A stretch of 64,000 nt of DNA from assembly GCF_004118855.1 (NCBI RefSeq), contig NZ_PDKF01000008.1:248001-312000 (forward strand). Reading direction: 5' to 3'. The notes under the pieces were generated by a model. It saw nothing but the letters and a program-made list of their open reading frames with translations, ran no database searches and was not told where the DNA came from. This stretch comes from Arcobacter sp. CECT 8983. Its GTDB lineage: Bacteria; Campylobacterota; Campylobacteria; Campylobacterales; Arcobacteraceae. The translations under genes were made by a program, and so were the position numbers. The stretch's first letter is position 1. Every line of letters starts with the position of its first letter. Of the stretch, positions 1 to 64,000 are shown in pieces.

Positions 1-1832
1 AATCTTCAAATGGTACACTTGAAGTAGGGGCTCCTGTTTTATACAAAAGTTTTTTAGTGGGAAAAATTGTCAAAAAGAATTTAAAAGATAACAATGTTTT
101 ATATACAATATTTATAGAAGAAGAGTATAAAAGTTTAGTCAAAGAAGATAGCTCTTTTTGGAATGTAAATGCAATAGATCTAAAAGCTTCTTTAAGTGGA
201 ATAAAATTCAAAGTTAATACCCTAGCATCCCTTATAGCTGGTGGAATTGCCTTTGATTCAGATAGTTTAAAAGAACCATTAGTAAACACTTCTAAAGTTT
301 TTAATCTTTATTCTAGTAAAGAAGATATAGATTATTTACCTGATTATGTAGTTTTAGAAACAGATGTAGAACATGGTTTAGAAAAAGATTTTAGTAAAGT
401 TCTTTATAATGGAATTGAAATAGGGTATGTAGATGATTTAAGTTTTGTATTAGAAGATAAACAAAGCTTTATTTTTGTAAAAATTAAAAAAGAGTTTGCC
501 TCTTTATTGAAAAGCAATCCCTATTTTGAACTTAAAAAACCTACAATATCTTTAGAAAAGCTAGAAGAATTACCAAATATTGTTAAAGGTACATATATAA
601 GTCTTACTAAAAGAAGTAAAAATGAAGGTGAAATAAAAGATATTTATACTTTGCATAATAACCCAATGAAAAGAGAAATTTTAGAAATAGTTTTAAAAAG
701 TGATGATACTTTAAAAATAGAAAAAGATTCACCTGTGTTTTTTAAAGATATAAAAGTAGGGCGAGTAAAGAGCAAAAAGCTTCATAGTAAATCAGATGAA
801 TTAAGAGTTAACGTGGAAATATTTAAAGAATACTCTTATTTAGTAAATAGCACTTCAATTTTTTATATTCAATCACCAGTAGAAATAAATGCAAGTTTAG
901 AAAATATTTCTTTTAAAACTGCTCCTTTGAGTGGATTTATAAACTCATCAATAGCTTTTGACACTAAAGATTTAAGTGCAAAAAGAACAATAAATAGGTT
1001 TTATTTATTTCCTAGTTATGAAAAGATGTTAGAGCAGAAGTACTTCTTACAAAAAGGGAAAAGATATACTCTATCACTTGATAATGCAAATAATGTATTA
1101 AAGTCTAACTCTATATATTATAAGGGAATAGAAGCTGGAAAAGTAGTAAGTAAAAAATATAATGAAAAAACAAAAAAAGTAGATGCACAAATTTTTGTAT
1201 TTGAAAAATACGCAAAATATATCAATGAAAGTACAAAGTTTTATTCTATAAGTGGTTTTGATATGGACTTTTCACTAGAAAAAGTAAATATAAAAACCCA
1301 ATCTTTAAATACCTTAGTAAAAGGTGGTATCTCTTTTATATCTTTAGATGAAAATGCTAAAAAAGTAAAAAGTTTTCATAAATTTGATTTCTATAAAAGT
1401 TTAGATGAGGTTTTAAAAGAACAAAGATTTAATGAAAATGGTTTAAGGGTTGTAGTTCTTGCAAAGAGTAAAAGCTCCTTAAAGGAAAATTCTCCTGTAT
1501 TTTATAGACAACTTCAAATAGGAGTAGTAGAAGATTATAGTTTAGCTAAAGATGGAACTTCTATAGAGTTACAACTTTATATAGATGAAAAATTTAAATA
1601 TCTTGTTAGAAAAAATTCTATTTTTTACAATGCTACAGCCTTTGGTATGGAGGTTAGTCTTTTAGGTGTAAAGGTTACAACAGAGACTTTAGAAACACTT
1701 ATTTCAGGTGGAATATCATTAGTTACTCCTACAGAATATAAAGAACAAGCAGATAGTATGATGAGTTTCCCTTTATATAATGATGTTGAAGAAGAGTGGC
1801 TAAATTGGAATCCTAAGTTTGAAAAGCTATAA
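1..1832 (+). CDS. Multi-MCE-domain lipid transport protein (LetB/PqiB-like), 5' end missing
   Basis: The reading frame is open to the left edge of the window, so the gene starts upstream; the first in-frame GTG (57) is not the start because residues before it already form an MCE motif (LEVGAPVLYKSFLVGKI). At least five MCE-like repeats are visible, each opening with a pattern like SPVFYRQLQIGVV or NSIYYKGIEAGKV and most closing with a hydrophobic stretch plus GGI-F (LASLIAGGIAF, LNTLVKGGISF, LETLISGGISL). MCE proteins form tubes that carry lipids between inner and outer membranes. Five or more repeats point to the LetB (YebT) type rather than single-domain MlaD. The N-terminal membrane anchor and any PqiA-like partner lie outside the window. 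Confidence 0.85.
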   Translation, partial: SSNGTLEVGAPVLYKSFLVGKIVKKNLKDNNVLYTIFIEEEYKSLVKEDSSFWNVNAIDLKASLSGIKFKVNTLASLIAGGIAFDSDSLKEPLVNTSKVFNLYSSKEDIDYLPDYVVLETDVEHGLEKDFSKVLYNGIEIGYVDDLSFVLEDKQSFIFVKIKKEFASLLKSNPYFELKKPTISLEKLEELPNIVKGTYISLTKRSKNEGEIKDIYTLHNNPMKREILEIVLKSDDTLKIEKDSPVFFKDIKVGRVKSKKLHSKSDELRVNVEIFKEYSYLVNSTSIFYIQSPVEINASLENISFKTAPLSGFINSSIAFDTKDLSAKRTINRFYLFPSYEKMLEQKYFLQKGKRYTLSLDNANNVLKSNSIYYKGIEAGKVVSKKYNEKTKKVDAQIFVFEKYAKYINESTKFYSISGFDMDFSLEKVNIKTQSLNTLVKGGISFISLDENAKKVKSFHKFDFYKSLDEVLKEQRFNENGLRVVVLAKSKSSLKENSPVFYRQLQIGVVEDYSLAKDGTSIELQLYIDEKFKYLVRKNSIFYNATAFGMEVSLLGVKVTTETLETLISGGISLVTPTEYKEQADSMMSFPLYNDVEEEWLNWNPKFEKL

Positions 1833-1866
1833 AAATTTTAAAATATTTTTGCAAGAAAAACAATGG

Positions 1867-1872
1867 TATAAT
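1867..1872 (+). promoter_or_regulatory. Extended -10 promoter of rpe
   Basis: TGGTATAATCCCGC contains a perfect TATAAT with TG one base upstream, 30 bases before the rpe ATG. No -35 box is at proper spacing, which is usual for sigma-70 promoters in Campylobacterota. The same TGn-TATAAT-TCCCG layout recurs before the NhaC-type gene at 46486. Confidence 0.6.
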
Positions 1873-1902
1873 CCCGCAATTATTTAAAAAAGGTTATTAT
1901 TT

Positions 1903-2544
1903 ATGCTTGTAGCACCTTCGATTTTATCGGCAGATTTTGGAAGACTAAATGAGGAAATTACAGCTATTTGTGATGGTGGTTGTGACTATATTCATGTTGA
2001 CGTAATGGATGGACATTTTGTTCCAAATATGACAATTGGACCAGTTGTAGTTAATCCAGTTGCAAAGGTTGCAACAAAGCCTTTAGATGTACACTTAATG
2101 GTTGAAAACAATACTTTTTTTGTAGAGCTTTTTGCTCCTTTAAAACCTGAGTTTATATCTTTTCATATTGAAAGTGAAAAGCATCCTCATAGACTTATTC
2201 AAAAGATTAGATCTTATGGAATTAAACCTGCAATCGTTTTAAATCCACATACTGCTCCTGAAACAATTGAATACTTAATAGAAGATTTAGATATGGTTTT
2301 ATTAATGTCAGTAAATCCAGGCTTTGGTGGTCAAAAGTTTATTTCAAGTGTTGTTGAAAAAACTAGAAAATTAAAAGAGCTTATCAATAAAAGAAATCCT
2401 GCCTGTTTAATACAAGTAGATGGTGGGGTAAATGATAAGAATATTCATGAATTAAAAGAAGCTGGTGTAGATATGGTTGTTGCTGGGTCATATGTTTTTG
2501 GAAATGAAGACTACTCAAAAGCAATAAAGAGCCTACAGGTTTAA
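1903..2544 (+). CDS. rpe: Ribulose-phosphate 3-epimerase
   Basis: Interconverts D-ribulose 5-phosphate and D-xylulose 5-phosphate in the pentose phosphate pathway (cytoplasmic TIM barrel). At 213 residues it has the usual length. Diagnostic motifs are APSILSADFG at the N terminus, the metal/catalytic HVDVMDGHFVPNMTIGP, LMSVNPGFGGQKF and the phosphate-binding VDGGVN...AGSYVFG. The ATG follows an AAGG-type ribosome site. It is the first gene of a run of five (rpe, trpF, exonuclease, HD hydrolase) with gaps of only a few bases or overlaps, so probably one transcript from the promoter at 1867. Confidence 0.97.
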   Translation: MLVAPSILSADFGRLNEEITAICDGGCDYIHVDVMDGHFVPNMTIGPVVVNPVAKVATKPLDVHLMVENNTFFVELFAPLKPEFISFHIESEKHPHRLIQKIRSYGIKPAIVLNPHTAPETIEYLIEDLDMVLLMSVNPGFGGQKFISSVVEKTRKLKELINKRNPACLIQVDGGVNDKNIHELKEAGVDMVVAGSYVFGNEDYSKAIKSLQV

Positions 2545-2547
2545 TAT

Positions 2548-3141
2548 ATGAAAATTAAGATTTGTGGAATAACAAATTTAGAAGATGCCTTAGCAGCTAT
2601 TGAAGCAGGAGCTGATGCATTGGGTTTTGTTTTTTATGATAAAAGTCCAAGATATATTGAACCTTTTGAAGCTAGAAAAATAGTAGATGAAATACCTCCT
2701 TTTATTCAAACTGTAGGTTTATTTGTAAATGAAAATAGTGGTTTTATAAACCAAGTTTGTACAAATGCAAAAATGCAACTAGCTCAAGTTATAGATGATG
2801 ATAGTTTTACTGATTTTGATGCTTTAAAATTTAAATCTATGAGAGTAATAAGAGCAAAAAGCGAAAAAGATATTATAGAAAATATTAATAACTATGTTTT
2901 AGTTGATGCTTTTGTTGATGCTTTTGGTGGAGCAGGTAAAAGAGTTGCTTTAGAATGGTTTAACCGTGTTGATTGTTCTAAAATTGTTCTTGCTGGTGGT
3001 TTAACCCAAGATAATATCTGCGAATTAAAAGGTTATACTTTTTATGGTGTTGATGTAAGTTCTGGTGTAGAAGAAAGCAAGGGTAAAAAAGATAAACAAA
3101 AAATGATAAACTTTGTAAAAGCTGTAAATGAAATCAAATAA
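2548..3141 (+). CDS. trpF: Phosphoribosylanthranilate isomerase
   Basis: Catalyses the Amadori rearrangement of N-(5-phosphoribosyl)anthranilate to CdRP in tryptophan synthesis. The start MKIKICGITNLEDALAA carries the family signature with the catalytic Cys; the AGG/L-TQDN and YGVDVSSGVE segments form the C-terminal phosphate site. The protein is 197 residues, normal for a monofunctional TrpF. It starts 3 bases after rpe. The next pathway gene trpC lies 7 kb away at 10008 and no other trp genes are present, so the pathway is dispersed in this organism. Confidence 0.96.
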   Translation: MKIKICGITNLEDALAAIEAGADALGFVFYDKSPRYIEPFEARKIVDEIPPFIQTVGLFVNENSGFINQVCTNAKMQLAQVIDDDSFTDFDALKFKSMRVIRAKSEKDIIENINNYVLVDAFVDAFGGAGKRVALEWFNRVDCSKIVLAGGLTQDNICELKGYTFYGVDVSSGVEESKGKKDKQKMINFVKAVNEIK

Positions 3142-3958
3142 AAACTTCTATTCAAACCTTGTGGAAAATCTAAAAAAATCTCCTATTGTATTTGATGATT
3201 TTTTGAATATTCTTTCAAAACATAAAGAGAAGTTTTTTGATAATCCAGAGTTAGAATTTGAATTGCTACTTTCAAATGGATTTGCTATTGATATTGAAGA
3301 TGATAAAGTCTTTTTAAAAACAACAAAAACAAAAATTAGTGAACAAACTTTTTGTATTGTTGATATTGAAACAAATGGTGGTCATGTAAATAAAGGTCAT
3401 CAAATTATAGAAATAGGTGCAGTAAAATATAAAAATGGAGAGATTTTAGACTCTTATGAGTCTTTAGTGTATGCAAAAGATATTCCAGAATATATTCAAG
3501 GTGTTACAAATATTACTCCTTGTATGTTAGAAAATGCTCCTTTATTAAAAAAAGTATTAGAAGAGTTTAAAGTTTTTTTAGATGATGATGTTTTTGTAGC
3601 CCATGATATTAAGTTTGATTATAATTTTATATCAAACTCATTGGAAAAATGTAATCTAGGAAAACTTCTTAATCGAAAACTTTGTACTATTGATTTAGCT
3701 AGAAGAACAATAAAAGCAGAAAAATATGGTTTAAAATCATTAAAAGAAGTATTACAAATAGATATAGATAATCATCACAGAGCTTATAGTGATGCATTAA
3801 GTACAACTTATATCTTAAAAGAAGCTATAAAGCATGTAGATAAAAGTGTTGTTACAGTAGAGGATTTGATTTCTTATTCAAAAAATGCAAAACCTGTTAT
3901 GCCTAAGATGAAAGTAAATCATAGAAAAAAAGAAGAAAAACAGGAGGTGGAAAAGTAA
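3128..3958 (+). CDS. DnaQ-like DEDDh 3'-5' exonuclease
   Basis: An exonuclease domain occupies roughly residues 75-240: FCIVDIETNGG supplies the DxE motif (Exo I), VAHDIKFDYNFI supplies Exo II, and HHRAYSDA supplies the Exo III His and Asp of the DEDDh class. The family includes the proofreading epsilon subunit of DNA polymerase III. The N-terminal 75 residues are family-specific and the C terminus is a basic/charged tail (KVNHRKKEEK). It overlaps the end of trpF by 14 bases. Campylobacterota usually have such an epsilon-like protein, so it may be the dnaQ equivalent, but a repair exonuclease is also possible. Confidence 0.85.
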   Translation: MKSNKNFYSNLVENLKKSPIVFDDFLNILSKHKEKFFDNPELEFELLLSNGFAIDIEDDKVFLKTTKTKISEQTFCIVDIETNGGHVNKGHQIIEIGAVKYKNGEILDSYESLVYAKDIPEYIQGVTNITPCMLENAPLLKKVLEEFKVFLDDDVFVAHDIKFDYNFISNSLEKCNLGKLLNRKLCTIDLARRTIKAEKYGLKSLKEVLQIDIDNHHRAYSDALSTTYILKEAIKHVDKSVVTVEDLISYSKNAKPVMPKMKVNHRKKEEKQEVEK

Positions 3959-4503
3959 TGTTTACACAAGATAAATATCAAAAAGCACTAAATTTTGCAG
4001 CAAAAGCTCATGGTGAACAAAAAACACCCACAGGGCTTTCTTATATAACACATTTAGCTTCAGTTGCTATGGAAGTATTGCATGCTTGTGAAAAGAGTGA
4101 ATTAAAGCTTGAACAAACTGATTTTGCAATTACAGTTGCCTTGTTACATGATACTATTGAAGATACTGATGTTACTTATGATGATATCTATAAAGAGTTT
4201 GGTGCTGAAGTAGCAGAAGCTGTTGATGCTTTAACAAAAGATAAAACAATAGAGTCAAAAAAAGAACAAATGGCAGCTAGTATAAATAATCTTTTAACAC
4301 AACCTTATGAGATTCAAATGGTTAAGCTTGCAGATAGAATTGTAAACATGCAAGAACCACCAGAGTCTTGGGATAATCTAAAAGTATTAAATTATCATAA
4401 AGAAGCAAAATTTATATTATCATGTTTAAAAAACTGTAATATTCATCTTTCAAAGAGATTAGAAGATAAAATCAATCAATATATTATCTATATAAATAGA
4501 TAA
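3958..4503 (+). CDS. HD-domain protein, small alarmone hydrolase-like (SpoT hydrolase domain only)
   Basis: The 181 residues are a single HD domain resembling the (p)ppGpp 3'-pyrophosphohydrolase domain of SpoT and the stand-alone MESH1/SAH enzymes. Visible motifs are HGEQKTPTGLSYITHLASVA, the metal-binding VALLHDTIEDTDVTYDDI (HDxxED) and KLADRIVNM. No synthetase, TGS or ACT domain follows, so a hydrolase-only role is inferred. The TAATG junction overlaps the upstream gene by one base and GGAGG lies just before it. It ends at a strong hairpin shared with oorC. The actual substrate (ppGpp, pppGpp, NADPH or other) cannot be read from the sequence. Confidence 0.8.
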   Translation: MFTQDKYQKALNFAAKAHGEQKTPTGLSYITHLASVAMEVLHACEKSELKLEQTDFAITVALLHDTIEDTDVTYDDIYKEFGAEVAEAVDALTKDKTIESKKEQMAASINNLLTQPYEIQMVKLADRIVNMQEPPESWDNLKVLNYHKEAKFILSCLKNCNIHLSKRLEDKINQYIIYINR

Positions 4504-4511
4504 GTCTTAGT

Positions 4512-4543
4512 AAATAGTTTAGAAAATAACTTCTAAACTATTT
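4512..4543. terminator. Bidirectional terminator between the HD hydrolase gene and oorC
   Basis: A perfect 13-base inverted repeat (AAATAGTTTAGAA and its complement) around a 6-base loop, followed by T-rich sequence on the + strand. It serves two convergent transcripts; the last bases of oorC, including its stop, lie within the right arm. Confidence 0.8.
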
Positions 4544-5092
4544 TACTTTTTTTGCATATTCTAAGCCTAAATCAAAAGCCTTATTATTTATATCATGTAC
4601 TTTTGCAGGAACTTTAGAAAGCATTGTTTGTCTTAATGTATCATTATCAACTGTATATCCAGTCATGTGATTTGCAATAGATAAAGCAAGAACTGATTGA
4701 GTAATTACATTTCCTACTTCTTCTTTTGCAATAGTAATAATTGGAATTTCATAGATATTCCATTTATTTCTATCTTCTTGTGTTGGTTTAACTAAATTTG
4801 GCTCTACAACAATAGTTCCTCCAGGTTTAACTCCACTTTTAAACTGATCATATGAAACTTGTGCAACTGATAACATAAAATCAATTTCACCTTCATTTGC
4901 ATATGGATATAAAATTTCTTCATCTTCTAAAGTAATATCAACAACTGTTGGACCACCTCTTACTTGAGAAGTATATGTTGCAGTTTTTAATCCATATCCA
5001 CCAGCTTTGATTTTCGCAGCTGCAAAAATAGCACCTGCAAGAAGTACACCTTGTCCACCAACACCAGTAAATCTCATTAATGTTTTAACCAT
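4538..5092 (-). CDS. oorC: 2-oxoglutarate:acceptor oxidoreductase, gamma subunit
   Basis: Last gene of the oorDABC operon. The 184-residue protein begins MVKTLMRFTGVGGQGVLLAG, the glycine-rich signature of the gamma domain of 2-oxoacid:ferredoxin oxidoreductases, and has the SQVRGGPTVVDI segment. The complex decarboxylates 2-oxoglutarate to succinyl-CoA with ferredoxin/flavodoxin as acceptor, replacing the dehydrogenase complex in the TCA cycle of Campylobacterota. A strong AAGGAG lies just upstream. It starts 9 bases after oorB and ends in the terminator at 4512. Confidence 0.96.
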   Translation of the reverse strand: MVKTLMRFTGVGGQGVLLAGAIFAAAKIKAGGYGLKTATYTSQVRGGPTVVDITLEDEEILYPYANEGEIDFMLSVAQVSYDQFKSGVKPGGTIVVEPNLVKPTQEDRNKWNIYEIPIITIAKEEVGNVITQSVLALSIANHMTGYTVDNDTLRQTMLSKVPAKVHDINNKAFDLGLEYAKKVK

Positions 5093-5101
5093 GATGTCTC
5101 C

Positions 5102-5938
5102 TTAAATTTCAACTTTAGTATTATTTTGATGTGCTTCTTGAACTAATTTATACATATCTGTATATTCTTTTGCTTCTTTATCGTGTTTTAAAATACCTGT
5201 AGGGAAAAGTTTTTCTTTTTCTTCATTTTCTTCAAGTTTTTCAAATTTAGGTTTTGCCATTGTAATTTCATCAATCCACTTTAAGTTTTCCATGGCAGTT
5301 GCCATTTTATTTTTTCTACCAAGATTAACATGGCAGTTTGAGAAAATATCAAAGAAAGAATAACCATTATGCTCAAAACCTTTTACAAAGATTCTTTCAA
5401 GTTTTTTAGGGTCTAGCATTGTCTCTCTAGCAACAAATGAAGCACCTGCTCCAATTGCTAAATCACAAGCATTAAAAGTAGGGTCAATATTTCCTCTTTT
5501 TGCTGTAACTGTCCACATCCCTTGAGGAGTTGTTGGAGAAGTTTGAGAGTTTGTTAATCCATAAATAAAGTTGTTAATAACAATATGGTTAATATCAATA
5601 TTTCTTCTACATCCATGGATTGTGTGATTTCCACCAATCGCTAAACCATCACCATCACCTGTTACACAAATAACTTTTTTATCTGGGTTTGCTAACTTGA
5701 TTCCAGTTGCATAAGCAATTGCTCTACCATGAGTTGTATGTACTGTATTACAGTTGATGTATGATGAAAATCTTCCAGAACATCCAATTCCTGAAACAAC
5801 ACAAACATCATCCATATCCCATCCAAGTTTGTCAATTGCACGGATAAGTGCTTTTAAAATAACACCATCACCACAACCCCAACACCATAAAGTTGGCATT
5901 TTGTTTGTTCTTAAGTAGTTGTCATAATTAAAAGCCAT
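5102..5938 (-). CDS. oorB: 2-oxoglutarate:acceptor oxidoreductase, beta subunit
   Basis: Thiamine-pyrophosphate-binding subunit of the Oor complex. TLWCWGCGDGVILKALIRAI holds the family Cys motif, and VTGDGDGLAIGGNHTIHGCRRN is the GDG...N TPP/Mg-binding motif. NNFIYGLTNSQTSPTTPQG is the typical substrate-side loop. At 278 residues it is normal for the subunit. Only one base separates it from oorA, so the genes are probably translationally coupled. Confidence 0.97.
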   Translation of the reverse strand: MAFNYDNYLRTNKMPTLWCWGCGDGVILKALIRAIDKLGWDMDDVCVVSGIGCSGRFSSYINCNTVHTTHGRAIAYATGIKLANPDKKVICVTGDGDGLAIGGNHTIHGCRRNIDINHIVINNFIYGLTNSQTSPTTPQGMWTVTAKRGNIDPTFNACDLAIGAGASFVARETMLDPKKLERIFVKGFEHNGYSFFDIFSNCHVNLGRKNKMATAMENLKWIDEITMAKPKFEKLEENEEKEKLFPTGILKHDKEAKEYTDMYKLVQEAHQNNTKVEI

Positions 5939-5939
5939 T

Positions 5940-7070
5940 TTATAATCCTTTTACTTTCTCAATGATTTCTAAAGGAGCAATTGGTCTACCATTTGATTTA
6001 AATAAAGTTGCAAAATCTCTTCTACCACTTGCTCTTTCAATCTCTTGAATGTATTGACCCATATTTAATTCAATAACTAATGTTTTCTCAATTTTATTAC
6101 ACCACTCATTGATTTTTTTATCTGGACTTGGCCAAAGTGTAATTGGTCTAAACATTCCAATTTTGATACCTTCTTTTCTAAGTCTATGAATAGCTTCTCT
6201 TGCTGAAAGTGCAACAGAACCATATGCAATAATCATAATATCTGCATCATCAAGCATATACTCTTCATAAGATTCTAGTTCATCTATGTGTGCATCAATT
6301 TTATTAAATAATCTATCCATAAGGTTTTGACATGTGTCTGCATCTTCTGTTGGATGACCTGTTGCATCATGATGAAGCCCAGTATAATGATATTTATAAC
6401 CTTTAAACATTGGATTTAAGATAGCTGCTTCATCATTTGGAACATCATATGGTCTATAATCTTTAGCATCACCTTCAAATACTCTTCTTGGTACAATAGA
6501 GTTTTTAACTTCTTCTAAATCAGGAAGAGTTGCTTTTCCACTCATATGTCCAATTGTTTCATCAAGCAATACAAATACTGGTTGCATGAATCTATCTGCT
6601 AGATTAAATGCTCTTACTGTTTCAGTATAACACTCTTCAAGTGTAGATGCACAAACAGTAATTGATTTAAAGTCTCCATGTGTAGGAGCTTTTACTTGAT
6701 TAATATCACCTTGTTGTACTCTTGTTGGAAGTCCAGTTGATGGTCCTCCTCTCATAACATCTATAATAACTAGTGGAACTTCAGCAATATATCCTAATCC
6801 AATATTTTCTGCTTTTAGTGAAATACCAGGTCCACTTGTTGCAGTAAGTGATCTTTTACCACTCATTGCTGCACCTAAAGCTGCACAAATTCCTGCAATT
6901 TCATCTTCCATTTGAATTGCAGCTCCACCATTTTTTGGTAAAAGGTCTGAAATTGTATGCATAACTTCACTTGATGGTGTAATAGGATATCCACCAAAGA
7001 ATTCACACCCTGCATCAACTGCTGCTATTGCTGCTAAGTCGTTACCAGTTGAAACTAATTCTCTTGCCAT
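5940..7070 (-). CDS. oorA: 2-oxoglutarate:acceptor oxidoreductase, alpha subunit
   Basis: The 376-residue alpha subunit of the Oor complex. GGYPITPSSEVMH and MEDEIAGICAALGAAMSGKRSLTATSG are hallmark sequences of the pyrimidine-binding domain of 2-oxoacid:ferredoxin oxidoreductases. PTRVQQGDI and the C-terminal domain beginning MIIAYGSVALSAREAI follow in the expected order. It lies 15 bases downstream of oorD in the conserved D-A-B-C order. Confidence 0.97.
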   Translation of the reverse strand: MARELVSTGNDLAAIAAVDAGCEFFGGYPITPSSEVMHTISDLLPKNGGAAIQMEDEIAGICAALGAAMSGKRSLTATSGPGISLKAENIGLGYIAEVPLVIIDVMRGGPSTGLPTRVQQGDINQVKAPTHGDFKSITVCASTLEECYTETVRAFNLADRFMQPVFVLLDETIGHMSGKATLPDLEEVKNSIVPRRVFEGDAKDYRPYDVPNDEAAILNPMFKGYKYHYTGLHHDATGHPTEDADTCQNLMDRLFNKIDAHIDELESYEEYMLDDADIMIIAYGSVALSAREAIHRLRKEGIKIGMFRPITLWPSPDKKINEWCNKIEKTLVIELNMGQYIQEIERASGRRDFATLFKSNGRPIAPLEIIEKVKGL

Positions 7071-7085
7071 TATTTCTCCTTAAGG

Positions 7086-7397
7086 CTACAGTTTTCTATA
7101 ATTGTTCTTTTTAATTGCTTCGCCTCTTTGTCTTGCTTCATCAGTAAGTTTTGCAAATTTAAACTCTTTTTTATCTGCTACATAAATAGCAAAGTCAGGA
7201 CATGATAATTCACAATCAGTACATCCAATACATGAATCTTTTTCAATAATCTCTACCATTGCACCTAATGTTGAATGAGGTTCTTGTCTCATAGCAAGGA
7301 CTCCAGCAGGACAAACTGAAACACAAACGTCACAGGCTTTGCATCTACTTTCATCTACCCAAACAGGTGTATTTTCAGGAGCTTTCATTATTGACAT
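7086..7397 (-). CDS. oorD: 2-oxoglutarate:acceptor oxidoreductase, delta (ferredoxin) subunit
   Basis: A 103-residue 2[4Fe-4S] ferredoxin-like subunit. Two cluster motifs are visible: CKACDVCVSVCPAG and CIGCTDCELSCPD. It passes electrons from the Oor catalytic subunits to the cell's low-potential acceptor. As the first gene of the operon its promoter should lie in the 7398-7480 interval, where the minus strand is very AT-rich, but no clear single -10 box stands out. A GGAGAG ribosome site precedes the ATG. Confidence 0.95.
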   Translation of the reverse strand: MSIMKAPENTPVWVDESRCKACDVCVSVCPAGVLAMRQEPHSTLGAMVEIIEKDSCIGCTDCELSCPDFAIYVADKKEFKFAKLTDEARQRGEAIKKNNYRKL

Positions 7398-7652
7398 ATG
7401 CTCTCCTTTAAATTTTTTGTAAATATAATTAGTTAAGCTAAATTAATATTAAAGCATGATAACTAAATTTAATATATAAAAAAGAATTAAACTTTTACTA
7501 AAAAGCTTATTTTATGGGCTTGTTACTATATGTTACAAGCAAAAAAATAAAAATTACATTTAATTTTTAAATCATTTTTTTAATCCTAATGTATATCACT
7601 AAAAATAAATCTATTATTGGGTATAATCTCTCAAAAATCTATAGGGGTAAAT
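7398..7652. other. Divergent intergenic region oorD / TrmN6-like gene
   Basis: 255 very AT-rich bases between divergent genes. It holds a 6-base inverted repeat GCTTGT...ACAAGC at 7518-7540 followed by an A-run (a T-run on the minus strand), and the -10 box at 7622. No RNA gene or further ORF is recognised. Confidence 0.5.
7622..7627 (+). promoter_or_regulatory. -10 box of the TrmN6-like methyltransferase gene
   Basis: A perfect TATAAT in the context TTGGGTATAATCTC. It lies 31 bases before the TTG at 7653, leaving a leader of about 20 bases. It falls inside the longest possible reading frame (first TTG at 7617), which argues against that earlier start. Confidence 0.6.
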
Positions 7653-8363
7653 TTGCTTTTATATCAGCCTAGTAATGGTTATTGTTACAATAGTGATACA
7701 CACTTTTTATATAATTTTATTTTAATAAATTTAGAAAAGTTTAAAAATATAAAAGGTGAATTACTTGATATAGGAAGCGGAAGTGGTATTTTAGGACTTT
7801 TAGTTTCAAGGGATTATGAAAAACTAAATTTAAATCAATGTGAAATTCAAAATGTATTTCAAGAGTTTTCTTCAAGAAATGCAGCTTGTAATAAAATAGA
7901 AGCTAATATGCACAAAGGTTCTTTTTTAGATTTAGATTTTAACATGCAATTTGATATTTGTGTTTCTAATCCTCCTTTTTATCATAGTGATGTAATAAAA
8001 AGTGAAAATGAAATTAAAAGAATTGCACGATACAATGATAGTATGCCTTTGAAAGATTTTATTAAAAAAGTTTCAAAAGTTTTAAAAAGTAATGGTAAGT
8101 TCTTTTTTTGCTATGATGTTAAGCAATTAAATGAGATTATCTTTTATTTAAAAGAGTATAAATTAAATATCGAGTCATTGCAGTTTGTTTATCCAAAAAA
8201 AGATAAGGATGCAACGTTAGTTTTAGTTTATGCTAGAAAAAATTCTAAGTCATTGCTTAGTGTTTTAAAACCAATAATAGTTTTTGATAATGAAGATTTT
8301 ACAAGTGAAGTACAAGAAATTTATAAAAAATCTTCAACACATAGTATAAAAGTAGAAGTATGA
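7653..8363 (+). CDS. TrmN6-like tRNA1(Val) A37 N6-methyltransferase
   Basis: Class I SAM-dependent methyltransferase with motif I LLDIGSGSGILGLL and the catalytic N6-adenine motif VSNPPFY. This is the pattern of TrmN6 (YfiC), which methylates A37 of tRNA1(Val), and related N6-methyltransferases. I prefer the TTG at 7653 (MLLYQPSNGYCYNSDTHFLY) because AGGGG lies 5-6 bases upstream and the TATAAT at 7622 lies between this start and the longer alternative at 7617. The YNSD-FLY stretch matches the family N terminus. The end overlaps the next gene by 4 bases (ATGA). Confidence 0.8.
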   Translation: MLLYQPSNGYCYNSDTHFLYNFILINLEKFKNIKGELLDIGSGSGILGLLVSRDYEKLNLNQCEIQNVFQEFSSRNAACNKIEANMHKGSFLDLDFNMQFDICVSNPPFYHSDVIKSENEIKRIARYNDSMPLKDFIKKVSKVLKSNGKFFFCYDVKQLNEIIFYLKEYKLNIESLQFVYPKKDKDATLVLVYARKNSKSLLSVLKPIIVFDNEDFTSEVQEIYKKSSTHSIKVEV

Positions 8364-8740
8364 GTTTAATAAAAAAAGATGGCTATGATTTTGCATTTAA
8401 TCCAAAAGGTTGTGAATCTTGTGAAGGTAACTGCTGTATTGGTGAGAGTGGAAATATTTGGATTTCAAGACAAGAAATAGAGTATTTAAAAAATCATCTA
8501 AATATTTCAATAGAAGAATTAACTTCAAAGTATATTGAAAAAAGAGGGTACAGATATAGTATAAAAGAGCGAAAGCTTGCAGAGAACAACTATGCTTGTA
8601 TCTTTTTTGATTTAGAAAAAAGACAGTGTGGTATTTACGAAGCAAGACCTACACAATGTAGAACATTTCCTTTTTGGGAATATTTTAAAACAAATAAAGA
8701 AGAGGTTATAAAAGAGTGTCCAGCTATAAAAGAACTTTAA
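8360..8740 (+). CDS. YkgJ-family cysteine cluster protein
   Basis: A small 126-residue protein of the YkgJ/CxxCxxxCC family, thought to bind zinc or an iron-sulfur cluster. The cluster CESCEGNCCIGESGNIWIS is near the N terminus and CGIYEARPTQCRTFPFWEYF near the C terminus; both Cys groups are expected ligands. Its function is not established. It overlaps the methyltransferase gene by 4 bases and the lipoprotein gene by 25 bases, so the three are very likely co-translated. Confidence 0.88.
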   Translation: MSLIKKDGYDFAFNPKGCESCEGNCCIGESGNIWISRQEIEYLKNHLNISIEELTSKYIEKRGYRYSIKERKLAENNYACIFFDLEKRQCGIYEARPTQCRTFPFWEYFKTNKEEVIKECPAIKEL

Positions 8741-10011
8741 TTTTATTACCAATTATATTTATTTTCTTTGGTTGTGTACCTCAAACAAGCAATTTAATAA
8801 AGTACGATTATAAATATAAAGCATATAAAAATGAAAATGAACTTATTTTATATGCCTTAGAGCATATGAAACAAGGAAATAGGCAAGAAGCAAGTAAACT
8901 ATTTTTAAAGCTTTTTAATAAAACATTAAATGATGAGTATTTATTTGAATATTCAAGATTGGCTTTTTCTATTAAAAAATATGAGGATATTATTACAACT
9001 ATTGAGAGTAATAAAGAGCATATCAAAAAAAATGAAGACCAAATCTCAAAAATTTATATTTTGTCTTTAATGCAAACTAAACAACTAGATAAAGCAAAAT
9101 TAGTTCTTGATGATTTGTTAAAAAAGTATAATACTGATAGTAATAAAGAGTTATTAGCAAATATCTATTTATTAAAAAAGGATTATAAAAAAGCAAAAGA
9201 TATTTTTGAAGAGGTTTATGAGTCAACTTTAACTTCAAATACTTTGCTTAATCTTGTAGATGTAATGTACACATATTTAAATGAAAAAAAAGAAGCTATA
9301 AACTATTTAGAATCGCATATTAATATCTATGGATGCAATAATTTATTATGTTCAAAATTACTTGGGTTTTATCAAGAACAAAAAGATATCAATGGAGTTA
9401 TTTCTGTTTTAAAAAGAACATATATAAACTTTAAAGAAGATAGCGATAATAAATATACAAAAGATAAAGTTTATAAACTTCTAATGTATTATTTAGAAAA
9501 GAAAGATATAAAAGAAGCAATTGCTTTTTTAGAAGAAACAAATGCTGATGATGAAAAGCTTTTAGCACTTTATCAAAATGCAAAAATGTCAAATAAGGCT
9601 TATGCATTAGTACAAAAATTATATAAACAAACAGGGAACTTAGATTATCTTGCACAAATTGCAATGTTAGAATTTGAAACTGCAAAGAATCGCAAAAAAG
9701 TTTTAAAAAGTGTGATTAAAAAATTTGAAGATGTTTTAGCTGTATTAGATAATGATATCTATCAAAATTATCTGGGTTATATTTTAATTGATTTTGATGT
9801 TGATGTAAAAAAAGGACTTAAGTTAGTTAAAAAAGCTTTAAAAAAAGCACCAAATAATCTAGCATATATTGACTCATTAGCATGGGGACAATATAAATTA
9901 AAAGATTGTAAGAATGCAAAAATCAATATGCAAAAAGTTGTTGATAGTGCTGGATTAAATGATGATGAGATTAGAACTCACTGGGAAAAAATTAAGGAGT
10001 GTAGTAAGTGA
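8716..10011 (+). CDS. TPR-repeat outer-membrane-type lipoprotein
   Basis: 431 residues starting [20 protein letters not shown], a lipoprotein signal peptide with the lipobox FFGC, so it should be lipid-anchored at Cys20. The mature part is a chain of helical tetratricopeptide-like repeats (for example [41 protein letters not shown]). The last repeat with the conserved [12 protein letters not shown] is typical of tetratricopeptide lipoproteins in Campylobacterota. It starts with GTG inside the upstream gene and its TGA overlaps the trpC GTG. Specific function unknown; a scaffold role in the envelope is an inference. Confidence 0.8.
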
Positions 10012-10799
10012 TATTAGATGAAATTAATAGAAGAACGTTAGAAGATGTTGAGAGAAGAAAAAAAGAGTACTCTCTAGATTGGTTAGGAAGAAGTTTAAGT
10101 GCTAATCCTTTTCCTCCAAGAGATGTAAAGCCATATTTAACATCTACAAAAGAAGAACCAATTAGAATTATTGCTGAAGTTAAAAAAGCAAGTCCAAGTA
10201 AAGGTGTTATAAAAGAAGATTTTGATCCTTTAGCTATTGCACAAGAGTATTCAGCAAATGGAGCAAATGCAATCTCTGTTTTAACAGAGCCTCATTATTT
10301 TCAAGGTAATTTAGAGTATTTAACTCAAATAAGAAGATATGTTCCAACACCAGTTCTTAGAAAAGATTTTATTTTAGATAAGTATCAAATCGTAGAAGCT
10401 TTAGTTTATGGAGCTGACTTTATTTTGCTTATAGCAAAAAGTTTAAGTACAAAAGATTTAAAAGAGCTTTATGAATATGCACTTCATTTAGGTTTAGAAG
10501 TATTAGTTGAGATACATGATAAAGAAGACTTAAAAAAAGCAATGCATTGTGGTGCAAATATTATAGGAATAAACCATAGAAATCTTGAAACATTTGAGAT
10601 GGATATGAATCTTTGTGATGAACTGATTCCAATGATTCCAAATGGAAAAATCATTGTAGCTGAATCAGGAGTTTCAAATATTGAGACTATTAAAAGATTG
10701 AATTCAATAGGAGCAGATGCCTTTTTAATTGGGGAACACTTTATGAGAGTTCCAAGTATTGAAGAGGAGCTAAAAAGCTTCAAAAATGCTTTAGCGTAA
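10008..10799 (+). CDS. trpC: Indole-3-glycerol phosphate synthase
   Basis: Closes the indole ring in tryptophan synthesis. At 263 residues it has the monofunctional length. Signatures: [15 protein letters not shown] (catalytic Lys), [41 protein letters not shown] and IVAESGVS. The GTG start overlaps the upstream stop (GTGA), with AAGGAG 9 bases upstream. The stop sits within the hairpin at 10789. Confidence 0.96.
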
Positions 10800-10812
10800 G
10801 ATTACGCTAAAG
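10789..10812. terminator. Hairpin shared by trpC and the repeat protein gene
   Basis: An 11-base inverted repeat, CTTTAGCGTAA and its complement, separated by two bases. It is GC-richer than the surroundings and is positioned exactly over the two convergent stop codons. The T-tracts are imperfect (TTCTTCTT on +), so termination efficiency is uncertain. Confidence 0.6.
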
Positions 10813-12306
10813 TTCTTCTTCAAATACTTTACTTAAGATTTCACTTTCACTAAGTTCTTTTTTAACTTGCGTTTTAGGAGGGTTTTTAATAAGTAGAACC
10901 ATTTCTTTTAAATCATCTAGATTATATTTTGTAAGGTTATTAATTAAAGTGTCATTAATCATCTCTTTTTTAAGAGTGTCATTATTTATCATTTTTCCAA
11001 TAACAGTTTGAAGATTTTTTCTTGTTCTTTCAAATACTTGCTCTTCTTCTGTTAATACTTTGAATTCTTTCTCAATATAAGCAATAAGGCTATCACCTTT
11101 ATATTTATATGTTTTAACAGTATTATAAACGAACTCTTGTGATTTTACGTCTTCTACATAAACATTTGTAAATACATATCCCCCAACAGCTACTAAACCA
11201 ACTAATGATTTAACAGGGTTATGAGAACAAATAAAGTCTTCTTTTACTCTAACTGGTGCATACTCTAAAGATGTAATATTATTTCTTAACACAATGAAGT
11301 TTTTATTTACTTCGATTGGTCCACCTTTTAGTGAAACTAACTCATTTTTAAATGCTAAGAAATCGCCATCAACTCTCTTAGGGCTTCCTTCTAATGTTGT
11401 AAGCTCATTATCACTAACATCAAAATCACCTTCCACTTCATGAAATCTTAGTGGAAGTTTTGATAAGTTTTCTAACTTTCCTGCTAATCTTACATCCCCA
11501 TGAACTCTAACAGAGTTGTCTGGTAAAATATTGTATTTTTTGATTCCCATTCTATGAAGCCATCTTTCTACTTCATCTTTTGTAGTTAAAGCTAGAAGTG
11601 GTTTATAAATGTGACCAATAACTTCTTCACCTTTATATTTCCACATTTTCTTTTCTTCATCGAAGTTTCTAGAAATATGATTTAAAGAGATATCAGTAAA
11701 TAGGTTCCATGAGATTTCATCTGCAATGTCATTTAAGTTTTTAAGTTGGTTCCAGTAGCATACATAGTCTTGACCAACAGTAATAGGGCCACCTCTTAAA
11801 AGTTCAAGTCTATTTTTAGAACAGTCAAAAGTACCTTCTACATATTTAGGACCACCTTCTAAAGAAGTAATTACATTATTTGAGCAGTTAAAATAGCTTA
11901 CGATACTTCTTGGAGCACCTTCAATAGATTCTAATCTATTATTTGAACAGTTATAATATCCCGCAACTTCTTTAGGTCCATAAGATAAATTGTTTTTTAT
12001 TTCGTTATTTGAACAGTCAAAGTCTCCAACTTCATTGGGAGCTCCAAAAAGAGATGTTAGTTGATTATGTGAACAGTTGAAGTCTCTTACTACTTTTTTA
12101 GGAGAACCTTTTAAGCTAGTAAGGTTATTATGAGAAACGTTAAAATATCCATCTACGACATCAAATTTTACAGGAAGTTCATTCCCATCAATTTTGCCTT
12201 CAAGGTTAACACTACCATGTACTGTAATATATAAATCTTCAGAGATAGTAAAGTTTTCTACACCTTTTTTCGTTAACCATTTTTTAACATCAACTACATT
12301 ATCCAT
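10807..12306 (-). CDS. Leucine-rich-repeat-like protein with a duplicated module
   Basis: 499 residues with no signal peptide. Irregular 20-24-residue repeats of the form FNCSHNQLTSLFGAPNEV run through residues 50-195 and again 288-375, giving a predicted solenoid. The whole unit is duplicated: residues about 7-240 and 246-419 both open with a W-L header (VKKWLTKKG / VERWLHRMG), pass through VHG-V-L-GK and close with YKG-(E/D)-(E/S)-(V/L)-I followed by LT. The C-terminal 80 residues are charged and helical. Similar asparagine/cysteine-ladder repeats occur in phage and bacterial proteins of unknown function. No neighbour suggests a role; it probably stands alone behind the promoter at 12351. 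Confidence 0.75.
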   Translation of the reverse strand: MDNVVDVKKWLTKKGVENFTISEDLYITVHGSVNLEGKIDGNELPVKFDVVDGYFNVSHNNLTSLKGSPKKVVRDFNCSHNQLTSLFGAPNEVGDFDCSNNEIKNNLSYGPKEVAGYYNCSNNRLESIEGAPRSIVSYFNCSNNVITSLEGGPKYVEGTFDCSKNRLELLRGGPITVGQDYVCYWNQLKNLNDIADEISWNLFTDISLNHISRNFDEEKKMWKYKGEEVIGHIYKPLLALTTKDEVERWLHRMGIKKYNILPDNSVRVHGDVRLAGKLENLSKLPLRFHEVEGDFDVSDNELTTLEGSPKRVDGDFLAFKNELVSLKGGPIEVNKNFIVLRNNITSLEYAPVRVKEDFICSHNPVKSLVGLVAVGGYVFTNVYVEDVKSQEFVYNTVKTYKYKGDSLIAYIEKEFKVLTEEEQVFERTRKNLQTVIGKMINNDTLKKEMINDTLINNLTKYNLDDLKEMVLLIKNPPKTQVKKELSESEILSKVFEEEL

Positions 12307-12350
12307 TAAGTGCCTTTAAAATATGTATAAATATTCTTAAAATTGCAATG

Positions 12351-12356
12351 ATTGTA
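12351..12356 (-). promoter_or_regulatory. Extended -10 promoter of the repeat protein gene
   Basis: On the minus strand the sequence reads ATGGTACAAT, a TACAAT box with TG one base upstream, 45 bases before the start codon. It would give a leader of about 38 bases. Confidence 0.45.
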
Positions 12357-12493
12357 CCATAATTTATTTTACACTTTTATTTACAATTAACAAGTTTTTG
12401 CAGATAAAATTAAACAACTTTTAAAAGTTCTAGGAATAGGGCTATTAAGAGAGTTTTTTTACATAAAAATTTGAAAATAAGCTAAGATAAGCC

Positions 12494-12523
12494 AAGTCAT
12501 AAAAATAATTATTTTTATGACTT
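12494..12523. terminator. Perfect 30-base palindrome downstream of the NikL-like gene
   Basis: A 30-base perfect palindrome (arms of 15 bases beginning AAGTCATAAAAATAA) with no unpaired centre, 18 bases beyond the stop of the minus-strand gene. It would fold into a long hairpin with a T-rich descending arm and is most likely that gene's terminator. Confidence 0.6.
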
Positions 12524-12540
12524 AGAGTGAAAATAAGAAA

Positions 12541-12978
12541 TTAATTTGTATCTTTTTTTCTCGATTTTAATAAAGTTATTATTCCAAAGATTCCAAATAA
12601 AAAGCCTAAAGCAGAAACCATATTTAAATATCTATCATATGGAGTTTTTTCAAACTCTTTTACATTTTTATTCTCATCAACAGTTATATGAAAACTTTTT
12701 AAATGAGAACCATGATCACTAGGAACATCAATATCAACTCTCCATTTACCATGTGAGTCTGGAATAAATGCAAAATTTCCATTTAAGTCTGTTTTCCCCT
12801 TTGTAAAAGGTAAAGAGCTTTCAGGAGCAAAAATAGTAATCTTTGCATTATCTATAGCAATATTATTTGGTGCAGTTACTCTTATACCTATTGCGCCATC
12901 AACAATATCATAAAATACTCCATGGGCAAAAAGTGAAATATTTAAGATAAAAGTAAATAATAGAGTTTTAAATAGCAT
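12541..12978 (-). CDS. Exported, membrane-anchored NikL-like protein
   Basis: 145 residues with an N-terminal signal peptide ending near SLFA, leaving a mature protein that would begin with His (HGVFYDIV). A beta-sandwich region (APNNIAIDNAKITIFAP, GKTDLNGNFAFIPDSHGKWRVDI) follows. One C-terminal membrane segment (LNMVSALGFLFGIFGIITLL) ends in a basic tail. The DLNGNFAF...GKWRV pattern matches the carboxypeptidase-regulatory-like fold of NikL, an accessory component of nickel ECF transporters. No nikMQO genes are nearby, so metal transport is only an inference. It lies 2 bases after the DUF4198 gene. Confidence 0.65.
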   Translation of the reverse strand: MLFKTLLFTFILNISLFAHGVFYDIVDGAIGIRVTAPNNIAIDNAKITIFAPESSLPFTKGKTDLNGNFAFIPDSHGKWRVDIDVPSDHGSHLKSFHITVDENKNVKEFEKTPYDRYLNMVSALGFLFGIFGIITLLKSRKKDTN

Positions 12979-12980
12979 GA

Positions 12981-13673
12981 TTATTTAACTTCAAAAGAGA
13001 TACTACTTTGAATAGTAATATGACTTACTTTTGGGTCACTTACTTCACTTGTATAATATTGTGCTGCAATAATTTGTAAACCTTTAGATTTTACAGGAAT
13101 ATTTGCAATACCATATTTATTAGTTTTGATATTTAAGTCTTCATAATCAGATGTTTCAAAAGAAGCACCTTCTAAAGCTTTTCCATCTTTAATAACAAGT
13201 ACAGGTAATTTATCTCCTACTTTTATTGTAAGTGGATTAATTAAAGGAACAACTTCAAGAGGAAGTCCAGATGGTTTTAGAAAACTTTCATCCCAAGAAA
13301 AAAATCTTTTCCCATATTTGATACTTTTTAGAGTATTGTAAACGATACCATCATATTTTGATGGGTCAACATTTTCATATCCATTTTCACCTTTAACCCA
13401 GTACCCTGCATCGAAGATTAAACTCATCATTGCGGGTTTTTTTGCAGTTAATAAGACAGGTTGTTTTTTTGAGTAATCAATTCCTGTGTTAATCTCTTTG
13501 TTATTAATGTCAAATGCCAAAGCACCTTTTAGTTGACTTGGTTTATATTCTTGGAACTTGCCATGAGCCCAGAAACTAGCTTTATATGTATTGTTTTCAG
13601 CCTTTTGTGCAGTAATTTGATGTGCAAATAAAGCTGCCGTTGTTAATAGCAATGAAAGTGTAATTTTTTTCAT
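12981..13673 (-). CDS. Periplasmic DUF4198 (NikK-like) protein
   Basis: 230 residues with a clear signal peptide (MKKITLSLLLTTAALFA) after which the mature protein would again begin with His (HQITAQ). Central motifs such as DAGYWVKGENGYENV and LEVVPLINPLTIKVGDKLPV are characteristic of the DUF4198/NikK family of periplasmic proteins associated with metal uptake. It is the first gene of a two-gene operon with the membrane-anchored partner. Substrate unknown; nickel, cobalt or copper are all possible. Confidence 0.72.
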   Translation of the reverse strand: MKKITLSLLLTTAALFAHQITAQKAENNTYKASFWAHGKFQEYKPSQLKGALAFDINNKEINTGIDYSKKQPVLLTAKKPAMMSLIFDAGYWVKGENGYENVDPSKYDGIVYNTLKSIKYGKRFFSWDESFLKPSGLPLEVVPLINPLTIKVGDKLPVLVIKDGKALEGASFETSDYEDLNIKTNKYGIANIPVKSKGLQIIAAQYYTSEVSDPKVSHITIQSSISFEVK

Positions 13674-13770
13674 TATATTCCTCCAAATGTAATTTTGATG
13701 GATTTTATTTGAAAAAGATTAAAGAAGCAATAGAATTTTTAAAAAGTTATGTATTTTTAGAACAAGCAGA

Positions 13771-13802
13771 TTTAAATAAAAGAAAAAATTCTTTTATTTA
13801 AA
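13771..13802 (-). terminator. Terminator overlapping the end of the YggS-type gene
   Basis: A perfect 14-base inverted repeat (arm TTTAAATAAAAGAA, loop of 4 A on the + strand). The stop codon of the minus-strand gene at 13794 lies inside the stem. Confidence 0.65.
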
Positions 13803-14471
13803 TAAAGTAGAACCAACTCTAATCATATTTGAACCACAAGAAATAGCAAGTTCAAAATCTGAGCTCATTCCCATAGAACAATATTTTGCTCCATGTTTTT
13901 TTAATTGGTCAAAAATATTTTTTGTAGTAGTAAAAGACTCTTTGATGATATTTCTATCTTCAACGTGTGCACCAATACTCATAACACCTTTAAGTTTTAT
14001 ATTTGGACACTCATTTAAAATCTTTTCATATATTTCAATAGCATCTTCTGGCATAACACCAGTTTTACTATCTTCTTTAGCTGAATTTATTTGAAGTAAA
14101 CATGACATCTTTTTATTTTTAGCTTCAAGTTTTTTATTTAACTCTTGAGCTAATTCAAAAGAGTCAAGGGATTGCATTAAAGTAGGATTTAGATCAATAA
14201 GGTTATTGATTTTATTTTTTTGTAATCTTCCTACAAAATGCCATTCAAGAGGTAATTCTTCTAAATCAGATGACTTTTGTTTTAAGTCTTGAACTTTATT
14301 TTCTCCAAAAGCTCTTTGTCCAGCATTATATAAAGTTTCTACATCTTCACTTGTAGAGTATTTTGAAATACCAATAATTTTAACAATATGGTGATCAGAT
14401 ACTCTAAGTCTAGAAGCTTCAACTTTTGAAATAACTTTATCTAAATTTTCAACAGCTTTAGTTTTATCCAT
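13794..14471 (-). CDS. YggS/PLPBP-family pyridoxal phosphate homeostasis protein
   Basis: A 225-residue single-domain fold-type III PLP protein. The PLP lysine lies in KIIGISKYS and is followed by the conserved AGQRAFGENKVQD; WHFVGRLQKNKI, CLLQIN and the C-terminal MGMSSDFELAISCGSNMIRVGS phosphate site are all present. The family controls free PLP and amino/keto-acid balance rather than catalysing a known reaction. It lies 4 bases after rseP and ends the long minus-strand cluster. Confidence 0.94.
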   Translation of the reverse strand: MDKTKAVENLDKVISKVEASRLRVSDHHIVKIIGISKYSTSEDVETLYNAGQRAFGENKVQDLKQKSSDLEELPLEWHFVGRLQKNKINNLIDLNPTLMQSLDSFELAQELNKKLEAKNKKMSCLLQINSAKEDSKTGVMPEDAIEIYEKILNECPNIKLKGVMSIGAHVEDRNIIKESFTTTKNIFDQLKKHGAKYCSMGMSSDFELAISCGSNMIRVGSTLFK

Positions 14472-14475
14472 TTAT

Positions 14476-15531
14476 TTATCCTAAAAATAATCTATTTATA
14501 TCATTATATATTCCAAGAAGCATAAGGGAAGCTAAAATTACCCATCCCATGATAGTTAAATACATAAATACTCTATCACTTGGTTTTCTTCTTGCTATAA
14601 TTTCATATAGGTTAAACATAATATGTCCACCATCAAGTGCAGGAATAGGAAGCAAGTTTAATACTCCTAAGTTAACAGAAATTAAAGCAGTAATAGCAAG
14701 TAGGGCAATTATTGATGATTCGCTTGCATCTGAAATAACTTTTCCTATTGTAATAACTCCACCAATTTCACTACTTGGAATTATTCCTTGAATTAGTTTT
14801 TGAACTCCTAAGAAAATCATTTTTGATGATTCTAATGTTTTATCCCAAGCAAAAGAGATTGCACTTATTGGATCATGGTAGATTGTTACTACTTTTGGAG
14901 CAGGAGAGATACCAATCATTCTTTTTTTGATATTTTCCCTAAACATATTTTGTGCATCAGAGATATGAGGATTAATAACTTTAGAAATAAGTTGTCCATC
15001 TCTTTTAATATAAAATTGTAAAGCACCATTTGTAGAAGTGATAGTTTCACCTATTTGTTCCCAAGTTTTAACTTCAGTATTATTGATTCTAATAATTTCA
15101 TCACCAGGTTTTATTCCAGCTTTAAGTGCAGGAGAATTTTCTTGAACTTTTCCTACAGTAGGGCTTAAAGAGTTTGCTCCTGCAAGAGCAATTACAAAGT
15201 ATAAAATTGCAGCAAGAATAAAGTTTGCAAAAGGACCTGCAAAAAGGATAACTATTCTTTGCCAAGGCTTTTTATTGTTATATGAATCGTTTCCATCTTC
15301 ATGAAGACCAGGTTTTGTATCATCTTGGCCTTTCATTTGAACATATCCACCAAGAGGAATTAAAGCTATTTGCCATCTTGTTCCTCTGTATACTTTAGAG
15401 TATATTTGTTTTCCAAATCCAATTGAAAAAACATTTACAGTTACTCCAAAGTAACGTGCTGCTAAAAAATGTCCTAATTCATGAAAAAATACTAAAAATG
15501 AAAGTACAAGTAAAAAAGTTATAGTACCCAA
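14476..15531 (-). CDS. rseP: Site-2 RIP metalloprotease RseP
   Basis: Intramembrane zinc protease of 351 residues. The first membrane segment carries HELGH (H17, E18, H21); one PDZ domain lies around residues 120-190 (AGIKPGDEIIRINNTEV). The C-terminal NLLPIPALDGGHIMFNLYE supplies the third metal ligand in the LDG motif. It cleaves membrane-bound regulators or signal peptides; the target here cannot be read. It lies 16 bases after pgsA in a conserved envelope-gene cluster. Confidence 0.95.
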   Translation of the reverse strand: MGTITFLLVLSFLVFFHELGHFLAARYFGVTVNVFSIGFGKQIYSKVYRGTRWQIALIPLGGYVQMKGQDDTKPGLHEDGNDSYNNKKPWQRIVILFAGPFANFILAAILYFVIALAGANSLSPTVGKVQENSPALKAGIKPGDEIIRINNTEVKTWEQIGETITSTNGALQFYIKRDGQLISKVINPHISDAQNMFRENIKKRMIGISPAPKVVTIYHDPISAISFAWDKTLESSKMIFLGVQKLIQGIIPSSEIGGVITIGKVISDASESSIIALLAITALISVNLGVLNLLPIPALDGGHIMFNLYEIIARRKPSDRVFMYLTIMGWVILASLMLLGIYNDINRLFLG

Positions 15532-15547
15532 TTATTTTCCTTATGGT

Positions 15548-16090
15548 TTATATTTTATAGTAATCTCTTAGATATTCATATCCAGAATATAAAGTTAAAA
15601 TTACTGCAATCCATAAAAGTGTAGTCGCAAATGGCCAATTCATAATAAGAAATCCTATAGCAATCATTTGAACAACAGTTTTAATTTTCCCTGCCATTGT
15701 AGAAGCAACACTTTTACCTTCACTTACAGCAACAACACGAAGTCCTGTGATAAAAAACTCCCTTGAAAGTATTAAAAATACAGCCCAAGCAGATGCTCTA
15801 TCAATAATCATAAGACCAATAAACCCAGCAAGCATTAACATTTTGTCTGCAAGTGGATCTAAGATTGCACCAAGTTTTGTCATTTGATCCCATTTTCTAG
15901 CTATAAAGCCATCGAAAAAATCAGTAACAGATGCAATTACAAAAATTAAACCAGCAAAGTAATCGAACCAAGAAGGGTGCCAAGAAGCAAAAAGAGAAAA
16001 ATCTCTTTCTACTAAGAACCATAGCATTAGCGGTGCTAATGCTATTCTAAAAAGAGCCAAAGTATTTGGTAAGTTTAAGGCTTTTGACAT
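15548..16090 (-). CDS. pgsA: CDP-diacylglycerol-glycerol-3-phosphate 3-phosphatidyltransferase
   Basis: Makes phosphatidylglycerol phosphate at the inner membrane. The 180-residue polytopic protein has the CDP-alcohol phosphotransferase signature D-G-A-R...G-D: VTDFFDGFIARKWDQMTKLGAILDPLADK. It overlaps the upstream SDR gene by one base (TAATG), which suggests translational coupling. Confidence 0.95.
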   Translation of the reverse strand: MSKALNLPNTLALFRIALAPLMLWFLVERDFSLFASWHPSWFDYFAGLIFVIASVTDFFDGFIARKWDQMTKLGAILDPLADKMLMLAGFIGLMIIDRASAWAVFLILSREFFITGLRVVAVSEGKSVASTMAGKIKTVVQMIAIGFLIMNWPFATTLLWIAVILTLYSGYEYLRDYYKI

Positions 16091-16869
16091 TATTTAAACG
16101 TTGTCCCACCATCAACGATTAGCGTATGACCTGTAACCCATGAAGCATCATTTGTACATAAGAAATAACAAGATTGTGCTAAATCTTCTGGTTGACCAAT
16201 TCTATTTAATGGAGAGTATTCAGCAGTTTTAGCTTTAACTTCTTCATAGTTTGTAAATGCTTTAAGTGCATCTGTATCAATAGGACCACCAGAAACTGCA
16301 TTTACTCTAATATTCATTTCTCCAAGTTCAGTTGCAGCATATCTAACCATAGCTTCCACAGCTGCTTTATTTGTACCATGACCTGAGTAATTTTCAATAT
16401 AAACTAAATTTCCAGTAGATGATAAAGAAACAATAGCTCCTCCACCAACTTTTTCCATTCTTTTAGCTGCTTGTTGTGCTCCACATACAAAAGCATTAAC
16501 TGTAGCAGTATAGATATTGTTTAATCCTCTAGGTTTTAATTTCATAAATTTACCATATCCACCAACAACTGCTCTACCATAAATCATTGCATTTGAAATA
16601 AAGAAGTCAACTCTATCAAAATCTTTATCAATTTCTAAAAATAATTCTTTATATTTTTCTGGTTCTAAAATATTAAAAGGGTATGCTCTGCATTTAACGC
16701 CAAATTTTTCTTCAACATCTTTGCATATATTTTCAGCAATTTCTGAATTAGAGTTATAAGTAAAAGCTACATTAACACCATTACTTGCAAATTTATATAC
16801 ACACTCTTTACCAATACCTTTTGTACCACCAGAAATTACTAAAGTTTTACCTTTCATCTCTTTACTCAT
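16090..16869 (-). CDS. FabL-like enoyl-ACP reductase (short-chain dehydrogenase with Y-x6-K)
   Basis: A 259-residue Rossmann-fold SDR with cofactor motif SGGTKGIGK and NAG-equivalent FISNAM. The catalytic pair is Y161 and K168 in YSGHGTNK, a Y-x6-K spacing. Classical SDRs such as FabG use Y-x3-K, whereas Y-x6-K is the mark of enoyl-ACP reductases FabI and FabL. With the standard SDR glycine motif this fits FabL, the NADPH-dependent enoyl reductase that tolerates triclosan. It overlaps dapA and pgsA by one base each, the position of the Cj0807-type gene next to dapA in Campylobacter as I recall it. Substrate not proven by sequence. Confidence 0.72.
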   Translation of the reverse strand: MSKEMKGKTLVISGGTKGIGKECVYKFASNGVNVAFTYNSNSEIAENICKDVEEKFGVKCRAYPFNILEPEKYKELFLEIDKDFDRVDFFISNAMIYGRAVVGGYGKFMKLKPRGLNNIYTATVNAFVCGAQQAAKRMEKVGGGAIVSLSSTGNLVYIENYSGHGTNKAAVEAMVRYAATELGEMNIRVNAVSGGPIDTDALKAFTNYEEVKAKTAEYSPLNRIGQPEDLAQSCYFLCTNDASWVTGHTLIVDGGTTFK

Positions 16870-17756
16870 TATTTAATCACCTCATAGTTTTTTAAAGTTT
16901 CTTCAAGTTTTTTCATTGTTTCTGCACTTGGAGCAGTTAAAGGAAGTCTATACTCTAATGTATCTAATAATCCTGCAATATACATTGCTGCTTTTATAGG
17001 AATAGGATTACTTTCACAGAAAAGTACAGAGTTTAAAGGAAATAAATCCTCATTTATTTTTTTAGCAGTTGCAAAGTCTCCTTTTTCAATTGCATGCACA
17101 AGATCAGCTTTTAAGTTTGGAAGAATATTAGCAGTTACTGAAATATTACCTTTTCCACCACTAGCTAAAATAGGAAAATCAATACTATCTTCTCCAGATA
17201 CAATTACTAAATCTTTTCTTTTAGATTGAAGTTCAACAATTTTTTCTACTGAACCACTTGCTTCTTTTACAGCATAGATATTTGAAATATCGTCATATAA
17301 TCTAATAATAGTATCAGTTTCAATTTCAACACCTGTTCTTCCCGGTACGTTATAAAGCATAAATGGAATCTCAACAGAGTTTGCAATTGCTTTATAGTGT
17401 TGGTATAGACCTTCTTGCGTTGGCTTATTATAATATGGTGTAACAGATAATAATCCATCTGCTCCTACTGATTGAGCATGTTTTGCAATATCACAAGCTT
17501 CATGTGTAGCATTTGAACCAGCACCAGCTATAACTTTTGCATTTGTTCCTTTACAAGTTGCAACTGCCACAGAGATACAGTCTTTGTGTTCAGCATGAGA
17601 TAAAGTAGCACTTTCTCCTGTTGTTCCAACTGGAACCACTACATCAATACCTTGTTCAATTTGTCTTTTTATTAAAGATTCATATTTTTCTAAATCTACT
17701 TTTCCATTTTTAAATGGCGTTATTAAAGCGGTCATCGCGCCGGTAATAATTTCCAT
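16869..17756 (-). CDS. dapA: 4-hydroxy-tetrahydrodipicolinate synthase
   Basis: Condenses pyruvate with aspartate semialdehyde, the first committed step to diaminopimelate and lysine. At 295 residues: [44 protein letters not shown] and the Schiff-base lysine in [10 protein letters not shown]. No lysine riboswitch is visible upstream, where only 21 bases separate it from the protease gene. It is probably transcribed with the M16 protease and pyrD. Confidence 0.97.
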
Positions 17757-17777
17757 ATATTTTCTTCCCTTCGTAAA

Positions 17778-19037
17778 TTATTTTTCTTTTTTTAATATAA
17801 CTGTTGTTGAATTTTTCTTTGTTAAATATTTTTTTGCAACTTTAGAAATATCTTTTCTTTTTAGTTTTTCAATGTTCTGTTCGTATTCAAAAAGAGGTTT
17901 AACATTTCCTCTTACGAAGTAACTTCCATAAAGTGAAGCTACAGAACTTGAATTTTCTAGTGAAAAAATAAAATCAGCTTTTGTATTTATCTTAATTCTT
18001 TCAACTTCTTTTTTAGTTATTTTTCCATCTTTGATGTTTTGAATGATTTTATCAATCTCTTTTTTAACATCTTTTGCTTTTATCCCTTCATTGCAAACAG
18101 CTACAAAAAGAAAAACACCAGGGTCTGTTAATTCCATATTATATGCATATACTGAATTAACTAATCTTTTTTCATCTACAAGTATTTTTTGTAAATATGA
18201 ACTCTTCCCAGCACTTAATAGCTCACTTAAAGCACTTAATGCAACTTGGTCTTCATGTTCATAGTTTGGAATATGATATGAAACGGCAAGCATTTCTACT
18301 TGACTATCTTTATAAATAGTAATATTCTTTTCACCATCTTGTTCTGGTTCTACTGTATGAATAGTTTCTGGAATCTCTTTTTCATTTTTAATATTTGCAA
18401 AATATTTTTCACTAGCTTTAAAAACTTCTTCTTTTGATATATCACCTGCTACAACTATAACTGCATTTTTAGGTTGATAATATGTAGAATGGAAATCTCT
18501 AATATCATCAATTGTCCATGTCTTTATATCTTGTGTAAAACCAATTGGTGTCCAATGGTATGGATGATAAATATATGTATTATTAAATAGTCTATATTGT
18601 AAATATCCCATTGGATTGTTATCAGTTCTCCATCTTCTCTCTTCTGCTACTACATCTCTTTCTGGTTGAAACTCTTCATCTTTTAAAGTTAGATTTTCCA
18701 TAAGTTCTGCAAAAAGCTCTAAAGACTTATTCATATTTTGTGAACTTGATTTGATAAAATATTTTGTATAGTCAAAAGATGTTGAAGCATTATTAACTCC
18801 ACCAAAACCTTTTACTATTTCATCAAATTCACCTGCTTCTAAATTTTTTGTAGATTTGAAATTTAAGTGTTCAAGCATATGAGCAATTCCACTTTTCCCC
18901 ATAACTTCATTTCTACTTCCTACATTGTAAAAAATATTTGTAGAAACTACATTTGAACCATTGTCCATAGGTATAGCAACAATTTGTAGGCCATTTTCTA
19001 ATGTTTTAGTATGATATTTTAATAAACTATTAGCCAT
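17778..19037 (-). CDS. M16-family zinc protease (insulinase type)
   Basis: A 419-residue single-chain peptidase. The inverted zinc motif HxxEH is in IAHMLEHLNFKST, followed by the second ligand region VVAEERRWR. VVVAGDI and the C-terminal M16C domain follow. I place the start at the ATG at 19037 (MANSLLKYHTKTLENGLQIV) because AGGAGAG lies 4 bases upstream. A longer reading from TTG 19106 would add 23 residues encoded by a repetitive AT-rich stretch and has no ribosome site. C. jejuni Cj0805 next to dapA appears to be the equivalent. It is likely cytoplasmic with this start. Confidence 0.88.
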   Translation of the reverse strand: MANSLLKYHTKTLENGLQIVAIPMDNGSNVVSTNIFYNVGSRNEVMGKSGIAHMLEHLNFKSTKNLEAGEFDEIVKGFGGVNNASTSFDYTKYFIKSSSQNMNKSLELFAELMENLTLKDEEFQPERDVVAEERRWRTDNNPMGYLQYRLFNNTYIYHPYHWTPIGFTQDIKTWTIDDIRDFHSTYYQPKNAVIVVAGDISKEEVFKASEKYFANIKNEKEIPETIHTVEPEQDGEKNITIYKDSQVEMLAVSYHIPNYEHEDQVALSALSELLSAGKSSYLQKILVDEKRLVNSVYAYNMELTDPGVFLFVAVCNEGIKAKDVKKEIDKIIQNIKDGKITKKEVERIKINTKADFIFSLENSSSVASLYGSYFVRGNVKPLFEYEQNIEKLKRKDISKVAKKYLTKKNSTTVILKKEK

Positions 19038-19046
19038 TAACTCTCC

Positions 19047-19092
19047 TGTGAAAATAATGAATAGTGAAAAGTGAATAATGAATGATTTAAAA
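19047..19092. repeat. Short internally repetitive spacer upstream of the M16 protease
   Basis: The + strand reads as imperfect repeats of GTGAA(A)A.TAATGAATA/GTGAATAATGAATG. The unit GAATAGTGAAAAGTGAATAA is the sort of low-complexity spacer that can occur at several intergenic sites in one genome. It lies just upstream of the ribosome site of the protease gene. Confidence 0.4.
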
Positions 19093-19125
19093 CTTTTAAT
19101 ACTCAATACTTTTCCTATTTTTTTT

Positions 19126-20184
19126 CTATTTTAAATCTGAACCAATTACTTCAGAAATACTATTAAATCCATCTCTTTGCATAAGTTCTAAAATCTCTTC
19201 ATTGATTTTTCTAACCATTGATGGACCTTCAAAAACTAAACCAGAATAAGCTTGTACAAGTGTCGCTCCAAGCTTTAATCTTTTGTATGCTTCTTCTCCT
19301 GTTGAAATACCCCCAACAGAAATCAAAACAGTTTTCCCAAATAATTCTTTTGCTATTTGCTCAAATAAATTTCTTGATTTTTCTGTTAAGCACTCTCCAC
19401 TTAGACCACCAAAATCTTTGGCATTAGGTACAAGTGAATAATCAATTGTTGTATTTGTAGCAATAATACCAGCTGCTCCTGCATTTACTGCAGTTTTACA
19501 AAGTTCAATTGCTATATCAGCTTCCATATCAGGAGCAATTTTTAGAAAAATTGGTTTATCTGTAAGCTCTTTTGCCATAGAAAAAAGCTCAGTAATAAAT
19601 TTTTCATTTTGTAAATCTCTTAAATTAGGAGTATTTGGACTAGAAATATTTATTACTAAATAATCGCTAGTATCTTTAAACTTCCTAATTAAAGCTTTAT
19701 AATCCAAAAGAGCATGCTCTTCCGGTGTTGTTTTATTTTTTCCAATATTTACTCCAACAGGAATAGTAAAAGGATAAACTTTTTTTAGATTCTCTAATAC
19801 TTTTGCAGAACCTTCATTGTTAAATCCCATTGCATTTTGAACTGATTTTTGCTCAGGATATCTAAACATTCTAGGTTTAGGATTTCCATCTTGAGCTCTT
19901 GGAGTCATTGTTCCAATTTCAGTAAAACCAAATCCAAGTGCAGGCATAGATTTAATCATTGTTGCATTTTTATCAAAACCTGCTGCAAGTCCTACTGGAT
20001 TTTTAAATTCAATACCAAAAACTTCTTGTGTAAGTTTTGGGCTCATTACAAAATTTTTCTTTACCATATAATTATTAAGAATTCTACAGTTAGGTAAAAA
20101 TCTTAATCCATACTCTCCTAAATGGTGAGCAGTTTCAGGTTGAAACAAAAATAATATTTTCTTTAATGTGTTATAGGTAAACAA
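19126..20184 (-). CDS. pyrD: Dihydroorotate dehydrogenase (quinone), class 2
   Basis: Oxidises dihydroorotate to orotate with quinone as acceptor at the inner membrane. The 352-residue length and N-terminal helix pair (TLKKILFLFQPETAHHLGEYGLRFL) mark class 2. VGLAAGFDKNATMIK, GFGFTEIGTMTP, NAMGFNN, ISSPNTPNLRDLQ and the FMN phosphate site SVGGISTGEEAYKRL are all present. It lies downstream of the msbA-like gene. Confidence 0.97.
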   Translation of the reverse strand: MFTYNTLKKILFLFQPETAHHLGEYGLRFLPNCRILNNYMVKKNFVMSPKLTQEVFGIEFKNPVGLAAGFDKNATMIKSMPALGFGFTEIGTMTPRAQDGNPKPRMFRYPEQKSVQNAMGFNNEGSAKVLENLKKVYPFTIPVGVNIGKNKTTPEEHALLDYKALIRKFKDTSDYLVINISSPNTPNLRDLQNEKFITELFSMAKELTDKPIFLKIAPDMEADIAIELCKTAVNAGAAGIIATNTTIDYSLVPNAKDFGGLSGECLTEKSRNLFEQIAKELFGKTVLISVGGISTGEEAYKRLKLGATLVQAYSGLVFEGPSMVRKINEEILELMQRDGFNSISEVIGSDLK

Positions 20185-20245
20185 ATATTTCCCTTTTTAT
20201 GAAATTTTAACATTTTATCTAAAAAGTATTGAAAAAAACTTGATA

Positions 20246-21955
20246 CTAGATATTTGCAAGATTATAAAGTCTTTGATACTCTTTACAATTATTCAATAAC
20301 TCTTTTTCACTACCTACACAAACGATTTCACCTTTTCTAAATACTGCTATTTTATCAGCATTTTTAATAGTGCTTAATCTATGTGCAATTACAAAAACAA
20401 ATCTGTCTTGAGATACTTCATCTATTACTTCAGAAATAATTGATTCACTTTCATTATCTAGTGCTGATGTTGCTTCATCTAAAATAAGGATTTGAGGGTT
20501 TTTATATAAAGCTCTTGCTATTGCAATTCTTTGTCTTTGACCTCCACTTAAATTTGTACCAAACTCATCTAAAACAGTATTAATACCATCTTCAAGTTGT
20601 TCTACAAAACCAAGTGCATGGGCTTGGTTTAATGCTTCAATTACTCTTTCTTCATCTAACTCTTCCCCATAAGCAACATTTGAAGCAACGGTATCATTAA
20701 AGATATATACTCTTTGTGTAACAACTGATATATTTTTTCTTAAATCTTTAATACAAATATCTCTAAGACAAGTGTCATTAAATAGAATTTGACCTTTGCT
20801 TGTATCATAAAATCTAATTAGAAGGTTGATTAAAGAAGATTTTCCTCCACCACTATCTCCTACAAGGGCAACTTTTTCACCTCTTGTAGCATTTAGGTTA
20901 ATATTTTTTAAAGCAACAAAGTCATCATATTTTAGTTCAACATTTTTAAATTCAATTGTTTGAACTTTTGTTGGAATATTTTGTTCACCTGTTAAAATGG
21001 TAGGTTTAATTTCATAAACTGATAGAATTCTTTCATGGGCAGCAATAGCACTTTGAAGTTTATTATAAATTGTTGATAATCTTTTAATTGGCGCATAAAG
21101 CATAAAAAGTGCTGCAATAAATGACATAAATGTACCTGTTGTCATTTCACCTTTTATTACTAAACTACCACCATAAACTATAACAATAGCTGCTGCGATA
21201 GCACCTAAAAACTCCATTAGTGGAGAAGTAAGTTCTGAAGTTTTAACTGATTTTATATTGATATCAAAGAATTTTTTATTGTGTTTTTCAAATTTATCAA
21301 GTTCTGTTTTTTCTGTTGAGTTTGCTTTTATGATTTCAACATTATTAAAAATCTCACTTAAATGAGAGGTAATATCTGATGCTTTTTCTTGAGACTTAAA
21401 AGATAGTTTTTTCATCTTTTTTGCTAAAACTGTAAGAGGATAAATGGCTAAAGGCATAATTACAAGACCATAAAATGCTAATTCAGCGCTTTGGTAAATA
21501 ACAACACCGATTAATGCAATAACTGTTAAAACTTCTCTAATCATACCTGCAATTTGGCTTGAAACAGCAGATTGGATTTTATTAATATCATTGGTAACTC
21601 TTGATATTAGTTCTCCTCCATGTTTTTTTTGAAAAAAATCTATATCTAAAGTTAATATATGTGCTAATAATTTATCTCTAACAACTCTAATTATATCTTG
21701 CCCGATATAAGAAGTGTAGTAGATTTGAATATATTTACCAACCCCTTGTGCTGTTTGTACAAGTATTAGTAAAATTGGCACTATATAAAGCATTTGTTGG
21801 TCTTTTTCAATAAAAACTTGGTCCAGTAAAGGTTTTACAATATAAGCAAGTCCAGCACTTCCTCCTGCAACTCCTATAATACCTATTAAAGCAAAAAATA
21901 TTTTTAATTTATAGTTTTTATAATATGGTAGATAATATTTGAAAAATTGTTTCAT
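20246..21955 (-). CDS. msbA: MsbA-like ABC transporter (lipid A flippase type)
   Basis: 569 residues: an exporter membrane domain of about six helices (residues 15-310) fused to an ATPase domain. Walker A is LVGDSGGGKSSL, the signature is NLSGGQRQRIAIARAL, Walker B is ILILDEATSALD and the switch His is in VIAHRLS. The half-transporter layout and neighbouring pyrD match the Campylobacter msbA locus. Lipid A-core export is the likely role, though multidrug exporters share the architecture. Confidence 0.86.
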   Translation of the reverse strand: MKQFFKYYLPYYKNYKLKIFFALIGIIGVAGGSAGLAYIVKPLLDQVFIEKDQQMLYIVPILLILVQTAQGVGKYIQIYYTSYIGQDIIRVVRDKLLAHILTLDIDFFQKKHGGELISRVTNDINKIQSAVSSQIAGMIREVLTVIALIGVVIYQSAELAFYGLVIMPLAIYPLTVLAKKMKKLSFKSQEKASDITSHLSEIFNNVEIIKANSTEKTELDKFEKHNKKFFDINIKSVKTSELTSPLMEFLGAIAAAIVIVYGGSLVIKGEMTTGTFMSFIAALFMLYAPIKRLSTIYNKLQSAIAAHERILSVYEIKPTILTGEQNIPTKVQTIEFKNVELKYDDFVALKNINLNATRGEKVALVGDSGGGKSSLINLLIRFYDTSKGQILFNDTCLRDICIKDLRKNISVVTQRVYIFNDTVASNVAYGEELDEERVIEALNQAHALGFVEQLEDGINTVLDEFGTNLSGGQRQRIAIARALYKNPQILILDEATSALDNESESIISEVIDEVSQDRFVFVIAHRLSTIKNADKIAVFRKGEIVCVGSEKELLNNCKEYQRLYNLANI

Positions 21956-21994
21956 TATAGTCCTATGTTTTGTTCTAAAAAGTTAATATTATAT

Positions 21995-23302
21995 CTAAAG
22001 TTTACTAAAATACAATGTTTTAAGATTTTTTAAACCAAACTCTTTTAATGTTAAAAGTAATAAAATAAAACCACTAAGTGTGCTAGCAAATGCAAGTCCT
22101 GCTGCACCATATGGTTTTATAAGAATCAATGAAAAAATAATATTAAAACCTAATGCTTTCATAGAGATTTTAGCAGCTAAAAACTGTTTTTCATGAGAAT
22201 AAAGCCAGAGTGAAAAAATCTTTGCTAAACCATAGGGTAAAAGACCTATTAAATACATAGTTAAAATCAAAGCTGTATTTGTAGTATCAGTATTTGTAAA
22301 AGCACCTCTTTCAAATAAAAGCCAAATAATTTCATTGTTAAAAACTATTCCAATTAATGTAGCAATAGAAAGTAAACCTATAAGTATGATTGAAGATTTT
22401 TTCATAAGTTTTAAAGCTTTGTTTTCATCTTTATTTTTTATTGCCTTTGCAATCATTGGAAATAGGGCAATTGAAGTTGCAATGGCAAAAAGAGCAAGGG
22501 GAAGTTGAAAAACTCTATTTGCATAATAAAGGTACGAAATTGAACCACTTACTAAAAAAGAAGCAAGCCATGTATCTAAAAATGCTGAGATATGAGCAGT
22601 TGAACTTCCAAGTGTTGCTCCAAAGAAACTTTTATAAAATCTATTTTCTTCTTTTTTCTTATGTTTTTTAAAAGTAAAAACTTTACATAGATTATATTTT
22701 TTTACAGCAATTAAATGAACTACTACTTGTAAAAGTCCACCAACTAATACACCATAAGAAAGGTAAAAAGTAATTTCATATTTCTCTAAATCTTTTGAGA
22801 TTAAAAGTGCTGCAATAAGTGCAAGATTTAAAAGGGCAGTTGAAAATGCCGTAGTTGCAAAATGATTTTTATATTGTAAAAGTGCAGCCATAAATGTTAC
22901 TACAAAAATTAAAGGTAAATAGTAAAAGTTTATAGCAACAAGAGGAGAAGCTAGTTCAATGGTTTGTTCATCAAAACCCAATGCAATCGCTTTTGTAATG
23001 AGACTTGAAAACAAAGTTACTACAAGGGATAAAAAAATCAAAAATGCAAACAGTTGTAAAAATATGATTGAAGAAAATCTAATTTTATATTTTGATTTTG
23101 CATAAGAAGGAATAAAAGCTTGTGTAAAAGCTCCTTCTGCGAATATTCTTCTAAAAAGGTTTGGTAATTTAAAGGCAACAAAAAAGATATCTGAATAGAT
23201 ATTTGCACCTAAGATTGAAGCAGTTAGTAAATCTCTTATAAATCCTAAAATTCTAGAAAATAAAATACCACTACTATTTGTAAATATTGACTTAATTAAC
23301 AT
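21995..23302 (-). CDS. murJ: Lipid II flippase MurJ (MviN)
   Basis: 435 residues with about twelve to fourteen membrane helices. The N terminus FSRILGFIRDLLTASILGA and KLPNLFRRIFAEGAFTQAFIPSY are diagnostic of MurJ/MviN. It moves lipid II across the inner membrane for peptidoglycan synthesis. It overlaps the 3' end of the upstream nuclease gene by 11 bases. Slightly short for the family. Confidence 0.95.
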   Translation of the reverse strand: MLIKSIFTNSSGILFSRILGFIRDLLTASILGANIYSDIFFVAFKLPNLFRRIFAEGAFTQAFIPSYAKSKYKIRFSSIIFLQLFAFLIFLSLVVTLFSSLITKAIALGFDEQTIELASPLVAINFYYLPLIFVVTFMAALLQYKNHFATTAFSTALLNLALIAALLISKDLEKYEITFYLSYGVLVGGLLQVVVHLIAVKKYNLCKVFTFKKHKKKEENRFYKSFFGATLGSSTAHISAFLDTWLASFLVSGSISYLYYANRVFQLPLALFAIATSIALFPMIAKAIKNKDENKALKLMKKSSIILIGLLSIATLIGIVFNNEIIWLLFERGAFTNTDTTNTALILTMYLIGLLPYGLAKIFSLWLYSHEKQFLAAKISMKALGFNIIFSLILIKPYGAAGLAFASTLSGFILLLLTLKEFGLKNLKTLYFSKL

Positions 23303-24830
23303 ATACTATATCACTTTTATTAAATACTACTAATTGAATTTTGTTGATATAATATCCTAATTGTGCTCTTTTTATGATAATAGAAGAACCATTTTTAGGA
23401 ATATTGTTTTTGTTTTTAAAATAAACTGCTATTTTTTTATTATCAAAATATAAATAACCCTTTTTATAAGTGCCTTTTATCTCTTTTACTATCTCATTTT
23501 GATTTTCTAAGTCAGACAAGTCTAGGTGTTTTTTATAAAATTGTTTGTAGTCTAAAAATTTTCCATTATAGGTTTTTATTTCAAAATCAGTGATCTCTTT
23601 TAAACCTTTATAGGTTTTTATTTGTTCTATTTCTAAATCATAAGAAAAACCTTCACTAAGGTTCTTAATATTTTTATAAATTAAAATAGCTCTACTGTTT
23701 TTTTGTTTGATTATTGCAAAATCTTGTTGTTTTAAAAGTACAATACAGTTTTTTAAAATAATTGATTTATTAAGTCTTTCTATAAGATACAAATCACTTA
23801 TAGTTTTTATATTTTGTGCTTCTAATTTTTTTTGAGGTTTATCTGTAAATTTTGCAATAATAGGAAGGTGATCGGAATAGCCTTTACCAATATGCACTTT
23901 ATTTTTTATTTGCCATCTATTTATTCTTTTATTTTTATATAAATATTCTGGTTTAAATACTTTAAAGCTATTTTGTTTATATGCAAAACCTTTTTTATCA
24001 AACATAGAAAAAGGAAATAAAAAATTATCAGCTGTAATATTTCTTCCTCTAAATTTGCTTGAAAACCTTTCTTCTATATTTAATTCAATCCAAGGATTAT
24101 AATGAAACAATTTTGAAGAGTCTTTCATATCACTTATTGTTATTAAATGATTATTTATAAAGCTGTTTAAAACATGATTAATGCCAGTTATACCATTTGT
24201 ATTATTTAATCTTTTTTCATAAAATATAGTTTCATATTCATTATAATTTGAGTTAAAATCCCCTAATAAAATATAATCATAATCCCTTGGAATACTATTT
24301 AATCTATCAAAAAGTTTTTTTGCAAATTTTATACGAAAACTTTCTGCTACTCTTTTAGATGGCCAGTGATTATTAAAAATCTTAAATTCATTATTGTTTA
24401 GTTTAAAGGTTGTTTCTAAAATAGGTCTATAGGTTTTGTTTGAAAATTTTATATTAATAGATTTTTCATCTATTATTTCAATTTTACTTAAAAATCCTAA
24501 TCCAATACTTGCATTTTTATATTTACTAAAAGATATATATTTATAATCGGGAAGTTTTTTTTGAAGAAGTTTTAAAAGTTCTTTATTTTCTATTTCTTGT
24601 AATGCAATAATATCCGTATCTAACTCTTTTAAAACTTTTATAATATTGTTTACTTTTATTTGGAAAGTTTTTTTATTCCATTTTGATTTTGTATTTGGAT
24701 GATATTCCGTATATTCTGTTTTGTTATAGTTTAAATCAAAAAAGTTCTCTACGTTATATGAAGCTAATGAAAACTCTTTAGAGAGTAATAACAGTGGTAA
24801 AAAAAATAAAAAAATAAAAACTCTTATCAA
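23292..24830 (-). CDS. Exported endonuclease/exonuclease/phosphatase-family nuclease
   Basis: 512 residues with a signal peptide (MIRVFIFLFFLPLLLLS). The EEP domain spans about residues 20-330: LASYNVENFFDL, IIALQEIEN (metal Glu), IFNNHWPSKR (catalytic His), ILLGDFNSNYNE and GYSDHLPIIA. A C-terminal region of some 180 residues, beta-rich, resembles the OB-fold additions of secreted nucleases such as ExeM/NucH but is weakly conserved. Likely role: degradation of extracellular DNA for phosphate or nutrition. The catalytic residues look intact. It is co-directional with murJ and overlaps it. Confidence 0.8.
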   Translation of the reverse strand: MIRVFIFLFFLPLLLLSKEFSLASYNVENFFDLNYNKTEYTEYHPNTKSKWNKKTFQIKVNNIIKVLKELDTDIIALQEIENKELLKLLQKKLPDYKYISFSKYKNASIGLGFLSKIEIIDEKSINIKFSNKTYRPILETTFKLNNNEFKIFNNHWPSKRVAESFRIKFAKKLFDRLNSIPRDYDYILLGDFNSNYNEYETIFYEKRLNNTNGITGINHVLNSFINNHLITISDMKDSSKLFHYNPWIELNIEERFSSKFRGRNITADNFLFPFSMFDKKGFAYKQNSFKVFKPEYLYKNKRINRWQIKNKVHIGKGYSDHLPIIAKFTDKPQKKLEAQNIKTISDLYLIERLNKSIILKNCIVLLKQQDFAIIKQKNSRAILIYKNIKNLSEGFSYDLEIEQIKTYKGLKEITDFEIKTYNGKFLDYKQFYKKHLDLSDLENQNEIVKEIKGTYKKGYLYFDNKKIAVYFKNKNNIPKNGSSIIIKRAQLGYYINKIQLVVFNKSDIVYVN

Positions 24831-24877
24831 AAATATCTCCTAAAAGAAGATATTTTATCAAAGAATTGATTTAATAA

Positions 24878-25531
24878 TTATTTCTTACTTTTTAGTCTTG
24901 ATTGATATTCTTGTGGATGCTTACAAACTGGGCACATTTTTAAAGCTTTTTTACCTCTATGAATATGACCACATACTTCACAAATCCACTCTTCATCTTC
25001 ATCTTCACTTACAAATTCTTCACCTGCTTCAAGTCTTGCAAGTAACTCTTTGTACATATTTTCATGTTCAATTTCAACATTACCAATTAGTTTTAGCATA
25101 TTTGAAATTTGATTATGTCCTTCATCTTTTGCAATTTTTGCAAAGTCTGGGTACATAGTTTCATTTTCATAGTTCTCACCAGCTATTGCAATTTTTAAAT
25201 TTCCAATTGTATCTTCAAACTCTTTTCCTGTAAGTAACTCATTACAGGCTTTTAATTCAAGTTTTGCATGCATTTTTTCATTGTCTGCTGCTCTTTGAAA
25301 ATGTGCTGCAATATCTCTATATCCCTCTTTTTGAGCAATTTTTGCAAAATATTCATATTTATTTCTTGCCATAGATTCACCTGCAAAAGCTTTCATAAGG
25401 TTAACTGCAGTTAAATTTTCAGTAATCATTTCCATTTTTTCATCACAGCAATGAAGTTCTCCTCCACCAACTTTTTGTACTTCTATTACATTTCCACATT
25501 TATTACATTTGAATGATTCATATTGTCTCAT
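24878..25531 (-). CDS. Desulforubrerythrin (desulforedoxin-rubrerythrin-rubredoxin fusion)
   Basis: Three iron domains in 217 residues. First, an N-terminal desulforedoxin-type FeS4 site (FKCNKCG...LHCCDEK). Second, a ferritin-like diiron domain with the ExxRNKYEYFA and ADNEKMHAK helices (about 45-170). Third, a C-terminal rubredoxin (WICEVCG...CPVCKHP). This is the layout of Campylobacter Rrc/desulforubrerythrin, an NAD(P)H-linked peroxide reductase of microaerophiles. It lies 81 bases downstream of dps with a hairpin between them. Confidence 0.95.
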   Translation of the reverse strand: MRQYESFKCNKCGNVIEVQKVGGGELHCCDEKMEMITENLTAVNLMKAFAGESMARNKYEYFAKIAQKEGYRDIAAHFQRAADNEKMHAKLELKACNELLTGKEFEDTIGNLKIAIAGENYENETMYPDFAKIAKDEGHNQISNMLKLIGNVEIEHENMYKELLARLEAGEEFVSEDEDEEWICEVCGHIHRGKKALKMCPVCKHPQEYQSRLKSKK

Positions 25532-25565
25532 GATTTTCCTTTACATTTTAGTTTAAATAGGTATA

Positions 25566-25597
25566 TTAGGTGAACTGATATAATGCAGTTCACCTAA
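25566..25597. terminator. Hairpin between dps and the desulforubrerythrin gene
   Basis: A perfect 12-base inverted repeat (TTAGGTGAACTG and complement) with an 8-base loop. The following T-tract on the minus strand is broken (TATACCTATTT), so it may be a weak dps terminator or an mRNA-stabilising stem in a dps-rubrerythrin transcript. Confidence 0.6.
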
Positions 25598-25612
25598 ACT
25601 TAAGTAAGTATA

Positions 25613-26050
25613 TTAAGATAAAGTAGCTTTAATCATCCAAATATTTTTTTCTAAATGAGTAATATTGTCATCAGCAAAAGTTACTGTTGTACTATCATCA
25701 TTCTTTTCAGCAGTTTTTGATAGTTTTTTAAACTCTTCTAAAAAAGTTTCAAAATCAGCTAAAATATTTTTTAATACATATTCTGCTTCAAAATCACTTT
25801 TTTTATCTTCTTTTATAAAAGAGTTTTTCTCTAAATCTGTTAATAATACAAAAGGTTTATTTCCTAATTGTAAGATTCTTTCTGCACAATCATCATATAA
25901 AGTGCTAAATTGTTCATACATTTTTTCTGTCATTTCATGAACTGGGAAAAACTGCATACCTTTGATATTCCAGTGGTAGTTATGTAGTTTTGTAAACATT
26001 ACTAAAGAACTTGCTTGTAAGACTTTTAATTGTTTAATATGATTTTTCAT
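25613..26050 (-). CDS. dps: Dps-family DNA-binding/ferroxidase protein
   Basis: A 145-residue four-helix ferritin-like protein. The inter-subunit ferroxidase ligands are recognisable in KLHNYHWNIKG, FFPVHEMTEKMYE and TLYDDCAERI. It forms 12-mers that oxidise and store iron using peroxide, protecting DNA (as HP-NAP and C. jejuni Dps do). Its promoter region carries a near-perfect PerR box that overlaps a TATAAT, pointing to peroxide-responsive repression by the divergent PerR-type gene. Confidence 0.94.
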   Translation of the reverse strand: MKNHIKQLKVLQASSLVMFTKLHNYHWNIKGMQFFPVHEMTEKMYEQFSTLYDDCAERILQLGNKPFVLLTDLEKNSFIKEDKKSDFEAEYVLKNILADFETFLEEFKKLSKTAEKNDDSTTVTFADDNITHLEKNIWMIKATLS

Positions 26051-26085
26051 TTTTAATCCTTTGGATAATTTTTTTCTTTGGATAA

Positions 26086-26100
26086 TTATAATTATTTTAA
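26086..26100. promoter_or_regulatory. Candidate PerR box in the dps/perR intergenic region
   Basis: TTATAATTATTTTAA matches the classical PerR consensus TTATAATnATTATAA at all but one defined position. It overlaps a perfect 14-base palindrome ATAATTATAATTAT (26082-26095) and a TATAAT reading toward dps, 36 bases from the dps ATG. A PerR/Fur-family gene lies immediately divergent. Confidence 0.65.
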
Positions 26101-26163
26101 ACTTAAAGGAAAATTATTATCTTCTACTAAAATTAATTAATAAAATCTATTTTACATTTTTTG

Positions 26164-26181
26164 TATATTATTCATAATATA
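26164..26181. promoter_or_regulatory. Second palindrome, near the PerR-type gene
   Basis: TATATTATTCATAATATA is an inverted repeat with 8-base arms and a 2-base centre, 64 bases before the perR-type start. It is AT-rich like PerR/Fur operators but matches the consensus less well, so autoregulation is only suggested. Confidence 0.4.
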
Positions 26182-26245
26182 AAACTCTGCAAATAGAAAA
26201 CTAAAAAAAATTTTAGTATTATTCTGTGCAGGAAAGGTTGAAAAG

Positions 26246-26650
26246 ATGATGAATAGTTCACTATTATTAAAAGAGTATAATTTAAAGGTAACTCCTCAAA
26301 GAGTTGCAATAGTTGAAGAACTATACTCTAATGGACATATGAATATTGATGAACTTTATAAAAAGCTATTAGAAAAGTTTCCTTCTATTTCTCTTGCAAC
26401 AATTTACAAAAATGTAAATGCAATGGTAGAAAAAGTTTTTTTAAATGAAGTGAAAATCCCTGAAGCTAAATCTGTTTATGAGTTAGCAAAAGAAGAACAT
26501 TCACATTTAGTGTGTTCTTCATGCGGAATTATAGAAGATATTACAATAGATACATCAATATTACAAAGTTCTATTAAAGAGAACTCTGCATTTCAAATAC
26601 AAAATGTAGATGTAGTTTTTTCTGGACTTTGTAAATCTTGTCAAAAATAA
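26246..26650 (+). CDS. Fur-family regulator, PerR type
   Basis: A 134-residue winged-helix metalloregulator. The DNA-binding half contains YNLKVTPQRVAIVEELY and ISLATIYKNVNAMVEK. The dimerisation half has the metal motif EEHSHLVCSSCGIIED and a terminal GLCKSC, giving the two CxxC pairs of the structural zinc. Divergence from dps and the box at 26086 favour PerR over Fur. AGGAAAGG precedes the tandem ATGATG. A short inverted repeat ACTAAAA/TTTTAGT (26200-26217) lies in the leader. Confidence 0.85.
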   Translation: MMNSSLLLKEYNLKVTPQRVAIVEELYSNGHMNIDELYKKLLEKFPSISLATIYKNVNAMVEKVFLNEVKIPEAKSVYELAKEEHSHLVCSSCGIIEDITIDTSILQSSIKENSAFQIQNVDVVFSGLCKSCQK

Positions 26651-26681
26651 TTCAAGATAGTCTTTTATAGACTATTTTGAA
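26651..26681. terminator. Bidirectional terminator between the PerR-type gene and the exchanger gene
   Basis: 13-base arms (TTCAAGATAGTCT pairing with AGACTATTTTGAA, one G-T wobble) with a 5-base loop, starting at the base after the perR-type stop. It extends over the stop of the convergent gene. Confidence 0.7.
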
Positions 26682-27582
26682 TAACTAATCCAAGTACTAC
26701 TAATAAGACAATACCAGCACTTTTATTATAAAGTTTATTGGCAGTTATAAATACTAACATAAGTGATACTACAAATGCAGCTGCTATATCAAAGAAGTTT
26801 CTACTTAAATCAACATTTAAAGTATTAATAATTGAACTTACACCTAATACCATTGTAAAGTTTGCAACATTTGAACCAATAATATTACCAATTGCTAAAT
26901 CAGCATTATTATTCATAGCTGATTTAATTGAAATAGTAAGCTCAGGTAAAGACGTACCAAAGGCAACTAAAAATAATCCAATTACCCACTCACTAATACC
27001 AAATGATCTTGCAATATTTCCTGCACTATCAATTGCAAAATCTGCACCAACAACAACAAATACAAAACCAATAATTAATAGAGTTAATGTTTTTGGCCAT
27101 TCAAATTTCTCTTTTGCAAGTTCTTCATCTACTGCATCAACTTGATTTGAACCAATAAGAAATAGTAAATAAGCTCCCATTAAACAAAGAAATAAAATAC
27201 CATCAATTGCATTTAGTTCCCCATCTATTGCCATAAGTATAAATACTAAAATAGGAAAAAGTGACCAAGCAGAATCTTTTGCAAAAAGATCTCTATCTGG
27301 CGTGATTTTTTTAGCAAGAATAAAGACAGCACCTAAAACCATAGCAATATTAAAAATAGTACTTCCAATTACATTTGCAACAGCAATATCTCCACTTCCT
27401 TTCATTGAAGCAGACATAGAAACAGCCATTTCAGGTAAACTTGTACCTAAAGCAATTAGTGTTGCACCTATAATAAAATGAGAAATATTATATTGTAATG
27501 CAATCTTTTCACTTTGCTGTATGATAAAATCTGCACCATAAATTAGTGCTCCCATAGATACTACAAATATCAAAAAATCCAT
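26665..27582 (-). CDS. Calcium/sodium exchanger family protein (YrbG-like)
   Basis: 305 residues, about ten membrane helices in two inverted halves. The two alpha-repeats are evident: IIGATLIALGTSLPEMAVS followed by GSTIFNIAMVLG, and VIGLFLVAFGTSLPELTIS followed by GSNVANFTMVLG. These hold the ion-coordinating acidic and polar residues of the CaCA superfamily. It exchanges Ca2+ or a similar cation for Na+/H+ at the inner membrane. Its start abuts the ybeY stop (1-base gap in coordinates). Confidence 0.92.
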   Translation of the reverse strand: MDFLIFVVSMGALIYGADFIIQQSEKIALQYNISHFIIGATLIALGTSLPEMAVSMSASMKGSGDIAVANVIGSTIFNIAMVLGAVFILAKKITPDRDLFAKDSAWSLFPILVFILMAIDGELNAIDGILFLCLMGAYLLFLIGSNQVDAVDEELAKEKFEWPKTLTLLIIGFVFVVVGADFAIDSAGNIARSFGISEWVIGLFLVAFGTSLPELTISIKSAMNNNADLAIGNIIGSNVANFTMVLGVSSIINTLNVDLSRNFFDIAAAFVVSLMLVFITANKLYNKSAGIVLLVVLGLVIQNSL

Positions 27583-28002
27583 TTATGAGTTCCTTACTAT
27601 TAAACTATTTGGTAGATTAAACTTATTAATCAATTCTTCTTCTTTTTGACGATGTTCTCCATCATCAACCTCGTGATCAAAGCCTAAAAGATGAAGTAAA
27701 CCATGAATAAATAAAAGTTTTAACTCATCTTCAAAACTATGCTTATACTCTTTTGCTTTTTCATCTACAAAATCTATTGAGATAACAATTGAACCTAATG
27801 GCATATTTGGCATATCAAAATCAAGAGGAAAAGATAAAACATCTGTTGCTTTATCAATATTTCTATGCTCTTTGTTTAAAGCTTGAATCTCTTCATTATT
27901 TACTAAAATCAATTCTATATCTTTTGATGTAACTTCTTTTAAAATCAGTTCTAAAGAATCTGTATTTATTGTTATATCAGTTTGATTATCTAAATCAATC
28001 AT
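27583..28002 (-). CDS. ybeY: Endoribonuclease YbeY
   Basis: A 139-residue metalloprotein needed for 16S rRNA 3'-end maturation and ribosome quality control. The zinc motif HGLLHLLGFDHE (HxxxHxxGxDH) is complete and the fold-defining ATDVLSFPLDFD precedes it. It is the first gene of a two-gene transcript with the exchanger. Confidence 0.95.
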   Translation of the reverse strand: MIDLDNQTDITINTDSLELILKEVTSKDIELILVNNEEIQALNKEHRNIDKATDVLSFPLDFDMPNMPLGSIVISIDFVDEKAKEYKHSFEDELKLLFIHGLLHLLGFDHEVDDGEHRQKEEELINKFNLPNSLIVRNS

Positions 28003-28079
28003 TATCTACCTATTTAATTTTCGCGAATTATATCAGAAAATCATAAAGTAACCAATTAATAGTTTTTCAAAAAATTTGA

Positions 28080-28085
28080 TACAAT
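28080..28085 (+). promoter_or_regulatory. Extended -10 promoter of the thioesterase gene
   Basis: TTTGATACAAT gives a TACAAT box with TG one base upstream, 28 bases before the ATG, with AGGAG between them. Confidence 0.45.
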
Positions 28086-28112
28086 AATTGAATAAAATTT
28101 TTAGGAGTAAAA

Positions 28113-28517
28113 ATGGAATTAGAAATTGGAACACAAGCAACTATTGAATTTAAAGTAAAACAATCAGATTTAGCAAAAAATTTAGAAATATCAAAAGAAG
28201 ATGATTTCCCAGAAGTATTTGCAACAGCAAGACTTACAGCACTTATGGAGTGTGCATCTGCAAAAGTTTTGATACCTTTTTATGAAGAAGGACAATTATC
28301 TGTTGGAGTAGAAGTTAACTTAAAACACCTTGCACCTACACTTGAAGGAGATGTAGTAAAAGCAACGGCAACTTTTATAGGTATGGAAGGAAAACTTTAT
28401 AAATTTGAGGTTGAAGCCTTTGATAGTGCTGGAAAAGTAGGAGAGTGTATCCATACAAGAGCAATTGTTACTAAAGATAGATTAATGTCTGGGGCTAATA
28501 AAAGAGTTGGTAAGTAA
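28113..28517 (+). CDS. FlK-like hotdog-fold thioesterase
   Basis: A 134-residue single hotdog domain. The family features are VFATARLTALMECASAKVL (helix with the catalytic Glu), LSVGVEVNLKHLAPTLEGD and VGECIHTRAIV. It resembles the fluoroacetyl-CoA thioesterase FlK family, whose bacterial members are mostly uncharacterised acyl-CoA thioesterases; fluoroacetate detoxification is not implied. It stands alone behind its own promoter and converges on radA. Confidence 0.82.
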   Translation: MELEIGTQATIEFKVKQSDLAKNLEISKEDDFPEVFATARLTALMECASAKVLIPFYEEGQLSVGVEVNLKHLAPTLEGDVVKATATFIGMEGKLYKFEVEAFDSAGKVGECIHTRAIVTKDRLMSGANKRVGK

Positions 28518-28555
28518 ATGATTGAGCTTAGAATAGCTCAATCATTTTAGGAACA
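28515..28555 (-). repeat. Duplicate of the radA 3' end downstream of radA
   Basis: On the minus strand, downstream of the radA stop, the sequence again encodes V-P-K-M-I-E-L-F-stop, identical in protein to the last eight residues and stop of radA. All five nucleotide differences are synonymous (ATA/ATT, GAA/GAG, TTA/CTA, TTT/TTC, TAG/TAA). The 14-base block ATCATTTTAGGAAC is identical at 28541-28554 and 28576-28589, a 35-base offset. This looks like a displaced gene end left after an integration or recombination. Confidence 0.75.
28516..28547. terminator. Terminator between the thioesterase gene and radA
   Basis: A perfect 13-base inverted repeat (AAATGATTGAGCT and complement) with a 6-base loop, starting within the thioesterase stop codon. 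One arm is made from the duplicated radA tail. Confidence 0.75.
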
Positions 28556-28562
28556 CATAAAT

Positions 28563-29912
28563 CTAAAATAATTCTATCATTTTAGGAACTTCATCTACAG
28601 CATAGGTTTTTAAATCAAGCTTTAAATTAGGTTTTAAAGCCACTACTGCTTTTTTTATACCTTGAGCTTGGGCTTCTCTTAGTCTTAAATCAATAGAATA
28701 AACATCTTTAATCTCACCAGTTAGTGAAACTTCACCAATAAATACAGACTCTTTTGAAATAGGTCTATCTCTAAAAGAAGAGATAATAGCTGCAATAACA
28801 GCTAAATCAGCAGAACTCTCTTTGATTTTTATTCCACCAGAAACATTTATAAAAACATCATAATGATTTAAGGGTAAATCAATTTTCTTTTCAAGTAGTG
28901 CTAGAAGCATATTTAATCTATTTGCATCAAAACCAGTTGCGCTTCTTTTAGGGTTTGGATAGGTACTTTCTGTAACTAAAGCTTGAACTTCTATGATTAA
29001 TGCTCTTGTTCCTTCCATAGTTACAGTTAAGGCTGAACCTGCTTGTGCTTTTGTTTTATCAAAAAATTTTGAAGCAATATCTTTTGCTGAAATTAATCCC
29101 TCTTGTGTCATTTCAAAGATACCTATTTCAGAAGTTGAACCAAATCTATTTTTAAAACCTCTTAACATACGTAACTCTTTACTTGCTTCTCCTTCAAAAT
29201 ATAAAACTGTATCAACCATGTGTTCTAATACTCTTGGTCCTGCAATTGAACCATCTTTTGTAATATGACCAATAATAAACATGGCAATATCAGACTCTTT
29301 TGCTTTTCTCATAAGTTCAAAAGTAATCTCTCTAACTTGTGAAACACTCCCTGGTGCACTTGTTAAATTTGAAGAATATATTGTCTGAATTGAGTCGATA
29401 ATTACTACATCATAATTTTGTCTTAAAAGTTCATCTTGAATCTCTTCAAGTTTAATTTCACTTAATAAAAATAGCTCTTTGTGATTCGCCTCTAATCTAT
29501 TTGCTCGAAGTTTTATTTGCCCTGAACTTTCTTCCCCTGAAACGTATAAAACTTTTTTGCCACTTGCTGCAATAGAACCAGCCACTTTTAATAATAGTGT
29601 AGATTTTCCAACTCCTGGACTTCCTCCAATTAAGGTTAAACTTCCTGGAACTATTCCTCCACCTAAAACTAAATCAAATTCATCGTTATATGAAGAAAAC
29701 CTTATAACATCATCTTGTTGTATATCTGTAATAGGAGTTGCTTTAGAACTTGTATTTATCACTTTTGAAGTTTGTTTTAAAACTTCTTGTTGTTCTTGAT
29801 TTAATTCCATAAATGAATCCCACGAACCACAGTTAGGACATTTACCAAGCCATTTTGTACTTTGCTCTCCACATGCTTGACACTCAAAAAGTGATGTTTT
29901 CTTTTTTGCCAT
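28563..29912 (-). CDS. radA: DNA repair protein RadA
   Basis: A 449-residue RecA-like helicase that helps branch migration in recombination. The N-terminal zinc finger (CQACGEQSTKWLGKCPNCGSW), Walker A GSPGVGKSTLLLK, the RadA-specific KNRFGS motif and the C-terminal Lon-like domain (GGIKIKESSADLAVIAAI) are all present. Full length. Its last eight codons are duplicated just downstream. Confidence 0.97.
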   Translation of the reverse strand: MAKKKTSLFECQACGEQSTKWLGKCPNCGSWDSFMELNQEQQEVLKQTSKVINTSSKATPITDIQQDDVIRFSSYNDEFDLVLGGGIVPGSLTLIGGSPGVGKSTLLLKVAGSIAASGKKVLYVSGEESSGQIKLRANRLEANHKELFLLSEIKLEEIQDELLRQNYDVVIIDSIQTIYSSNLTSAPGSVSQVREITFELMRKAKESDIAMFIIGHITKDGSIAGPRVLEHMVDTVLYFEGEASKELRMLRGFKNRFGSTSEIGIFEMTQEGLISAKDIASKFFDKTKAQAGSALTVTMEGTRALIIEVQALVTESTYPNPKRSATGFDANRLNMLLALLEKKIDLPLNHYDVFINVSGGIKIKESSADLAVIAAIISSFRDRPISKESVFIGEVSLTGEIKDVYSIDLRLREAQAQGIKKAVVALKPNLKLDLKTYAVDEVPKMIELF

Positions 29913-30052
29913 AAGTCTTTCCTTTTTAAATCTAAACGCAATTATAGTTAACTTTTTTTAAGAATAGAAAAAATATTTCAAAATGTAAGGTTTTTAATAT
30001 AAAATTTATTACATATATTATATTATGTAATTTATTATTTATTTGGAGCTTC

Positions 30053-30580
30053 ATGAAGATTTTATTTTGTATAGCTATTATCACTACAGCTTTATTCTCA
30101 AGCAAACTTAAATATGAAAACTTACTACAAAGTTTTCCAAAAAACTACAAGTTGGCATATAAAAAAATACAAAATGGGACGTCATTTTATGAGTTTATTC
30201 CTAAAAGTGAAGAATTAAAAAACTGGACAGAAATGATTACAACTAATATTTATCATAGAAATTTAAGATATTCAGTTGATGAATATGTCGAAGAAATGAA
30301 AAAAGCTTGGTCAAAAAGTTGTAAAGACACATCTTTTAAAGATATTGATGAATCTTTTGAAAATGGATATAAAACTAAAACAGTTATGATGAGCTGTAAG
30401 GTAAGTAAAATTACAAAGAAAGAAGAGACTATGTATCTTAAAGCTATTAAAGGTGCAGATAGTTTTTATACTGTTCAAAAGGCATTTACAGGAAAAACAA
30501 ATAAAGAGCAAGAGAATAAAAGTGTTGAATATTTAAAAACTGTAAAAGTTTGTGATTCTAGACTTTTTACTTGTCCATAG
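30053..30580 (+). CDS. Exported protein of unknown function
   Basis: 175 residues with a short signal peptide (MKILFCIAIITTALFSS). The mature part has four Cys residues (SKSCKDTS, MMSCKVS, VKVCDSRLFTC), which could form disulfides in the periplasm. GGAG sits upstream of the ATG. I do not recognise the family. It is the first of three small genes with no recognisable function (30053-31276) lying between radA and the chemoreceptor. Confidence 0.6.
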   Translation: MKILFCIAIITTALFSSKLKYENLLQSFPKNYKLAYKKIQNGTSFYEFIPKSEELKNWTEMITTNIYHRNLRYSVDEYVEEMKKAWSKSCKDTSFKDIDESFENGYKTKTVMMSCKVSKITKKEETMYLKAIKGADSFYTVQKAFTGKTNKEQENKSVEYLKTVKVCDSRLFTCP

Positions 30581-30587
30581 GCTAATT

Positions 30588-30901
30588 ATGTTACTTTATA
30601 CTGATTATATATGGAGTTCATATTCAAAAATAAAAGAAAAAATTAATATTTATTCAATTTTAAAAAAAGAGAATAGTAATCATAAGATCACAGTATCAGG
30701 TTTTGTAAATACCAAATTAGATATTAAACTTGCTACATATCTAAAAAATTTAGAAGATAGATGCAAAGAGAAATCTCATTATAATTATATCTCGGTTAGA
30801 AGTGAAACACCTTTAATAAAAGGCTAGCTGATGTCAAAATTAATATAAAAGTTGATGGTGAAATTTCGGAACTTTCAGATTTTAGGTACACCTTCATTTA
30901 A
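30588..30901 (+). pseudogene. Small unknown gene, apparently frameshifted
   Basis: From ATG 30588 the frame runs 79 residues (MLLYTDYIWSSYSKIK...SETPLIKG) to TAG at 30825. In the -1 frame, from the AAAAGG at 30818-30823, a plausible continuation RLADVKINIKVDGEISELSD reads on to TAA at 30899, just before the next gene's ribosome site. A one-base loss in the A-run would split a gene of about 104 residues. The A-AAA sequence could alternatively allow ribosomal slippage. No family recognised. Confidence 0.45.
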
Positions 30902-30913
30902 ATAGGAGTTTTA

Positions 30914-31276
30914 ATGGAAAAAAGAGTTAAGTATTTAGTTTTAGGGCTAAAAGTTGAGTTGTTTATTGGTGTTTTAATAAGTGGGTTTATTTCAATGACA
31001 GTAGGTACTATGGCAACAGCATCTCCAAGTTCAGATTTTTTTGATTTTTTGCTAGCTTCAAGTCTAACTTTTTTAGCTTTTTCTTCAGTACTAGTAATCA
31101 TTCCCTTTTATTCAATAAAAGAGGCGCATGCTTTCCCAGAAAAAGGAAATTTAGTTCTTAATTTTATTTATGTAGTTTTATTTTTTATTTTATCTTTTTA
31201 TCTTTTTCCTTTTGCTATATGGAATTTATATCATTTAATAAAATTAAAGGAAGAGAAAGCTAATTTAGTAAAATAA
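30914..31276 (+). CDS. Small integral membrane protein of unknown function
   Basis: 120 residues with three predicted membrane segments (LFIGVLISGFISMTVGTMA, FLLASSLTFLAFSSVLVIIPF, LNFIYVVLFFILSFYLFPFAIW) and basic ends. AGGAG precedes the ATG. It follows the frameshifted gene by 12 bases. No family recognised and no functional hint from neighbours. Confidence 0.6.
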   Translation: MEKRVKYLVLGLKVELFIGVLISGFISMTVGTMATASPSSDFFDFLLASSLTFLAFSSVLVIIPFYSIKEAHAFPEKGNLVLNFIYVVLFFILSFYLFPFAIWNLYHLIKLKEEKANLVK

Positions 31277-31496
31277 ATTATTTAAAAATTTATTTTCTAA
31301 TCTTCATAATAAATATTTAAACCTAAATAAAACACTTTCATATCATTAAATACCATATTATATTATTTAATCACTATAATGTAACAATAATGTAATCTTA
31401 TGCAATTAATAAATTTCAATAATAACTGAAAAGTAAGAAAAATTTTATTTACTTTTAACAGATTTGTATATATTATATTCAATATAAGGAGTGATG

Positions 31497-33410
31497 ATGT
31501 TCAAAAGTATAAAGTTGAAGCTAATGGCTATAGTAATACTTCCTGTAACAATAGCAATATTGATTACTACTGTTATTACTATAAATTTAACACAAAAAAA
31601 TAGTATTGAAACAGTTAAAGAGTTTGATAGTTCAATTGTTGGGGAAAAGAAAGAACTATTAAAAAATCAAATACTAACTGCATATACAATAATTGATTCA
31701 ATTGTAAAAAAATCTTCAAGCAAAGAAGAAGCAAAAGAAAAAGTTATTGAAGTTATATCAAAGGCAAGGTTTCTAAATGGAACTGGGTATTTTTTTGCTT
31801 ATGAAAGAATAGGTGATGAATATTACTTTGCTTTTCATGGTACAAAACCAAATTTAAATGGTAAAAAAACAGATATTATGAAACCTGATATTAAAGGTTT
31901 TGCATTTAGAAAAGAATTAATTGATACAGCAAAAGATGATTCAAAGTTTGTTGAATATTTTTATAAAAAACCAAACACAGATAAAGTCTTAAAGAAAATG
32001 GCATTTTCTAAATATATTGAAGAATTAAATTGGACTATAGTTACAGGTATTTATGTAGATGATATTGAAGAAAAGATTGCAAAGATTGAAAATAGAATTG
32101 ATAATGATGTAAACTCATTAATTTATACTTTAATAAGTATTGTTATTGTTATCGTTTTAGTTTTAATAGCTGCTGTTTCTTATATTTCGAAGATATCTAT
32201 TGTTGATCCTTTAGAAACTTTTGAAAGAGGGTTATTGTCATTTTTATCATTTTTAAATAAAGAGAAAGATGATGTTGAGCTTATTGAAATTACTACAAAA
32301 GATGAAATAGGTAAAATGACTGTTAAGATTAATGAAAATATTACAAAAATTAGAGAAACAATAAAACAAGATGAAAGAGTAATTGAGGATGTTACTAAAA
32401 TTGTAAGTGAAGTTAGTGCTGGTAATCTAACAAAAAGAGTTGAAGCTACATCTTCAAATGCAGTAATTAGTGAATTAACAAAAGATTTAAATGAAATGAT
32501 TGCTAGTTTAAATACTACTATTTCTCATACAATTAATGTCTTAAAAGCATATGAAAATAGAGACTTTACAAAAACAACTTCATTAACCTGTAAAGGGCAA
32601 CTTTGCTCACTTATGAGTGGAGTTGATAATCTTGGAAAAGAGATTTCTCACATGCTTCAAGAAAATCTTGACACAGCAAATATGCTTAATAATAGTTCTG
32701 ATAATCTAACTTCAAATATGGAAAGATTAACAGTAAGTGCAAATCAACAAGCTGCTTCATTAGAAGAAAGTGCTGCTGCATTAGAAGAAATTACTCAAAC
32801 AATGAGAGAAAATACAAATAATATCAATGAGTTATCGGCAAATTCAGTTTCATTAAGGGATGAAGTAAATAAAGGAAAAGAGTTATCTAAACAGACTAGT
32901 TCTTCTATGGAGTCTATTAACTCACAAGTTGAGGCTATTATTGAATCAATTACTATTATTGATCAAATTGCTTTCCAAACAAATATTTTATCACTAAATG
33001 CAGCTGTTGAAGCAGCAACTGCTGGTGAAGCAGGAAAAGGTTTTGCAGTTGTTGCAGGTGAAGTTAGAAACTTAGCAAATAGATCTGCTGAAGCTGCAAG
33101 AAAGATTAAAGATTTAGTTGAGAGTGCAACTGTAAGTACAAATGATGGAAGAAAAATTGTTCAATCAATGTATGAAGGTTATGAGCAACTAAATAACAAT
33201 ATTTTAAGAACAACAAGTATTGTTGATACTGTTACTACTAATTCAAAAGAACAGATGTTAGGAATTGAACAAATTAATAGTGCAGTTTCTCAGCTTGATA
33301 AAACTACTCAAGAGAATGCTGAGATTGCTTCAGAAACAAATGATGTTGTAAAAAGTGTAAAACAAATGGCAACAGAAGTTGTAGAAGAGGTAAGAAAATC
33401 TAAATTTTAA
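31497..33410 (+). CDS. Methyl-accepting chemotaxis protein with Cache domain
   Basis: 637 residues. Transmembrane helix 1 (about 10-32) and a periplasmic single Cache domain with [20 protein letters not shown] and [18 protein letters not shown]. Transmembrane helix 2 is near residue 210, followed by HAMP-like linkers. The cytoplasmic hairpin carries the kinase-control tip [20 protein letters not shown]. Of three tandem starts (GTG 31491, ATG 31494, ATG 31497) the last has the best spacing from AAGGAG (31486-31491). The ligand is unknown; such Cache domains often bind small carboxylates. Confidence 0.93.
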
Positions 33411-33438
33411 AAGAAAAGGAGTTCTTCTTTTCTTTTAA
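33407..33438 (+). terminator. Terminator after the chemoreceptor gene
   Basis: 12-base inverted repeat (TTAAAAGAAAAG and complement) with an 8-base loop, beginning within the stop codon. It separates the receptor from the DUF3095 gene starting at 33455. Confidence 0.65.
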
Positions 33439-33454
33439 CACAAAGAAATAAATT

Positions 33455-34582
33455 ATGAACGATAACTTTTACAAAGACTCAAACATACTAAAAGAGTTTT
33501 CAAAAATTTCAGATACCTCTTTTTATAAAAAAGTTCCTGACACTTGGTACATTTTAGCAAGTGATATAGAAAATTCAACAAAACATATTCAAAATGGTAA
33601 ATATAAGCAGATAAATATGGTTGGAGCTTTAACTATTATCTCTATTTTAAACTTAAGAAAAGAACTTGATATACCTTATATTTTTGGAGGGGATGGTTCT
33701 TTTTTACTTGTACCAAAGTCTTTACTTCATGAATCAAAACAAGCACTTTTATCGGTAAGAGAGTTAGCAAAAACTTCTTATGGTTTAGATTTAAGAGTAG
33801 GGGTTATTCCTGTAAAAAAGATATATGAACTAGAAAAGAGTTTATTAATTGCTAAGTATGAAGTTTCAAAAGACTATTTTCAGGCTATTATAAAAGGTGG
33901 AGGTTTAGATTTAAGTGATGAACTTTTAAAAAAAGATGAAACTTTTTATATAAAAGAAGAAAAAGATAAAACTTTTAATTTAGATATATCTGGTTTAGAG
34001 TGTAGGTGGGAAGCTATTAAAACACCAAAAGATGAAAATTTAACAATTTTGATTAAAGCTTTTGATGATAATTATTATGAAACTATTTTAGAAAATCTTG
34101 ATAATATTTTAGGTTCAAATGAAAAAAGAAATCCTATTACAAAAAAAGGCTTGATTTTAAGTTTTCAAGATAAGAACCTTGATATAGAAGCTTCATTGTT
34201 TTCACAAACTTTTTTAGGTAAATTCCTAATAAGACAGAAATTAAAGTTAATAAATCTTATTGGAAAACTTTTAATGAGATTTGATATTGATAAGTGGGGA
34301 AGTTATAAACAAAGAATTGTTTCTACAACAGATAATGAAAAGTTTGATGATATGTTAAGAATGGTAGTTTCTACAAGTTTTAAACAAACAAAACTTTTAG
34401 AAGAGTATTTACAAAAAGAGCAAGAAAATAAAAATATAGTTTATGGAATACATAAATCTGACTCATCTTTAATGACTTGTTTAATATTTGAAAGACATGG
34501 AAAACATGTACACTTTGTAGATGGTTCAAATGGTGGTTATGCATTAGCAGCTAAACAGTTAAAATTAGGAGAACAAATATGA
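33455..34582 (+). CDS. DUF3095-family protein (nucleotidyl cyclase-like)
   Basis: 375 residues. The N-terminal half resembles a class III cyclase/GGDEF palm: YILASDIENSTKHI supplies a first metal-type Asp and IFGGDGSFLLVP a second. A middle ISGLECRWEAI segment and the C terminus FVDGSNGGYALAAKQLK are typical of DUF3095 proteins. Members are annotated as adenylate cyclase-like but, to my knowledge, not biochemically defined. It overlaps the next gene by 4 bases (ATGA). Confidence 0.75.
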   Translation: MNDNFYKDSNILKEFSKISDTSFYKKVPDTWYILASDIENSTKHIQNGKYKQINMVGALTIISILNLRKELDIPYIFGGDGSFLLVPKSLLHESKQALLSVRELAKTSYGLDLRVGVIPVKKIYELEKSLLIAKYEVSKDYFQAIIKGGGLDLSDELLKKDETFYIKEEKDKTFNLDISGLECRWEAIKTPKDENLTILIKAFDDNYYETILENLDNILGSNEKRNPITKKGLILSFQDKNLDIEASLFSQTFLGKFLIRQKLKLINLIGKLLMRFDIDKWGSYKQRIVSTTDNEKFDDMLRMVVSTSFKQTKLLEEYLQKEQENKNIVYGIHKSDSSLMTCLIFERHGKHVHFVDGSNGGYALAAKQLKLGEQI

Positions 34583-35136
34583 CAATTATTTATATTCATG
34601 GTTTCGCAAGTAGTGGACAAGGTGGAAAAGCATCTTTATTTAGAGAATATTTTGAAGAAGAGTTGATTGCTCCATCATTATCTCACATACCAAAGCTTGC
34701 AATAGATACTTTAGAACAGTTAATAGAAGTTTTATTGGAAAAAGATGAAACTGTAGGTTTAGTAGGCTCTTCATTAGGTGGATATTATTCAATATATTTA
34801 GCTAATAAGTATGATTTAAAAGCAGTATTAATTAATCCAGCAATTTATCCATACAAAACTTTAGATAAAATCGGTACTGTAATGAACTATTATGATGGTT
34901 CTTCTTTTGAAGTAACAAATGAACATATTCAAACACTAAAAGGTTTAGAGGTTCAAGAGATCCAAACACAAGAAAACTTTATGACTTTATTACAAACTGA
35001 TGATGAAGTATTAGATTATAATGAAGCAGTTGAAAAATTATCAGAATCTGAACTTGTAATAGAAGAGGGTGGAAATCACTCTTTTGAAAATATTGAAAGT
35101 TATTTTAGAAAGATTTACTCTTTTTTAGATAATTAG
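34579..35136 (+). CDS. YqiA/YcfP-type alpha/beta-hydrolase (esterase)
   Basis: A 185-residue compact alpha/beta-hydrolase. IIYIHGFASSGQGGK forms the oxyanion region, GLVGSSLGGYYSIYL the nucleophile elbow (GSSLGG), LLQTDDEVLDY the acid and EEGGNHSFENI the catalytic His. YqiA-type proteins hydrolyse acyl-CoA or short esters in vitro. It is coupled to the DUF3095 gene by a 4-base overlap. Confidence 0.88.
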   Translation: MTIIYIHGFASSGQGGKASLFREYFEEELIAPSLSHIPKLAIDTLEQLIEVLLEKDETVGLVGSSLGGYYSIYLANKYDLKAVLINPAIYPYKTLDKIGTVMNYYDGSSFEVTNEHIQTLKGLEVQEIQTQENFMTLLQTDDEVLDYNEAVEKLSESELVIEEGGNHSFENIESYFRKIYSFLDN

Positions 35137-35142
35137 AATAAT

Positions 35143-35556
35143 ATGAGTTTAAAAGAGAGGTTAATACACTCTATATTGTTTGAGATTTTGTTAGTTATAA
35201 TTTTTACTCTTCTTCTCAAACTTATTACAAGAGATAATATTTCAACAGTTTTTACTTTAACTATTTTTCTTTCAGCAATAGCTGTATTATGGAATTTTAT
35301 CTATAATTGGATTTTTGACAAATTTGTTACGGGACCAAGGGAAGATAGAAGTTTTAAAATAAGATGTATTCATGCAATTCTTTTTGAGTTTGGATTATTA
35401 TTTCCTACAATTCCTGTAATTGCATACTATTTAAATATAGGAATTATTGAAGCATTTATTTTAGATATAGGTTTTGTAGCATTTGTTTTAGTGTTTACCG
35501 TTGTATATAATTACATATATGATAGAGTAAGATTAGTTTTTATCAAAAGTAGTTAA
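35143..35556 (+). CDS. PACE-family (AceI-like) efflux transporter
   Basis: 137 residues: four membrane helices forming two tandem bacterial transmembrane pair domains. Both family signatures occur twice: RLIHSILFE / RCIHAILFEFGL, and WNFIYNWIFD / VYNYIYDRVR. The Glu of the first HxxxFE is the proton-coupling residue of AceI. PACE pumps export chlorhexidine and probably natural short diamines. It is the third gene of an apparent operon with DUF3095 and the esterase, ending at the hairpin at 35551. Confidence 0.92.
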   Translation: MSLKERLIHSILFEILLVIIFTLLLKLITRDNISTVFTLTIFLSAIAVLWNFIYNWIFDKFVTGPREDRSFKIRCIHAILFEFGLLFPTIPVIAYYLNIGIIEAFILDIGFVAFVLVFTVVYNYIYDRVRLVFIKSS

Positions 35557-35577
35557 GAAGTAAGATACTTCTTAACT
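35551..35577. terminator. Bidirectional terminator between the PACE gene and tsdA
   Basis: A perfect 12-base inverted repeat (AGTTAAGAAGTA and complement) with a 3-base loop; the PACE stop codon lies in the left arm. It serves two convergent genes. Confidence 0.75.
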
Positions 35578-35589
35578 CTTTAGAAATAT

Positions 35590-36579
35590 TTATTTTATAA
35601 TTTTTCCATATGGTCCAAATTTATGGTCAAAGTTTTCCATATTTGGTCTATATACATCTGGAGCTTTTACAATATCATCAGGGAAATCTGAAGTTCTATT
35701 GATTTTCTCAGGTCTATAGTGACTATCTTGATTCATATATGCTGCAACATCATAAGCTTCTTTATCTGTTAAGATAGGGTTTTCTTTTGTTGCACCTAAA
35801 GGCATATTTGCTTTAATAAAGTCAGCTGCTTTTAAAATTCTATACATCCCCGCACCTTTATTATAAGTGTCATCTGTACCCCATAAAGCAGGGAACATAT
35901 ATCCATTAGCAAGTCCTTCATTTTTTACACCTAATCCATCTACACCATGACAAGAAGCACAATGTTGTGTATAAACTTTTTTACCATTTTCTACATCAGC
36001 TTTAGTTGTTTTAACCATTTTTCTATCTACTTTTGTAAGTCTTCTTCCATCAAGTTTTGCACCACCTACAGGATAACCTTGACTTAAAAAGTGCATATAA
36101 GTTTTCATAGCTTTCATTTCTTTACTTTCAGCAGGAAGAGGGTATCCGTTCATACTTCTTTGCATACATCCATTGATTCTAGCAGTTAAAGTACCAATTC
36201 CATCCTCTCTTGGTCTATATTGAGGAAATTCTCCATATGTTCCAATAAATGGAGCTGAATATTTTTTTGTACCTGCATCTAAGTGGCAATTTTGACAGGC
36301 ATTATTATTTCCTGCATATCTCATGCTAACATCTTTTACTTCTGGACCAATATATTTATATGTGTGAACGATAAGATCTTTACCATATCTTACTAATTTA
36401 CCATAATCATTATCTGGTAACTTGTCAATATCTGGAACTTTATATTCCATTTTTGGTTTTTCAAAACCTCTATCACTTCTTTTTTGTAACTCTTTTTTAT
36501 CAAAAGCTAAAGCACTTGAAGAAAACAGTGTAGCAATAAGTGTAGAAACAAGAATAAATCTTTTGTTGTTAAGTTTCAT
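35590..36579 (-). CDS. tsdA: Thiosulfate dehydrogenase, TsdA-type dihaem cytochrome c
   Basis: 329 residues with a signal peptide (to about residue 25, SSSALA). Two haem sites: NACQNCHLDAGT and HCASCHGVDG. The segment RINGCMQRSMNGYPLP with its conserved Cys is the TsdA hallmark; this Cys is the unusual axial ligand of the catalytic haem. TsdA interconverts thiosulfate and tetrathionate in the periplasm and in Campylobacter acts mainly as a tetrathionate reductase. It lies directly downstream of a two-component operon and has its own promoter with direct repeats. Confidence 0.92.
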   Translation of the reverse strand: MKLNNKRFILVSTLIATLFSSSALAFDKKELQKRSDRGFEKPKMEYKVPDIDKLPDNDYGKLVRYGKDLIVHTYKYIGPEVKDVSMRYAGNNNACQNCHLDAGTKKYSAPFIGTYGEFPQYRPREDGIGTLTARINGCMQRSMNGYPLPAESKEMKAMKTYMHFLSQGYPVGGAKLDGRRLTKVDRKMVKTTKADVENGKKVYTQHCASCHGVDGLGVKNEGLANGYMFPALWGTDDTYNKGAGMYRILKAADFIKANMPLGATKENPILTDKEAYDVAAYMNQDSHYRPEKINRTSDFPDDIVKAPDVYRPNMENFDHKFGPYGKIIK

Positions 36580-36598
36580 TGTAACTCCTTTTTTTATC

Positions 36599-36612
36599 TG
36601 TATAATTATACA
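36599..36612 (-). promoter_or_regulatory. Palindromic -10 promoter of tsdA
   Basis: TGTATAATTATACA is a perfect 14-base palindrome that contains TATAAT (36605-36610 on the minus strand). It is 26 bases before the tsdA start and gives a leader of about 18 bases with an AAGGAG site. Confidence 0.55.
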
Positions 36613-36621
36613 AATGTAAAG

Positions 36622-36642
36622 TTACTTTTATGTTTACTTTTA
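36622..36642 (-). promoter_or_regulatory. Direct-repeat operator candidate at the tsdA promoter
   Basis: TTACTTTTA occurs twice on the + strand (36622-36630 and 36634-36642), a 12-base period; on the minus strand it reads TAAAAGTAA twice. The pair covers roughly -24 to -44 from the predicted tsdA start site, the place and geometry used by OmpR/PhoB-type activators. The OmpR-type regulator at 37779 is the obvious candidate. Confidence 0.5.
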
Positions 36643-36658
36643 GTAAGATAATTTAAGT

Positions 36659-37795
36659 TTAAATAAAGAAAGTATATCTAAAAGTAGTACCAGTTTCTTT
36701 TGTAGATTCAAGATAGATATCTATATTATTTATTTTACAAATATTTTTAACAATATTTAATCCAATACCAAAACCACCCTTAATATGGTTCTCCTTTTGA
36801 TATCTATCAAAAATATTTTTCTTATTTTTTATAGGTGGAGCAAAGTTATTAACACTAAATATAATTTGCTCATTTTCTTTATATAAGATAATTGTTATAT
36901 CTGTATCATTAAATGAGTATTTAATAGCATTAGAAAGAGTATTATCAATAATTCTTAGTATATGTGTTCTATTAATTAAAAGTGTTAAGTTATCTTCTAT
37001 ATTTAAATTTAAATTTATATTCTTAGGATTTGCTAGACTTTCAAATTGGTCAACTCTTTGTTTTAAAAGATATGAAAAGTCTATTTGTTCTTTATTATAT
37101 TTAACTGTTTTTTCTTTTATTAAGTATTCAATATCTTCATATACCAAAAATAGGTTTTTTGTTGCATTTATTGATCTTTGTAATTCTTTAGGTGTTTTAT
37201 CTTCTTTCTTAGCTTCTAAAATCTCAAGGTTTAGTTGGATGATTCCAAGTGGAGTTTTAAGTTCATGCATAGCATCATTAAAAAAAGCGTCTAAATATTC
37301 ATTTGCTTTTTTATAGGGTTCAATACTAGCTTTAATGATAAGATAAATAGAAATAAATATAAAAAGACCAATACATATAGATAAGATAAGTATTTTTAAA
37401 TATACCTCTTCGTAGGATATTTTTTTTGAAACTTTTAGGTATTTTGCATTTAATCTATTAGATGAAAGTTCAACTTCCAAGCTTAAAAGTTTTGAGTTTT
37501 CATCTAAATTTATATTTCTTGTTTTATAAATTATTTGTTTTTCTTTTGTTAGTAAAGTTGCTTCATATTTAAAAGATTTTGGAAAAATAAAAGTGTCACT
37601 TTTTGAATTAGAAAAGTCATAGATAGTTCTTTGTACTTTTTGTGCATATTCAATAAGAACTCTATTTTGATTATTTTTATAGCTTTCAAGTTCTAAATTT
37701 GTATAAAAGTATGTAGGAATAGCAATAAAGATAAAAAATATCGTAGTATAAAAAAGAGATATTTTTAATATAAAGTTTTTACTCTTCTCTATCAA
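36659..37795 (-). CDS. Sensor histidine kinase
   Basis: 378 residues with two membrane helices (about 9-31 and 134-155) flanking a small periplasmic region. The phospho-acceptor is H177 in FNDAMHELKTPLGII. The N-box is NTLSNAIKYS and the G2 box GGFGIGLNIV. The usual VxDNGxGI box is degenerate (SVNNFAPPI), which may weaken ATP binding or simply be divergent, as in several Campylobacterota kinases. Its start overlaps the regulator's end by 17 bases. The gene ends 79 bases before tsdA. Confidence 0.88.
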   Translation of the reverse strand: MIEKSKNFILKISLFYTTIFFIFIAIPTYFYTNLELESYKNNQNRVLIEYAQKVQRTIYDFSNSKSDTFIFPKSFKYEATLLTKEKQIIYKTRNINLDENSKLLSLEVELSSNRLNAKYLKVSKKISYEEVYLKILILSICIGLFIFISIYLIIKASIEPYKKANEYLDAFFNDAMHELKTPLGIIQLNLEILEAKKEDKTPKELQRSINATKNLFLVYEDIEYLIKEKTVKYNKEQIDFSYLLKQRVDQFESLANPKNINLNLNIEDNLTLLINRTHILRIIDNTLSNAIKYSFNDTDITIILYKENEQIIFSVNNFAPPIKNKKNIFDRYQKENHIKGGFGIGLNIVKNICKINNIDIYLESTKETGTTFRYTFFI

Positions 37796-38444
37796 TTTTA
37801 TATCCTATTCCTCTTTGGTTTATTATAAACTCTTTTGAGGTTTTATCTCTAATCTTTTTAATACATACTCTAATATCAGCTTCACAAATATACTTATCGT
37901 CCCATACTTCACTTCTAAGGGTTTCTATATTTATATATTGATTTTTATTTGAAACTAGACAAAAAACTACATCACTCTCTTTTTTTGTTAGATTTATAAA
38001 TTCACCATTTCTTGTAAGCTCTTTTTTTAAAATATCATAAGTAAAATTTGGTTTTAGTTTTATCTGTTCTTTTGTTTCATTTGTATAAAAAAGTTTTATA
38101 AGTTGTTCAATTCTATATTTTAACTCTTTTGGCGAAAATGGTTTTTTTATATAATCATTACATCCAAGCTCATAACCTAAACTTAGATTATTGATATCTG
38201 TTAAAGAGGTTATATAAATAACAGGTGTATTATCACCATTTTCTCTTATTGTTTTTACTAATTCATAACCACTTAATGAAGGAACTCTAATATCAAGAAT
38301 TAAAAGATGATATTTGTTTTCGTAAATTGCACTTAAAGCTTCTTCTCCATCTTCAAAGTCATCAATATGATAGTTTAAAGTCTGTAAATACTCTTTAATA
38401 CTTTGTCTATAATCTAAATCATCTTCAAGTAGTAAAAGTCTCAT
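37779..38444 (-). CDS. OmpR-family response regulator
   Basis: 221 residues. Receiver domain at 1-120 with acidic pocket LLEDD, phospho-acceptor D51 in LLILDIRVPS, Thr/Ser switch YITS and KKPFSPKEL. A winged-helix output domain (about 130-220) has LTKKESDVVFCL and the C-terminal INQRGIGYKI hairpin. It is translationally linked to the kinase and to the Cache-type sensor (4-base overlap). Predicted target: the repeats before tsdA. Confidence 0.92.
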   Translation of the reverse strand: MRLLLLEDDLDYRQSIKEYLQTLNYHIDDFEDGEEALSAIYENKYHLLILDIRVPSLSGYELVKTIRENGDNTPVIYITSLTDINNLSLGYELGCNDYIKKPFSPKELKYRIEQLIKLFYTNETKEQIKLKPNFTYDILKKELTRNGEFINLTKKESDVVFCLVSNKNQYINIETLRSEVWDDKYICEADIRVCIKKIRDKTSKEFIINQRGIGYKIDREE

Positions 38445-39331
38445 TTTATTTTAACCTCAGAGTTTATATTTACAGTTTCATAATCAAAACTATTGTTGAT
38501 ATTTATATGTTTATTGTTTTTAATTCCAGTAAAAATATATCCTAAATGATTGTTTTGTAAATCATAATATGAAAAGTATGCAAAAGAGAAGTTTTTATTT
38601 GATACATATCCATAATCTTCTAGACTATTTAGGTTTAAGCCTTCAAGATAGTCTATATTTGTATTATTTACTAAAACATAGTTTGATATTTCGTCATTGT
38701 TTTTAAGTTCATTTGCAATATTTAAATATTTTTTATTTAAAAGAACAAAAAGTTTATAACCTTTGTTTTTTAATTCAGTACTTAGGTATTCAAAGTTTAT
38801 AATTGCTTCAATTGAGCCAATATATTTGCCATTTTTTATAATTGCAGAGATGGCTTTTATATTAAGTCTTTTTCCTAATTCAATTGAAACAACAGGCTTA
38901 AGTGTTTCTTTTACTTTTACTAAACCTTGTCTAAAAGAAGCTAGAGGAACATCTTTTATATTTATATCCCAACTTCTTAAATAAGTAGTTAGGTTTTTAT
39001 TATGTATTTGTACTTCAAAACTACTGTTTTGTAATTGTTTTAGACTTTTGATTTTTCTATTTATAACTTCAAAACTCTCTTGCCTGTTTTGGCTTTGAAA
39101 ACTATTTATTATCTCTTTGTCTTCTGATAATAAGATAGCTAAAGATAGAGCGTATCTTTTTTGTTCTTCAAATAAATTTTTTGTAGTAGTTAAAGAATTT
39201 TCTAGATTGTTTAAAAGATTATTGCTATTATTTATATTGTTTAAAAAATAGAAAATTAAGGCAACAAAAAAAGAGGTGATAAAAAGTATTATTAATAAAT
39301 ACTTATTAGGTTTTGAGTTTAAAGTTCTCAA
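38441..39331 (-). CDS. Membrane-anchored Cache-type sensor protein without output domain
   Basis: 296 residues with one N-terminal membrane helix (YLLIILFITSFFVALIFYFL), then an extracytoplasmic region of about 250 residues. Helical NNLENSLTTTKNLFEEQKRYALSLA, FEVQIHNKNLTTYLRSWDIN and IKNGKYIGSIEAIINF are typical of double Cache domains of chemoreceptors. No HAMP, kinase or receptor tail follows. Its coupling to the regulator and kinase genes suggests that it presents the signal to the kinase in trans. It starts 25 bases after ftsY, so it may be part of the tlpA-ftsY transcript. Confidence 0.75.
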   Translation of the reverse strand: MRTLNSKPNKYLLIILFITSFFVALIFYFLNNINNSNNLLNNLENSLTTTKNLFEEQKRYALSLAILLSEDKEIINSFQSQNRQESFEVINRKIKSLKQLQNSSFEVQIHNKNLTTYLRSWDINIKDVPLASFRQGLVKVKETLKPVVSIELGKRLNIKAISAIIKNGKYIGSIEAIINFEYLSTELKNKGYKLFVLLNKKYLNIANELKNNDEISNYVLVNNTNIDYLEGLNLNSLEDYGYVSNKNFSFAYFSYYDLQNNHLGYIFTGIKNNKHININNSFDYETVNINSEVKIK

Positions 39332-39356
39332 TATTCACCTCTTTTAAAAGCTATTA

Positions 39357-40358
39357 TTATTCTGCTGTATAAATTTCGTCTAATAGTGAATCCACAAAAT
39401 CATCTGGACTAAATTCAATTAAATCATTTTGTTTTTCTCCAACTCCCACATAGAAAATTGGTAATTCAAGTTGATTAGAGATAGAAAATAGTGCACCACC
39501 TTTTGCAGTACCATCAAGTTTTGTTACAATAATTCCATCAACTCCAACCATTTCATTAAAAGCTTTAGCTTGTGCAATTGCCGTGTTACCTTGAGTTCCA
39601 TCTAAAATCATAAGTTTTTGGTGTGGAGCACCTTCTTTTGCTTTATTACATACTTTTACAATTTTTTTAAGCTCATTACTTAAATTTGTTTGTGTTTGTA
39701 ATCTTCCTGCTGTATCAATAATAACATTGTCAATATCTCTTGCAACTGCTGAAGAAATAGTATCATATGCAACTGCACTAGCATCATGTCCTTGTTTTGT
39801 TTTGATAATTGGAACATCAAGTTTTTCTGCCCATGTGCTAAGTTGTTCAATAGCAGCAGCTCTGAAAGTGTCTCCTGCTCCTAAGATAACTGATTTTCCT
39901 TCATTTTTAGCTCTATTGGCTAATTTTGCAATAGTAGTTGTTTTACCTGCTCCATTAACTCCAATAATAAGTCTTACAAAGGGTTTAGGAAGATTAGAAA
40001 GATCAACTTCTGGTGCATGTTCAAAAAGCATTACAAGTCTATGTCTTAACTGTTTTCTTGTAATCTCTTCAGGAAGTCCATCCATTGCTTTTTCAATGAT
40101 TTCGTATTCCATGTCAGCTTCGATTAACATCTCTTCAATATCTTCAAAAGAAATTTTTTCTTTTCTTTGAGGAACAACTGATTTAATATTTTCAAAGGTT
40201 TTTGATAAGGCTTTACTAAAGAAACCTTTTGAAGAGTTCTCTTCTTCTATGAAAGTTTCTTTATTATCTTCTTGTGAATTAAGTTCTTGTTCTTCTTGAA
40301 GATTTAACTCTTCTTCAACTTTCTCTTCTTCTTTCTTTTTCTTTAAAAAACTAAACAT
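39357..40358 (-). CDS. ftsY: Signal recognition particle receptor FtsY
   Basis: 333 residues: an acidic N-terminal region (EEEKVEEELNLQEEQELN), a four-helix N domain and a GTPase G domain. Motifs: IIGVNGAGKTTTIAKLA (G1), GDTFRAAAIEQL, VIIDTAGRLQTQTN (G3) and IIVTKLDGTAKGG (G4/closing loop). It docks ribosome-SRP complexes at the membrane. It lies 3 bases downstream of the TlpA-like gene. Confidence 0.97.
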   Translation of the reverse strand: MFSFLKKKKEEEKVEEELNLQEEQELNSQEDNKETFIEEENSSKGFFSKALSKTFENIKSVVPQRKEKISFEDIEEMLIEADMEYEIIEKAMDGLPEEITRKQLRHRLVMLFEHAPEVDLSNLPKPFVRLIIGVNGAGKTTTIAKLANRAKNEGKSVILGAGDTFRAAAIEQLSTWAEKLDVPIIKTKQGHDASAVAYDTISSAVARDIDNVIIDTAGRLQTQTNLSNELKKIVKVCNKAKEGAPHQKLMILDGTQGNTAIAQAKAFNEMVGVDGIIVTKLDGTAKGGALFSISNQLELPIFYVGVGEKQNDLIEFSPDDFVDSLLDEIYTAE

Positions 40359-40361
40359 TAC

Positions 40362-40913
40362 TTATTTTCCAAGTGCTTCATCTATATCTAATTCCAACAT
40401 CTCTTCAGGAACTATACCAACATATTTTTGCACTATTTTGCCATTTGGGTCTATTAAAAACATTGAAGGAATACTTTGTACAGGACCAACTAAGGTTGCA
40501 ATTTTCAAGTTATCATCACTATTTGTAATAGGATATTCTATTTCATACTCTTCAATAAATCTATTTAGCTCTTCTTGACTTAATAAAGTTCCATCTTTTT
40601 TGCCTAAGTTAAAACCAACAATTTCAAGTTGTCCTTTGTATTTTTTCTTTAAATTATTTAAATGAGGGATTTCAGCTCTACATGGAGGACACCAAGTAGC
40701 CCAAAAATTTAATAATACAGCTTTACCTTTTAACTCTTCTATTGAAACTTGTTCTTTTTTAACTTCAATATTTAAGTTTTTTAATTCATGTGTTTGTAGT
40801 GTAAATTTTGTTTGCTTTTCTTTTATAATTTCTTTCTTTTCATCTTTTGAACCACAACCAGTAAACAAAAGTGTAACAGAAATTATTAAAAATGCTATTT
40901 TTTTAAACTGCAT
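40362..40913 (-). CDS. TlpA-like thioredoxin-fold lipoprotein
   Basis: 183 residues with a lipoprotein signal (IISVTLLFTGCGSKD; acylated Cys20). The thioredoxin fold has the active site FWATWCPPCRAEIPHL and the cis-Pro region SIPSMFLIDPNG. Such proteins reduce periplasmic disulfides, commonly for cytochrome c assembly. It is co-directional with ftsY, which it precedes by 3 bases. Confidence 0.92.
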   Translation of the reverse strand: MQFKKIAFLIISVTLLFTGCGSKDEKKEIIKEKQTKFTLQTHELKNLNIEVKKEQVSIEELKGKAVLLNFWATWCPPCRAEIPHLNNLKKKYKGQLEIVGFNLGKKDGTLLSQEELNRFIEEYEIEYPITNSDDNLKIATLVGPVQSIPSMFLIDPNGKIVQKYVGIVPEEMLELDIDEALGK

Positions 40914-40972
40914 TTTAATTCCTTATTGGTAGAATATTTAAGGTAAGAATTTTACCCAAGTAAGGCTTAAAT

Positions 40973-41509
40973 ATGAAAGAAAATCACAAAAGTGATTTCA
41001 GAAAATCATGTATTAAAAGATTAGAGTTTTCAAGCCGCTTTTTAAAGTTATATAAAGATAAAAAGACAGTAGAGAAATTAGAAAAATTTATAGAATTATA
41101 TAATTTCAGAAATATATTGTTATATATTCCAATGGATATGGAAGTAAATGTACTTCCTTTAATCAATAAATTAAGAAAGAAACAAATTAATGTATTTGTT
41201 CCTTTCATGTACAAGGACAGTTTTAAATTAGTAAAGTATAGATTGCCATTACAAAAAAAGAGGTTTGGTATTAAAGAACCCAATAACTCTTTTTGTATTC
41301 ATCCAAAAATAGATTTAGCCATTGTCCCTGTTGTGGGAGTGGATAAAGAATGGAAAAGAATTGGTTTTGGTAAAGGAATGTATGACAGATTTTTTTATAG
41401 CTTAGACTATAAACCAACTATTGTTTTTACTCAATTAACACTTTGTAAAGCGAATAAAACACTAAGTAATAAATACGATATTCAAGCTGATTTTGTAATT
41501 ACAAATTAA
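40973..41509 (+). CDS. 5-formyltetrahydrofolate cyclo-ligase
   Basis: 178 residues; converts 5-formyl-THF to 5,10-methenyl-THF with ATP. The N-terminal KSDFRKSCIKRL, the substrate-site VPFMYKDSFKLVKY and the C-terminal Mg/ATP motif RIGFGKGMYDRFF are diagnostic. It is followed after 9 bases by rny, the usual arrangement in Campylobacterota. Confidence 0.92.
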   Translation: MKENHKSDFRKSCIKRLEFSSRFLKLYKDKKTVEKLEKFIELYNFRNILLYIPMDMEVNVLPLINKLRKKQINVFVPFMYKDSFKLVKYRLPLQKKRFGIKEPNNSFCIHPKIDLAIVPVVGVDKEWKRIGFGKGMYDRFFYSLDYKPTIVFTQLTLCKANKTLSNKYDIQADFVITN

Positions 41510-41518
41510 GGTTTTGAT

Positions 41519-43063
41519 ATGGAATTAGTAATAGTAGGTATTGTAGTTGCAATTATTAGTGTTGCGATTACGATATTCGTAGTAAAAAAAATAAATAAAG
41601 CAAAATTTGATATTTATATTGAACAAGCAAAGGCAAAAGCAAAAGTTATTGAACATGAAGCTAAAGTGATCTTAAAAGATGCTCAAATTAAGGCAAAAAG
41701 AGATTATGATAGAGAGTTCAAAGCTGCTAAAAGAGAGTATGATGATATGCTTTCTCAGATTGAGAGAAAAGAGAAAGAGTTAAATCATCATTTGGAATGT
41801 GAGCTAAAAGCCATAAAAGAAGAAAAAGCCCAAATAGTTGAAAAAAATGAAAAAATTACAACTATAAAAGAGGGATTAAAAAGACAACAAAAAACTTATG
41901 AAGAAAAAATTTCTAAAGCTATAAAAGTATTAGAAAATGCTTCTGGGTTAACTGAAGATGAAGCAAAAGAACTTATGCTTGAAAAAGTAAAAGAAGATAG
42001 TCGAGCAGAAATAGCTTCTATTTTTAGAAAAAGATATAAGTTAGCAGAACAAAACAGTAAAGATGAGATTAACAATATGTTCTCTCAAGCTGTTACTAGA
42101 TATGCAGGTGAGTTTGCAGCAGAAAGACTTATCAATAATATTCCTATTAATGACGAAGAAACAAAAGGAAAAATTATTGGTAAAGAAGGGCGAAATATTA
42201 AAGCTCTTGAGATGTTATTAGGTGTTGATATTATTATTGATGATACACCAAATACGATCACTATTTCATCTTTTAATCTTTATAGAAGAGCAATTGCTAC
42301 TAGAACTATTGAAGAGTTATTAGAAGATGGAAGAATTCAACCTGCAAGAATTGAAGAGATTTACAACAAAGTTAAAACAGAGTTTGATAATAACATCCTA
42401 AAAGAGGGTGAAGATGTTGTAATGGAACTTGGAATTAAATCAATGCATCCAGAACTTATTAAGTTAGTTGGAAGATTAAGATATAGAGCTTCTTATGGTC
42501 AAAATGCATTAAAGCATACTTTAGAAGTTGCTAACTTAGCTGGTTTATTAGCTGCTCAAATGGGTGGAGATGCTGTTTTAGCTAGAAGAGCAGGTATCTT
42601 ACATGATATTGGAAAAGCATTAACTCATGATATGCCAGGTAGTCATGTGGATTTAGGAGCTGAAATCTGTAGAAGATATGATGAGCCAGATACTGTTATA
42701 AATGCAATTTATGCTCATCATGGACATGAAGAACCAATAAATGTAGAGTCTGCTGCTGTATGTGCTGCTGATGCTTTAAGTGCAGCTAGACCAGGTGCTA
42801 GAAGAGAAGTTCTTGAAAGCTTCTTAAAAAGAGTAGAAGAGGTTGAAAATATCTCTACTTCTAAAACAGGTGTAATTAATGCATATGCAATTAATGCTGG
42901 ACGTGAAGTAAGAGTAATAGTAAAAGCTGAGTTAGTAAATGATGATGAAGCAATTTTACTTGCAACTGAAATAGCACAGGAAATTGAAGAAAAAGTTCAA
43001 TATCCAGGTGAAATAAAAGTAAATGTAATTAGGGAGATTAGAGCTTCTTCTTACGCTAGATAG
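41519..43063 (+). CDS. rny: Ribonuclease Y
   Basis: 514 residues: an N-terminal membrane anchor (ELVIVGIVVAIISVAITIFVV), a long coiled coil (about 35-150), a KH domain (GKIIGKEGRNIKALEMLLGVD) and an HD domain (ILHDIGKALTHDMPGSHVDLG). It is the membrane-tethered endonuclease that initiates mRNA decay in bacteria lacking RNase E. It ends at a short hairpin before the convergent DUF2062 gene. Confidence 0.97.
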   Translation: MELVIVGIVVAIISVAITIFVVKKINKAKFDIYIEQAKAKAKVIEHEAKVILKDAQIKAKRDYDREFKAAKREYDDMLSQIERKEKELNHHLECELKAIKEEKAQIVEKNEKITTIKEGLKRQQKTYEEKISKAIKVLENASGLTEDEAKELMLEKVKEDSRAEIASIFRKRYKLAEQNSKDEINNMFSQAVTRYAGEFAAERLINNIPINDEETKGKIIGKEGRNIKALEMLLGVDIIIDDTPNTITISSFNLYRRAIATRTIEELLEDGRIQPARIEEIYNKVKTEFDNNILKEGEDVVMELGIKSMHPELIKLVGRLRYRASYGQNALKHTLEVANLAGLLAAQMGGDAVLARRAGILHDIGKALTHDMPGSHVDLGAEICRRYDEPDTVINAIYAHHGHEEPINVESAAVCAADALSAARPGARREVLESFLKRVEEVENISTSKTGVINAYAINAGREVRVIVKAELVNDDEAILLATEIAQEIEEKVQYPGEIKVNVIREIRASSYAR

Positions 43064-43081
43064 AAAAGAGTTTTCTCTTTT
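43064..43081. terminator. Terminator between rny and the DUF2062 gene
   Basis: 7-base stem AAAAGAG/CTCTTTT with a TTTT loop followed by further T, starting directly after the rny stop and ending at the base before the convergent stop. Confidence 0.65.
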
Positions 43082-43570
43082 TTATCTCCTTCTTTGTTTT
43101 TTAACACTTGCAATCCAAAAAAAGTTTACAAATATTGAACAAATAACACTAGAAAAAACTCCAAAAACTAAAGCTCCTGTCCAAAGTGAAGAAGCAATTT
43201 GTTCAAAATTATCATACATAGAATGGAAATTAAACTCTACAGGGTTTGTATTTCCCAAAATCAAATTTCCAAGTTTATACTCAAAATAAAAAAGTGGTGG
43301 CATTGTAATTGGGTTACTAATAAAGATAAGAGCAAAACTAATAGGTAAATTTACATTAAAATAAATAGCAAGAAGTGTAGATAATACCATTTGTAATGGC
43401 ATTGGTAAACATGCTACAAAAATACCAATTAAAACTCCACCAACAACTTTTCTTCTAGATACGCTCCATAATTCTCTTTTGTGTAAAAATTTACCAAATA
43501 TTTTTAAAAATCTTTGTGCTTGTATTTTTTCATGAGTAGGAAGTACTTTTTTTAATTTCTTTCTTGGCAA
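43082..43570 (-). CDS. DUF2062-family membrane protein
   Basis: 162 residues, three membrane segments (VVGGVLIGIFVACLPMPLQMVL, ISFALIFISNPITMPPLFYF, ALVFGVFSSVICSIFVNFFW). The stretch FISNPITMPPLFYFEYKLG is the DUF2062 signature. The N and C termini are strongly basic. The start is TTG with AAGGA upstream. Function unknown; the domain is often linked to glycosyltransferase-related envelope proteins. Confidence 0.87.
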   Translation of the reverse strand: MPRKKLKKVLPTHEKIQAQRFLKIFGKFLHKRELWSVSRRKVVGGVLIGIFVACLPMPLQMVLSTLLAIYFNVNLPISFALIFISNPITMPPLFYFEYKLGNLILGNTNPVEFNFHSMYDNFEQIASSLWTGALVFGVFSSVICSIFVNFFWIASVKKQRRR

Positions 43571-43662
43571 AGAAATCCTTAATAATAATATTTGGCAAAT
43601 TTTATCAAAGAAATTGTATTTTTAATATTATAAAAACTATTAAAAACTTATGTTTATTAAAA

Positions 43663-44265
43663 TTAAAGGTATAAAAATATTATCACAAGGGCTATTCCAA
43701 GAAGTGTTAGATAAAGACCTCTTTGTCTAAATCCATATTTTCCTTTAACCATAAATATTGCAGAAATAGCAAGAAAAAATAAGATTATAGAATAAGCAAG
43801 TGCTAAATACGACCATTTATCTTGGCTTGATGATTTATGTGCTTTAACTAAAGCGTTAATAAAAGTAGGATATCCATTAATTGAATAAATAAGTTCACCT
43901 GATGTTTTATAATATGTAATAAATTTCATATCTTTTTTTCTTGATATTTGATATTTGATAAGTTCGTTATTGTTTTCTAATAACTCAAATTTATCTAAAA
44001 CTGATTTTTTAATAATATGAGAAGGTAAACTCTTTTTTTCTTCATTTTCAGTAAATGTAAGAACTATCTCTTTTTGTAAATCTTTTTCTTTTATATTTTT
44101 TTCAATAGTTGCATTTAATATATACTCTTTTTCAAAGAGATGTAAATCTCTAACTGAAAGAATCATCCCTGAAATTGAATAAATAATAGTTATACCAATA
44201 ACTAAATAACCTAAGTCTCTATGCCAGTTTCTAAGTGTAGTGGAAAGTTTTTTCTTTTTTTTCAT
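43663..44265 (-). CDS. PepSY-associated transmembrane protein
   Basis: 200 residues. After a basic start (KKKKKLSTTLRNWHRDLGYLV) comes a membrane helix with the conserved NWHRDLGY His. A periplasmic region of about 100 residues and two or more C-terminal membrane helices (LALAYSIILFFLAISAIFMV, LYLTLLGIALVIIFLYL) follow. This matches PepSY-TM proteins, many of which act as small reductases in iron/siderophore uptake. No TonB receptor is nearby, so the role is open. Confidence 0.78.
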   Translation of the reverse strand: MKKKKKLSTTLRNWHRDLGYLVIGITIIYSISGMILSVRDLHLFEKEYILNATIEKNIKEKDLQKEIVLTFTENEEKKSLPSHIIKKSVLDKFELLENNNELIKYQISRKKDMKFITYYKTSGELIYSINGYPTFINALVKAHKSSSQDKWSYLALAYSIILFFLAISAIFMVKGKYGFRQRGLYLTLLGIALVIIFLYL

Positions 44266-44334
44266 TATAACTCCAAAAATATTTTTTGGAATTATAATAT
44301 TAGAAGTTAAACCTAAATTTAACAGTAAAAATTT

Positions 44335-44904
44335 TTAAGAGTTTTTTAACTCTTGCATTAAAAGTAGTTCTTCTTGAGTATTAAGATGTTGCTTATTATC
44401 TTTTTTTAGTTTTGTAAGTTCTTTTATTTCTGTTGATAATTCTTCAAGCTTAGAAATTGCTTCTTTAAGAGTACTTGATAGTTCTTTGTCATCACTCATA
44501 TTATCTTGTTTTTCTTTTATTTCATCAGCATCTTTAATGATAACTCCATTTACTGATCTTTTTAATTCATCAATCATTTTTTCAAGTTTTGCAAGTAGTT
44601 TTTCTATGGTTTTTAAATCACCAGTTCCATTTTCTTTTTCTTCTTTTATCTTTGCAAGAATTTCTTCTTTTAGTTTTTCAATGGCTTCAAGTTCATCTTT
44701 TGTAAAACCAGTTTTTAATAAAGAAATTATATCTTCCACAAGCTCTTCTGTAGATTTTTCAATTTCTAGTGGCTTAGTATCTTCTTCTTTTACTTGTGTA
44801 TTTGTAAGTTCTTCTTCAAATATAGTATCTTTTGTTGAAATCTCTTTTTTAGATTCATTGTTTGTAAAGTAATAGTTACTTTGAGATGCTGGTTCAACAA
44901 TCAT
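44335..44904 (-). CDS. Coiled-coil protein of unknown function
   Basis: 189 residues, highly charged (E/K-rich), no signal peptide or membrane segment. Residues 55-185 are a series of predicted amphipathic helices (DELEAIEKLKEEILAKIKEE, KTIEKLLAKLEKMIDELKR, SKLEELSTEIKELTKLKK). The opening MIVEPASQSNYYFTNNE is uncharged and probably disordered. I do not recognise a family. It stands alone, with 115 gene-free bases before the divergent rsmD. Confidence 0.6.
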   Translation of the reverse strand: MIVEPASQSNYYFTNNESKKEISTKDTIFEEELTNTQVKEEDTKPLEIEKSTEELVEDIISLLKTGFTKDELEAIEKLKEEILAKIKEEKENGTGDLKTIEKLLAKLEKMIDELKRSVNGVIIKDADEIKEKQDNMSDDKELSSTLKEAISKLEELSTEIKELTKLKKDNKQHLNTQEELLLMQELKNS

Positions 44905-44987
44905 AGTAAATCCTTTAAATAATATAGAACATTATAATAAAATTAATATTAAAATTCCAATAAAACAAATGCTTAATTAATTTTTAC

Positions 44988-44993
44988 TATAAT
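44988..44993 (+). promoter_or_regulatory. -10 box of rsmD
   Basis: A perfect TATAAT in TTTTTACTATAATAC, 28 bases before the rsmD ATG. Confidence 0.5.
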
Positions 44994-45020
44994 ACAAAAA
45001 ATTTAGAAAATAAGAGTATT

Positions 45021-45617
45021 ATGAAAAACAATAAACCAACTACAAAAATAATTGCAGGAAAATATAAAGGAAAAGTTCTAGAACTGCCTTCTCTAGATGT
45101 AACAAGAAGTTCTAAAGCAAGACTTAAAGAGTCACTTTTTAATGTTCTTCAGTTTGATATTATTGATAAAATATTTGTTGAAAGCTTCGCAGGAAGTGGA
45201 AGTATTGGACTTGAAGCTATTAGTCGTGATGCAAAAAAGGCTTATTTTGTAGAGCTTGATAAGAATTCTTATAGATGTTTAACAAACAATTGTAAAATGC
45301 TTGAACCGCAAAAATGTCAAACTTTTTTTGGAGATACATTTTCTCAAACACCAGCTATTTTAGAAAGTTTAAAAAATAGTGAAGATGAGATTATCTTATA
45401 TGTTGATCCTCCTTTTGACTATAGAGATGGAATGGAAGAGATATATGAAAAATCATTTGATATGATTAGAAATATTCAAAATGAAAATATTTATCTAATA
45501 ATAATTGAGCATGTATCAACTCTTGAAATTCCAGAGACTCTAGGTAAATTTACTCTTCAAAGAACAAAGAAATTTGGGAAAAGTTCTTTATCTTATTTTG
45601 AAAGTAAAGAAGCATAA
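45021..45617 (+). CDS. rsmD: 16S rRNA (guanine966-N2)-methyltransferase
   Basis: 198 residues. IIAGKYKGKVLELP and TRSSKARLKESLFNVL form the RsmD N-terminal signature. FAGSGSIGLEAISR is the SAM motif I and VDPPFDY the catalytic (D/N)PPF motif. Methylates G966 of 16S rRNA during 30S assembly. Confidence 0.95.
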   Translation: MKNNKPTTKIIAGKYKGKVLELPSLDVTRSSKARLKESLFNVLQFDIIDKIFVESFAGSGSIGLEAISRDAKKAYFVELDKNSYRCLTNNCKMLEPQKCQTFFGDTFSQTPAILESLKNSEDEIILYVDPPFDYRDGMEEIYEKSFDMIRNIQNENIYLIIIEHVSTLEIPETLGKFTLQRTKKFGKSSLSYFESKEA

Positions 45618-45620
45618 AAT

Positions 45621-46421
45621 ATGGTAAGAGTGGCATTTCTTTTATTGGTTTTTTTAATATTATCAGTATTTTTTATGCCTCTTTTTTACACAATTTCTGC
45701 CTATGAATTAAATCCTTCAAAAATACTACTTGCTCCTTCTTTTGAACATATTATGGGAACAGATAGATTAGGAAGAGATATTTTTGCTAGAGTTTTACAA
45801 GGTGGACAAACTTCACTTATAATAGGTTTTTTAAGTGCTAGTATTGCTTCATTAATAGGATTGTTTATCGGAATAAATGCAGCTTTTTTTAAAGGTAAAG
45901 TAGATAAAGCAATAATAGTTTTAATAGATCTTTTTCTTACTTTCCCAACTTTCTTTTTGCTTCTTGCTTTGGTTGCTTATATCCAAGCATCTATTTTAGT
46001 TTTAGTAATAGTTATTTCAATAACTGGCTGGATGGGAATGGCAAGACTTATTAGAAGTGAAAGTTTTGCAATAGGAAATCAACCTTTTATCAAAATTTTG
46101 AAACTTGCAAATGTGCCAAAAACAAAAATCATATTTAAGTATTTTGCTCCTCTTTTAGCACCTATTTTTCTTATTTCTTTTACTTTTGGAGTAGGTGGTG
46201 CAATTTTAGCTGAGTCAGGACTGTCTTTTTTAGGGCTTGGTGTTAATCCTCCCCAAATGTCATGGGGTAGCTTACTTAGTGATGGAAAAGCTGTTATGGA
46301 TATTGCTTGGTGGGTTAGCTTTTTCCCTGGTTTTATGATATTTTTAATAACTTTTTGTTTAATGCAAATTTCTGATTACTTACAACAAAAATTTAATACA
46401 AAAGAGATACAAAGCACTTAA
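45621..46421 (+). CDS. Orphan DppC/OppC-type ABC permease
   Basis: 266 residues with six predicted membrane helices. HIMGTDRLGRDIFARVLQGGQTSL is the DppC-type opening and GMARLIRSESFAIGNQPFIK contains the EAA coupling loop. ESGLSFLGLGVNPPQMSWG is the conserved C-terminal part. It belongs to peptide/nickel/oligopeptide importers, but no DppB permease, ATPases or binding protein adjoin it. It follows rsmD by 3 bases. Confidence 0.88.
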   Translation: MVRVAFLLLVFLILSVFFMPLFYTISAYELNPSKILLAPSFEHIMGTDRLGRDIFARVLQGGQTSLIIGFLSASIASLIGLFIGINAAFFKGKVDKAIIVLIDLFLTFPTFFLLLALVAYIQASILVLVIVISITGWMGMARLIRSESFAIGNQPFIKILKLANVPKTKIIFKYFAPLLAPIFLISFTFGVGGAILAESGLSFLGLGVNPPQMSWGSLLSDGKAVMDIAWWVSFFPGFMIFLITFCLMQISDYLQQKFNTKEIQST

Positions 46422-46485
46422 TAAAATTTTGTAAATTAATGTAATGAATCTTGCAACTTTTTTGAAACTTTCAAATAATTAATGC

Positions 46486-46491
46486 TATAAT
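46486..46491 (+). promoter_or_regulatory. Extended -10 promoter of the NhaC-type gene
   Basis: TGCTATAATTCCCGA: TATAAT with TG one base upstream, 33 bases before the TTG start. The trailing TCCCG matches that of the rpe promoter. Confidence 0.6.
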
Positions 46492-46518
46492 TCCCGACTT
46501 TTTTACTAAAGGATTACT

Positions 46519-48225
46519 TTGAGTAGTACTATTAAATCTTTATTTATTTTAGCTATTTTACCAATAGCTCTTTTTGCTGAAGGGAAAGATAATGCTATAA
46601 CTTATGGTGCATTAACCTTGCTTCCGCCTCTGGTTGCAATTGTTTTAGCCTTTGTTACTAGAAATGTTATTTTTTCACTTTTTATGGGGATATTTACTGG
46701 AACATTTATGGCAAATATCAGTGGTGCAAATATTTTTGCAACTTTTTTTAGTGCCTTTGTTGATATGTCTGGAAAAATGGTTGGTTCTATGGCAGATTCT
46801 TGGAATGCAGGTATTATTATGCAGGTACTTACTATTGGTGGTATGATTGCAGTTATAACTAAAATGGGTGGTCCTAGAGCAATTGCTGAAAAACTAGCCC
46901 AAAGAGCAAAAACTCCTGCTACTGCACAGTTTTACACTTGGTTACTTGGATTTTTTATTTTCTTTGATGATTATGCAAACTCTTTAGTTGTCGGTCCAAT
47001 TATGAGACCAGTAACAGATAAACTTAAAATTGCAAGAGAAAAATTAGCCTTTATTATTGACTCTACTGCTGCTCCTATTGCAGGGTTAGCATTAATTTCA
47101 ACATGGGTTGGTTATGAACTTTCTTTAATCAAAGATGCTTATGAAACAATAGGTCAACCAGAAGTAAATGCCTTCGCAGTTTTTGTTGAGACTCTTCCAT
47201 ATAGATTTTATAATATTTTGATGTTAGCTTTTGTTTTTATCTCTGCACTTTCATTAAGAGAGTTTGGTCCTATGCATACAGCTGCTAAAAGAGCTTTTGA
47301 AAAAGGTGAATTAACTGACCCTAAAACAGATTCAACACTAATGAATCAAGAGAACTCTTTTATGATGCCAAAAGATGGAGTTAAGTACTCTATTTTTAAT
47401 GCAATTATTCCAATAGCAGTTTTAATTGTAGTTGCAATTGTTGGTTTCTATATGAATGGTGTTAGTGGATTAGAGGGAGATACTTTAAAAGCAGTTCAAG
47501 CTGATCCATACTCTTTTGCTTCAATTAGAGAAGCATTTGGTGCAGCTGATGCTTCAATTGTTATTTTTGAAGCTGCGTTATTAGCTTCATTAGTTGCAAT
47601 TGGTATGGGATTAAAACAAAAAGTATTTTCTTTACATGAAGCAATTGAAACTTGGGTTTATGGTGCAAAAGCCCTTGTAATTACAGCTGTAATTTTAATT
47701 CTTGCTTGGTCTTTATCTGCTGTTATGAAAGAGCTTGGTACGGCGCAGTACCTTGTAACAATGTTATCTGATTCTACACCTCAGTTTATTTTACCAACTA
47801 TTATTTTTATACTTGGTTCTATTATCTCATTTTCAACTGGAACTTCATATGGAACAATGGGGATTTTAATGCCTTTAACTATTCCATTAGCAAGTGCAAT
47901 TGGAATTCATACAGGATTAGAAGGAACTGAATTACATAGTTACATTGTATTAAATGTTGGTGCAGTTTTAACAGGTGCTATTTTTGGGGATCATTGTTCG
48001 CCAATCTCTGATACATCTATCTTATCATCTATGGCATCTTCGTGTAATCATATGGATCATATCTCTACGCAGTTACCATATGCACTTTTCATAGGTTTTG
48101 TAGCAATTGTTTGTGGATATTTACCAGCAGCATTTGGTGTACCAGTATATTTATTGTTACCACTTGGATTAGTAATTATTTATTTAGTAATAAGATTCTA
48201 CGGAAAACCTTACATGAATAACTAA
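46519..48225 (+). CDS. Na+/H+ antiporter, NhaC family
   Basis: 568 residues, about twelve membrane helices, beginning with a hydrophobic leader (LFILAILPIALFAEG). FFIFFDDYANSLVVGPIMRPV and GTSYGTMGILMPLTIPLA, together with GAIFGDHCSPISDTSILSSM, are the paired conserved blocks of the NhaC antiporters. Exchanges sodium (possibly coupled to an organic acid) for protons. The start is a TTG preceded by AAGGA. A canonical terminator follows. Confidence 0.92.
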   Translation: MSSTIKSLFILAILPIALFAEGKDNAITYGALTLLPPLVAIVLAFVTRNVIFSLFMGIFTGTFMANISGANIFATFFSAFVDMSGKMVGSMADSWNAGIIMQVLTIGGMIAVITKMGGPRAIAEKLAQRAKTPATAQFYTWLLGFFIFFDDYANSLVVGPIMRPVTDKLKIAREKLAFIIDSTAAPIAGLALISTWVGYELSLIKDAYETIGQPEVNAFAVFVETLPYRFYNILMLAFVFISALSLREFGPMHTAAKRAFEKGELTDPKTDSTLMNQENSFMMPKDGVKYSIFNAIIPIAVLIVVAIVGFYMNGVSGLEGDTLKAVQADPYSFASIREAFGAADASIVIFEAALLASLVAIGMGLKQKVFSLHEAIETWVYGAKALVITAVILILAWSLSAVMKELGTAQYLVTMLSDSTPQFILPTIIFILGSIISFSTGTSYGTMGILMPLTIPLASAIGIHTGLEGTELHSYIVLNVGAVLTGAIFGDHCSPISDTSILSSMASSCNHMDHISTQLPYALFIGFVAIVCGYLPAAFGVPVYLLLPLGLVIIYLVIRFYGKPYMNN

Positions 48226-48226
48226 T

Positions 48227-48250
48227 AAAAAAGAGGGAAACCTCTTTTTT
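48227..48250. terminator. Canonical terminator after the NhaC-type gene
   Basis: A 10-base stem AAAAAAGAGG/CCTCTTTTTT closed by a GAAA tetraloop, with T- and A-runs on both sides so that it can act in both directions. It lies between convergent stops. Confidence 0.85.
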
Positions 48251-49070
48251 ATATTCTGTTTAAAAGCTTATCAAGTAAGTTTGTACTTAATACTCTTTTT
48301 GCAAAACCTAAAATATGAGTTGCTTTTGTAACATAGTATCTTGGTTTTGGTTTTTGTGTCTGCATAATTTTTAATACAACATTTGCAACTGAGGTTGCTG
48401 GTAGATTAAAAGGTGTTGTATCTTTATCATTTTCAAGTCTTTTCTTTAATTCTTGTTTATATGTTGGTGTAAAAAAGCTATTTTCTATATCTACATTTTG
48501 ATTAAACTTTTTAAGAGCATTTTCTCTAAATTTTGAAGTAACTGGACCTGTGTTTATTGTAGAGATATAAATATTGCTATGGCTAACTTCTTGTCTCATA
48601 GTGTCAGCAAGTCCTTCAATAGCATATTTAGAAGCGTTGTATGCTCCTCTAAATTTAAGTGAAATAATTCCTAACACAGAAGAGTGCTGAATAACTTTTC
48701 CAAAGCCTTGTTTTCTAAAGATTTTCATAGCCTGAATAGTAGCTTCATGTAGTCCAAAAAGGTTTGTTTCAAACTGTTCTTTAAGCGTTTCAGTACTGAT
48801 ATCTTCAACAGCTCCTGGCTGTCCATATCCAGCATTATTAAAAATAGCATCTAGTTTTTCATCTTTTTTTAAAATATATTCTAAAGCTTTACTAATATCT
48901 TCTTTGATAGTCACATCTACTTTTAGTGCATCAAAACCTAGTTCTACTAGTTTTTGTACATCTTCTTCTTTTCTAGCACTTGCATAGACTTTGTAGCCGT
49001 TTTCTTTTAAAGTAAGTGCTGTTTGAAATCCTATTCCAGTGGAACATCCTGTTATAAAAATATTTTGCAT
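48249..49070 (-). CDS. Short-chain dehydrogenase/reductase
   Basis: 273 residues, classical SDR: cofactor motif ITGCSTGIGFQTA, NNAGYGQPG, catalytic Ser in HSSVLG and Y-x3-K in YNASKYAIEG. The C-terminal extension (YYVTKATHILGFAKRVLSTN) is hydrophobic, as in SDRs acting on retinol/steroid-like or lipid substrates. The substrate cannot be inferred from the sequence. Stands alone on the minus strand. Confidence 0.85.
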   Translation of the reverse strand: MQNIFITGCSTGIGFQTALTLKENGYKVYASARKEEDVQKLVELGFDALKVDVTIKEDISKALEYILKKDEKLDAIFNNAGYGQPGAVEDISTETLKEQFETNLFGLHEATIQAMKIFRKQGFGKVIQHSSVLGIISLKFRGAYNASKYAIEGLADTMRQEVSHSNIYISTINTGPVTSKFRENALKKFNQNVDIENSFFTPTYKQELKKRLENDKDTTPFNLPATSVANVVLKIMQTQKPKPRYYVTKATHILGFAKRVLSTNLLDKLLNRI

Positions 49071-49139
49071 TTATTGTCCAATTTATTTTCTATTTTTTTT
49101 AAGATGGTATTATAACAAAAGAAAAAGACTGGAAGATTA

Positions 49140-49910
49140 ATGCAAAGTATAAAAGAGATTTTAGATAAAGAAGTATGTAGTAGAAATAATAATTGTGAGC
49201 TTTCATATGAAAGACCAGACCCACTTTTAGTAGCAAGTAGGTACCAAGATGAATATATAATACTTTTATGTGCTTTATTTGGTTATGGAAAAGCTTCATT
49301 GATAGTAAAATTTTTAGATAGTTTAAACTTTGATTTACTAAATGAAAAAGAAGAAGTTATAGAAAAAGAGTTGGATAAGTTTTATTATAGATTTCAAAAT
49401 AATGAAGATGTTAAAACTATATTTAAAACTTTTAGACGTATGAAACAAGAAGATAGTTTAAAAAATATTTTTCTTGAAACTTACAAAAAAGACAATGATA
49501 TTTTAGAATCTCTTGATAGCCTTATTTTACGAATACATAAAGTAGCAAATTATACCTCGCAAGGTATGACTTTTTTAGTATCAAGTCCATTAAAAAGAAA
49601 AAGCCAAGGAGATATAAAACATATAGGAAATGCTCCATATAAAAGATGGATGATGTATTTAAGATGGATGGTTCGAAGTGATAATTTAGATTTAGGATTA
49701 TGGAAAGAAGTTGATAAAAAAGATTTAATCCTTCCCCTTGATACACACACTTTTAAAGTATCACAAAAACTTGGATTACTTGATAGGAAAACTTATGATT
49801 TAAAATCAGCTATTTTAATAACTGAAAAGTTAAGAGAGTTTGATATTATCGACCCTATAAAATATGATTTTGCTTTATATAGAATTGGTCAGGAGAAGAT
49901 TATTTATTAA
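49140..49910 (+). CDS. TIGR02757-family protein
   Basis: 256 residues. NCELSYERPDPLLVASRYQDEYIILLCALFGYGK (first half shown by YERPDPLLVAS at about 25) and RWMVRSDNLDLGLWKEVDKKDLILPLDTHT are the conserved blocks of this family. KYDFALYRIGQ closes the C terminus. The family is widespread in Bacteroidetes and Campylobacterota; its function is not established, although the helical layout recalls DNA glycosylases. Its last 36 bases overlap the convergent nagZ. Confidence 0.82.
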   Translation: MQSIKEILDKEVCSRNNNCELSYERPDPLLVASRYQDEYIILLCALFGYGKASLIVKFLDSLNFDLLNEKEEVIEKELDKFYYRFQNNEDVKTIFKTFRRMKQEDSLKNIFLETYKKDNDILESLDSLILRIHKVANYTSQGMTFLVSSPLKRKSQGDIKHIGNAPYKRWMMYLRWMVRSDNLDLGLWKEVDKKDLILPLDTHTFKVSQKLGLLDRKTYDLKSAILITEKLREFDIIDPIKYDFALYRIGQEKIIY

Positions 49911-50969
49911 TCTATTTGATTCAAGAATCTTTGAAAGAGGTATTTTATTTTCTTTTATTAATTCATATGTTGTGTTAACTATTGTTTCAAGTCTTGTATT
50001 TCCAAGTTGATTTCCAAATACTAAAATATTAACACCAGAGTTAATAGCTAGTTCTAATGTTTGTTTTAGCGTATAGTGATTGCTTATGGCTTTCATTTGT
50101 AAATCATCACTTACAATTAAACCTTTGAAGTTAAGCCTTTCTCTTAGAAGTTTAGTATTTATATTATAAGATAAAGTTGCAGGATAATTTTTATCAAGTT
50201 GTTTATTGAAAACATGGGCTGTCATTATAAAATCCACTTTGTCTTTATTTATTAGATTTTTATATGGAGTTAATTCTTCTTTATTCCAAGTATTTGAAAT
50301 ATCTACAAAACCTTTGTGAGAATCAGCTTTTGAGGAACCATGTCCTGGAAAGTGTTTTAATACAGAAAAAATACTATTTTTCTTTTGTTCTTCTATAAAT
50401 ATTTGTGCTATTTTTGAAACTTCTTTACTATCTTTTGAATATGACCTTTCAAGTTTATTTATTACATAGTTGTCTTTATTTATGTTCAAGTCAACAACTG
50501 GTGCAAAGTTTAGATTAAAGCCATACTCTTTTAACTCAGCTGCTAACTTTGAGTAGATAGTTTTTATTTCATTTTCCGGTTTTTTAGCAATCTCTTTTGC
50601 ACTAGGGTAAGAAGTAAAACCATTATTTTTATTGAGTCTTTGAACTTTTCCACCTTCTTGGTCAATAGAAATAAACATTTTATAATCAGAATAGTTTTGA
50701 ATACTTGAAGTTAAAGCTTTTAGTTGAGTAGGGTTTTTTATATTTTTTATTTTCTTTGTTTTATATTTTTTACTAAATAATATTACTCCACCAAGATTGT
50801 ATTGTTTTATGTCATTTTTTAGTTGAGTGTTTAAAGAGAAACTATCAAAACCTAAGATGATAGTTCTTCCTATAAGTTTTTTTATCTCTTCTGCTTTGTA
50901 GTTTTCTTTCGCACTTACAGAAGAGAATAAAAAAGAAAATACTAAAAGAAGTTTAAATAACTGTACCAT
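49875..50969 (-). CDS. nagZ: Exported beta-N-acetylhexosaminidase (GH3, NagZ type)
   Basis: 364 residues from the ATG at 50969: MVQLFKLLLVFSFLFSSVSA is a clean signal peptide. A longer frame running upstream inside the diguanylate cyclase gene has no such start. GH3 catalytic parts are FISIDQEGGKVQRL, KHFPGHGSSKADSH (His/Asp acid-base pair) and the nucleophile in LIVSDDLQMKAI. It removes N-acetylglucosamine from muropeptides; the signal peptide predicts periplasmic action, unlike cytoplasmic E. coli NagZ. It overlaps the upstream gene by 17 bases. Confidence 0.88.
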   Translation of the reverse strand: MVQLFKLLLVFSFLFSSVSAKENYKAEEIKKLIGRTIILGFDSFSLNTQLKNDIKQYNLGGVILFSKKYKTKKIKNIKNPTQLKALTSSIQNYSDYKMFISIDQEGGKVQRLNKNNGFTSYPSAKEIAKKPENEIKTIYSKLAAELKEYGFNLNFAPVVDLNINKDNYVINKLERSYSKDSKEVSKIAQIFIEEQKKNSIFSVLKHFPGHGSSKADSHKGFVDISNTWNKEELTPYKNLINKDKVDFIMTAHVFNKQLDKNYPATLSYNINTKLLRERLNFKGLIVSDDLQMKAISNHYTLKQTLELAINSGVNILVFGNQLGNTRLETIVNTTYELIKENKIPLSKILESNRLINNLLLTNSI

Positions 50970-52215
50970 CTTCAATAATAATCTTATTTCTTCCACCTTC
51001 TTTTGCTTGATAAAGTAGCATATCTGCTTTTTGAATAGCATTTTCATATGAAGAGTGGTTATTTCTGATTGCAACACCAGCTGAGAATGTTACATGAATT
51101 TTTTCTTGTTTATAAATAAAGTCATTATCATTGATAATTGTTTTAATTCTCTTTAGATACTTAAGAAGTTCTCTTTTTAGATTGAAGTGAACAATAGCAA
51201 CAAACTCTTCTCCACCATATCTTCCTACAATATCAAATTCTCTTGTATTTTTATTTAAAACTTTTGCAAAAGTAGAAAGTATAATATCTCCTGCTTGGTG
51301 TCCATGATTATCATTTATTTTTTTGAAGTGATCTAAATCAAAGAATATAATTGCAAATTGAGTATTGTTTCTGTCAAACTGGCTTTCGATTTTTTTGATT
51401 GCCTCTTCATAAGCTCCTCTTGTTAAAACGCCAGTTAAGTGGTCTTTTGCACTTTGTTCTCTTGTTCTATCAAGTTCTTCTTCAAGTTTTTTTATTTTTT
51501 GCTCTAGGGATTCAACTTCTGATTTACCAGAAGAGAGTTTTTCTCCTACATGAGACATTTCACTTTCTATTGTAAGTGCAGCATCAATAAGTTTTGTTTG
51601 AAGCTCTGATAATTCTTCAAAACCAGTTGATTTTTGCATATCTATAGACTCAATTTGTGTTTTGATATTAGAAACTTCTTTTGAACCTTTTCCACTACTA
51701 TGAATAGCATCATTAAAGTATTGTCCCATAAGAGTTAATAATTTTGCTATATCAGAAGTTTTTTGTTTAACTACTTTTTTATCAGCTTCAAATCTTTTTG
51801 TAATAAATTCTTGCATCTCTTTTTGAATATCTTCTTCAAATAAAAGTGCAGGGGAGTTACCTATTTTAATAGAGAAGTTTTTTAGGTTTTCATCTACATC
51901 AATACTAATTGAAGGAGTAACTGCTTCTTGGAATAGTTTTGCTAAAGAATTTACATTGTCTTTTGAAACTCTATTAAGTAAAATAGGAATCATATCTTCA
52001 AAAGTTTGAATACCTTTTGATTGGATTTCTATTTGTTCATTTTTACTAAGTTTACTTATTAGTTCTTTAAACTGTTCGCACTCTTTAACTGAGAACTTGT
52101 AAGTTTTAGAAACATTACAAAACTCTTTATGATATTCATTTGGTGTAGCATCAAGACCTTTTTTCTTTATATTTATTAAGGTTTCTTTTACTATGCTATT
52201 TATATTTCTTTCCAT
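50953..52215 (-). CDS. Diguanylate cyclase (GGDEF)
   Basis: 420 residues. The N-terminal 200 residues are helical without membrane segments. A coiled coil (about 210-245, VESLEQKIKKLEEELDRTRE) leads to a GGDEF domain at about 250-415 with active site GRYGGEEF and the inhibitory I-site RxxD (REFD) five residues before it. It should make c-di-GMP in the cytoplasm with product inhibition. The signal sensed by the helical part is unknown. Overlaps nagZ. Confidence 0.92.
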   Translation of the reverse strand: MERNINSIVKETLINIKKKGLDATPNEYHKEFCNVSKTYKFSVKECEQFKELISKLSKNEQIEIQSKGIQTFEDMIPILLNRVSKDNVNSLAKLFQEAVTPSISIDVDENLKNFSIKIGNSPALLFEEDIQKEMQEFITKRFEADKKVVKQKTSDIAKLLTLMGQYFNDAIHSSGKGSKEVSNIKTQIESIDMQKSTGFEELSELQTKLIDAALTIESEMSHVGEKLSSGKSEVESLEQKIKKLEEELDRTREQSAKDHLTGVLTRGAYEEAIKKIESQFDRNNTQFAIIFFDLDHFKKINDNHGHQAGDIILSTFAKVLNKNTREFDIVGRYGGEEFVAIVHFNLKRELLKYLKRIKTIINDNDFIYKQEKIHVTFSAGVAIRNNHSSYENAIQKADMLLYQAKEGGRNKIIIEDGTVI

Positions 52216-52248
52216 AATTACTATTCCTAGTTTTAGTATCTAAAAGTT

Positions 52249-52692
52249 TTATGCTAATAGTTTCTTTGTCATTTCATTAATTCTTTTTCCATCTGCAACA
52301 CCAGCAAGTTTTTTTGAAGCAGTTCCCATAACTTTCCCCATATCTTTAACTGTTGTTGCACCAACTTCAGCAATGATTTCTTTCATTGAACTTTCAAGTT
52401 CTTCATCTGATAATTGTTTTGGCATATACTCTTTGAAAATATCTACTTGTTCTTGTTCTTTTGCAACTAAATCATCTCTTGAAGCTTCTTTATATTGTGC
52501 AATAGATTCTTCTCTTTGCTTAATTCCTTTTTGAATAAGTTTTAAAACATCTTCATCTGATAATTCTTTTCTTTCATCTACTTCAATCTGTTTTATCATT
52601 GTATTTATAGCTCTAATTGAATCTCTTTTTACTATGTTTTTTTCTCTCATAGCTAACTTTAAATCATCTTTTAATTTTTGTTTTAAACTCAT
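52249..52692 (-). CDS. GatB/YqeY-domain protein
   Basis: A 147-residue helical protein: LKLAMREKNIVKRDSIRAINTMIKQIE, KEYMPKQLSDEELESSMKEII and KDMGKVMGTASKKLAGVADG are the YqeY signature stretches. The domain is shared with the tail of GatB and probably binds tRNA; the stand-alone protein has no agreed function. Confidence 0.93.
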   Translation of the reverse strand: MSLKQKLKDDLKLAMREKNIVKRDSIRAINTMIKQIEVDERKELSDEDVLKLIQKGIKQREESIAQYKEASRDDLVAKEQEQVDIFKEYMPKQLSDEELESSMKEIIAEVGATTVKDMGKVMGTASKKLAGVADGKRINEMTKKLLA

Positions 52693-52743
52693 AAAATTTC
52701 CTTATCAATTATTTATATTTCATTATATCTTAACTATTTTAAA

Positions 52744-54702
52744 CTAATTGTTAAAACTCTCGACAAGCTCTTCTAGCTCTAAAAATCTTTCAACTTTTTG
52801 TTCATAAAGTTCTTCTATTTCTTCTAGCTCTTTTGAAACAGCAACAATTCCTTTTTGCTCATAACAAGAGGGTGTTGCAAGGCATTCATTTATTTGTTCA
52901 ATTTTTTCTTCAAGCTCTTCTATGTCTTTTGGTAAAGAATCATAGTCTCTTTGATCTTTATATGAAAGTTTTGTTTGCTTTTTTTCTTTGTTAGTTAATT
53001 TTATATTAGATGAGTTGTTGTCTTGTTTTGAACTCTCTTTTTCTAAAGAATCAAGTTCTTTTAACTCTTTTTCTATTTCTAAATACTCTGTATAAGGTTG
53101 ATAGCTTTCTTCAACTGTTCCATCACCTTTAAATACAAATAACTTTTTAGCAATTTTATCTACAAAATATCTATCGTGAGATACAAAAATCAATGCTCCT
53201 TGAAAGTTTTGTAAATACTCTTCTAAAATATTAATTGTAGGGATATCTAAATCATTTGTTGGCTCATCAAGGATTAAGCAATCAACTTTTTTAGTAAATA
53301 AAAGTGCTAAGGCAACTCTATTTTTCTCTCCACCACTTAAAACACCAACTTTTTTATCTAAATATTCTCTAGGGAAAAGGAAGTTCTTTAAGTATCCAAA
53401 TACATGCATAGTTCTTCCATCATCTAAAACAACTCTATCTCCACCATTTGGACAAAAAGTTTCCATAAGGTTTTTAGAATCATCAAGCATATCTCTTTGT
53501 TGATCGAAATATCCTATATTGAAATCACCTTTTTTAAGTCTTCCACTATCTATTTTCATTTTTTCCATAAAGATTTTAAGTAAAGTTGATTTTCCACTTC
53601 CATTTGGACCAACTATTGCAATAGTATCTTTTTGTAAAATTCTTGTAGTAAAGTCTTTTATTAGCTCTTTTTCTCCTAAAGATTTATAGATATTGTCTAA
53701 CTCATAAAGCATTTTCTTTTTATTTTTTTGTTTTTCTTCACTATTAAATGACTTTTGCTCCCTTTGAAGTTCTAAAGACATTTTTTTAATAGCTGCAGGA
53801 TTTGATTTTGCTTTTTTCTTTAAATCAAAGTATTCTGCTTTTCTTCTTTCATTTCTTTTCCTTCTCGCAGTAACACCTCTTTGCATCCAATGAGCTTCTC
53901 TTTTTACAAGTCTTAGTAAATTTTCATGGTCTTTTTGCATATTTTCTAACATTTGTTGTTTTTGTTCTAAATATGAAGAATATCCACCATTAAATCTTTT
54001 TAAGTCTCCCCCTTCAACTTCCACAACTGAAGTTGCAATATTATCAATAAAATATCTATCATGAGAGATGAAAAGTAGAGTAAAGTTGTTCTTTAAAAGA
54101 AGGCTTTCTAGAAACTCAACCATATAAACATCAAGGTGGTTTGTAGGTTCATCTAGAAGTAGTACATCAGGTTTTTTAAGAAGTAGTCCAGCTAAGCTAA
54201 CTCTTCTTTGCTCACCACCACTTAGTAGATTTACATCTTTGTGTTCATACTGTTTTAGTTGAAACTCTTTTAATACTCTTTCTATAGTATTATCTAAATC
54301 CCATGCATTATGAAAATCAATATATGTAGCAAGTTCACTTTGTCTTTTTAAAAGCTCTTCATTGTCATAATCACTTGCAATTTTTAAAGTTAACTCTTCA
54401 TACTCTTTTTTTGTACTTTTGATTTCTGCAAGTTGTTCTTCAATTGCATCTCTTACTTTTAGACCTGCTTTAAATTTTGGTTGTTGATCTAACATTTCTA
54501 TTTTTAAAGACTTATCAATAGATATTTCTCCATTGTCAGGTTCAACTTGATTCATGATGATTTTAAAAAGTGTTGATTTTCCTTGTCCATTTTGACCAAT
54601 TACAGCTATTCTTTGACCTTCTAATAAAGTGAAGTTTACATCTTTTAATATTGTTTTTACATCATATTGTTTTGAAATGTTTTGTAGGTCTATTAATGCC
54701 AT
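52744..54702 (-). CDS. ABC-F ATPase, Uup type
   Basis: 652 residues with two ATPase domains: Walker A IGQNGQGKSTLF and VGPNGSGKSTLL, signatures LLSGGEQRRVSLAG and VLSGGEKNRVALAL, Walker B LLLDEPTNHLD and LILDEPTNDLD. The interdomain linker is charged and helical, and a C-terminal coiled coil (LEEKIEQINECLA to the end) marks the Uup subgroup. These soluble proteins act on ribosomes (or branched DNA for Uup). The promoter must lie in the 157-base divergent gap before the AraC gene. Confidence 0.9.
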   Translation of the reverse strand: MALIDLQNISKQYDVKTILKDVNFTLLEGQRIAVIGQNGQGKSTLFKIIMNQVEPDNGEISIDKSLKIEMLDQQPKFKAGLKVRDAIEEQLAEIKSTKKEYEELTLKIASDYDNEELLKRQSELATYIDFHNAWDLDNTIERVLKEFQLKQYEHKDVNLLSGGEQRRVSLAGLLLKKPDVLLLDEPTNHLDVYMVEFLESLLLKNNFTLLFISHDRYFIDNIATSVVEVEGGDLKRFNGGYSSYLEQKQQMLENMQKDHENLLRLVKREAHWMQRGVTARRKRNERRKAEYFDLKKKAKSNPAAIKKMSLELQREQKSFNSEEKQKNKKKMLYELDNIYKSLGEKELIKDFTTRILQKDTIAIVGPNGSGKSTLLKIFMEKMKIDSGRLKKGDFNIGYFDQQRDMLDDSKNLMETFCPNGGDRVVLDDGRTMHVFGYLKNFLFPREYLDKKVGVLSGGEKNRVALALLFTKKVDCLILDEPTNDLDIPTINILEEYLQNFQGALIFVSHDRYFVDKIAKKLFVFKGDGTVEESYQPYTEYLEIEKELKELDSLEKESSKQDNNSSNIKLTNKEKKQTKLSYKDQRDYDSLPKDIEELEEKIEQINECLATPSCYEQKGIVAVSKELEEIEELYEQKVERFLELEELVESFNN

Positions 54703-54859
54703 GTATTTTTTAGTTCTCCTGAGATTTCATATCTATTTAAAGGCAGATATAATAGCTAAAAAGTAGTTAAAATTGCATATTATAAAGCTTTGCAATAATA
54801 TACTATGAGAAGTGGATAAAATTTAGTAAAATATAGAAAAATATTAATAAGTTATAAAA

Positions 54860-55639
54860 ATGGACAAATTTATATATAAAAATAGTCAATTAGGAATTAC
54901 AGCTTTATCAGCTAAAATAAATAAATTTTCTTATAAAAAACATGCCCATGAAGAGTATGCTATAGGTGTTACTTTAAGAGGAGTTCAAGAGTATAAATTA
55001 GAAGGTTGGTCAAAAGCTTCTTATGCAAATGGTGTAATGCTTTTTAACCCAGAACAAGTTCATGATGGAAAAGCAGGGCACTATAAAGAAGGAATTGATT
55101 ATGTTATGCTTTATATTAAGCCAGAACTTTTTTTAGAGGGAATTTGTAAAAAAGATATTGTAACTTTTTCAGAACCTATTGTTTATAAAGATAAATTGAA
55201 AGTAGATATTTTAAATCTTTCAAAAGCAATATTAAATAACTATGATGATGCTTTGTGTAATGAACTATATTTAGAATTAGTTGATAACTTTTCATCAAAA
55301 GAGCTTTTATCTACATATAAAAATGAAAATGAAATTATTAAAAAAGCAAAAGAGATTATATATTATGAACTTGATAATGTTTTATATTTAGAAGATATTT
55401 CAAAGCAATTAAGTTTATCAAAGTTCGATTTTATAAGACTTTTTAAAGCAAATACAGGAATAACACCATATCAATTTTTTTTAAATGCAAAAGTAGTACA
55501 CTCTAAAAGATATTTAGAAATTACAAAAGACATTTATGGTGCAGTTGTAGAATTTGGGTTTACTGACCTTTCTCATTATAATCGAAACTTTAAAAAAGTA
55601 TATGGAATTACACCTTTACAGTATATTTCTCAACTTTGA
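54860..55639 (+). CDS. AraC-family transcriptional regulator
   Basis: 259 residues. The N-terminal cupin-like sensing domain contains KKHAHEEYAIGVTLRGVQEYKL and FNPEQVHDG. The C-terminal double helix-turn-helix has YLEDISKQLSLSKFDFIRLFK and the canonical GFTDLSHYNRNFKKVYGITPLQY. No transport or catabolic gene adjoins it, so its target is unknown. It converges on the cyclase gene. Confidence 0.92.
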   Translation: MDKFIYKNSQLGITALSAKINKFSYKKHAHEEYAIGVTLRGVQEYKLEGWSKASYANGVMLFNPEQVHDGKAGHYKEGIDYVMLYIKPELFLEGICKKDIVTFSEPIVYKDKLKVDILNLSKAILNNYDDALCNELYLELVDNFSSKELLSTYKNENEIIKKAKEIIYYELDNVLYLEDISKQLSLSKFDFIRLFKANTGITPYQFFLNAKVVHSKRYLEITKDIYGAVVEFGFTDLSHYNRNFKKVYGITPLQYISQL

Positions 55640-55647
55640 AAATAGTT

Positions 55648-57828
55648 TTAAGATTTAGTATTATGCTTATAGACTCCGTTAAAATCTTTTGGTGGAGTTA
55701 AAATAAACTCTTTACATCTTTTTATGTAAAGCTTATATATCTTTTTATTTGATTTGTTCTCATCTTCTTGTAAATCTTCAAATATCTTTAATGCTTCATT
55801 AAATTTTGAATCTTTGTATAATTTTATTGCTTTATGATATAAGTCTAGTTCTTTTTGTAATGTTTCATTTGGTTTACCAAAATCAATAACTTGCCAAATT
55901 TCTATAGGTTTGTTTTTCCCTTTTACAGTTACATAATCTAAGAATCTAAAAATATACTCTTTTTCTAGTTTTTCTTTTGTAAAGTTTGAAATATTTAATT
56001 TAGAATCATAATACTTACAAAGAGATTCTAATCTAGCTCCTAAATTAATAGTATCACCAATAACTGTATAATCACTTCTTAGTGAACTTCCCATTTCTCC
56101 AACAATTGCAAGACCTGTGTTTAATCCAATTCCAATATCTATTAAAGGTTTATTCTCTTTTTCAAGTTTTTTATTTAAAGGTTCAAGCTCTTTTATTTGA
56201 TATAAAGAGGCACTTACAGCTTTGTCTGCATGGTTTTTAACATCAGCAGGGGCATTCCAATATGCCATAATTGCATCACCAATATATTTATCAATAGTTC
56301 CTTCATATTTTGTAATAATATTACTCATAGGTTCCATATACTCATTTAAATATGAAATAAGCTTTTTGGCATTATTCATTTGTTCTGATATATTTGTGAA
56401 ACCTCTTACATCACTAAAGAATACAGTTACTTCTTTTTCCATAGCTTGAAATTCATTGCTATCAATATTTTTAAGTAGATTATCCATAACTTCTTTTGAT
56501 ACTTTTGCTGCAAATTTCTTTTTTATAGCTTCTTCTTGTTTGATTTCATAAAAATAGTCAAATAAAGTTGCAATAATAGCTGCAAAAATAATAGTTGCCA
56601 ATGGAAAAAATATATTTAAAACAATTCCATGGGTAAATAAAACATAATAAGTAAAAATTCCAAAGCCACCTAATAATAAAATAGTTCCTAAAGGATTAAA
56701 CCAAAAAGGAGTATATGTAATTAAAAGTACAGTAATTATAGAAAGTAAAAATATTAAAGTGACATTAGCACCATCTATCCAAGAAGCTTTGTAGATAAAA
56801 TCACCTTTTATAATATTATCAATAACATTTGCATGAACTTCAACTCCTGGATAAATTGATTCAAAAGGAGTTGCTCTTAAATCAAGTAATCCAACAGCTG
56901 AGGTTCCAATAAGTGCAATTTTACCTTCTAACTCTTTTTTATCAATTTTATTTTCATAGATATCAATTGCAGAGTAGTATTTAAAGTTCCCTTCTTTGCC
57001 TCTAAAGTTAACTAAAATTCTTCCATATCTATCAGTTGGGATTTTTAAATCTCCTAAAGATATATTCTCAATTCCTTGTTCATCATAATTAACAATTACT
57101 CTTTTTGTTTGAGTTATTATTCTTAAAACTTCTAATGACAAAGAAGGATAAATTATATCATCATAAGATATTACAAGGGGAACACTTCTTATGATTCCTG
57201 AGTTATCAGGAATATTATTAAAAAAACCACTGCTATAAGAGTTGCTTTGTAACAGAGGAATATTTAATATTGTTCCATATGCTTTAATTAAAGAGTTATT
57301 TCCTAATTGTTTATTTTTTTCAACAATTATTGCAGGTATTTCAGGTGCTCTTTTTCCTAAATGTTTTTTCTGTTCTAACTCAAAAACATAACCAAGTATC
57401 GTTGGTGTTGTGGCTACAGTTTTTGCAAAATCCAAATCATAGTTTGGAATATTCTCTTTTTTTATTCCAAACTCTTCAAAAACTTTGTGGGGAGAACTAT
57501 TGTCTTCTTCTGCAAAAACAATATCAAAAGCAATTAGTCCAATCTCATTTTGAGTAAGATTTTGTAATATTTTTGAGACCTTATTTCTTTGCCAAGGCCA
57601 TTGACCTAATTTGTTTAATGATTTTTCATCAATATCAATAATAATCACATTATTAGTATTAGAAATTTCACCTCTTATATTAAAAAGTGTATCTCTTAAT
57701 CTATTATCTATGGAATCGGGTAATTTAGGAAAAAAGATGTAGAAAGTTGAAGAAAAAATAGCAATAAAAATTGATACTAAAAAATATAGTAAAAACTTTT
57801 TTATTGCTTTTTTCTTATGCTTATTCAT
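55648..57828 (-). CDS. CHASE2-domain adenylate cyclase (class III)
   Basis: 726 residues. A membrane helix (12-33) and a CHASE2 sensing domain (about 40-345; VIIIDIDEKSL, LIAFDIVFAEED, IALIGTSAVGLLD) are followed by three membrane helices (about 355-425). The class III catalytic domain (about 465-650) has metal Asp473 (FFSDVRGF) and Asp518 (YIGDAIMAYW). The adenine-selecting pair is K514/T588, and N595 and R599 are the transition-state residues, so all catalytic positions are present and ATP is the likely substrate. The start overlaps the phosphodiesterase gene's stop by one base. Confidence 0.88.
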   Translation of the reverse strand: MNKHKKKAIKKFLLYFLVSIFIAIFSSTFYIFFPKLPDSIDNRLRDTLFNIRGEISNTNNVIIIDIDEKSLNKLGQWPWQRNKVSKILQNLTQNEIGLIAFDIVFAEEDNSSPHKVFEEFGIKKENIPNYDLDFAKTVATTPTILGYVFELEQKKHLGKRAPEIPAIIVEKNKQLGNNSLIKAYGTILNIPLLQSNSYSSGFFNNIPDNSGIIRSVPLVISYDDIIYPSLSLEVLRIITQTKRVIVNYDEQGIENISLGDLKIPTDRYGRILVNFRGKEGNFKYYSAIDIYENKIDKKELEGKIALIGTSAVGLLDLRATPFESIYPGVEVHANVIDNIIKGDFIYKASWIDGANVTLIFLLSIITVLLITYTPFWFNPLGTILLLGGFGIFTYYVLFTHGIVLNIFFPLATIIFAAIIATLFDYFYEIKQEEAIKKKFAAKVSKEVMDNLLKNIDSNEFQAMEKEVTVFFSDVRGFTNISEQMNNAKKLISYLNEYMEPMSNIITKYEGTIDKYIGDAIMAYWNAPADVKNHADKAVSASLYQIKELEPLNKKLEKENKPLIDIGIGLNTGLAIVGEMGSSLRSDYTVIGDTINLGARLESLCKYYDSKLNISNFTKEKLEKEYIFRFLDYVTVKGKNKPIEIWQVIDFGKPNETLQKELDLYHKAIKLYKDSKFNEALKIFEDLQEDENKSNKKIYKLYIKRCKEFILTPPKDFNGVYKHNTKS

Positions 57829-60176
57829 TAGAATAAAAGTTTACTTTCATCAATTTGATAATCAAACAGTTCTTCATAGGCATATTGTTTAAGAGCTTCA
57901 TTTTCATGGAAGAATTTTAATAAATTTTTATCAATTTCTCCATCTTTTGCCATAAAAGAGAGTATTTTAAATACTTCAGATAGTTTTTTTGCATCTTTAT
58001 ATGGTCTATCATTTGATGTTAAAGCTTCAAAGATATCTGCAAGAATCATAATTCTATCTTCTAAACTTAATTGAGTTTCATCTAATCCTCTAGGATAACC
58101 ATTTCCATTTAACTTTTCATGGTGATTAACTGCAATATTTAAAACATCTTTGTATTTTTTTGGGAATGGTAAAGAAGATAACATATCAAGAGAAAGCTGA
58201 GCATGATAATTCATAATTGATTTTTCATTGCTAGTTAGAGTTCCTTTTTTTATACAAAGGTTAAACTCTTCATCTTCTGATAAGAAGCTTGTTTTTTCTC
58301 CTTTTTTTATATAATTATATTTAGCTATTTCTTTAACTCTTTCAATATCTTTATCTTCCATAAATTCCCCACCAATATTGGCTCTTTTCAGGAATTTAAT
58401 ATCATTATCATATTTTTCAATATTTTTTATATACTCTTCTTGTGTAATCTCATTTTTAAGAAGTTTAATCTCTTCATCTCTTTTTAGAATTTCTACTCTT
58501 TCTTCTATAAATCCAATTCTATCTATCATTTTTTCTAGTTTTGTGGATTTATCAATAATTGATTCAGGCATTGAGATCTTACCAATATCATGCATCCATG
58601 CAGCAAGCTCTATTTGTCTAAAATCATTTTCACTATATCTTACTTCTTTGTAAGTTGTTTCATCTTCATGTATTGCTCTTGCAAGATAGTTAGCTACTTT
58701 TGCAACTCTTCCAATATGATTTCTTGTATGTTTTGATTTTGCATCTACTGCATGTGCAATTGTTGTTACAAAAGCATTTAAAAACTCTTCTAAACTATTG
58801 ATTAAAAAACTATTTGTTAAAGCCATTGCAGCTTGTGAAGCTAAAGCTTTAATAATCTTTTCATCTTCTTCTGTAAAGGCAATCTTTGATTTAGAGATTT
58901 TTGTTTTATTTATTAGTTGAAGCACTCCAATTACATCTTCTTCATGATTAATTAGAGGAATAACAAGCATTGATTTTGATTCATAACCTGTTCTTTTATC
59001 AAAATCCTTTGTTCCTTGAAAGTTATAGTCTTCATTATTATAAACATCGGGAATGTTAATAATCCTATTTTCCATTGCTGCAACTACTGCAACCATACTT
59101 TTATTTTTTGAGCCATCTTTTAAATATAAAGGCAGTGAATCCCAAGTAAGGTCATCTTTTGTTCCTCCCATAAAAATATTCAAAGGATCATTTTGAACTA
59201 CTTTAAACTCTAGGGATTTTTTGTCTTTTGACATAATATAAAGTGTTCCAGCTTCACAGTGAGTCAGTTCTCTTGTTAAAGTAAGAATCATTTCAAAAAG
59301 AGCACTTTTATCAAGTTCACTTGAAAGTTGAAGGTTTATATCCATAATTCTTTCAAACTTATTTTGACTTATTAAATCAGACTCTATTTGTTTTGTATCA
59401 ATATGAATAATATCACCTTCATTTAATATTTTTCCACCATTTTCCAATATCTTATATTCTTTTATTTCTTCAACAATTTCTTCATAAAATGAAGGTTTAA
59501 GGTGATATAAAAAGATTTGGATATCATCTCTTTGTATATTTTCAAGCTCTTTTTTTAGAAGTTCTGGCGTTAAATGCATACTTGCATGTGCTAATTGTTT
59601 TAAATGAGAAGGAAAAGAACACTCAATAATAAGACATTTGATTTTATAATTGTTATTTAATATTTCCCATATTTTTGGATTTATATAAGTATCTCCACTT
59701 ATTAGATACCCTAAGTCATCGTCTTTAATAACTTGGTACCCATATGCTCCTTTTATATGATTAGCTTTTATTGCTGTTATTTCATAATTTTCTATTTTAA
59801 TTGATTGTTCTTCTTTTATCTCAATAAATTCTAATGCTTTTTTATCTGATTTAAGTAGATTTATTTTTGTAAAATCAGGCCAAATTTTGTCATTGAAAGT
59901 GTGTTCTTTTAATGAGTTTATTGTCTCTTTAGAACCATAAATTTTAAGTGTTTCTTTTCTTCTTTCATAAAAACTTTCTATTATAAAAGGTAAATCGATT
60001 ATATGATCAGAGTGTGAATGCGTAATAAATATATGATCTATAAAAAGAGTTTCATCACTTAATGTATTAATTACATTACCTGCATCAATAATAATATTTT
60101 TAAAAATCTGAAAAGAAGTGGTTCCTTTAAGTTTTGTTTTACTACCACTTGCTCCAAGTACTTTTAAATAGTTCAT
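57828..60176 (-). CDS. Class II phosphodiesterase-GAF-HD-GYP fusion protein
   Basis: 782 residues with three domains. (1) Residues 1-255: metallo-beta-lactamase fold of the class II cyclic-nucleotide phosphodiesterase type, with H53-S-H-S-D-H58, HTFNDKIWPDF, the GDT at 161-163 and ECSFPSH...HASMHLTPELL. (2) Residues about 280-460: GAF domain with the full NKFDE motif (N423 K424, F434, D438 E439) known from cAMP/cGMP-binding GAFs. (3) Residues about 465-770: HD-GYP with H529-D530 and HHEKLNGNGYPRG (GYP 693-695), the c-di-GMP phosphodiesterase type, carrying an extra charged segment of roughly 90 residues between its halves. First gene of a pair with the cyclase. Confidence 0.85.
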   Translation of the reverse strand: MNYLKVLGASGSKTKLKGTTSFQIFKNIIIDAGNVINTLSDETLFIDHIFITHSHSDHIIDLPFIIESFYERRKETLKIYGSKETINSLKEHTFNDKIWPDFTKINLLKSDKKALEFIEIKEEQSIKIENYEITAIKANHIKGAYGYQVIKDDDLGYLISGDTYINPKIWEILNNNYKIKCLIIECSFPSHLKQLAHASMHLTPELLKKELENIQRDDIQIFLYHLKPSFYEEIVEEIKEYKILENGGKILNEGDIIHIDTKQIESDLISQNKFERIMDINLQLSSELDKSALFEMILTLTRELTHCEAGTLYIMSKDKKSLEFKVVQNDPLNIFMGGTKDDLTWDSLPLYLKDGSKNKSMVAVVAAMENRIINIPDVYNNEDYNFQGTKDFDKRTGYESKSMLVIPLINHEEDVIGVLQLINKTKISKSKIAFTEEDEKIIKALASQAAMALTNSFLINSLEEFLNAFVTTIAHAVDAKSKHTRNHIGRVAKVANYLARAIHEDETTYKEVRYSENDFRQIELAAWMHDIGKISMPESIIDKSTKLEKMIDRIGFIEERVEILKRDEEIKLLKNEITQEEYIKNIEKYDNDIKFLKRANIGGEFMEDKDIERVKEIAKYNYIKKGEKTSFLSEDEEFNLCIKKGTLTSNEKSIMNYHAQLSLDMLSSLPFPKKYKDVLNIAVNHHEKLNGNGYPRGLDETQLSLEDRIMILADIFEALTSNDRPYKDAKKLSEVFKILSFMAKDGEIDKNLLKFFHENEALKQYAYEELFDYQIDESKLLF

Positions 60177-60208
60177 TTAAAATCCTTATGAATGAAGAAA
60201 TAACTTCT

Positions 60209-60214
60209 ATTATA
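60209..60214 (-). promoter_or_regulatory. -10 box before the phosphodiesterase-cyclase pair
   Basis: The minus strand reads ATAGTATAATAG, a perfect TATAAT 33 bases before the start codon, squeezed into the 38-base gap after the transporter gene. AAGGA precedes the ATG. It suggests the two-gene module has its own transcript. Confidence 0.45.
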
Positions 60215-61099
60215 CTATTTTTCTTTGTTGATTACAAAGTCATCATAAGGGTCCATATGAATATTTATAATCCAGTCTCTTTTTGTATCTAAGTTTTTTA
60301 TAGAAGCTTCAATTTTGTCTGAAACTTTGTGAGCATCCATTAATGTAATTAAACAATCAAAAACTAAATGTACTTCAACAAAAGTTTGGTTACCAGCTTC
60401 TCTTGTTTTAAGAAGATGATGCGTGTTTACTTTTTCTTCTTTGTTAATTATTTCAGTTATATTTTTGACAAGTTCTTCATCAACTGCTCTATCAAGTAAA
60501 ACTAAGATACCATCTTGGATTAGTTCATAAGCAGAATAGATAATAAAAATTGAAATACCTCCACCAACAATTACATCAATAAGTTCAATTCCTGTGAAGT
60601 TTATTAAAATAAGAGATATAAAAACAGCAGCATTTGTATATACATCTGTTTTATAATGTAGGGCATCAGCTTTAATAACCATACTTCCTGTTTGTTTTGC
60701 AACACGATTTAAGTATATAACTAAACTTATAGTAATTATAATTGAAAGTGTCATTACAAGTAAAGAAATATCTAAATACTGAGAAGTTTCATCATTTATA
60801 GCTTTTTTAATGGCTTGATAAAGTAAAAATAAGCCAGAGATACAAATAATTGTACCTTCAATTACAGAAGCTAAGGCTTCTATTTTTCCTCTTCCATAGT
60901 TAAAGTGTTTATCGGCAGGTTTTTCTGAATTGCTAATTGCAAAGTAGTTAAAAATAGATACAAACATATCAAGTACAGAATCAATGGCAGAAGCAAGAAC
61001 TGCAACTGAACCACTAGCAATTCCTACAACTAATTTGATTAATGTAAGAATTGCTGCAACGCTACTTGATACAAGCGTTGCTTTTTTTTGTGGGGTCAT
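60215..61099 (-). CDS. Cation diffusion facilitator transporter (FieF/ZitB type)
   Basis: 294 residues, six membrane helices plus a cytoplasmic C-terminal domain. Metal-site residues appear in SAIDSVLDMFVSIFNYFA (helix II) and KADALHYKTDVYTNAAV (helix V, HxxxD). KHFNYGRGKIEALASVIEG is the family loop. The C terminus includes VEVHLVFD and NIHMDP. Exports Zn2+, Fe2+ or similar divalent ions by proton antiport; exact metal not readable. It directly follows the aminotransferase gene (1-base gap). Confidence 0.93.
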   Translation of the reverse strand: MTPQKKATLVSSSVAAILTLIKLVVGIASGSVAVLASAIDSVLDMFVSIFNYFAISNSEKPADKHFNYGRGKIEALASVIEGTIICISGLFLLYQAIKKAINDETSQYLDISLLVMTLSIIITISLVIYLNRVAKQTGSMVIKADALHYKTDVYTNAAVFISLILINFTGIELIDVIVGGGISIFIIYSAYELIQDGILVLLDRAVDEELVKNITEIINKEEKVNTHHLLKTREAGNQTFVEVHLVFDCLITLMDAHKVSDKIEASIKNLDTKRDWIINIHMDPYDDFVINKEK

Positions 61100-61100
61100 A

Positions 61101-62276
61101 TTATGAGTAGTTTTCTTCTACAAACTTTTTAATTCTTCTAATACCTTCTTCAATAGTAGGTAAGTCAGTTGCAAAAGAGAATCTAAAATAACCTTCAGTT
61201 CCAAATGCAAGACCTGGAACAATTGCTACACCTTCTTTTTCTAATAAATCAGCAGAAAATTTCATAGAGTCTCCACCAATATCTTTAATATTTACAAAAA
61301 GATAGAATGCTCCTTGTGGTACAACACAAGAAATTCCTTTTATAGCATTGAATGATTCAACTGCAACATTTCTTCTTTTTTCAAACTCTTTTCTCATAGC
61401 TTCAATATTCTCATCAGCACTTCCATCTAGGGCTGTAACAGCTGCTTGTAAAGTTATTGAGTTTACATTTGAAGTAACTTGTCCTTGAAGTTTTGTCATA
61501 GCTTTTATTAGTGCTTTATGAGGAGTTGCAACATAACCATATCTCCAACCAGTCATAGCAACTGCTTTACTAATACCATTAATAGTTACTGTTCTTTGGA
61601 ACATGTCATCATTAACAGAAGCAACTGCTGTGAACTCTTCTCCATCATAAATGATTTTCTCATACATCTCATCACTTAATACTAAAATATCTGTACCTTT
61701 TAGTACTTCAGCTAACGATAATAATTCTTCTTTTGTATATACTGCACCAGTTGGGTTAGATGGAGTATTTAAAAGTAAAATTTTTGTTTTATCTGTAATT
61801 GCTGCTTTTAATTGTTCAGCAGTGATTTTGAATTCTGTAGAATCATCTGTTTCAATAAATACAGGAACACCATCAGAAAATTTTACTTGCTCAGGATATG
61901 TAACCCAGTATGGAGCAGGAATAATTACTTCATCACCTTCTTCAATTAGACATTGAAATAGGTTAAATAATGAATGTTTTGCTCCATTAGATACAATGAT
62001 TTCATCTAAATCATAATCTAATCCATGATCAGTTTTTAATTTCTTGATAATTGCTTTTTTAGTTTCAATGGTACCTTCAACAGCAGTGTATTTTGTGTGA
62101 CCGTCTTTGATTGCTTGGATGGCTGCTTCTTTAATAACTTCAGGTGTATCAAAATCTGGTTCACCCGCACTAAAACTTAAAATGTCTTTACCTTGTGCCT
62201 TTAACTCCCTTGCTAAAGCTGTAATTGCCATTGTAACTGATGGCGATAGGTTTTCCATTCTACTTGCAATTTTCAT
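61101..62276 (-). CDS. Aspartate aminotransferase (class I, subgroup Ib)
   Basis: 391 residues, PLP fold-type I. FSAGEPDFDTP at the N terminus, YTAVEGTIETKKAI, LLNTPSNPTGAVY, the PLP lysine in NGISKAVAMTGWRYGY and the C-terminal FRFSFA arginine are all present. Transfers amino groups between aspartate/glutamate and oxo acids; related enzymes also act on prephenate, so substrate breadth is uncertain. Confidence 0.93.
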   Translation of the reverse strand: MKIASRMENLSPSVTMAITALARELKAQGKDILSFSAGEPDFDTPEVIKEAAIQAIKDGHTKYTAVEGTIETKKAIIKKLKTDHGLDYDLDEIIVSNGAKHSLFNLFQCLIEEGDEVIIPAPYWVTYPEQVKFSDGVPVFIETDDSTEFKITAEQLKAAITDKTKILLLNTPSNPTGAVYTKEELLSLAEVLKGTDILVLSDEMYEKIIYDGEEFTAVASVNDDMFQRTVTINGISKAVAMTGWRYGYVATPHKALIKAMTKLQGQVTSNVNSITLQAAVTALDGSADENIEAMRKEFEKRRNVAVESFNAIKGISCVVPQGAFYLFVNIKDIGGDSMKFSADLLEKEGVAIVPGLAFGTEGYFRFSFATDLPTIEEGIRRIKKFVEENYS

Positions 62277-62306
62277 TTTATATTTGTCCTTTAATAAATT
62301 TAAAGT

Positions 62307-62948
62307 ATGATTATAACTACAGTTTACTTAGAAAGTTGTCAGTTTAAAGTGATAGAAAAATTTAAAGTTAAAATTAATTATGAAGTCTATGATGTCTTAT
62401 GGAAAAAGAAAGTATCTAATAAACACGTTTATTTGAGACTTAAAGATAAAAATCTACTAGAAATATCATCAAATAAATATTTTTCAAAATTAGAAGCAGT
62501 TGATTTAATCAATAGACAAAAAGATTGGATAGTAAATAGAAGAGATGTTTTTTTACGAAAAGAAAAAAATAAAGATAGTTATTTATTGTATGGAAAAAGA
62601 TATCCTTTAGAAAATAAAGAACAAAAAGATTTAGATATCTTATATAAAGAAAAAGCAAAAGAGTTAATTCCGAAACTTGTTGATGAGTTTGCAAATAAAA
62701 TGAGTCTTTACCCTACTTCAATAAAGTATAGAAAAAATAAAAGAACTTGGGGATCTTGCAATTATAAAAATGGATTAAACTTTAATATCTTACTTACTCA
62801 GTTTCCCCTTGAAGTAATTGAATATGTAGTAATACATGAATTAGCTCACATAAAACATAAAAATCATTCAAAAGCTTTTTGGAACTTAGTTTATAAATAT
62901 TGTAATGATTATAAGCAAAGAGAAAAACTTCTTAAGAGCTTTTTATAA
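62307..62948 (+). CDS. YgjP/DUF45-family metallopeptidase
   Basis: Up to 213 residues. The zinc motif VIHELAHIKHKNHSKAFW (HExxH plus downstream His) and the preceding KRTWGSCNYKNGLNFN are the YgjP-type (SprT-like) signature. The start is uncertain: ATG 62307 gives the longest frame, but TATAAC at 62311 could be a -10 box and the in-frame GTG at 62349 (VIEKFKVKINYEVY) would then be the start. Function not established. The end overlaps the convergent DUF721 gene by 17 bases. Confidence 0.82.
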   Translation: MIITTVYLESCQFKVIEKFKVKINYEVYDVLWKKKVSNKHVYLRLKDKNLLEISSNKYFSKLEAVDLINRQKDWIVNRRDVFLRKEKNKDSYLLYGKRYPLENKEQKDLDILYKEKAKELIPKLVDEFANKMSLYPTSIKYRKNKRTWGSCNYKNGLNFNILLTQFPLEVIEYVVIHELAHIKHKNHSKAFWNLVYKYCNDYKQREKLLKSFL

Positions 62949-63348
62949 TAGCTCTTATTTCTTCTACTTTTGCACGAAGTTTTTCATTTGTAATGTGATT
63001 TGTAAAAATCCCATGAGAACGCTCTTTAAAAAAAGGTTTTTCTACATTTATGACCTCTTTTTTTTCTCTTTTATTAGTAACGAAAAATTTTAATTGACTT
63101 ACTTCAATTGCAGGATATTTTTTTAATAGTGTATTTATTAATTCTTTGTTATACTCAAACTCCATTTTATAAACAGGATGGGTTAATACAAAATACAAGA
63201 TATCAGCTTTTATATAAGCAAATTTGACGCCTTTTTTTAAACTTGGCGGTAATAAATCAATAAAATCTTGAATTGTTTTTTGTGTATTAATCTTTCTGAA
63301 TTCAGGACTTTTCTTAAGATGACTAAGTATTTCGTTAATTTTTTTCAT
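62932..63348 (-). CDS. DUF721-family protein (DciA-like)
   Basis: 138 residues. KINEILSHLKKSPEFRKI, LPPSLKKGVKFAYIKADILYFVLTHP and the following MEFEYNKELINTLLKKY match the DUF721 core, a KH-like fold that includes the replicative helicase loader DciA. The C-terminal 50 residues are variable. A helicase-loading role is inferred from the family only. Its start codon lies within the first codons of the divergent lipoprotein gene. Confidence 0.72.
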   Translation of the reverse strand: MKKINEILSHLKKSPEFRKINTQKTIQDFIDLLPPSLKKGVKFAYIKADILYFVLTHPVYKMEFEYNKELINTLLKKYPAIEVSQLKFFVTNKREKKEVINVEKPFFKERSHGIFTNHITNEKLRAKVEEIRAIIKSS

Positions 63349-63447
63349 ATTGCTATTATAGCAGGAGTTTTATTATCTTTTAGTGGGTGTGGTTATAAAG
63401 CACCTCCAACTTATGTTGAAGACAATAAACAAGAAGTATCAAAGTAA
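63319..63447 (+). CDS. Small lipoprotein, LptM-like
   Basis: A 42-residue lipoprotein: hydrophobic leader FFHIAIIAGVLLSFSGC with lipobox FSGC (Cys24), then GYKAPPTYVEDNKQ. The mature start CG-K-PP resembles LptM (YifL), the lipoprotein that helps LptD mature in the LPS transport machine (CGLKGPLY in E. coli). The frame from ATG 63319 ends at TAA 63447, which overlaps the nadB ATG by one base. The first 30 bases overlap the start of the divergent DUF721 gene, and the ribosome site is weak. Confidence 0.62.
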   Translation: MTKYFVNFFHIAIIAGVLLSFSGCGYKAPPTYVEDNKQEVSK

Positions 63448-64000
63448 TGGTTTATGACTATATTATTATAGGAACAGGTGTTGCAGGATTAAATGCTGCA
63501 AGACTGATTCCCAAAGACAAAAAAGTTTTAGTACTTTGTAAAAAATCCCCTTGGAACTGCAATACCTTTTGGGCTCAAGGTGGAGTTGCTACGGCTGTCG
63601 ATAAAGATGATATAGAACTACATATAAAAGATACTCTTACAGCGGGTGTTAATCAAAATAGTAAAGAAGCTGTAAGGGTTTTAAGTGAAAACTCAAGGGC
63701 TTGTATTGATGATTTAATCAATGCAGGATTACAATTTGATTTAAACGACAACGGTGAATTAGCTTTTACAAAAGAAGCAGCTCACAGTAGAAATAGAATC
63801 TTACATGCTGATGGTGATGCAACAGGACGAATGGTTCATCTATTTTTACTTTCAACTTGTGACCATGAAATGAGAACAAATGTTGTAGTAAATGATTTAC
63901 TTATTCAAGATGATATTTGTTATGGAGTTCAATTTTTTACCAATGAAACAGAGCAAGAAGTAGTTTATGCTCACAATACTATCATAGCAAGTGGTGGTGT
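63447..64000 (+). CDS. nadB: L-aspartate oxidase, 3' end missing
   Basis: The frame runs off the right edge after about 184 codons. The N-terminal FAD site YDYIIIGTGVAGLNAARL, the NTFWAQGGVATAV substrate loop and AAHSRNRILHADGDATGR are characteristic of NadB. It oxidises aspartate to iminoaspartate for NAD synthesis. The ATG overlaps the lipoprotein gene's stop (TAATG), so the two are coupled. Confidence 0.93.
   Translation, partial: MVYDYIIIGTGVAGLNAARLIPKDKKVLVLCKKSPWNCNTFWAQGGVATAVDKDDIELHIKDTLTAGVNQNSKEAVRVLSENSRACIDDLINAGLQFDLNDNGELAFTKEAAHSRNRILHADGDATGRMVHLFLLSTCDHEMRTNVVVNDLLIQDDICYGVQFFTNETEQEVVYAHNTIIASGG

Follow-up and report, generated by a model that had tools for sequence, protein, structure and literature searches.

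A CHASE2 cyclase and an MBL-GAF-HD-GYP fusion protein encoded side by side as a candidate relay from cAMP to c-di-GMP

Several described proteins connect cAMP with c-di-GMP enzymes. Tlr0485 is a cAMP-activated GAF-HD-GYP enzyme (Enomoto 2020, as cited in PMC8846402) which, by its description, ties a GAF domain to an HD-GYP domain with cAMP as the input and c-di-GMP as the output; a fused cAMP phosphodiesterase goes unmentioned in the available text of PMC8846402. The same source describes cAMP control of two further c-di-GMP enzymes, specifically; 1) Lcd1 of Leptospira, a cAMP-dependent GAF-GGDEF protein and thus one with another output domain; and, 2) Bd1971 of Bdellovibrio, a c-di-GMP phosphodiesterase with a cyclic-nucleotide-binding domain as its sensor (PMC8846402; its own paper is PMC6717892). 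For neither of these does the available text mention a fused cAMP hydrolase. PmGH of Persephonella marina (PDB 4mcw, 4mdz and 4me4) has the order GAF-HD-GYP and is a proven c-di-GMP phosphodiesterase, but it lacks an MBL domain, and the available text of its paper names no GAF ligand (PMC4159591). At the level of gene neighbourhood, the adenylate cyclases reported for Campylobacterota contain a CHASE2 domain and mostly cluster with cAMP phosphodiesterase, FecR and TPR proteins, in a paper whose available text contains no GAF, HD-GYP, fusion or link from cAMP to c-di-GMP (PMC9239204).

Here we describe a pair of genes in which a CHASE2 class III adenylate cyclase (P0002) adjoins a protein that joins an MBL-fold domain of the class II phosphodiesterase type, a GAF domain and an HD-GYP domain in one chain (P0001). 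We found no description of an MBL-GAF-HD-GYP or a GAF-HD-GYP-MBL protein in the openly accessible literature searched, and as far as that search shows, both orders of fusion are new, as is the modular exchange of their parts. The initial annotation of this DNA knew of no described system with this exact layout; this stands for the two fusions, neither of which we found in print, but not for the parts, as both a cAMP-activated GAF-HD-GYP protein and a cluster of cyclase and phosphodiesterase have been published.

We propose that the gene pair is probably a relay from cAMP to c-di-GMP with a built-in off switch. In this relay the membrane cyclase would make cAMP, driven by some signal acting on CHASE2, and this cAMP would bind the GAF domain of the partner protein. 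The cAMP-bound GAF would then change, and most likely raise, the activity of the HD-GYP domain, which would hydrolyse a cyclic dinucleotide, most likely c-di-GMP, while the N-terminal class II phosphodiesterase domain would hydrolyse the cAMP and so end the signal. The computation itself establishes the domains, their intact metal sites, the type of the GAF, the linkage and co-occurrence, and two separate fusions of like parts, whereas the catalytic and binding activities, together with cAMP rather than cGMP as the ligand, the sign of the regulation and c-di-GMP as the substrate, are what we infer. Because the cyclase, the cAMP-type GAF and the class II phosphodiesterase recur in many combinations, they would appear to serve one messenger, and the HD-GYP domain is the likely output because it is the sole part that faces another. 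If this is the case, the pair would form a compact genetic device in which the signal passes from one messenger to a second and the input is cleared on the same protein, and many bacteria of the order (Campylobacterota) would gain a defined cAMP target besides the Crp-like proteins.

The gene pair and its neighbours

The window (the whole stretch of 64,000 nucleotides that was analysed) carries the pair at positions 55648-60176, where both genes are intact, lie on the minus strand and are read in the order P0001, then P0002. As the initial annotation reported, they overlap by a single base, in the sequence TAATG. A chance open reading frame or an annotation artefact can be ruled out, given the lengths of 782 and 726 amino acids and conservation across many families, and so can a peculiarity of a single strain, given the matches to P0001 across genomes of the order. 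The features are collected in Table 1.

Table 1. Features of the gene pair, with positions in the window.
Feature	Position	Strand	Basis
MBL-GAF-HD-GYP gene P0001, 782 aa	57828..60176	-	ORF, sequence, Pfam
MBL-fold domain, class II cNMP-phosphodiesterase type, P0001 residues 1-262	59391..60176	-	PF02112, 62 bits; PDE1 best by profile
HSHSDH metal site, P0001 H53-H58 (further ligands H140, D162, H225)	60003..60020	-	Fusion-row alignment
GAF domain, cyclic-nucleotide type, P0001 residues 266-470	58767..59381	-	Profile vs PDB
NKFDE motif, P0001 N423-E439	58860..58910	-	Sequence; fusion-row counts
HD-GYP domain, P0001 residues 463-782	57831..58790	-	PF13487
Insertion inside HD-GYP, possibly HdiD-like, P0001 about residues 548-640	58257..58535	-	Locally confident part of a poor model
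CHASE2 class III adenylate-cyclase gene P0002, 726 aa	55648..57828	-	ORF, sequence, Pfam
CHASE2 sensor domain, P0002 residues 29-367	56728..57744	-	PF05226, 198 bits
Class III cyclase domain, P0002 residues 465-642	55903..56436	-	PF00211 (Guanylate_cyc), 78.6 bits

The claim that P0002 is a complete class III cyclase with a CHASE2 sensor and the pair K514/T588 was confirmed, both by the Pfam matches and by the conservation of D473, K514, D518, T588, N595 and R599, all of which are present in 26 of 26 aligned relatives. We take these residues to be the two metal aspartates, the lysine and threonine of the adenine pair, and the asparagine and arginine typical of the class; in class III cyclases this lysine and threonine select adenine. 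Most of the length of P0002 is also matched by one PHROG of unknown function, and a search of PHROG returned no match to P0001.

A GGDEF protein, the kind of protein that makes c-di-GMP, is encoded at positions 50953-52215, 3.4 kb from the pair. Among eight scanned neighbours in the window, Pfam gave no match to FecR or TPR, and in this the locus differs from the published cluster, as far as its available text describes it (PMC9239204). At loci that are of that cluster type, seven of nine scanned proteins are FecR by Pfam, one each from seven loci. As a whole, the genome of the window holds three class III cyclases, seven matches to the cyclic-nucleotide-binding family PF00027 and seven HD_5 proteins with eight matches (two of these in P0001), and the GAF domain of P0001 is its sole match to PF01590.

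Distribution, linkage and repeated joining of the parts

The distribution of the parts was followed in a sample of 298 genomes of the order. Matches to P0001 (E <= 1e-60) were found in 84 of these and matches to P0002 in 88. Sorted by aligned range, the 93 places listed for P0001 comprise 55 full fusions, 15 with GAF-HD-GYP only, 20 with MBL only (one of which, in genome G238, is a reverse fusion) and 3 partial matches. The 55 full-length fusions are spread over 54 of the 298 genomes and 42 of them lie within 5 kb of a match to the CHASE2 cyclase, with the cyclase first in 30, the fusion first in 10 and the two genes convergent on opposite strands in 2. The architecture and its co-occurrence with CHASE2 cyclases are thus recurrent. 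Within the pair's own family (f1) the fusion is present in 16 of 30 genomes and 10 of 17 fusion genes are linked to the cyclase. Within that family the MBL domain is found in all 15 genomes with a cyclase vs 4 of the 15 others.

Profile searches of the 298 genomes gave a similar picture for the separate domains, with the MBL domain in 101 genomes (E <= 1e-25), a class III cyclase in 93 (E <= 1e-8) and both in 86; 7 genomes have a cyclase and no MBL domain. Of 105 MBL genes, at least 63 have a cyclase domain no more than 5 kb away; the total leaves out one of 106 rows, which in G259 represents a further fragment (the second) of a gene that is broken. Some of these counts stand against the relay. 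Ten of the 55 fusions are unlinked, with a cyclase elsewhere in the genome, and three more are in genomes without a cyclase match, two of which are 81% and 79% complete (G185 and G224) and one of which, G290, is 100% complete. Moreover, for 15 of the 101 genomes with an MBL domain the class III cyclase search gave nothing at E 1e-8.

Co-occurrence could arise merely because larger genomes signal more, and we reject this on the basis of a control. Generic HD-GYP places picked by aligned range are found in 56 genomes, 37 with a cyclase and 19 without, whereas strong GAF matches (>200 bits) are found in 71 genomes, 67 with and 4 without, and the corresponding figures for the MBL domain are 86 and 15. 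The control is itself enriched in cyclases, so the association is partly a general one. The comparison rests on these counts, as Fisher p-values take no account of how the genomes are related. Separately, a scan of genome_contigs gave two full-length relatives, at 91% (L039) and 65% (L040), and two partial ones, covering the HD-GYP region (L041) and a short GAF stretch (L042), which are omitted from all counts; a scan of viral_contigs with the GAF alignment gave no relative.

In the stretches fetched around the matches the same parts are found in a range of other arrangements, specifically; 1) a reverse fusion, GAF-HD-GYP-MBL, intact in G238, G255, G034 and G147 and broken in G247, with three of the four intact ones adjoining a cyclase; 2) rows of three genes for the cyclase, then GAF-HD-GYP, then MBL (G275, G281, G102 and G158); 3) a row of GAF-HD-GYP, cyclase, MBL and MBL (G047); 4) a cyclase facing MBL and GAF-HD-GYP (G241); 5) a cyclase with MBL (G017, G035, G050, G100, G162, G167, G156, G089 and G152, the MBL of the last being cut by the contig end), to which G162 adds a separate GAF protein in the same row; 6) GAF-HD-GYP beside a cyclase and lacking MBL (G001); 7) MBL-GAF lacking HD-GYP and convergent with a cyclase (G205); and, 8) GAF-HD-GYP and MBL with no adjacent cyclase (G134, G074, G032, G014 and G250). 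A comparison of these natural variants, in which the parts stand alone, are joined in pairs or are fused in the reverse order, could show what physical coupling contributes to second-messenger circuits.

Two trees bear on the origin of the fusions. The MBL tree, of 84 rows, places all four intact reverse fusions within stand-alone MBL proteins of the unfused arrangements. In the HD-GYP tree (55 rows, with the insertion removed, own_L001 left unused for its branch of 4.19, which probably reflects a bad cut, and L007 lost) a long and a short type lie on either side of a branch whose length is 2.94 changes per column, and four other HD-GYP proteins of the window's genome fall on the short side. 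The reverse fusion is a close relative of PmGH, which it matches over residues 20-375 with 336 bits. Because the reverse-fusion MBL domains nest among stand-alone ones and the two HD-GYP lineages are split by so long a branch, we regard the N- and C-terminal fusions as separate events. Hence the same kinds of parts have been fused on more than one occasion, with the order reversed and in two HD-GYP lineages, and this recurrence makes a link between the two messengers credible. An AU test on a quick tree also rejects the view that the N-terminal fusion arose just once (p 0.006). Support is below 80%, however, at 27 of 81 inner branches, and stand-alone MBL genes may be losses; for this reason our claim is limited to the separation of the N- from the C-terminal fusions. 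The initial annotation had drawn the cAMP circuit from the single locus, and it now gains support from linkage across families, co-occurrence and the second fusion in reverse order, whereas the gating and resetting that it spoke of belong to what we infer.

Domains of the fusion protein and alternative readings

The GAF domain of P0001 matches PF01590 at 53.5 bits (cut-off 22.4) and, as had been claimed, contains every residue of the NKFDE motif (N423, K424, F434, D438 and E439). Across 57 fusion rows these are retained in 57, 54, 48, 56 and 40 respectively, and the replacement of E439 in 17 of the 57 counts against the relay. A profile built from 35 GAF sequences found 26 PDB sequences at E <= 0.01. 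The 21 chains scoring at least 34 bits are 20 named cyclic-nucleotide phosphodiesterases or cyclases and PmGH (77.6 bits), and the next GAF domains below them belong to a chemoreceptor (26 bits) and DevS (19 bits). The named chains include PDE5, CyaB2, PDE2, PDE10 and PDE6, and the last of the 21, 5w10, is the cAMP-bound GAF of Leptospira Lcd1. Judged by its profile, the GAF domain of P0001 is of the cyclic-nucleotide type, and the same is predicted for the GAF domain of PmGH, a model enzyme.

The NKFDE motif marks cyclic-nucleotide GAF domains without touching the ligand (PMC11977230), and the ligand contacts were mapped for this reason too. In CyaB2 cAMP is contacted by R291, T293, I308, D356 and N359 (PMC4411481), which the GAF profile alignment, with chain numbers shifted by 57, places at A309, T311, V326, D393 and T396 of P0001; T311 and D393 are identical, V326 and T396 similar and A309 different. 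Among 67 long-type rows, D stands at position 393 in all 67; position 311 has T in 65 rows with S in the other 2, position 396 has T in 40 rows as against N in 23, and position 309 has G or A throughout. The loss of R291 counts against the relay; in short-type relatives arginine is present at this position in 20 of 20. As the adjoining cyclase is of the adenine type, the ligand would be cAMP rather than cGMP. An AlphaFold2 model of the whole of P0001 from a three-sequence input (mean pLDDT 48.5) falls below 50 almost throughout the GAF region and was left unused for the pocket.

The HD-GYP domain matches HD_5 (PF13487) at 121 bits, against a cut-off of 27.2. The seven metal ligands that both HD-GYP groups have in common (H487, H529, D530, H658, H685, H686 and D714) are present in 67 of 67 rows, as is K533, the equivalent of K225 in PmGH. 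The domain had been described as having intact HD and GYP motifs, and this is so, but the motif reads HHEKLNGNGYP, with N690 in place of the D of HHExxDG (N in 59 of 67 rows), and three further positions differ from PmGH. Its D183 and D308 correspond to S481 and E717 (S and E in 67 of 67 rows) and its third-metal residue E185 to H483 (H, Y or F in 62 of 67, Y alone in 42). All four departures weigh against the relay. In PmGH, replacing D183 or D308 by alanine did as much harm as replacing a metal ligand (PMC4159591). To judge from their frequency, they are family-wide features and not damage. Serine at D183 need not mean lost activity, because it occurs in 20 of 20 relatives of the short type, which closely resembles PmGH; 11 of these 20 also have N for the D of HHExxDG. 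PmGH itself belongs to the E/D-T-G group, whereas the family of P0001, mostly with Y and in P0001 with H, compares with a whole Y/F group described at the E185 position, so that replacement of E185 is compatible with membership of the HD-GYP class (PMC4159591).

The MBL-GAF protein of G205 suggests that the GAF domain may also act on the MBL domain. It is possible, though we put this forward only tentatively, that one cAMP-binding GAF switches on both hydrolases, making the protein a pulse maker beside the membrane cyclase, and that selection for this coupling led to fusion at least twice. A rather unlikely alternative is that the GAF domain mainly controls the MBL domain, as part of a cAMP-regulated cAMP phosphodiesterase comparable to the mammalian GAF-containing enzymes, with HD-GYP as a passenger or binding module. 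The same G205 protein, which lacks HD-GYP and is convergent with a cyclase, agrees with this, as do the row of cyclase, MBL and separate GAF protein in G162 and the nearest solved GAF domains, which regulate cyclic-nucleotide phosphodiesterases and cyclases. Against this reading speak the seven HD-GYP metal ligands other than E185, which are invariant in all 67 rows, and the GAF-HD-GYP protein that stands beside a cyclase in G001 and has no MBL domain; moreover, in PmGH the GAF domain and a long helix form the dimer that carries HD-GYP (PMC4159591).

Under the relay that we favour the output would be the c-di-GMP pool, and this depends on the substrate of the HD-GYP domain. The insertion within this domain is modelled as helices at residues 554-573, 579-601 and 608-618 and strands at 621-624 and 627-630, in the AlphaFold2 model of pLDDT 48.5 that is otherwise poor. 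By description and predicted structure it appears to resemble HdiD, which separates HD from GYP, consists of two long helices together with short ones and a beta-hairpin, and is reported for LIC_11189 as the only such protein of Leptospira (PMC12943098). The authors of that study suggest that HdiD may permit other cyclic dinucleotides, and a substrate such as 3'3'-cGAMP, or pGpG, would also be in keeping with the family-wide departures from canonical HD-GYP positions and with the chain named 3'3'-cGAMP-specific phosphodiesterase 3 among the PDB matches. We nevertheless consider it improbable that the output lies outside the c-di-GMP pool, as the best PDB match of the domain is the c-di-GMP enzyme PmGH and the nearby GGDEF gene would supply that messenger. 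In addition, a reporter strain revealed phosphodiesterase activity for LA2847, which alone among the Leptospira HD-GYP proteins combines HD with HHExxDGxxGYP (PMC5932348); it is very likely the same protein as the HdiD-bearing LIC_11189.

The off switch of the relay rests on the MBL domain, which matches PDEase_II (PF02112) at 62 bits (curated cut-off 23.7). The ligands H53, H55, H58, H140, D162 and H225 are present in 57 of 57 fusion rows and D57 in 56. Yeast PDE1 (PDB 4ojv), which we take to be a chain of 369 residues with neither GAF nor HD-GYP, is the top PDB match both for the single sequence (9.4e-10) and for the MBL profile (55 bits, vs 46.8 bits for RNase Z), and the profile alignment shows the blocks HxFNxxIWPD and HLxP in common. 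The assignment to the phosphodiesterase type rather than to RNase Z, as made in the initial annotation, therefore holds by sequence, but not by predicted fold: in a Foldseek search with an AlphaFold2 model of the domain alone (mean pLDDT 70.5), RNase Z takes first place (TM 0.68) and PDE1 comes thirteenth (TM 0.58), a ranking that counts against the relay. That the domain is instead a nuclease or hydrolase, whether of the RNase Z kind or another, is highly improbable. Although RNase Z leads by fold and none of the other genes in the window's genome exceeds the TIGR02651 cut-off, RNase Z models reach at most 49.7 bits on P0001 against that cut-off of 292.95 and PDEase_II exceeds its own. Residues of about 155-200 in the RNase Z chain, some 46 residues between its aligned parts that are presumably its tRNA arm, have no counterpart in the MBL domain. 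Unlike a housekeeping nuclease, the MBL gene is patchy, occurring in 101 of 298 genomes, and it tracks the cyclases, which accompany it in 86 of the 101.

Reduced and cyclase-less forms of the fusion

In three genomes of the window's family (G131, G175 and G197; loci L099, L100 and L101), only the MBL part of the fusion is kept, as a protein of 300 amino acids, and no match to a class III cyclase was found in these same genomes. The MBL-only proteins fall within the fusions in the MBL tree. The MBL-only state is apparently the product of decay once the proposed circuit of cAMP synthesis, sensing and destruction was lost. At another locus (L048, genome G290) the fusion is present and its upstream genes match in size those upstream of the full-length fusion relatives at L039 and L040; the cyclase is absent directly after the fusion, where the following gene encodes a lactate/malate dehydrogenase. 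The RNase Z cut-off was reached by no gene of the window's genome.

Fusion-type GAF domains in other proteins

The cyclic-nucleotide-type GAF of the fusion also occurs in other proteins, at loci L143-L151 (genomes G225, G252, G296, G070, G043, G004 and G024; 111-248 bits). The protein at L144 has the Pfam architecture GAF-HisKA-HATPase, which those at L143, L146 and L148 resemble as judged by eye. Since kinases of this kind carry a GAF of the fusion type, cyclic nucleotides may feed histidine kinases too.

Gene neighbourhoods and a third cyclase

Neighbouring genes of the pair, and a third class III cyclase encoded in the window's genome
Feature	Position	Strand	Remark
Cation-efflux gene and class I/II aminotransferase gene	60215-62276	that of the pair	precede the pair
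GGDEF (diguanylate cyclase) gene	50953-52215	that of the cyclase	~3.4 kb downstream of the cyclase
Third class III cyclase	L164:2667-4142, contig C2		HAMP domain

The cation-efflux and aminotransferase genes are separated from the pair by short gaps, and genes of comparable size and similarity likewise precede the pair or the fusion at L039, L040 and L048.

The HAMP cyclase, which is adjoined by a TPR protein, gave no match to CHASE2 and differs from the adenylate cyclases reported for the phylum in PMC9239204, all of which bear CHASE2. FecR-domain proteins lie close to the CHASE2 cyclase or the fusion at seven loci (L054, L059, L084, L086, L087, L094 and L098), that at L059 also matching an outer-membrane barrel, and may contribute to signal input. 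At L056, a TPR protein gene separates cyclase and fusion.
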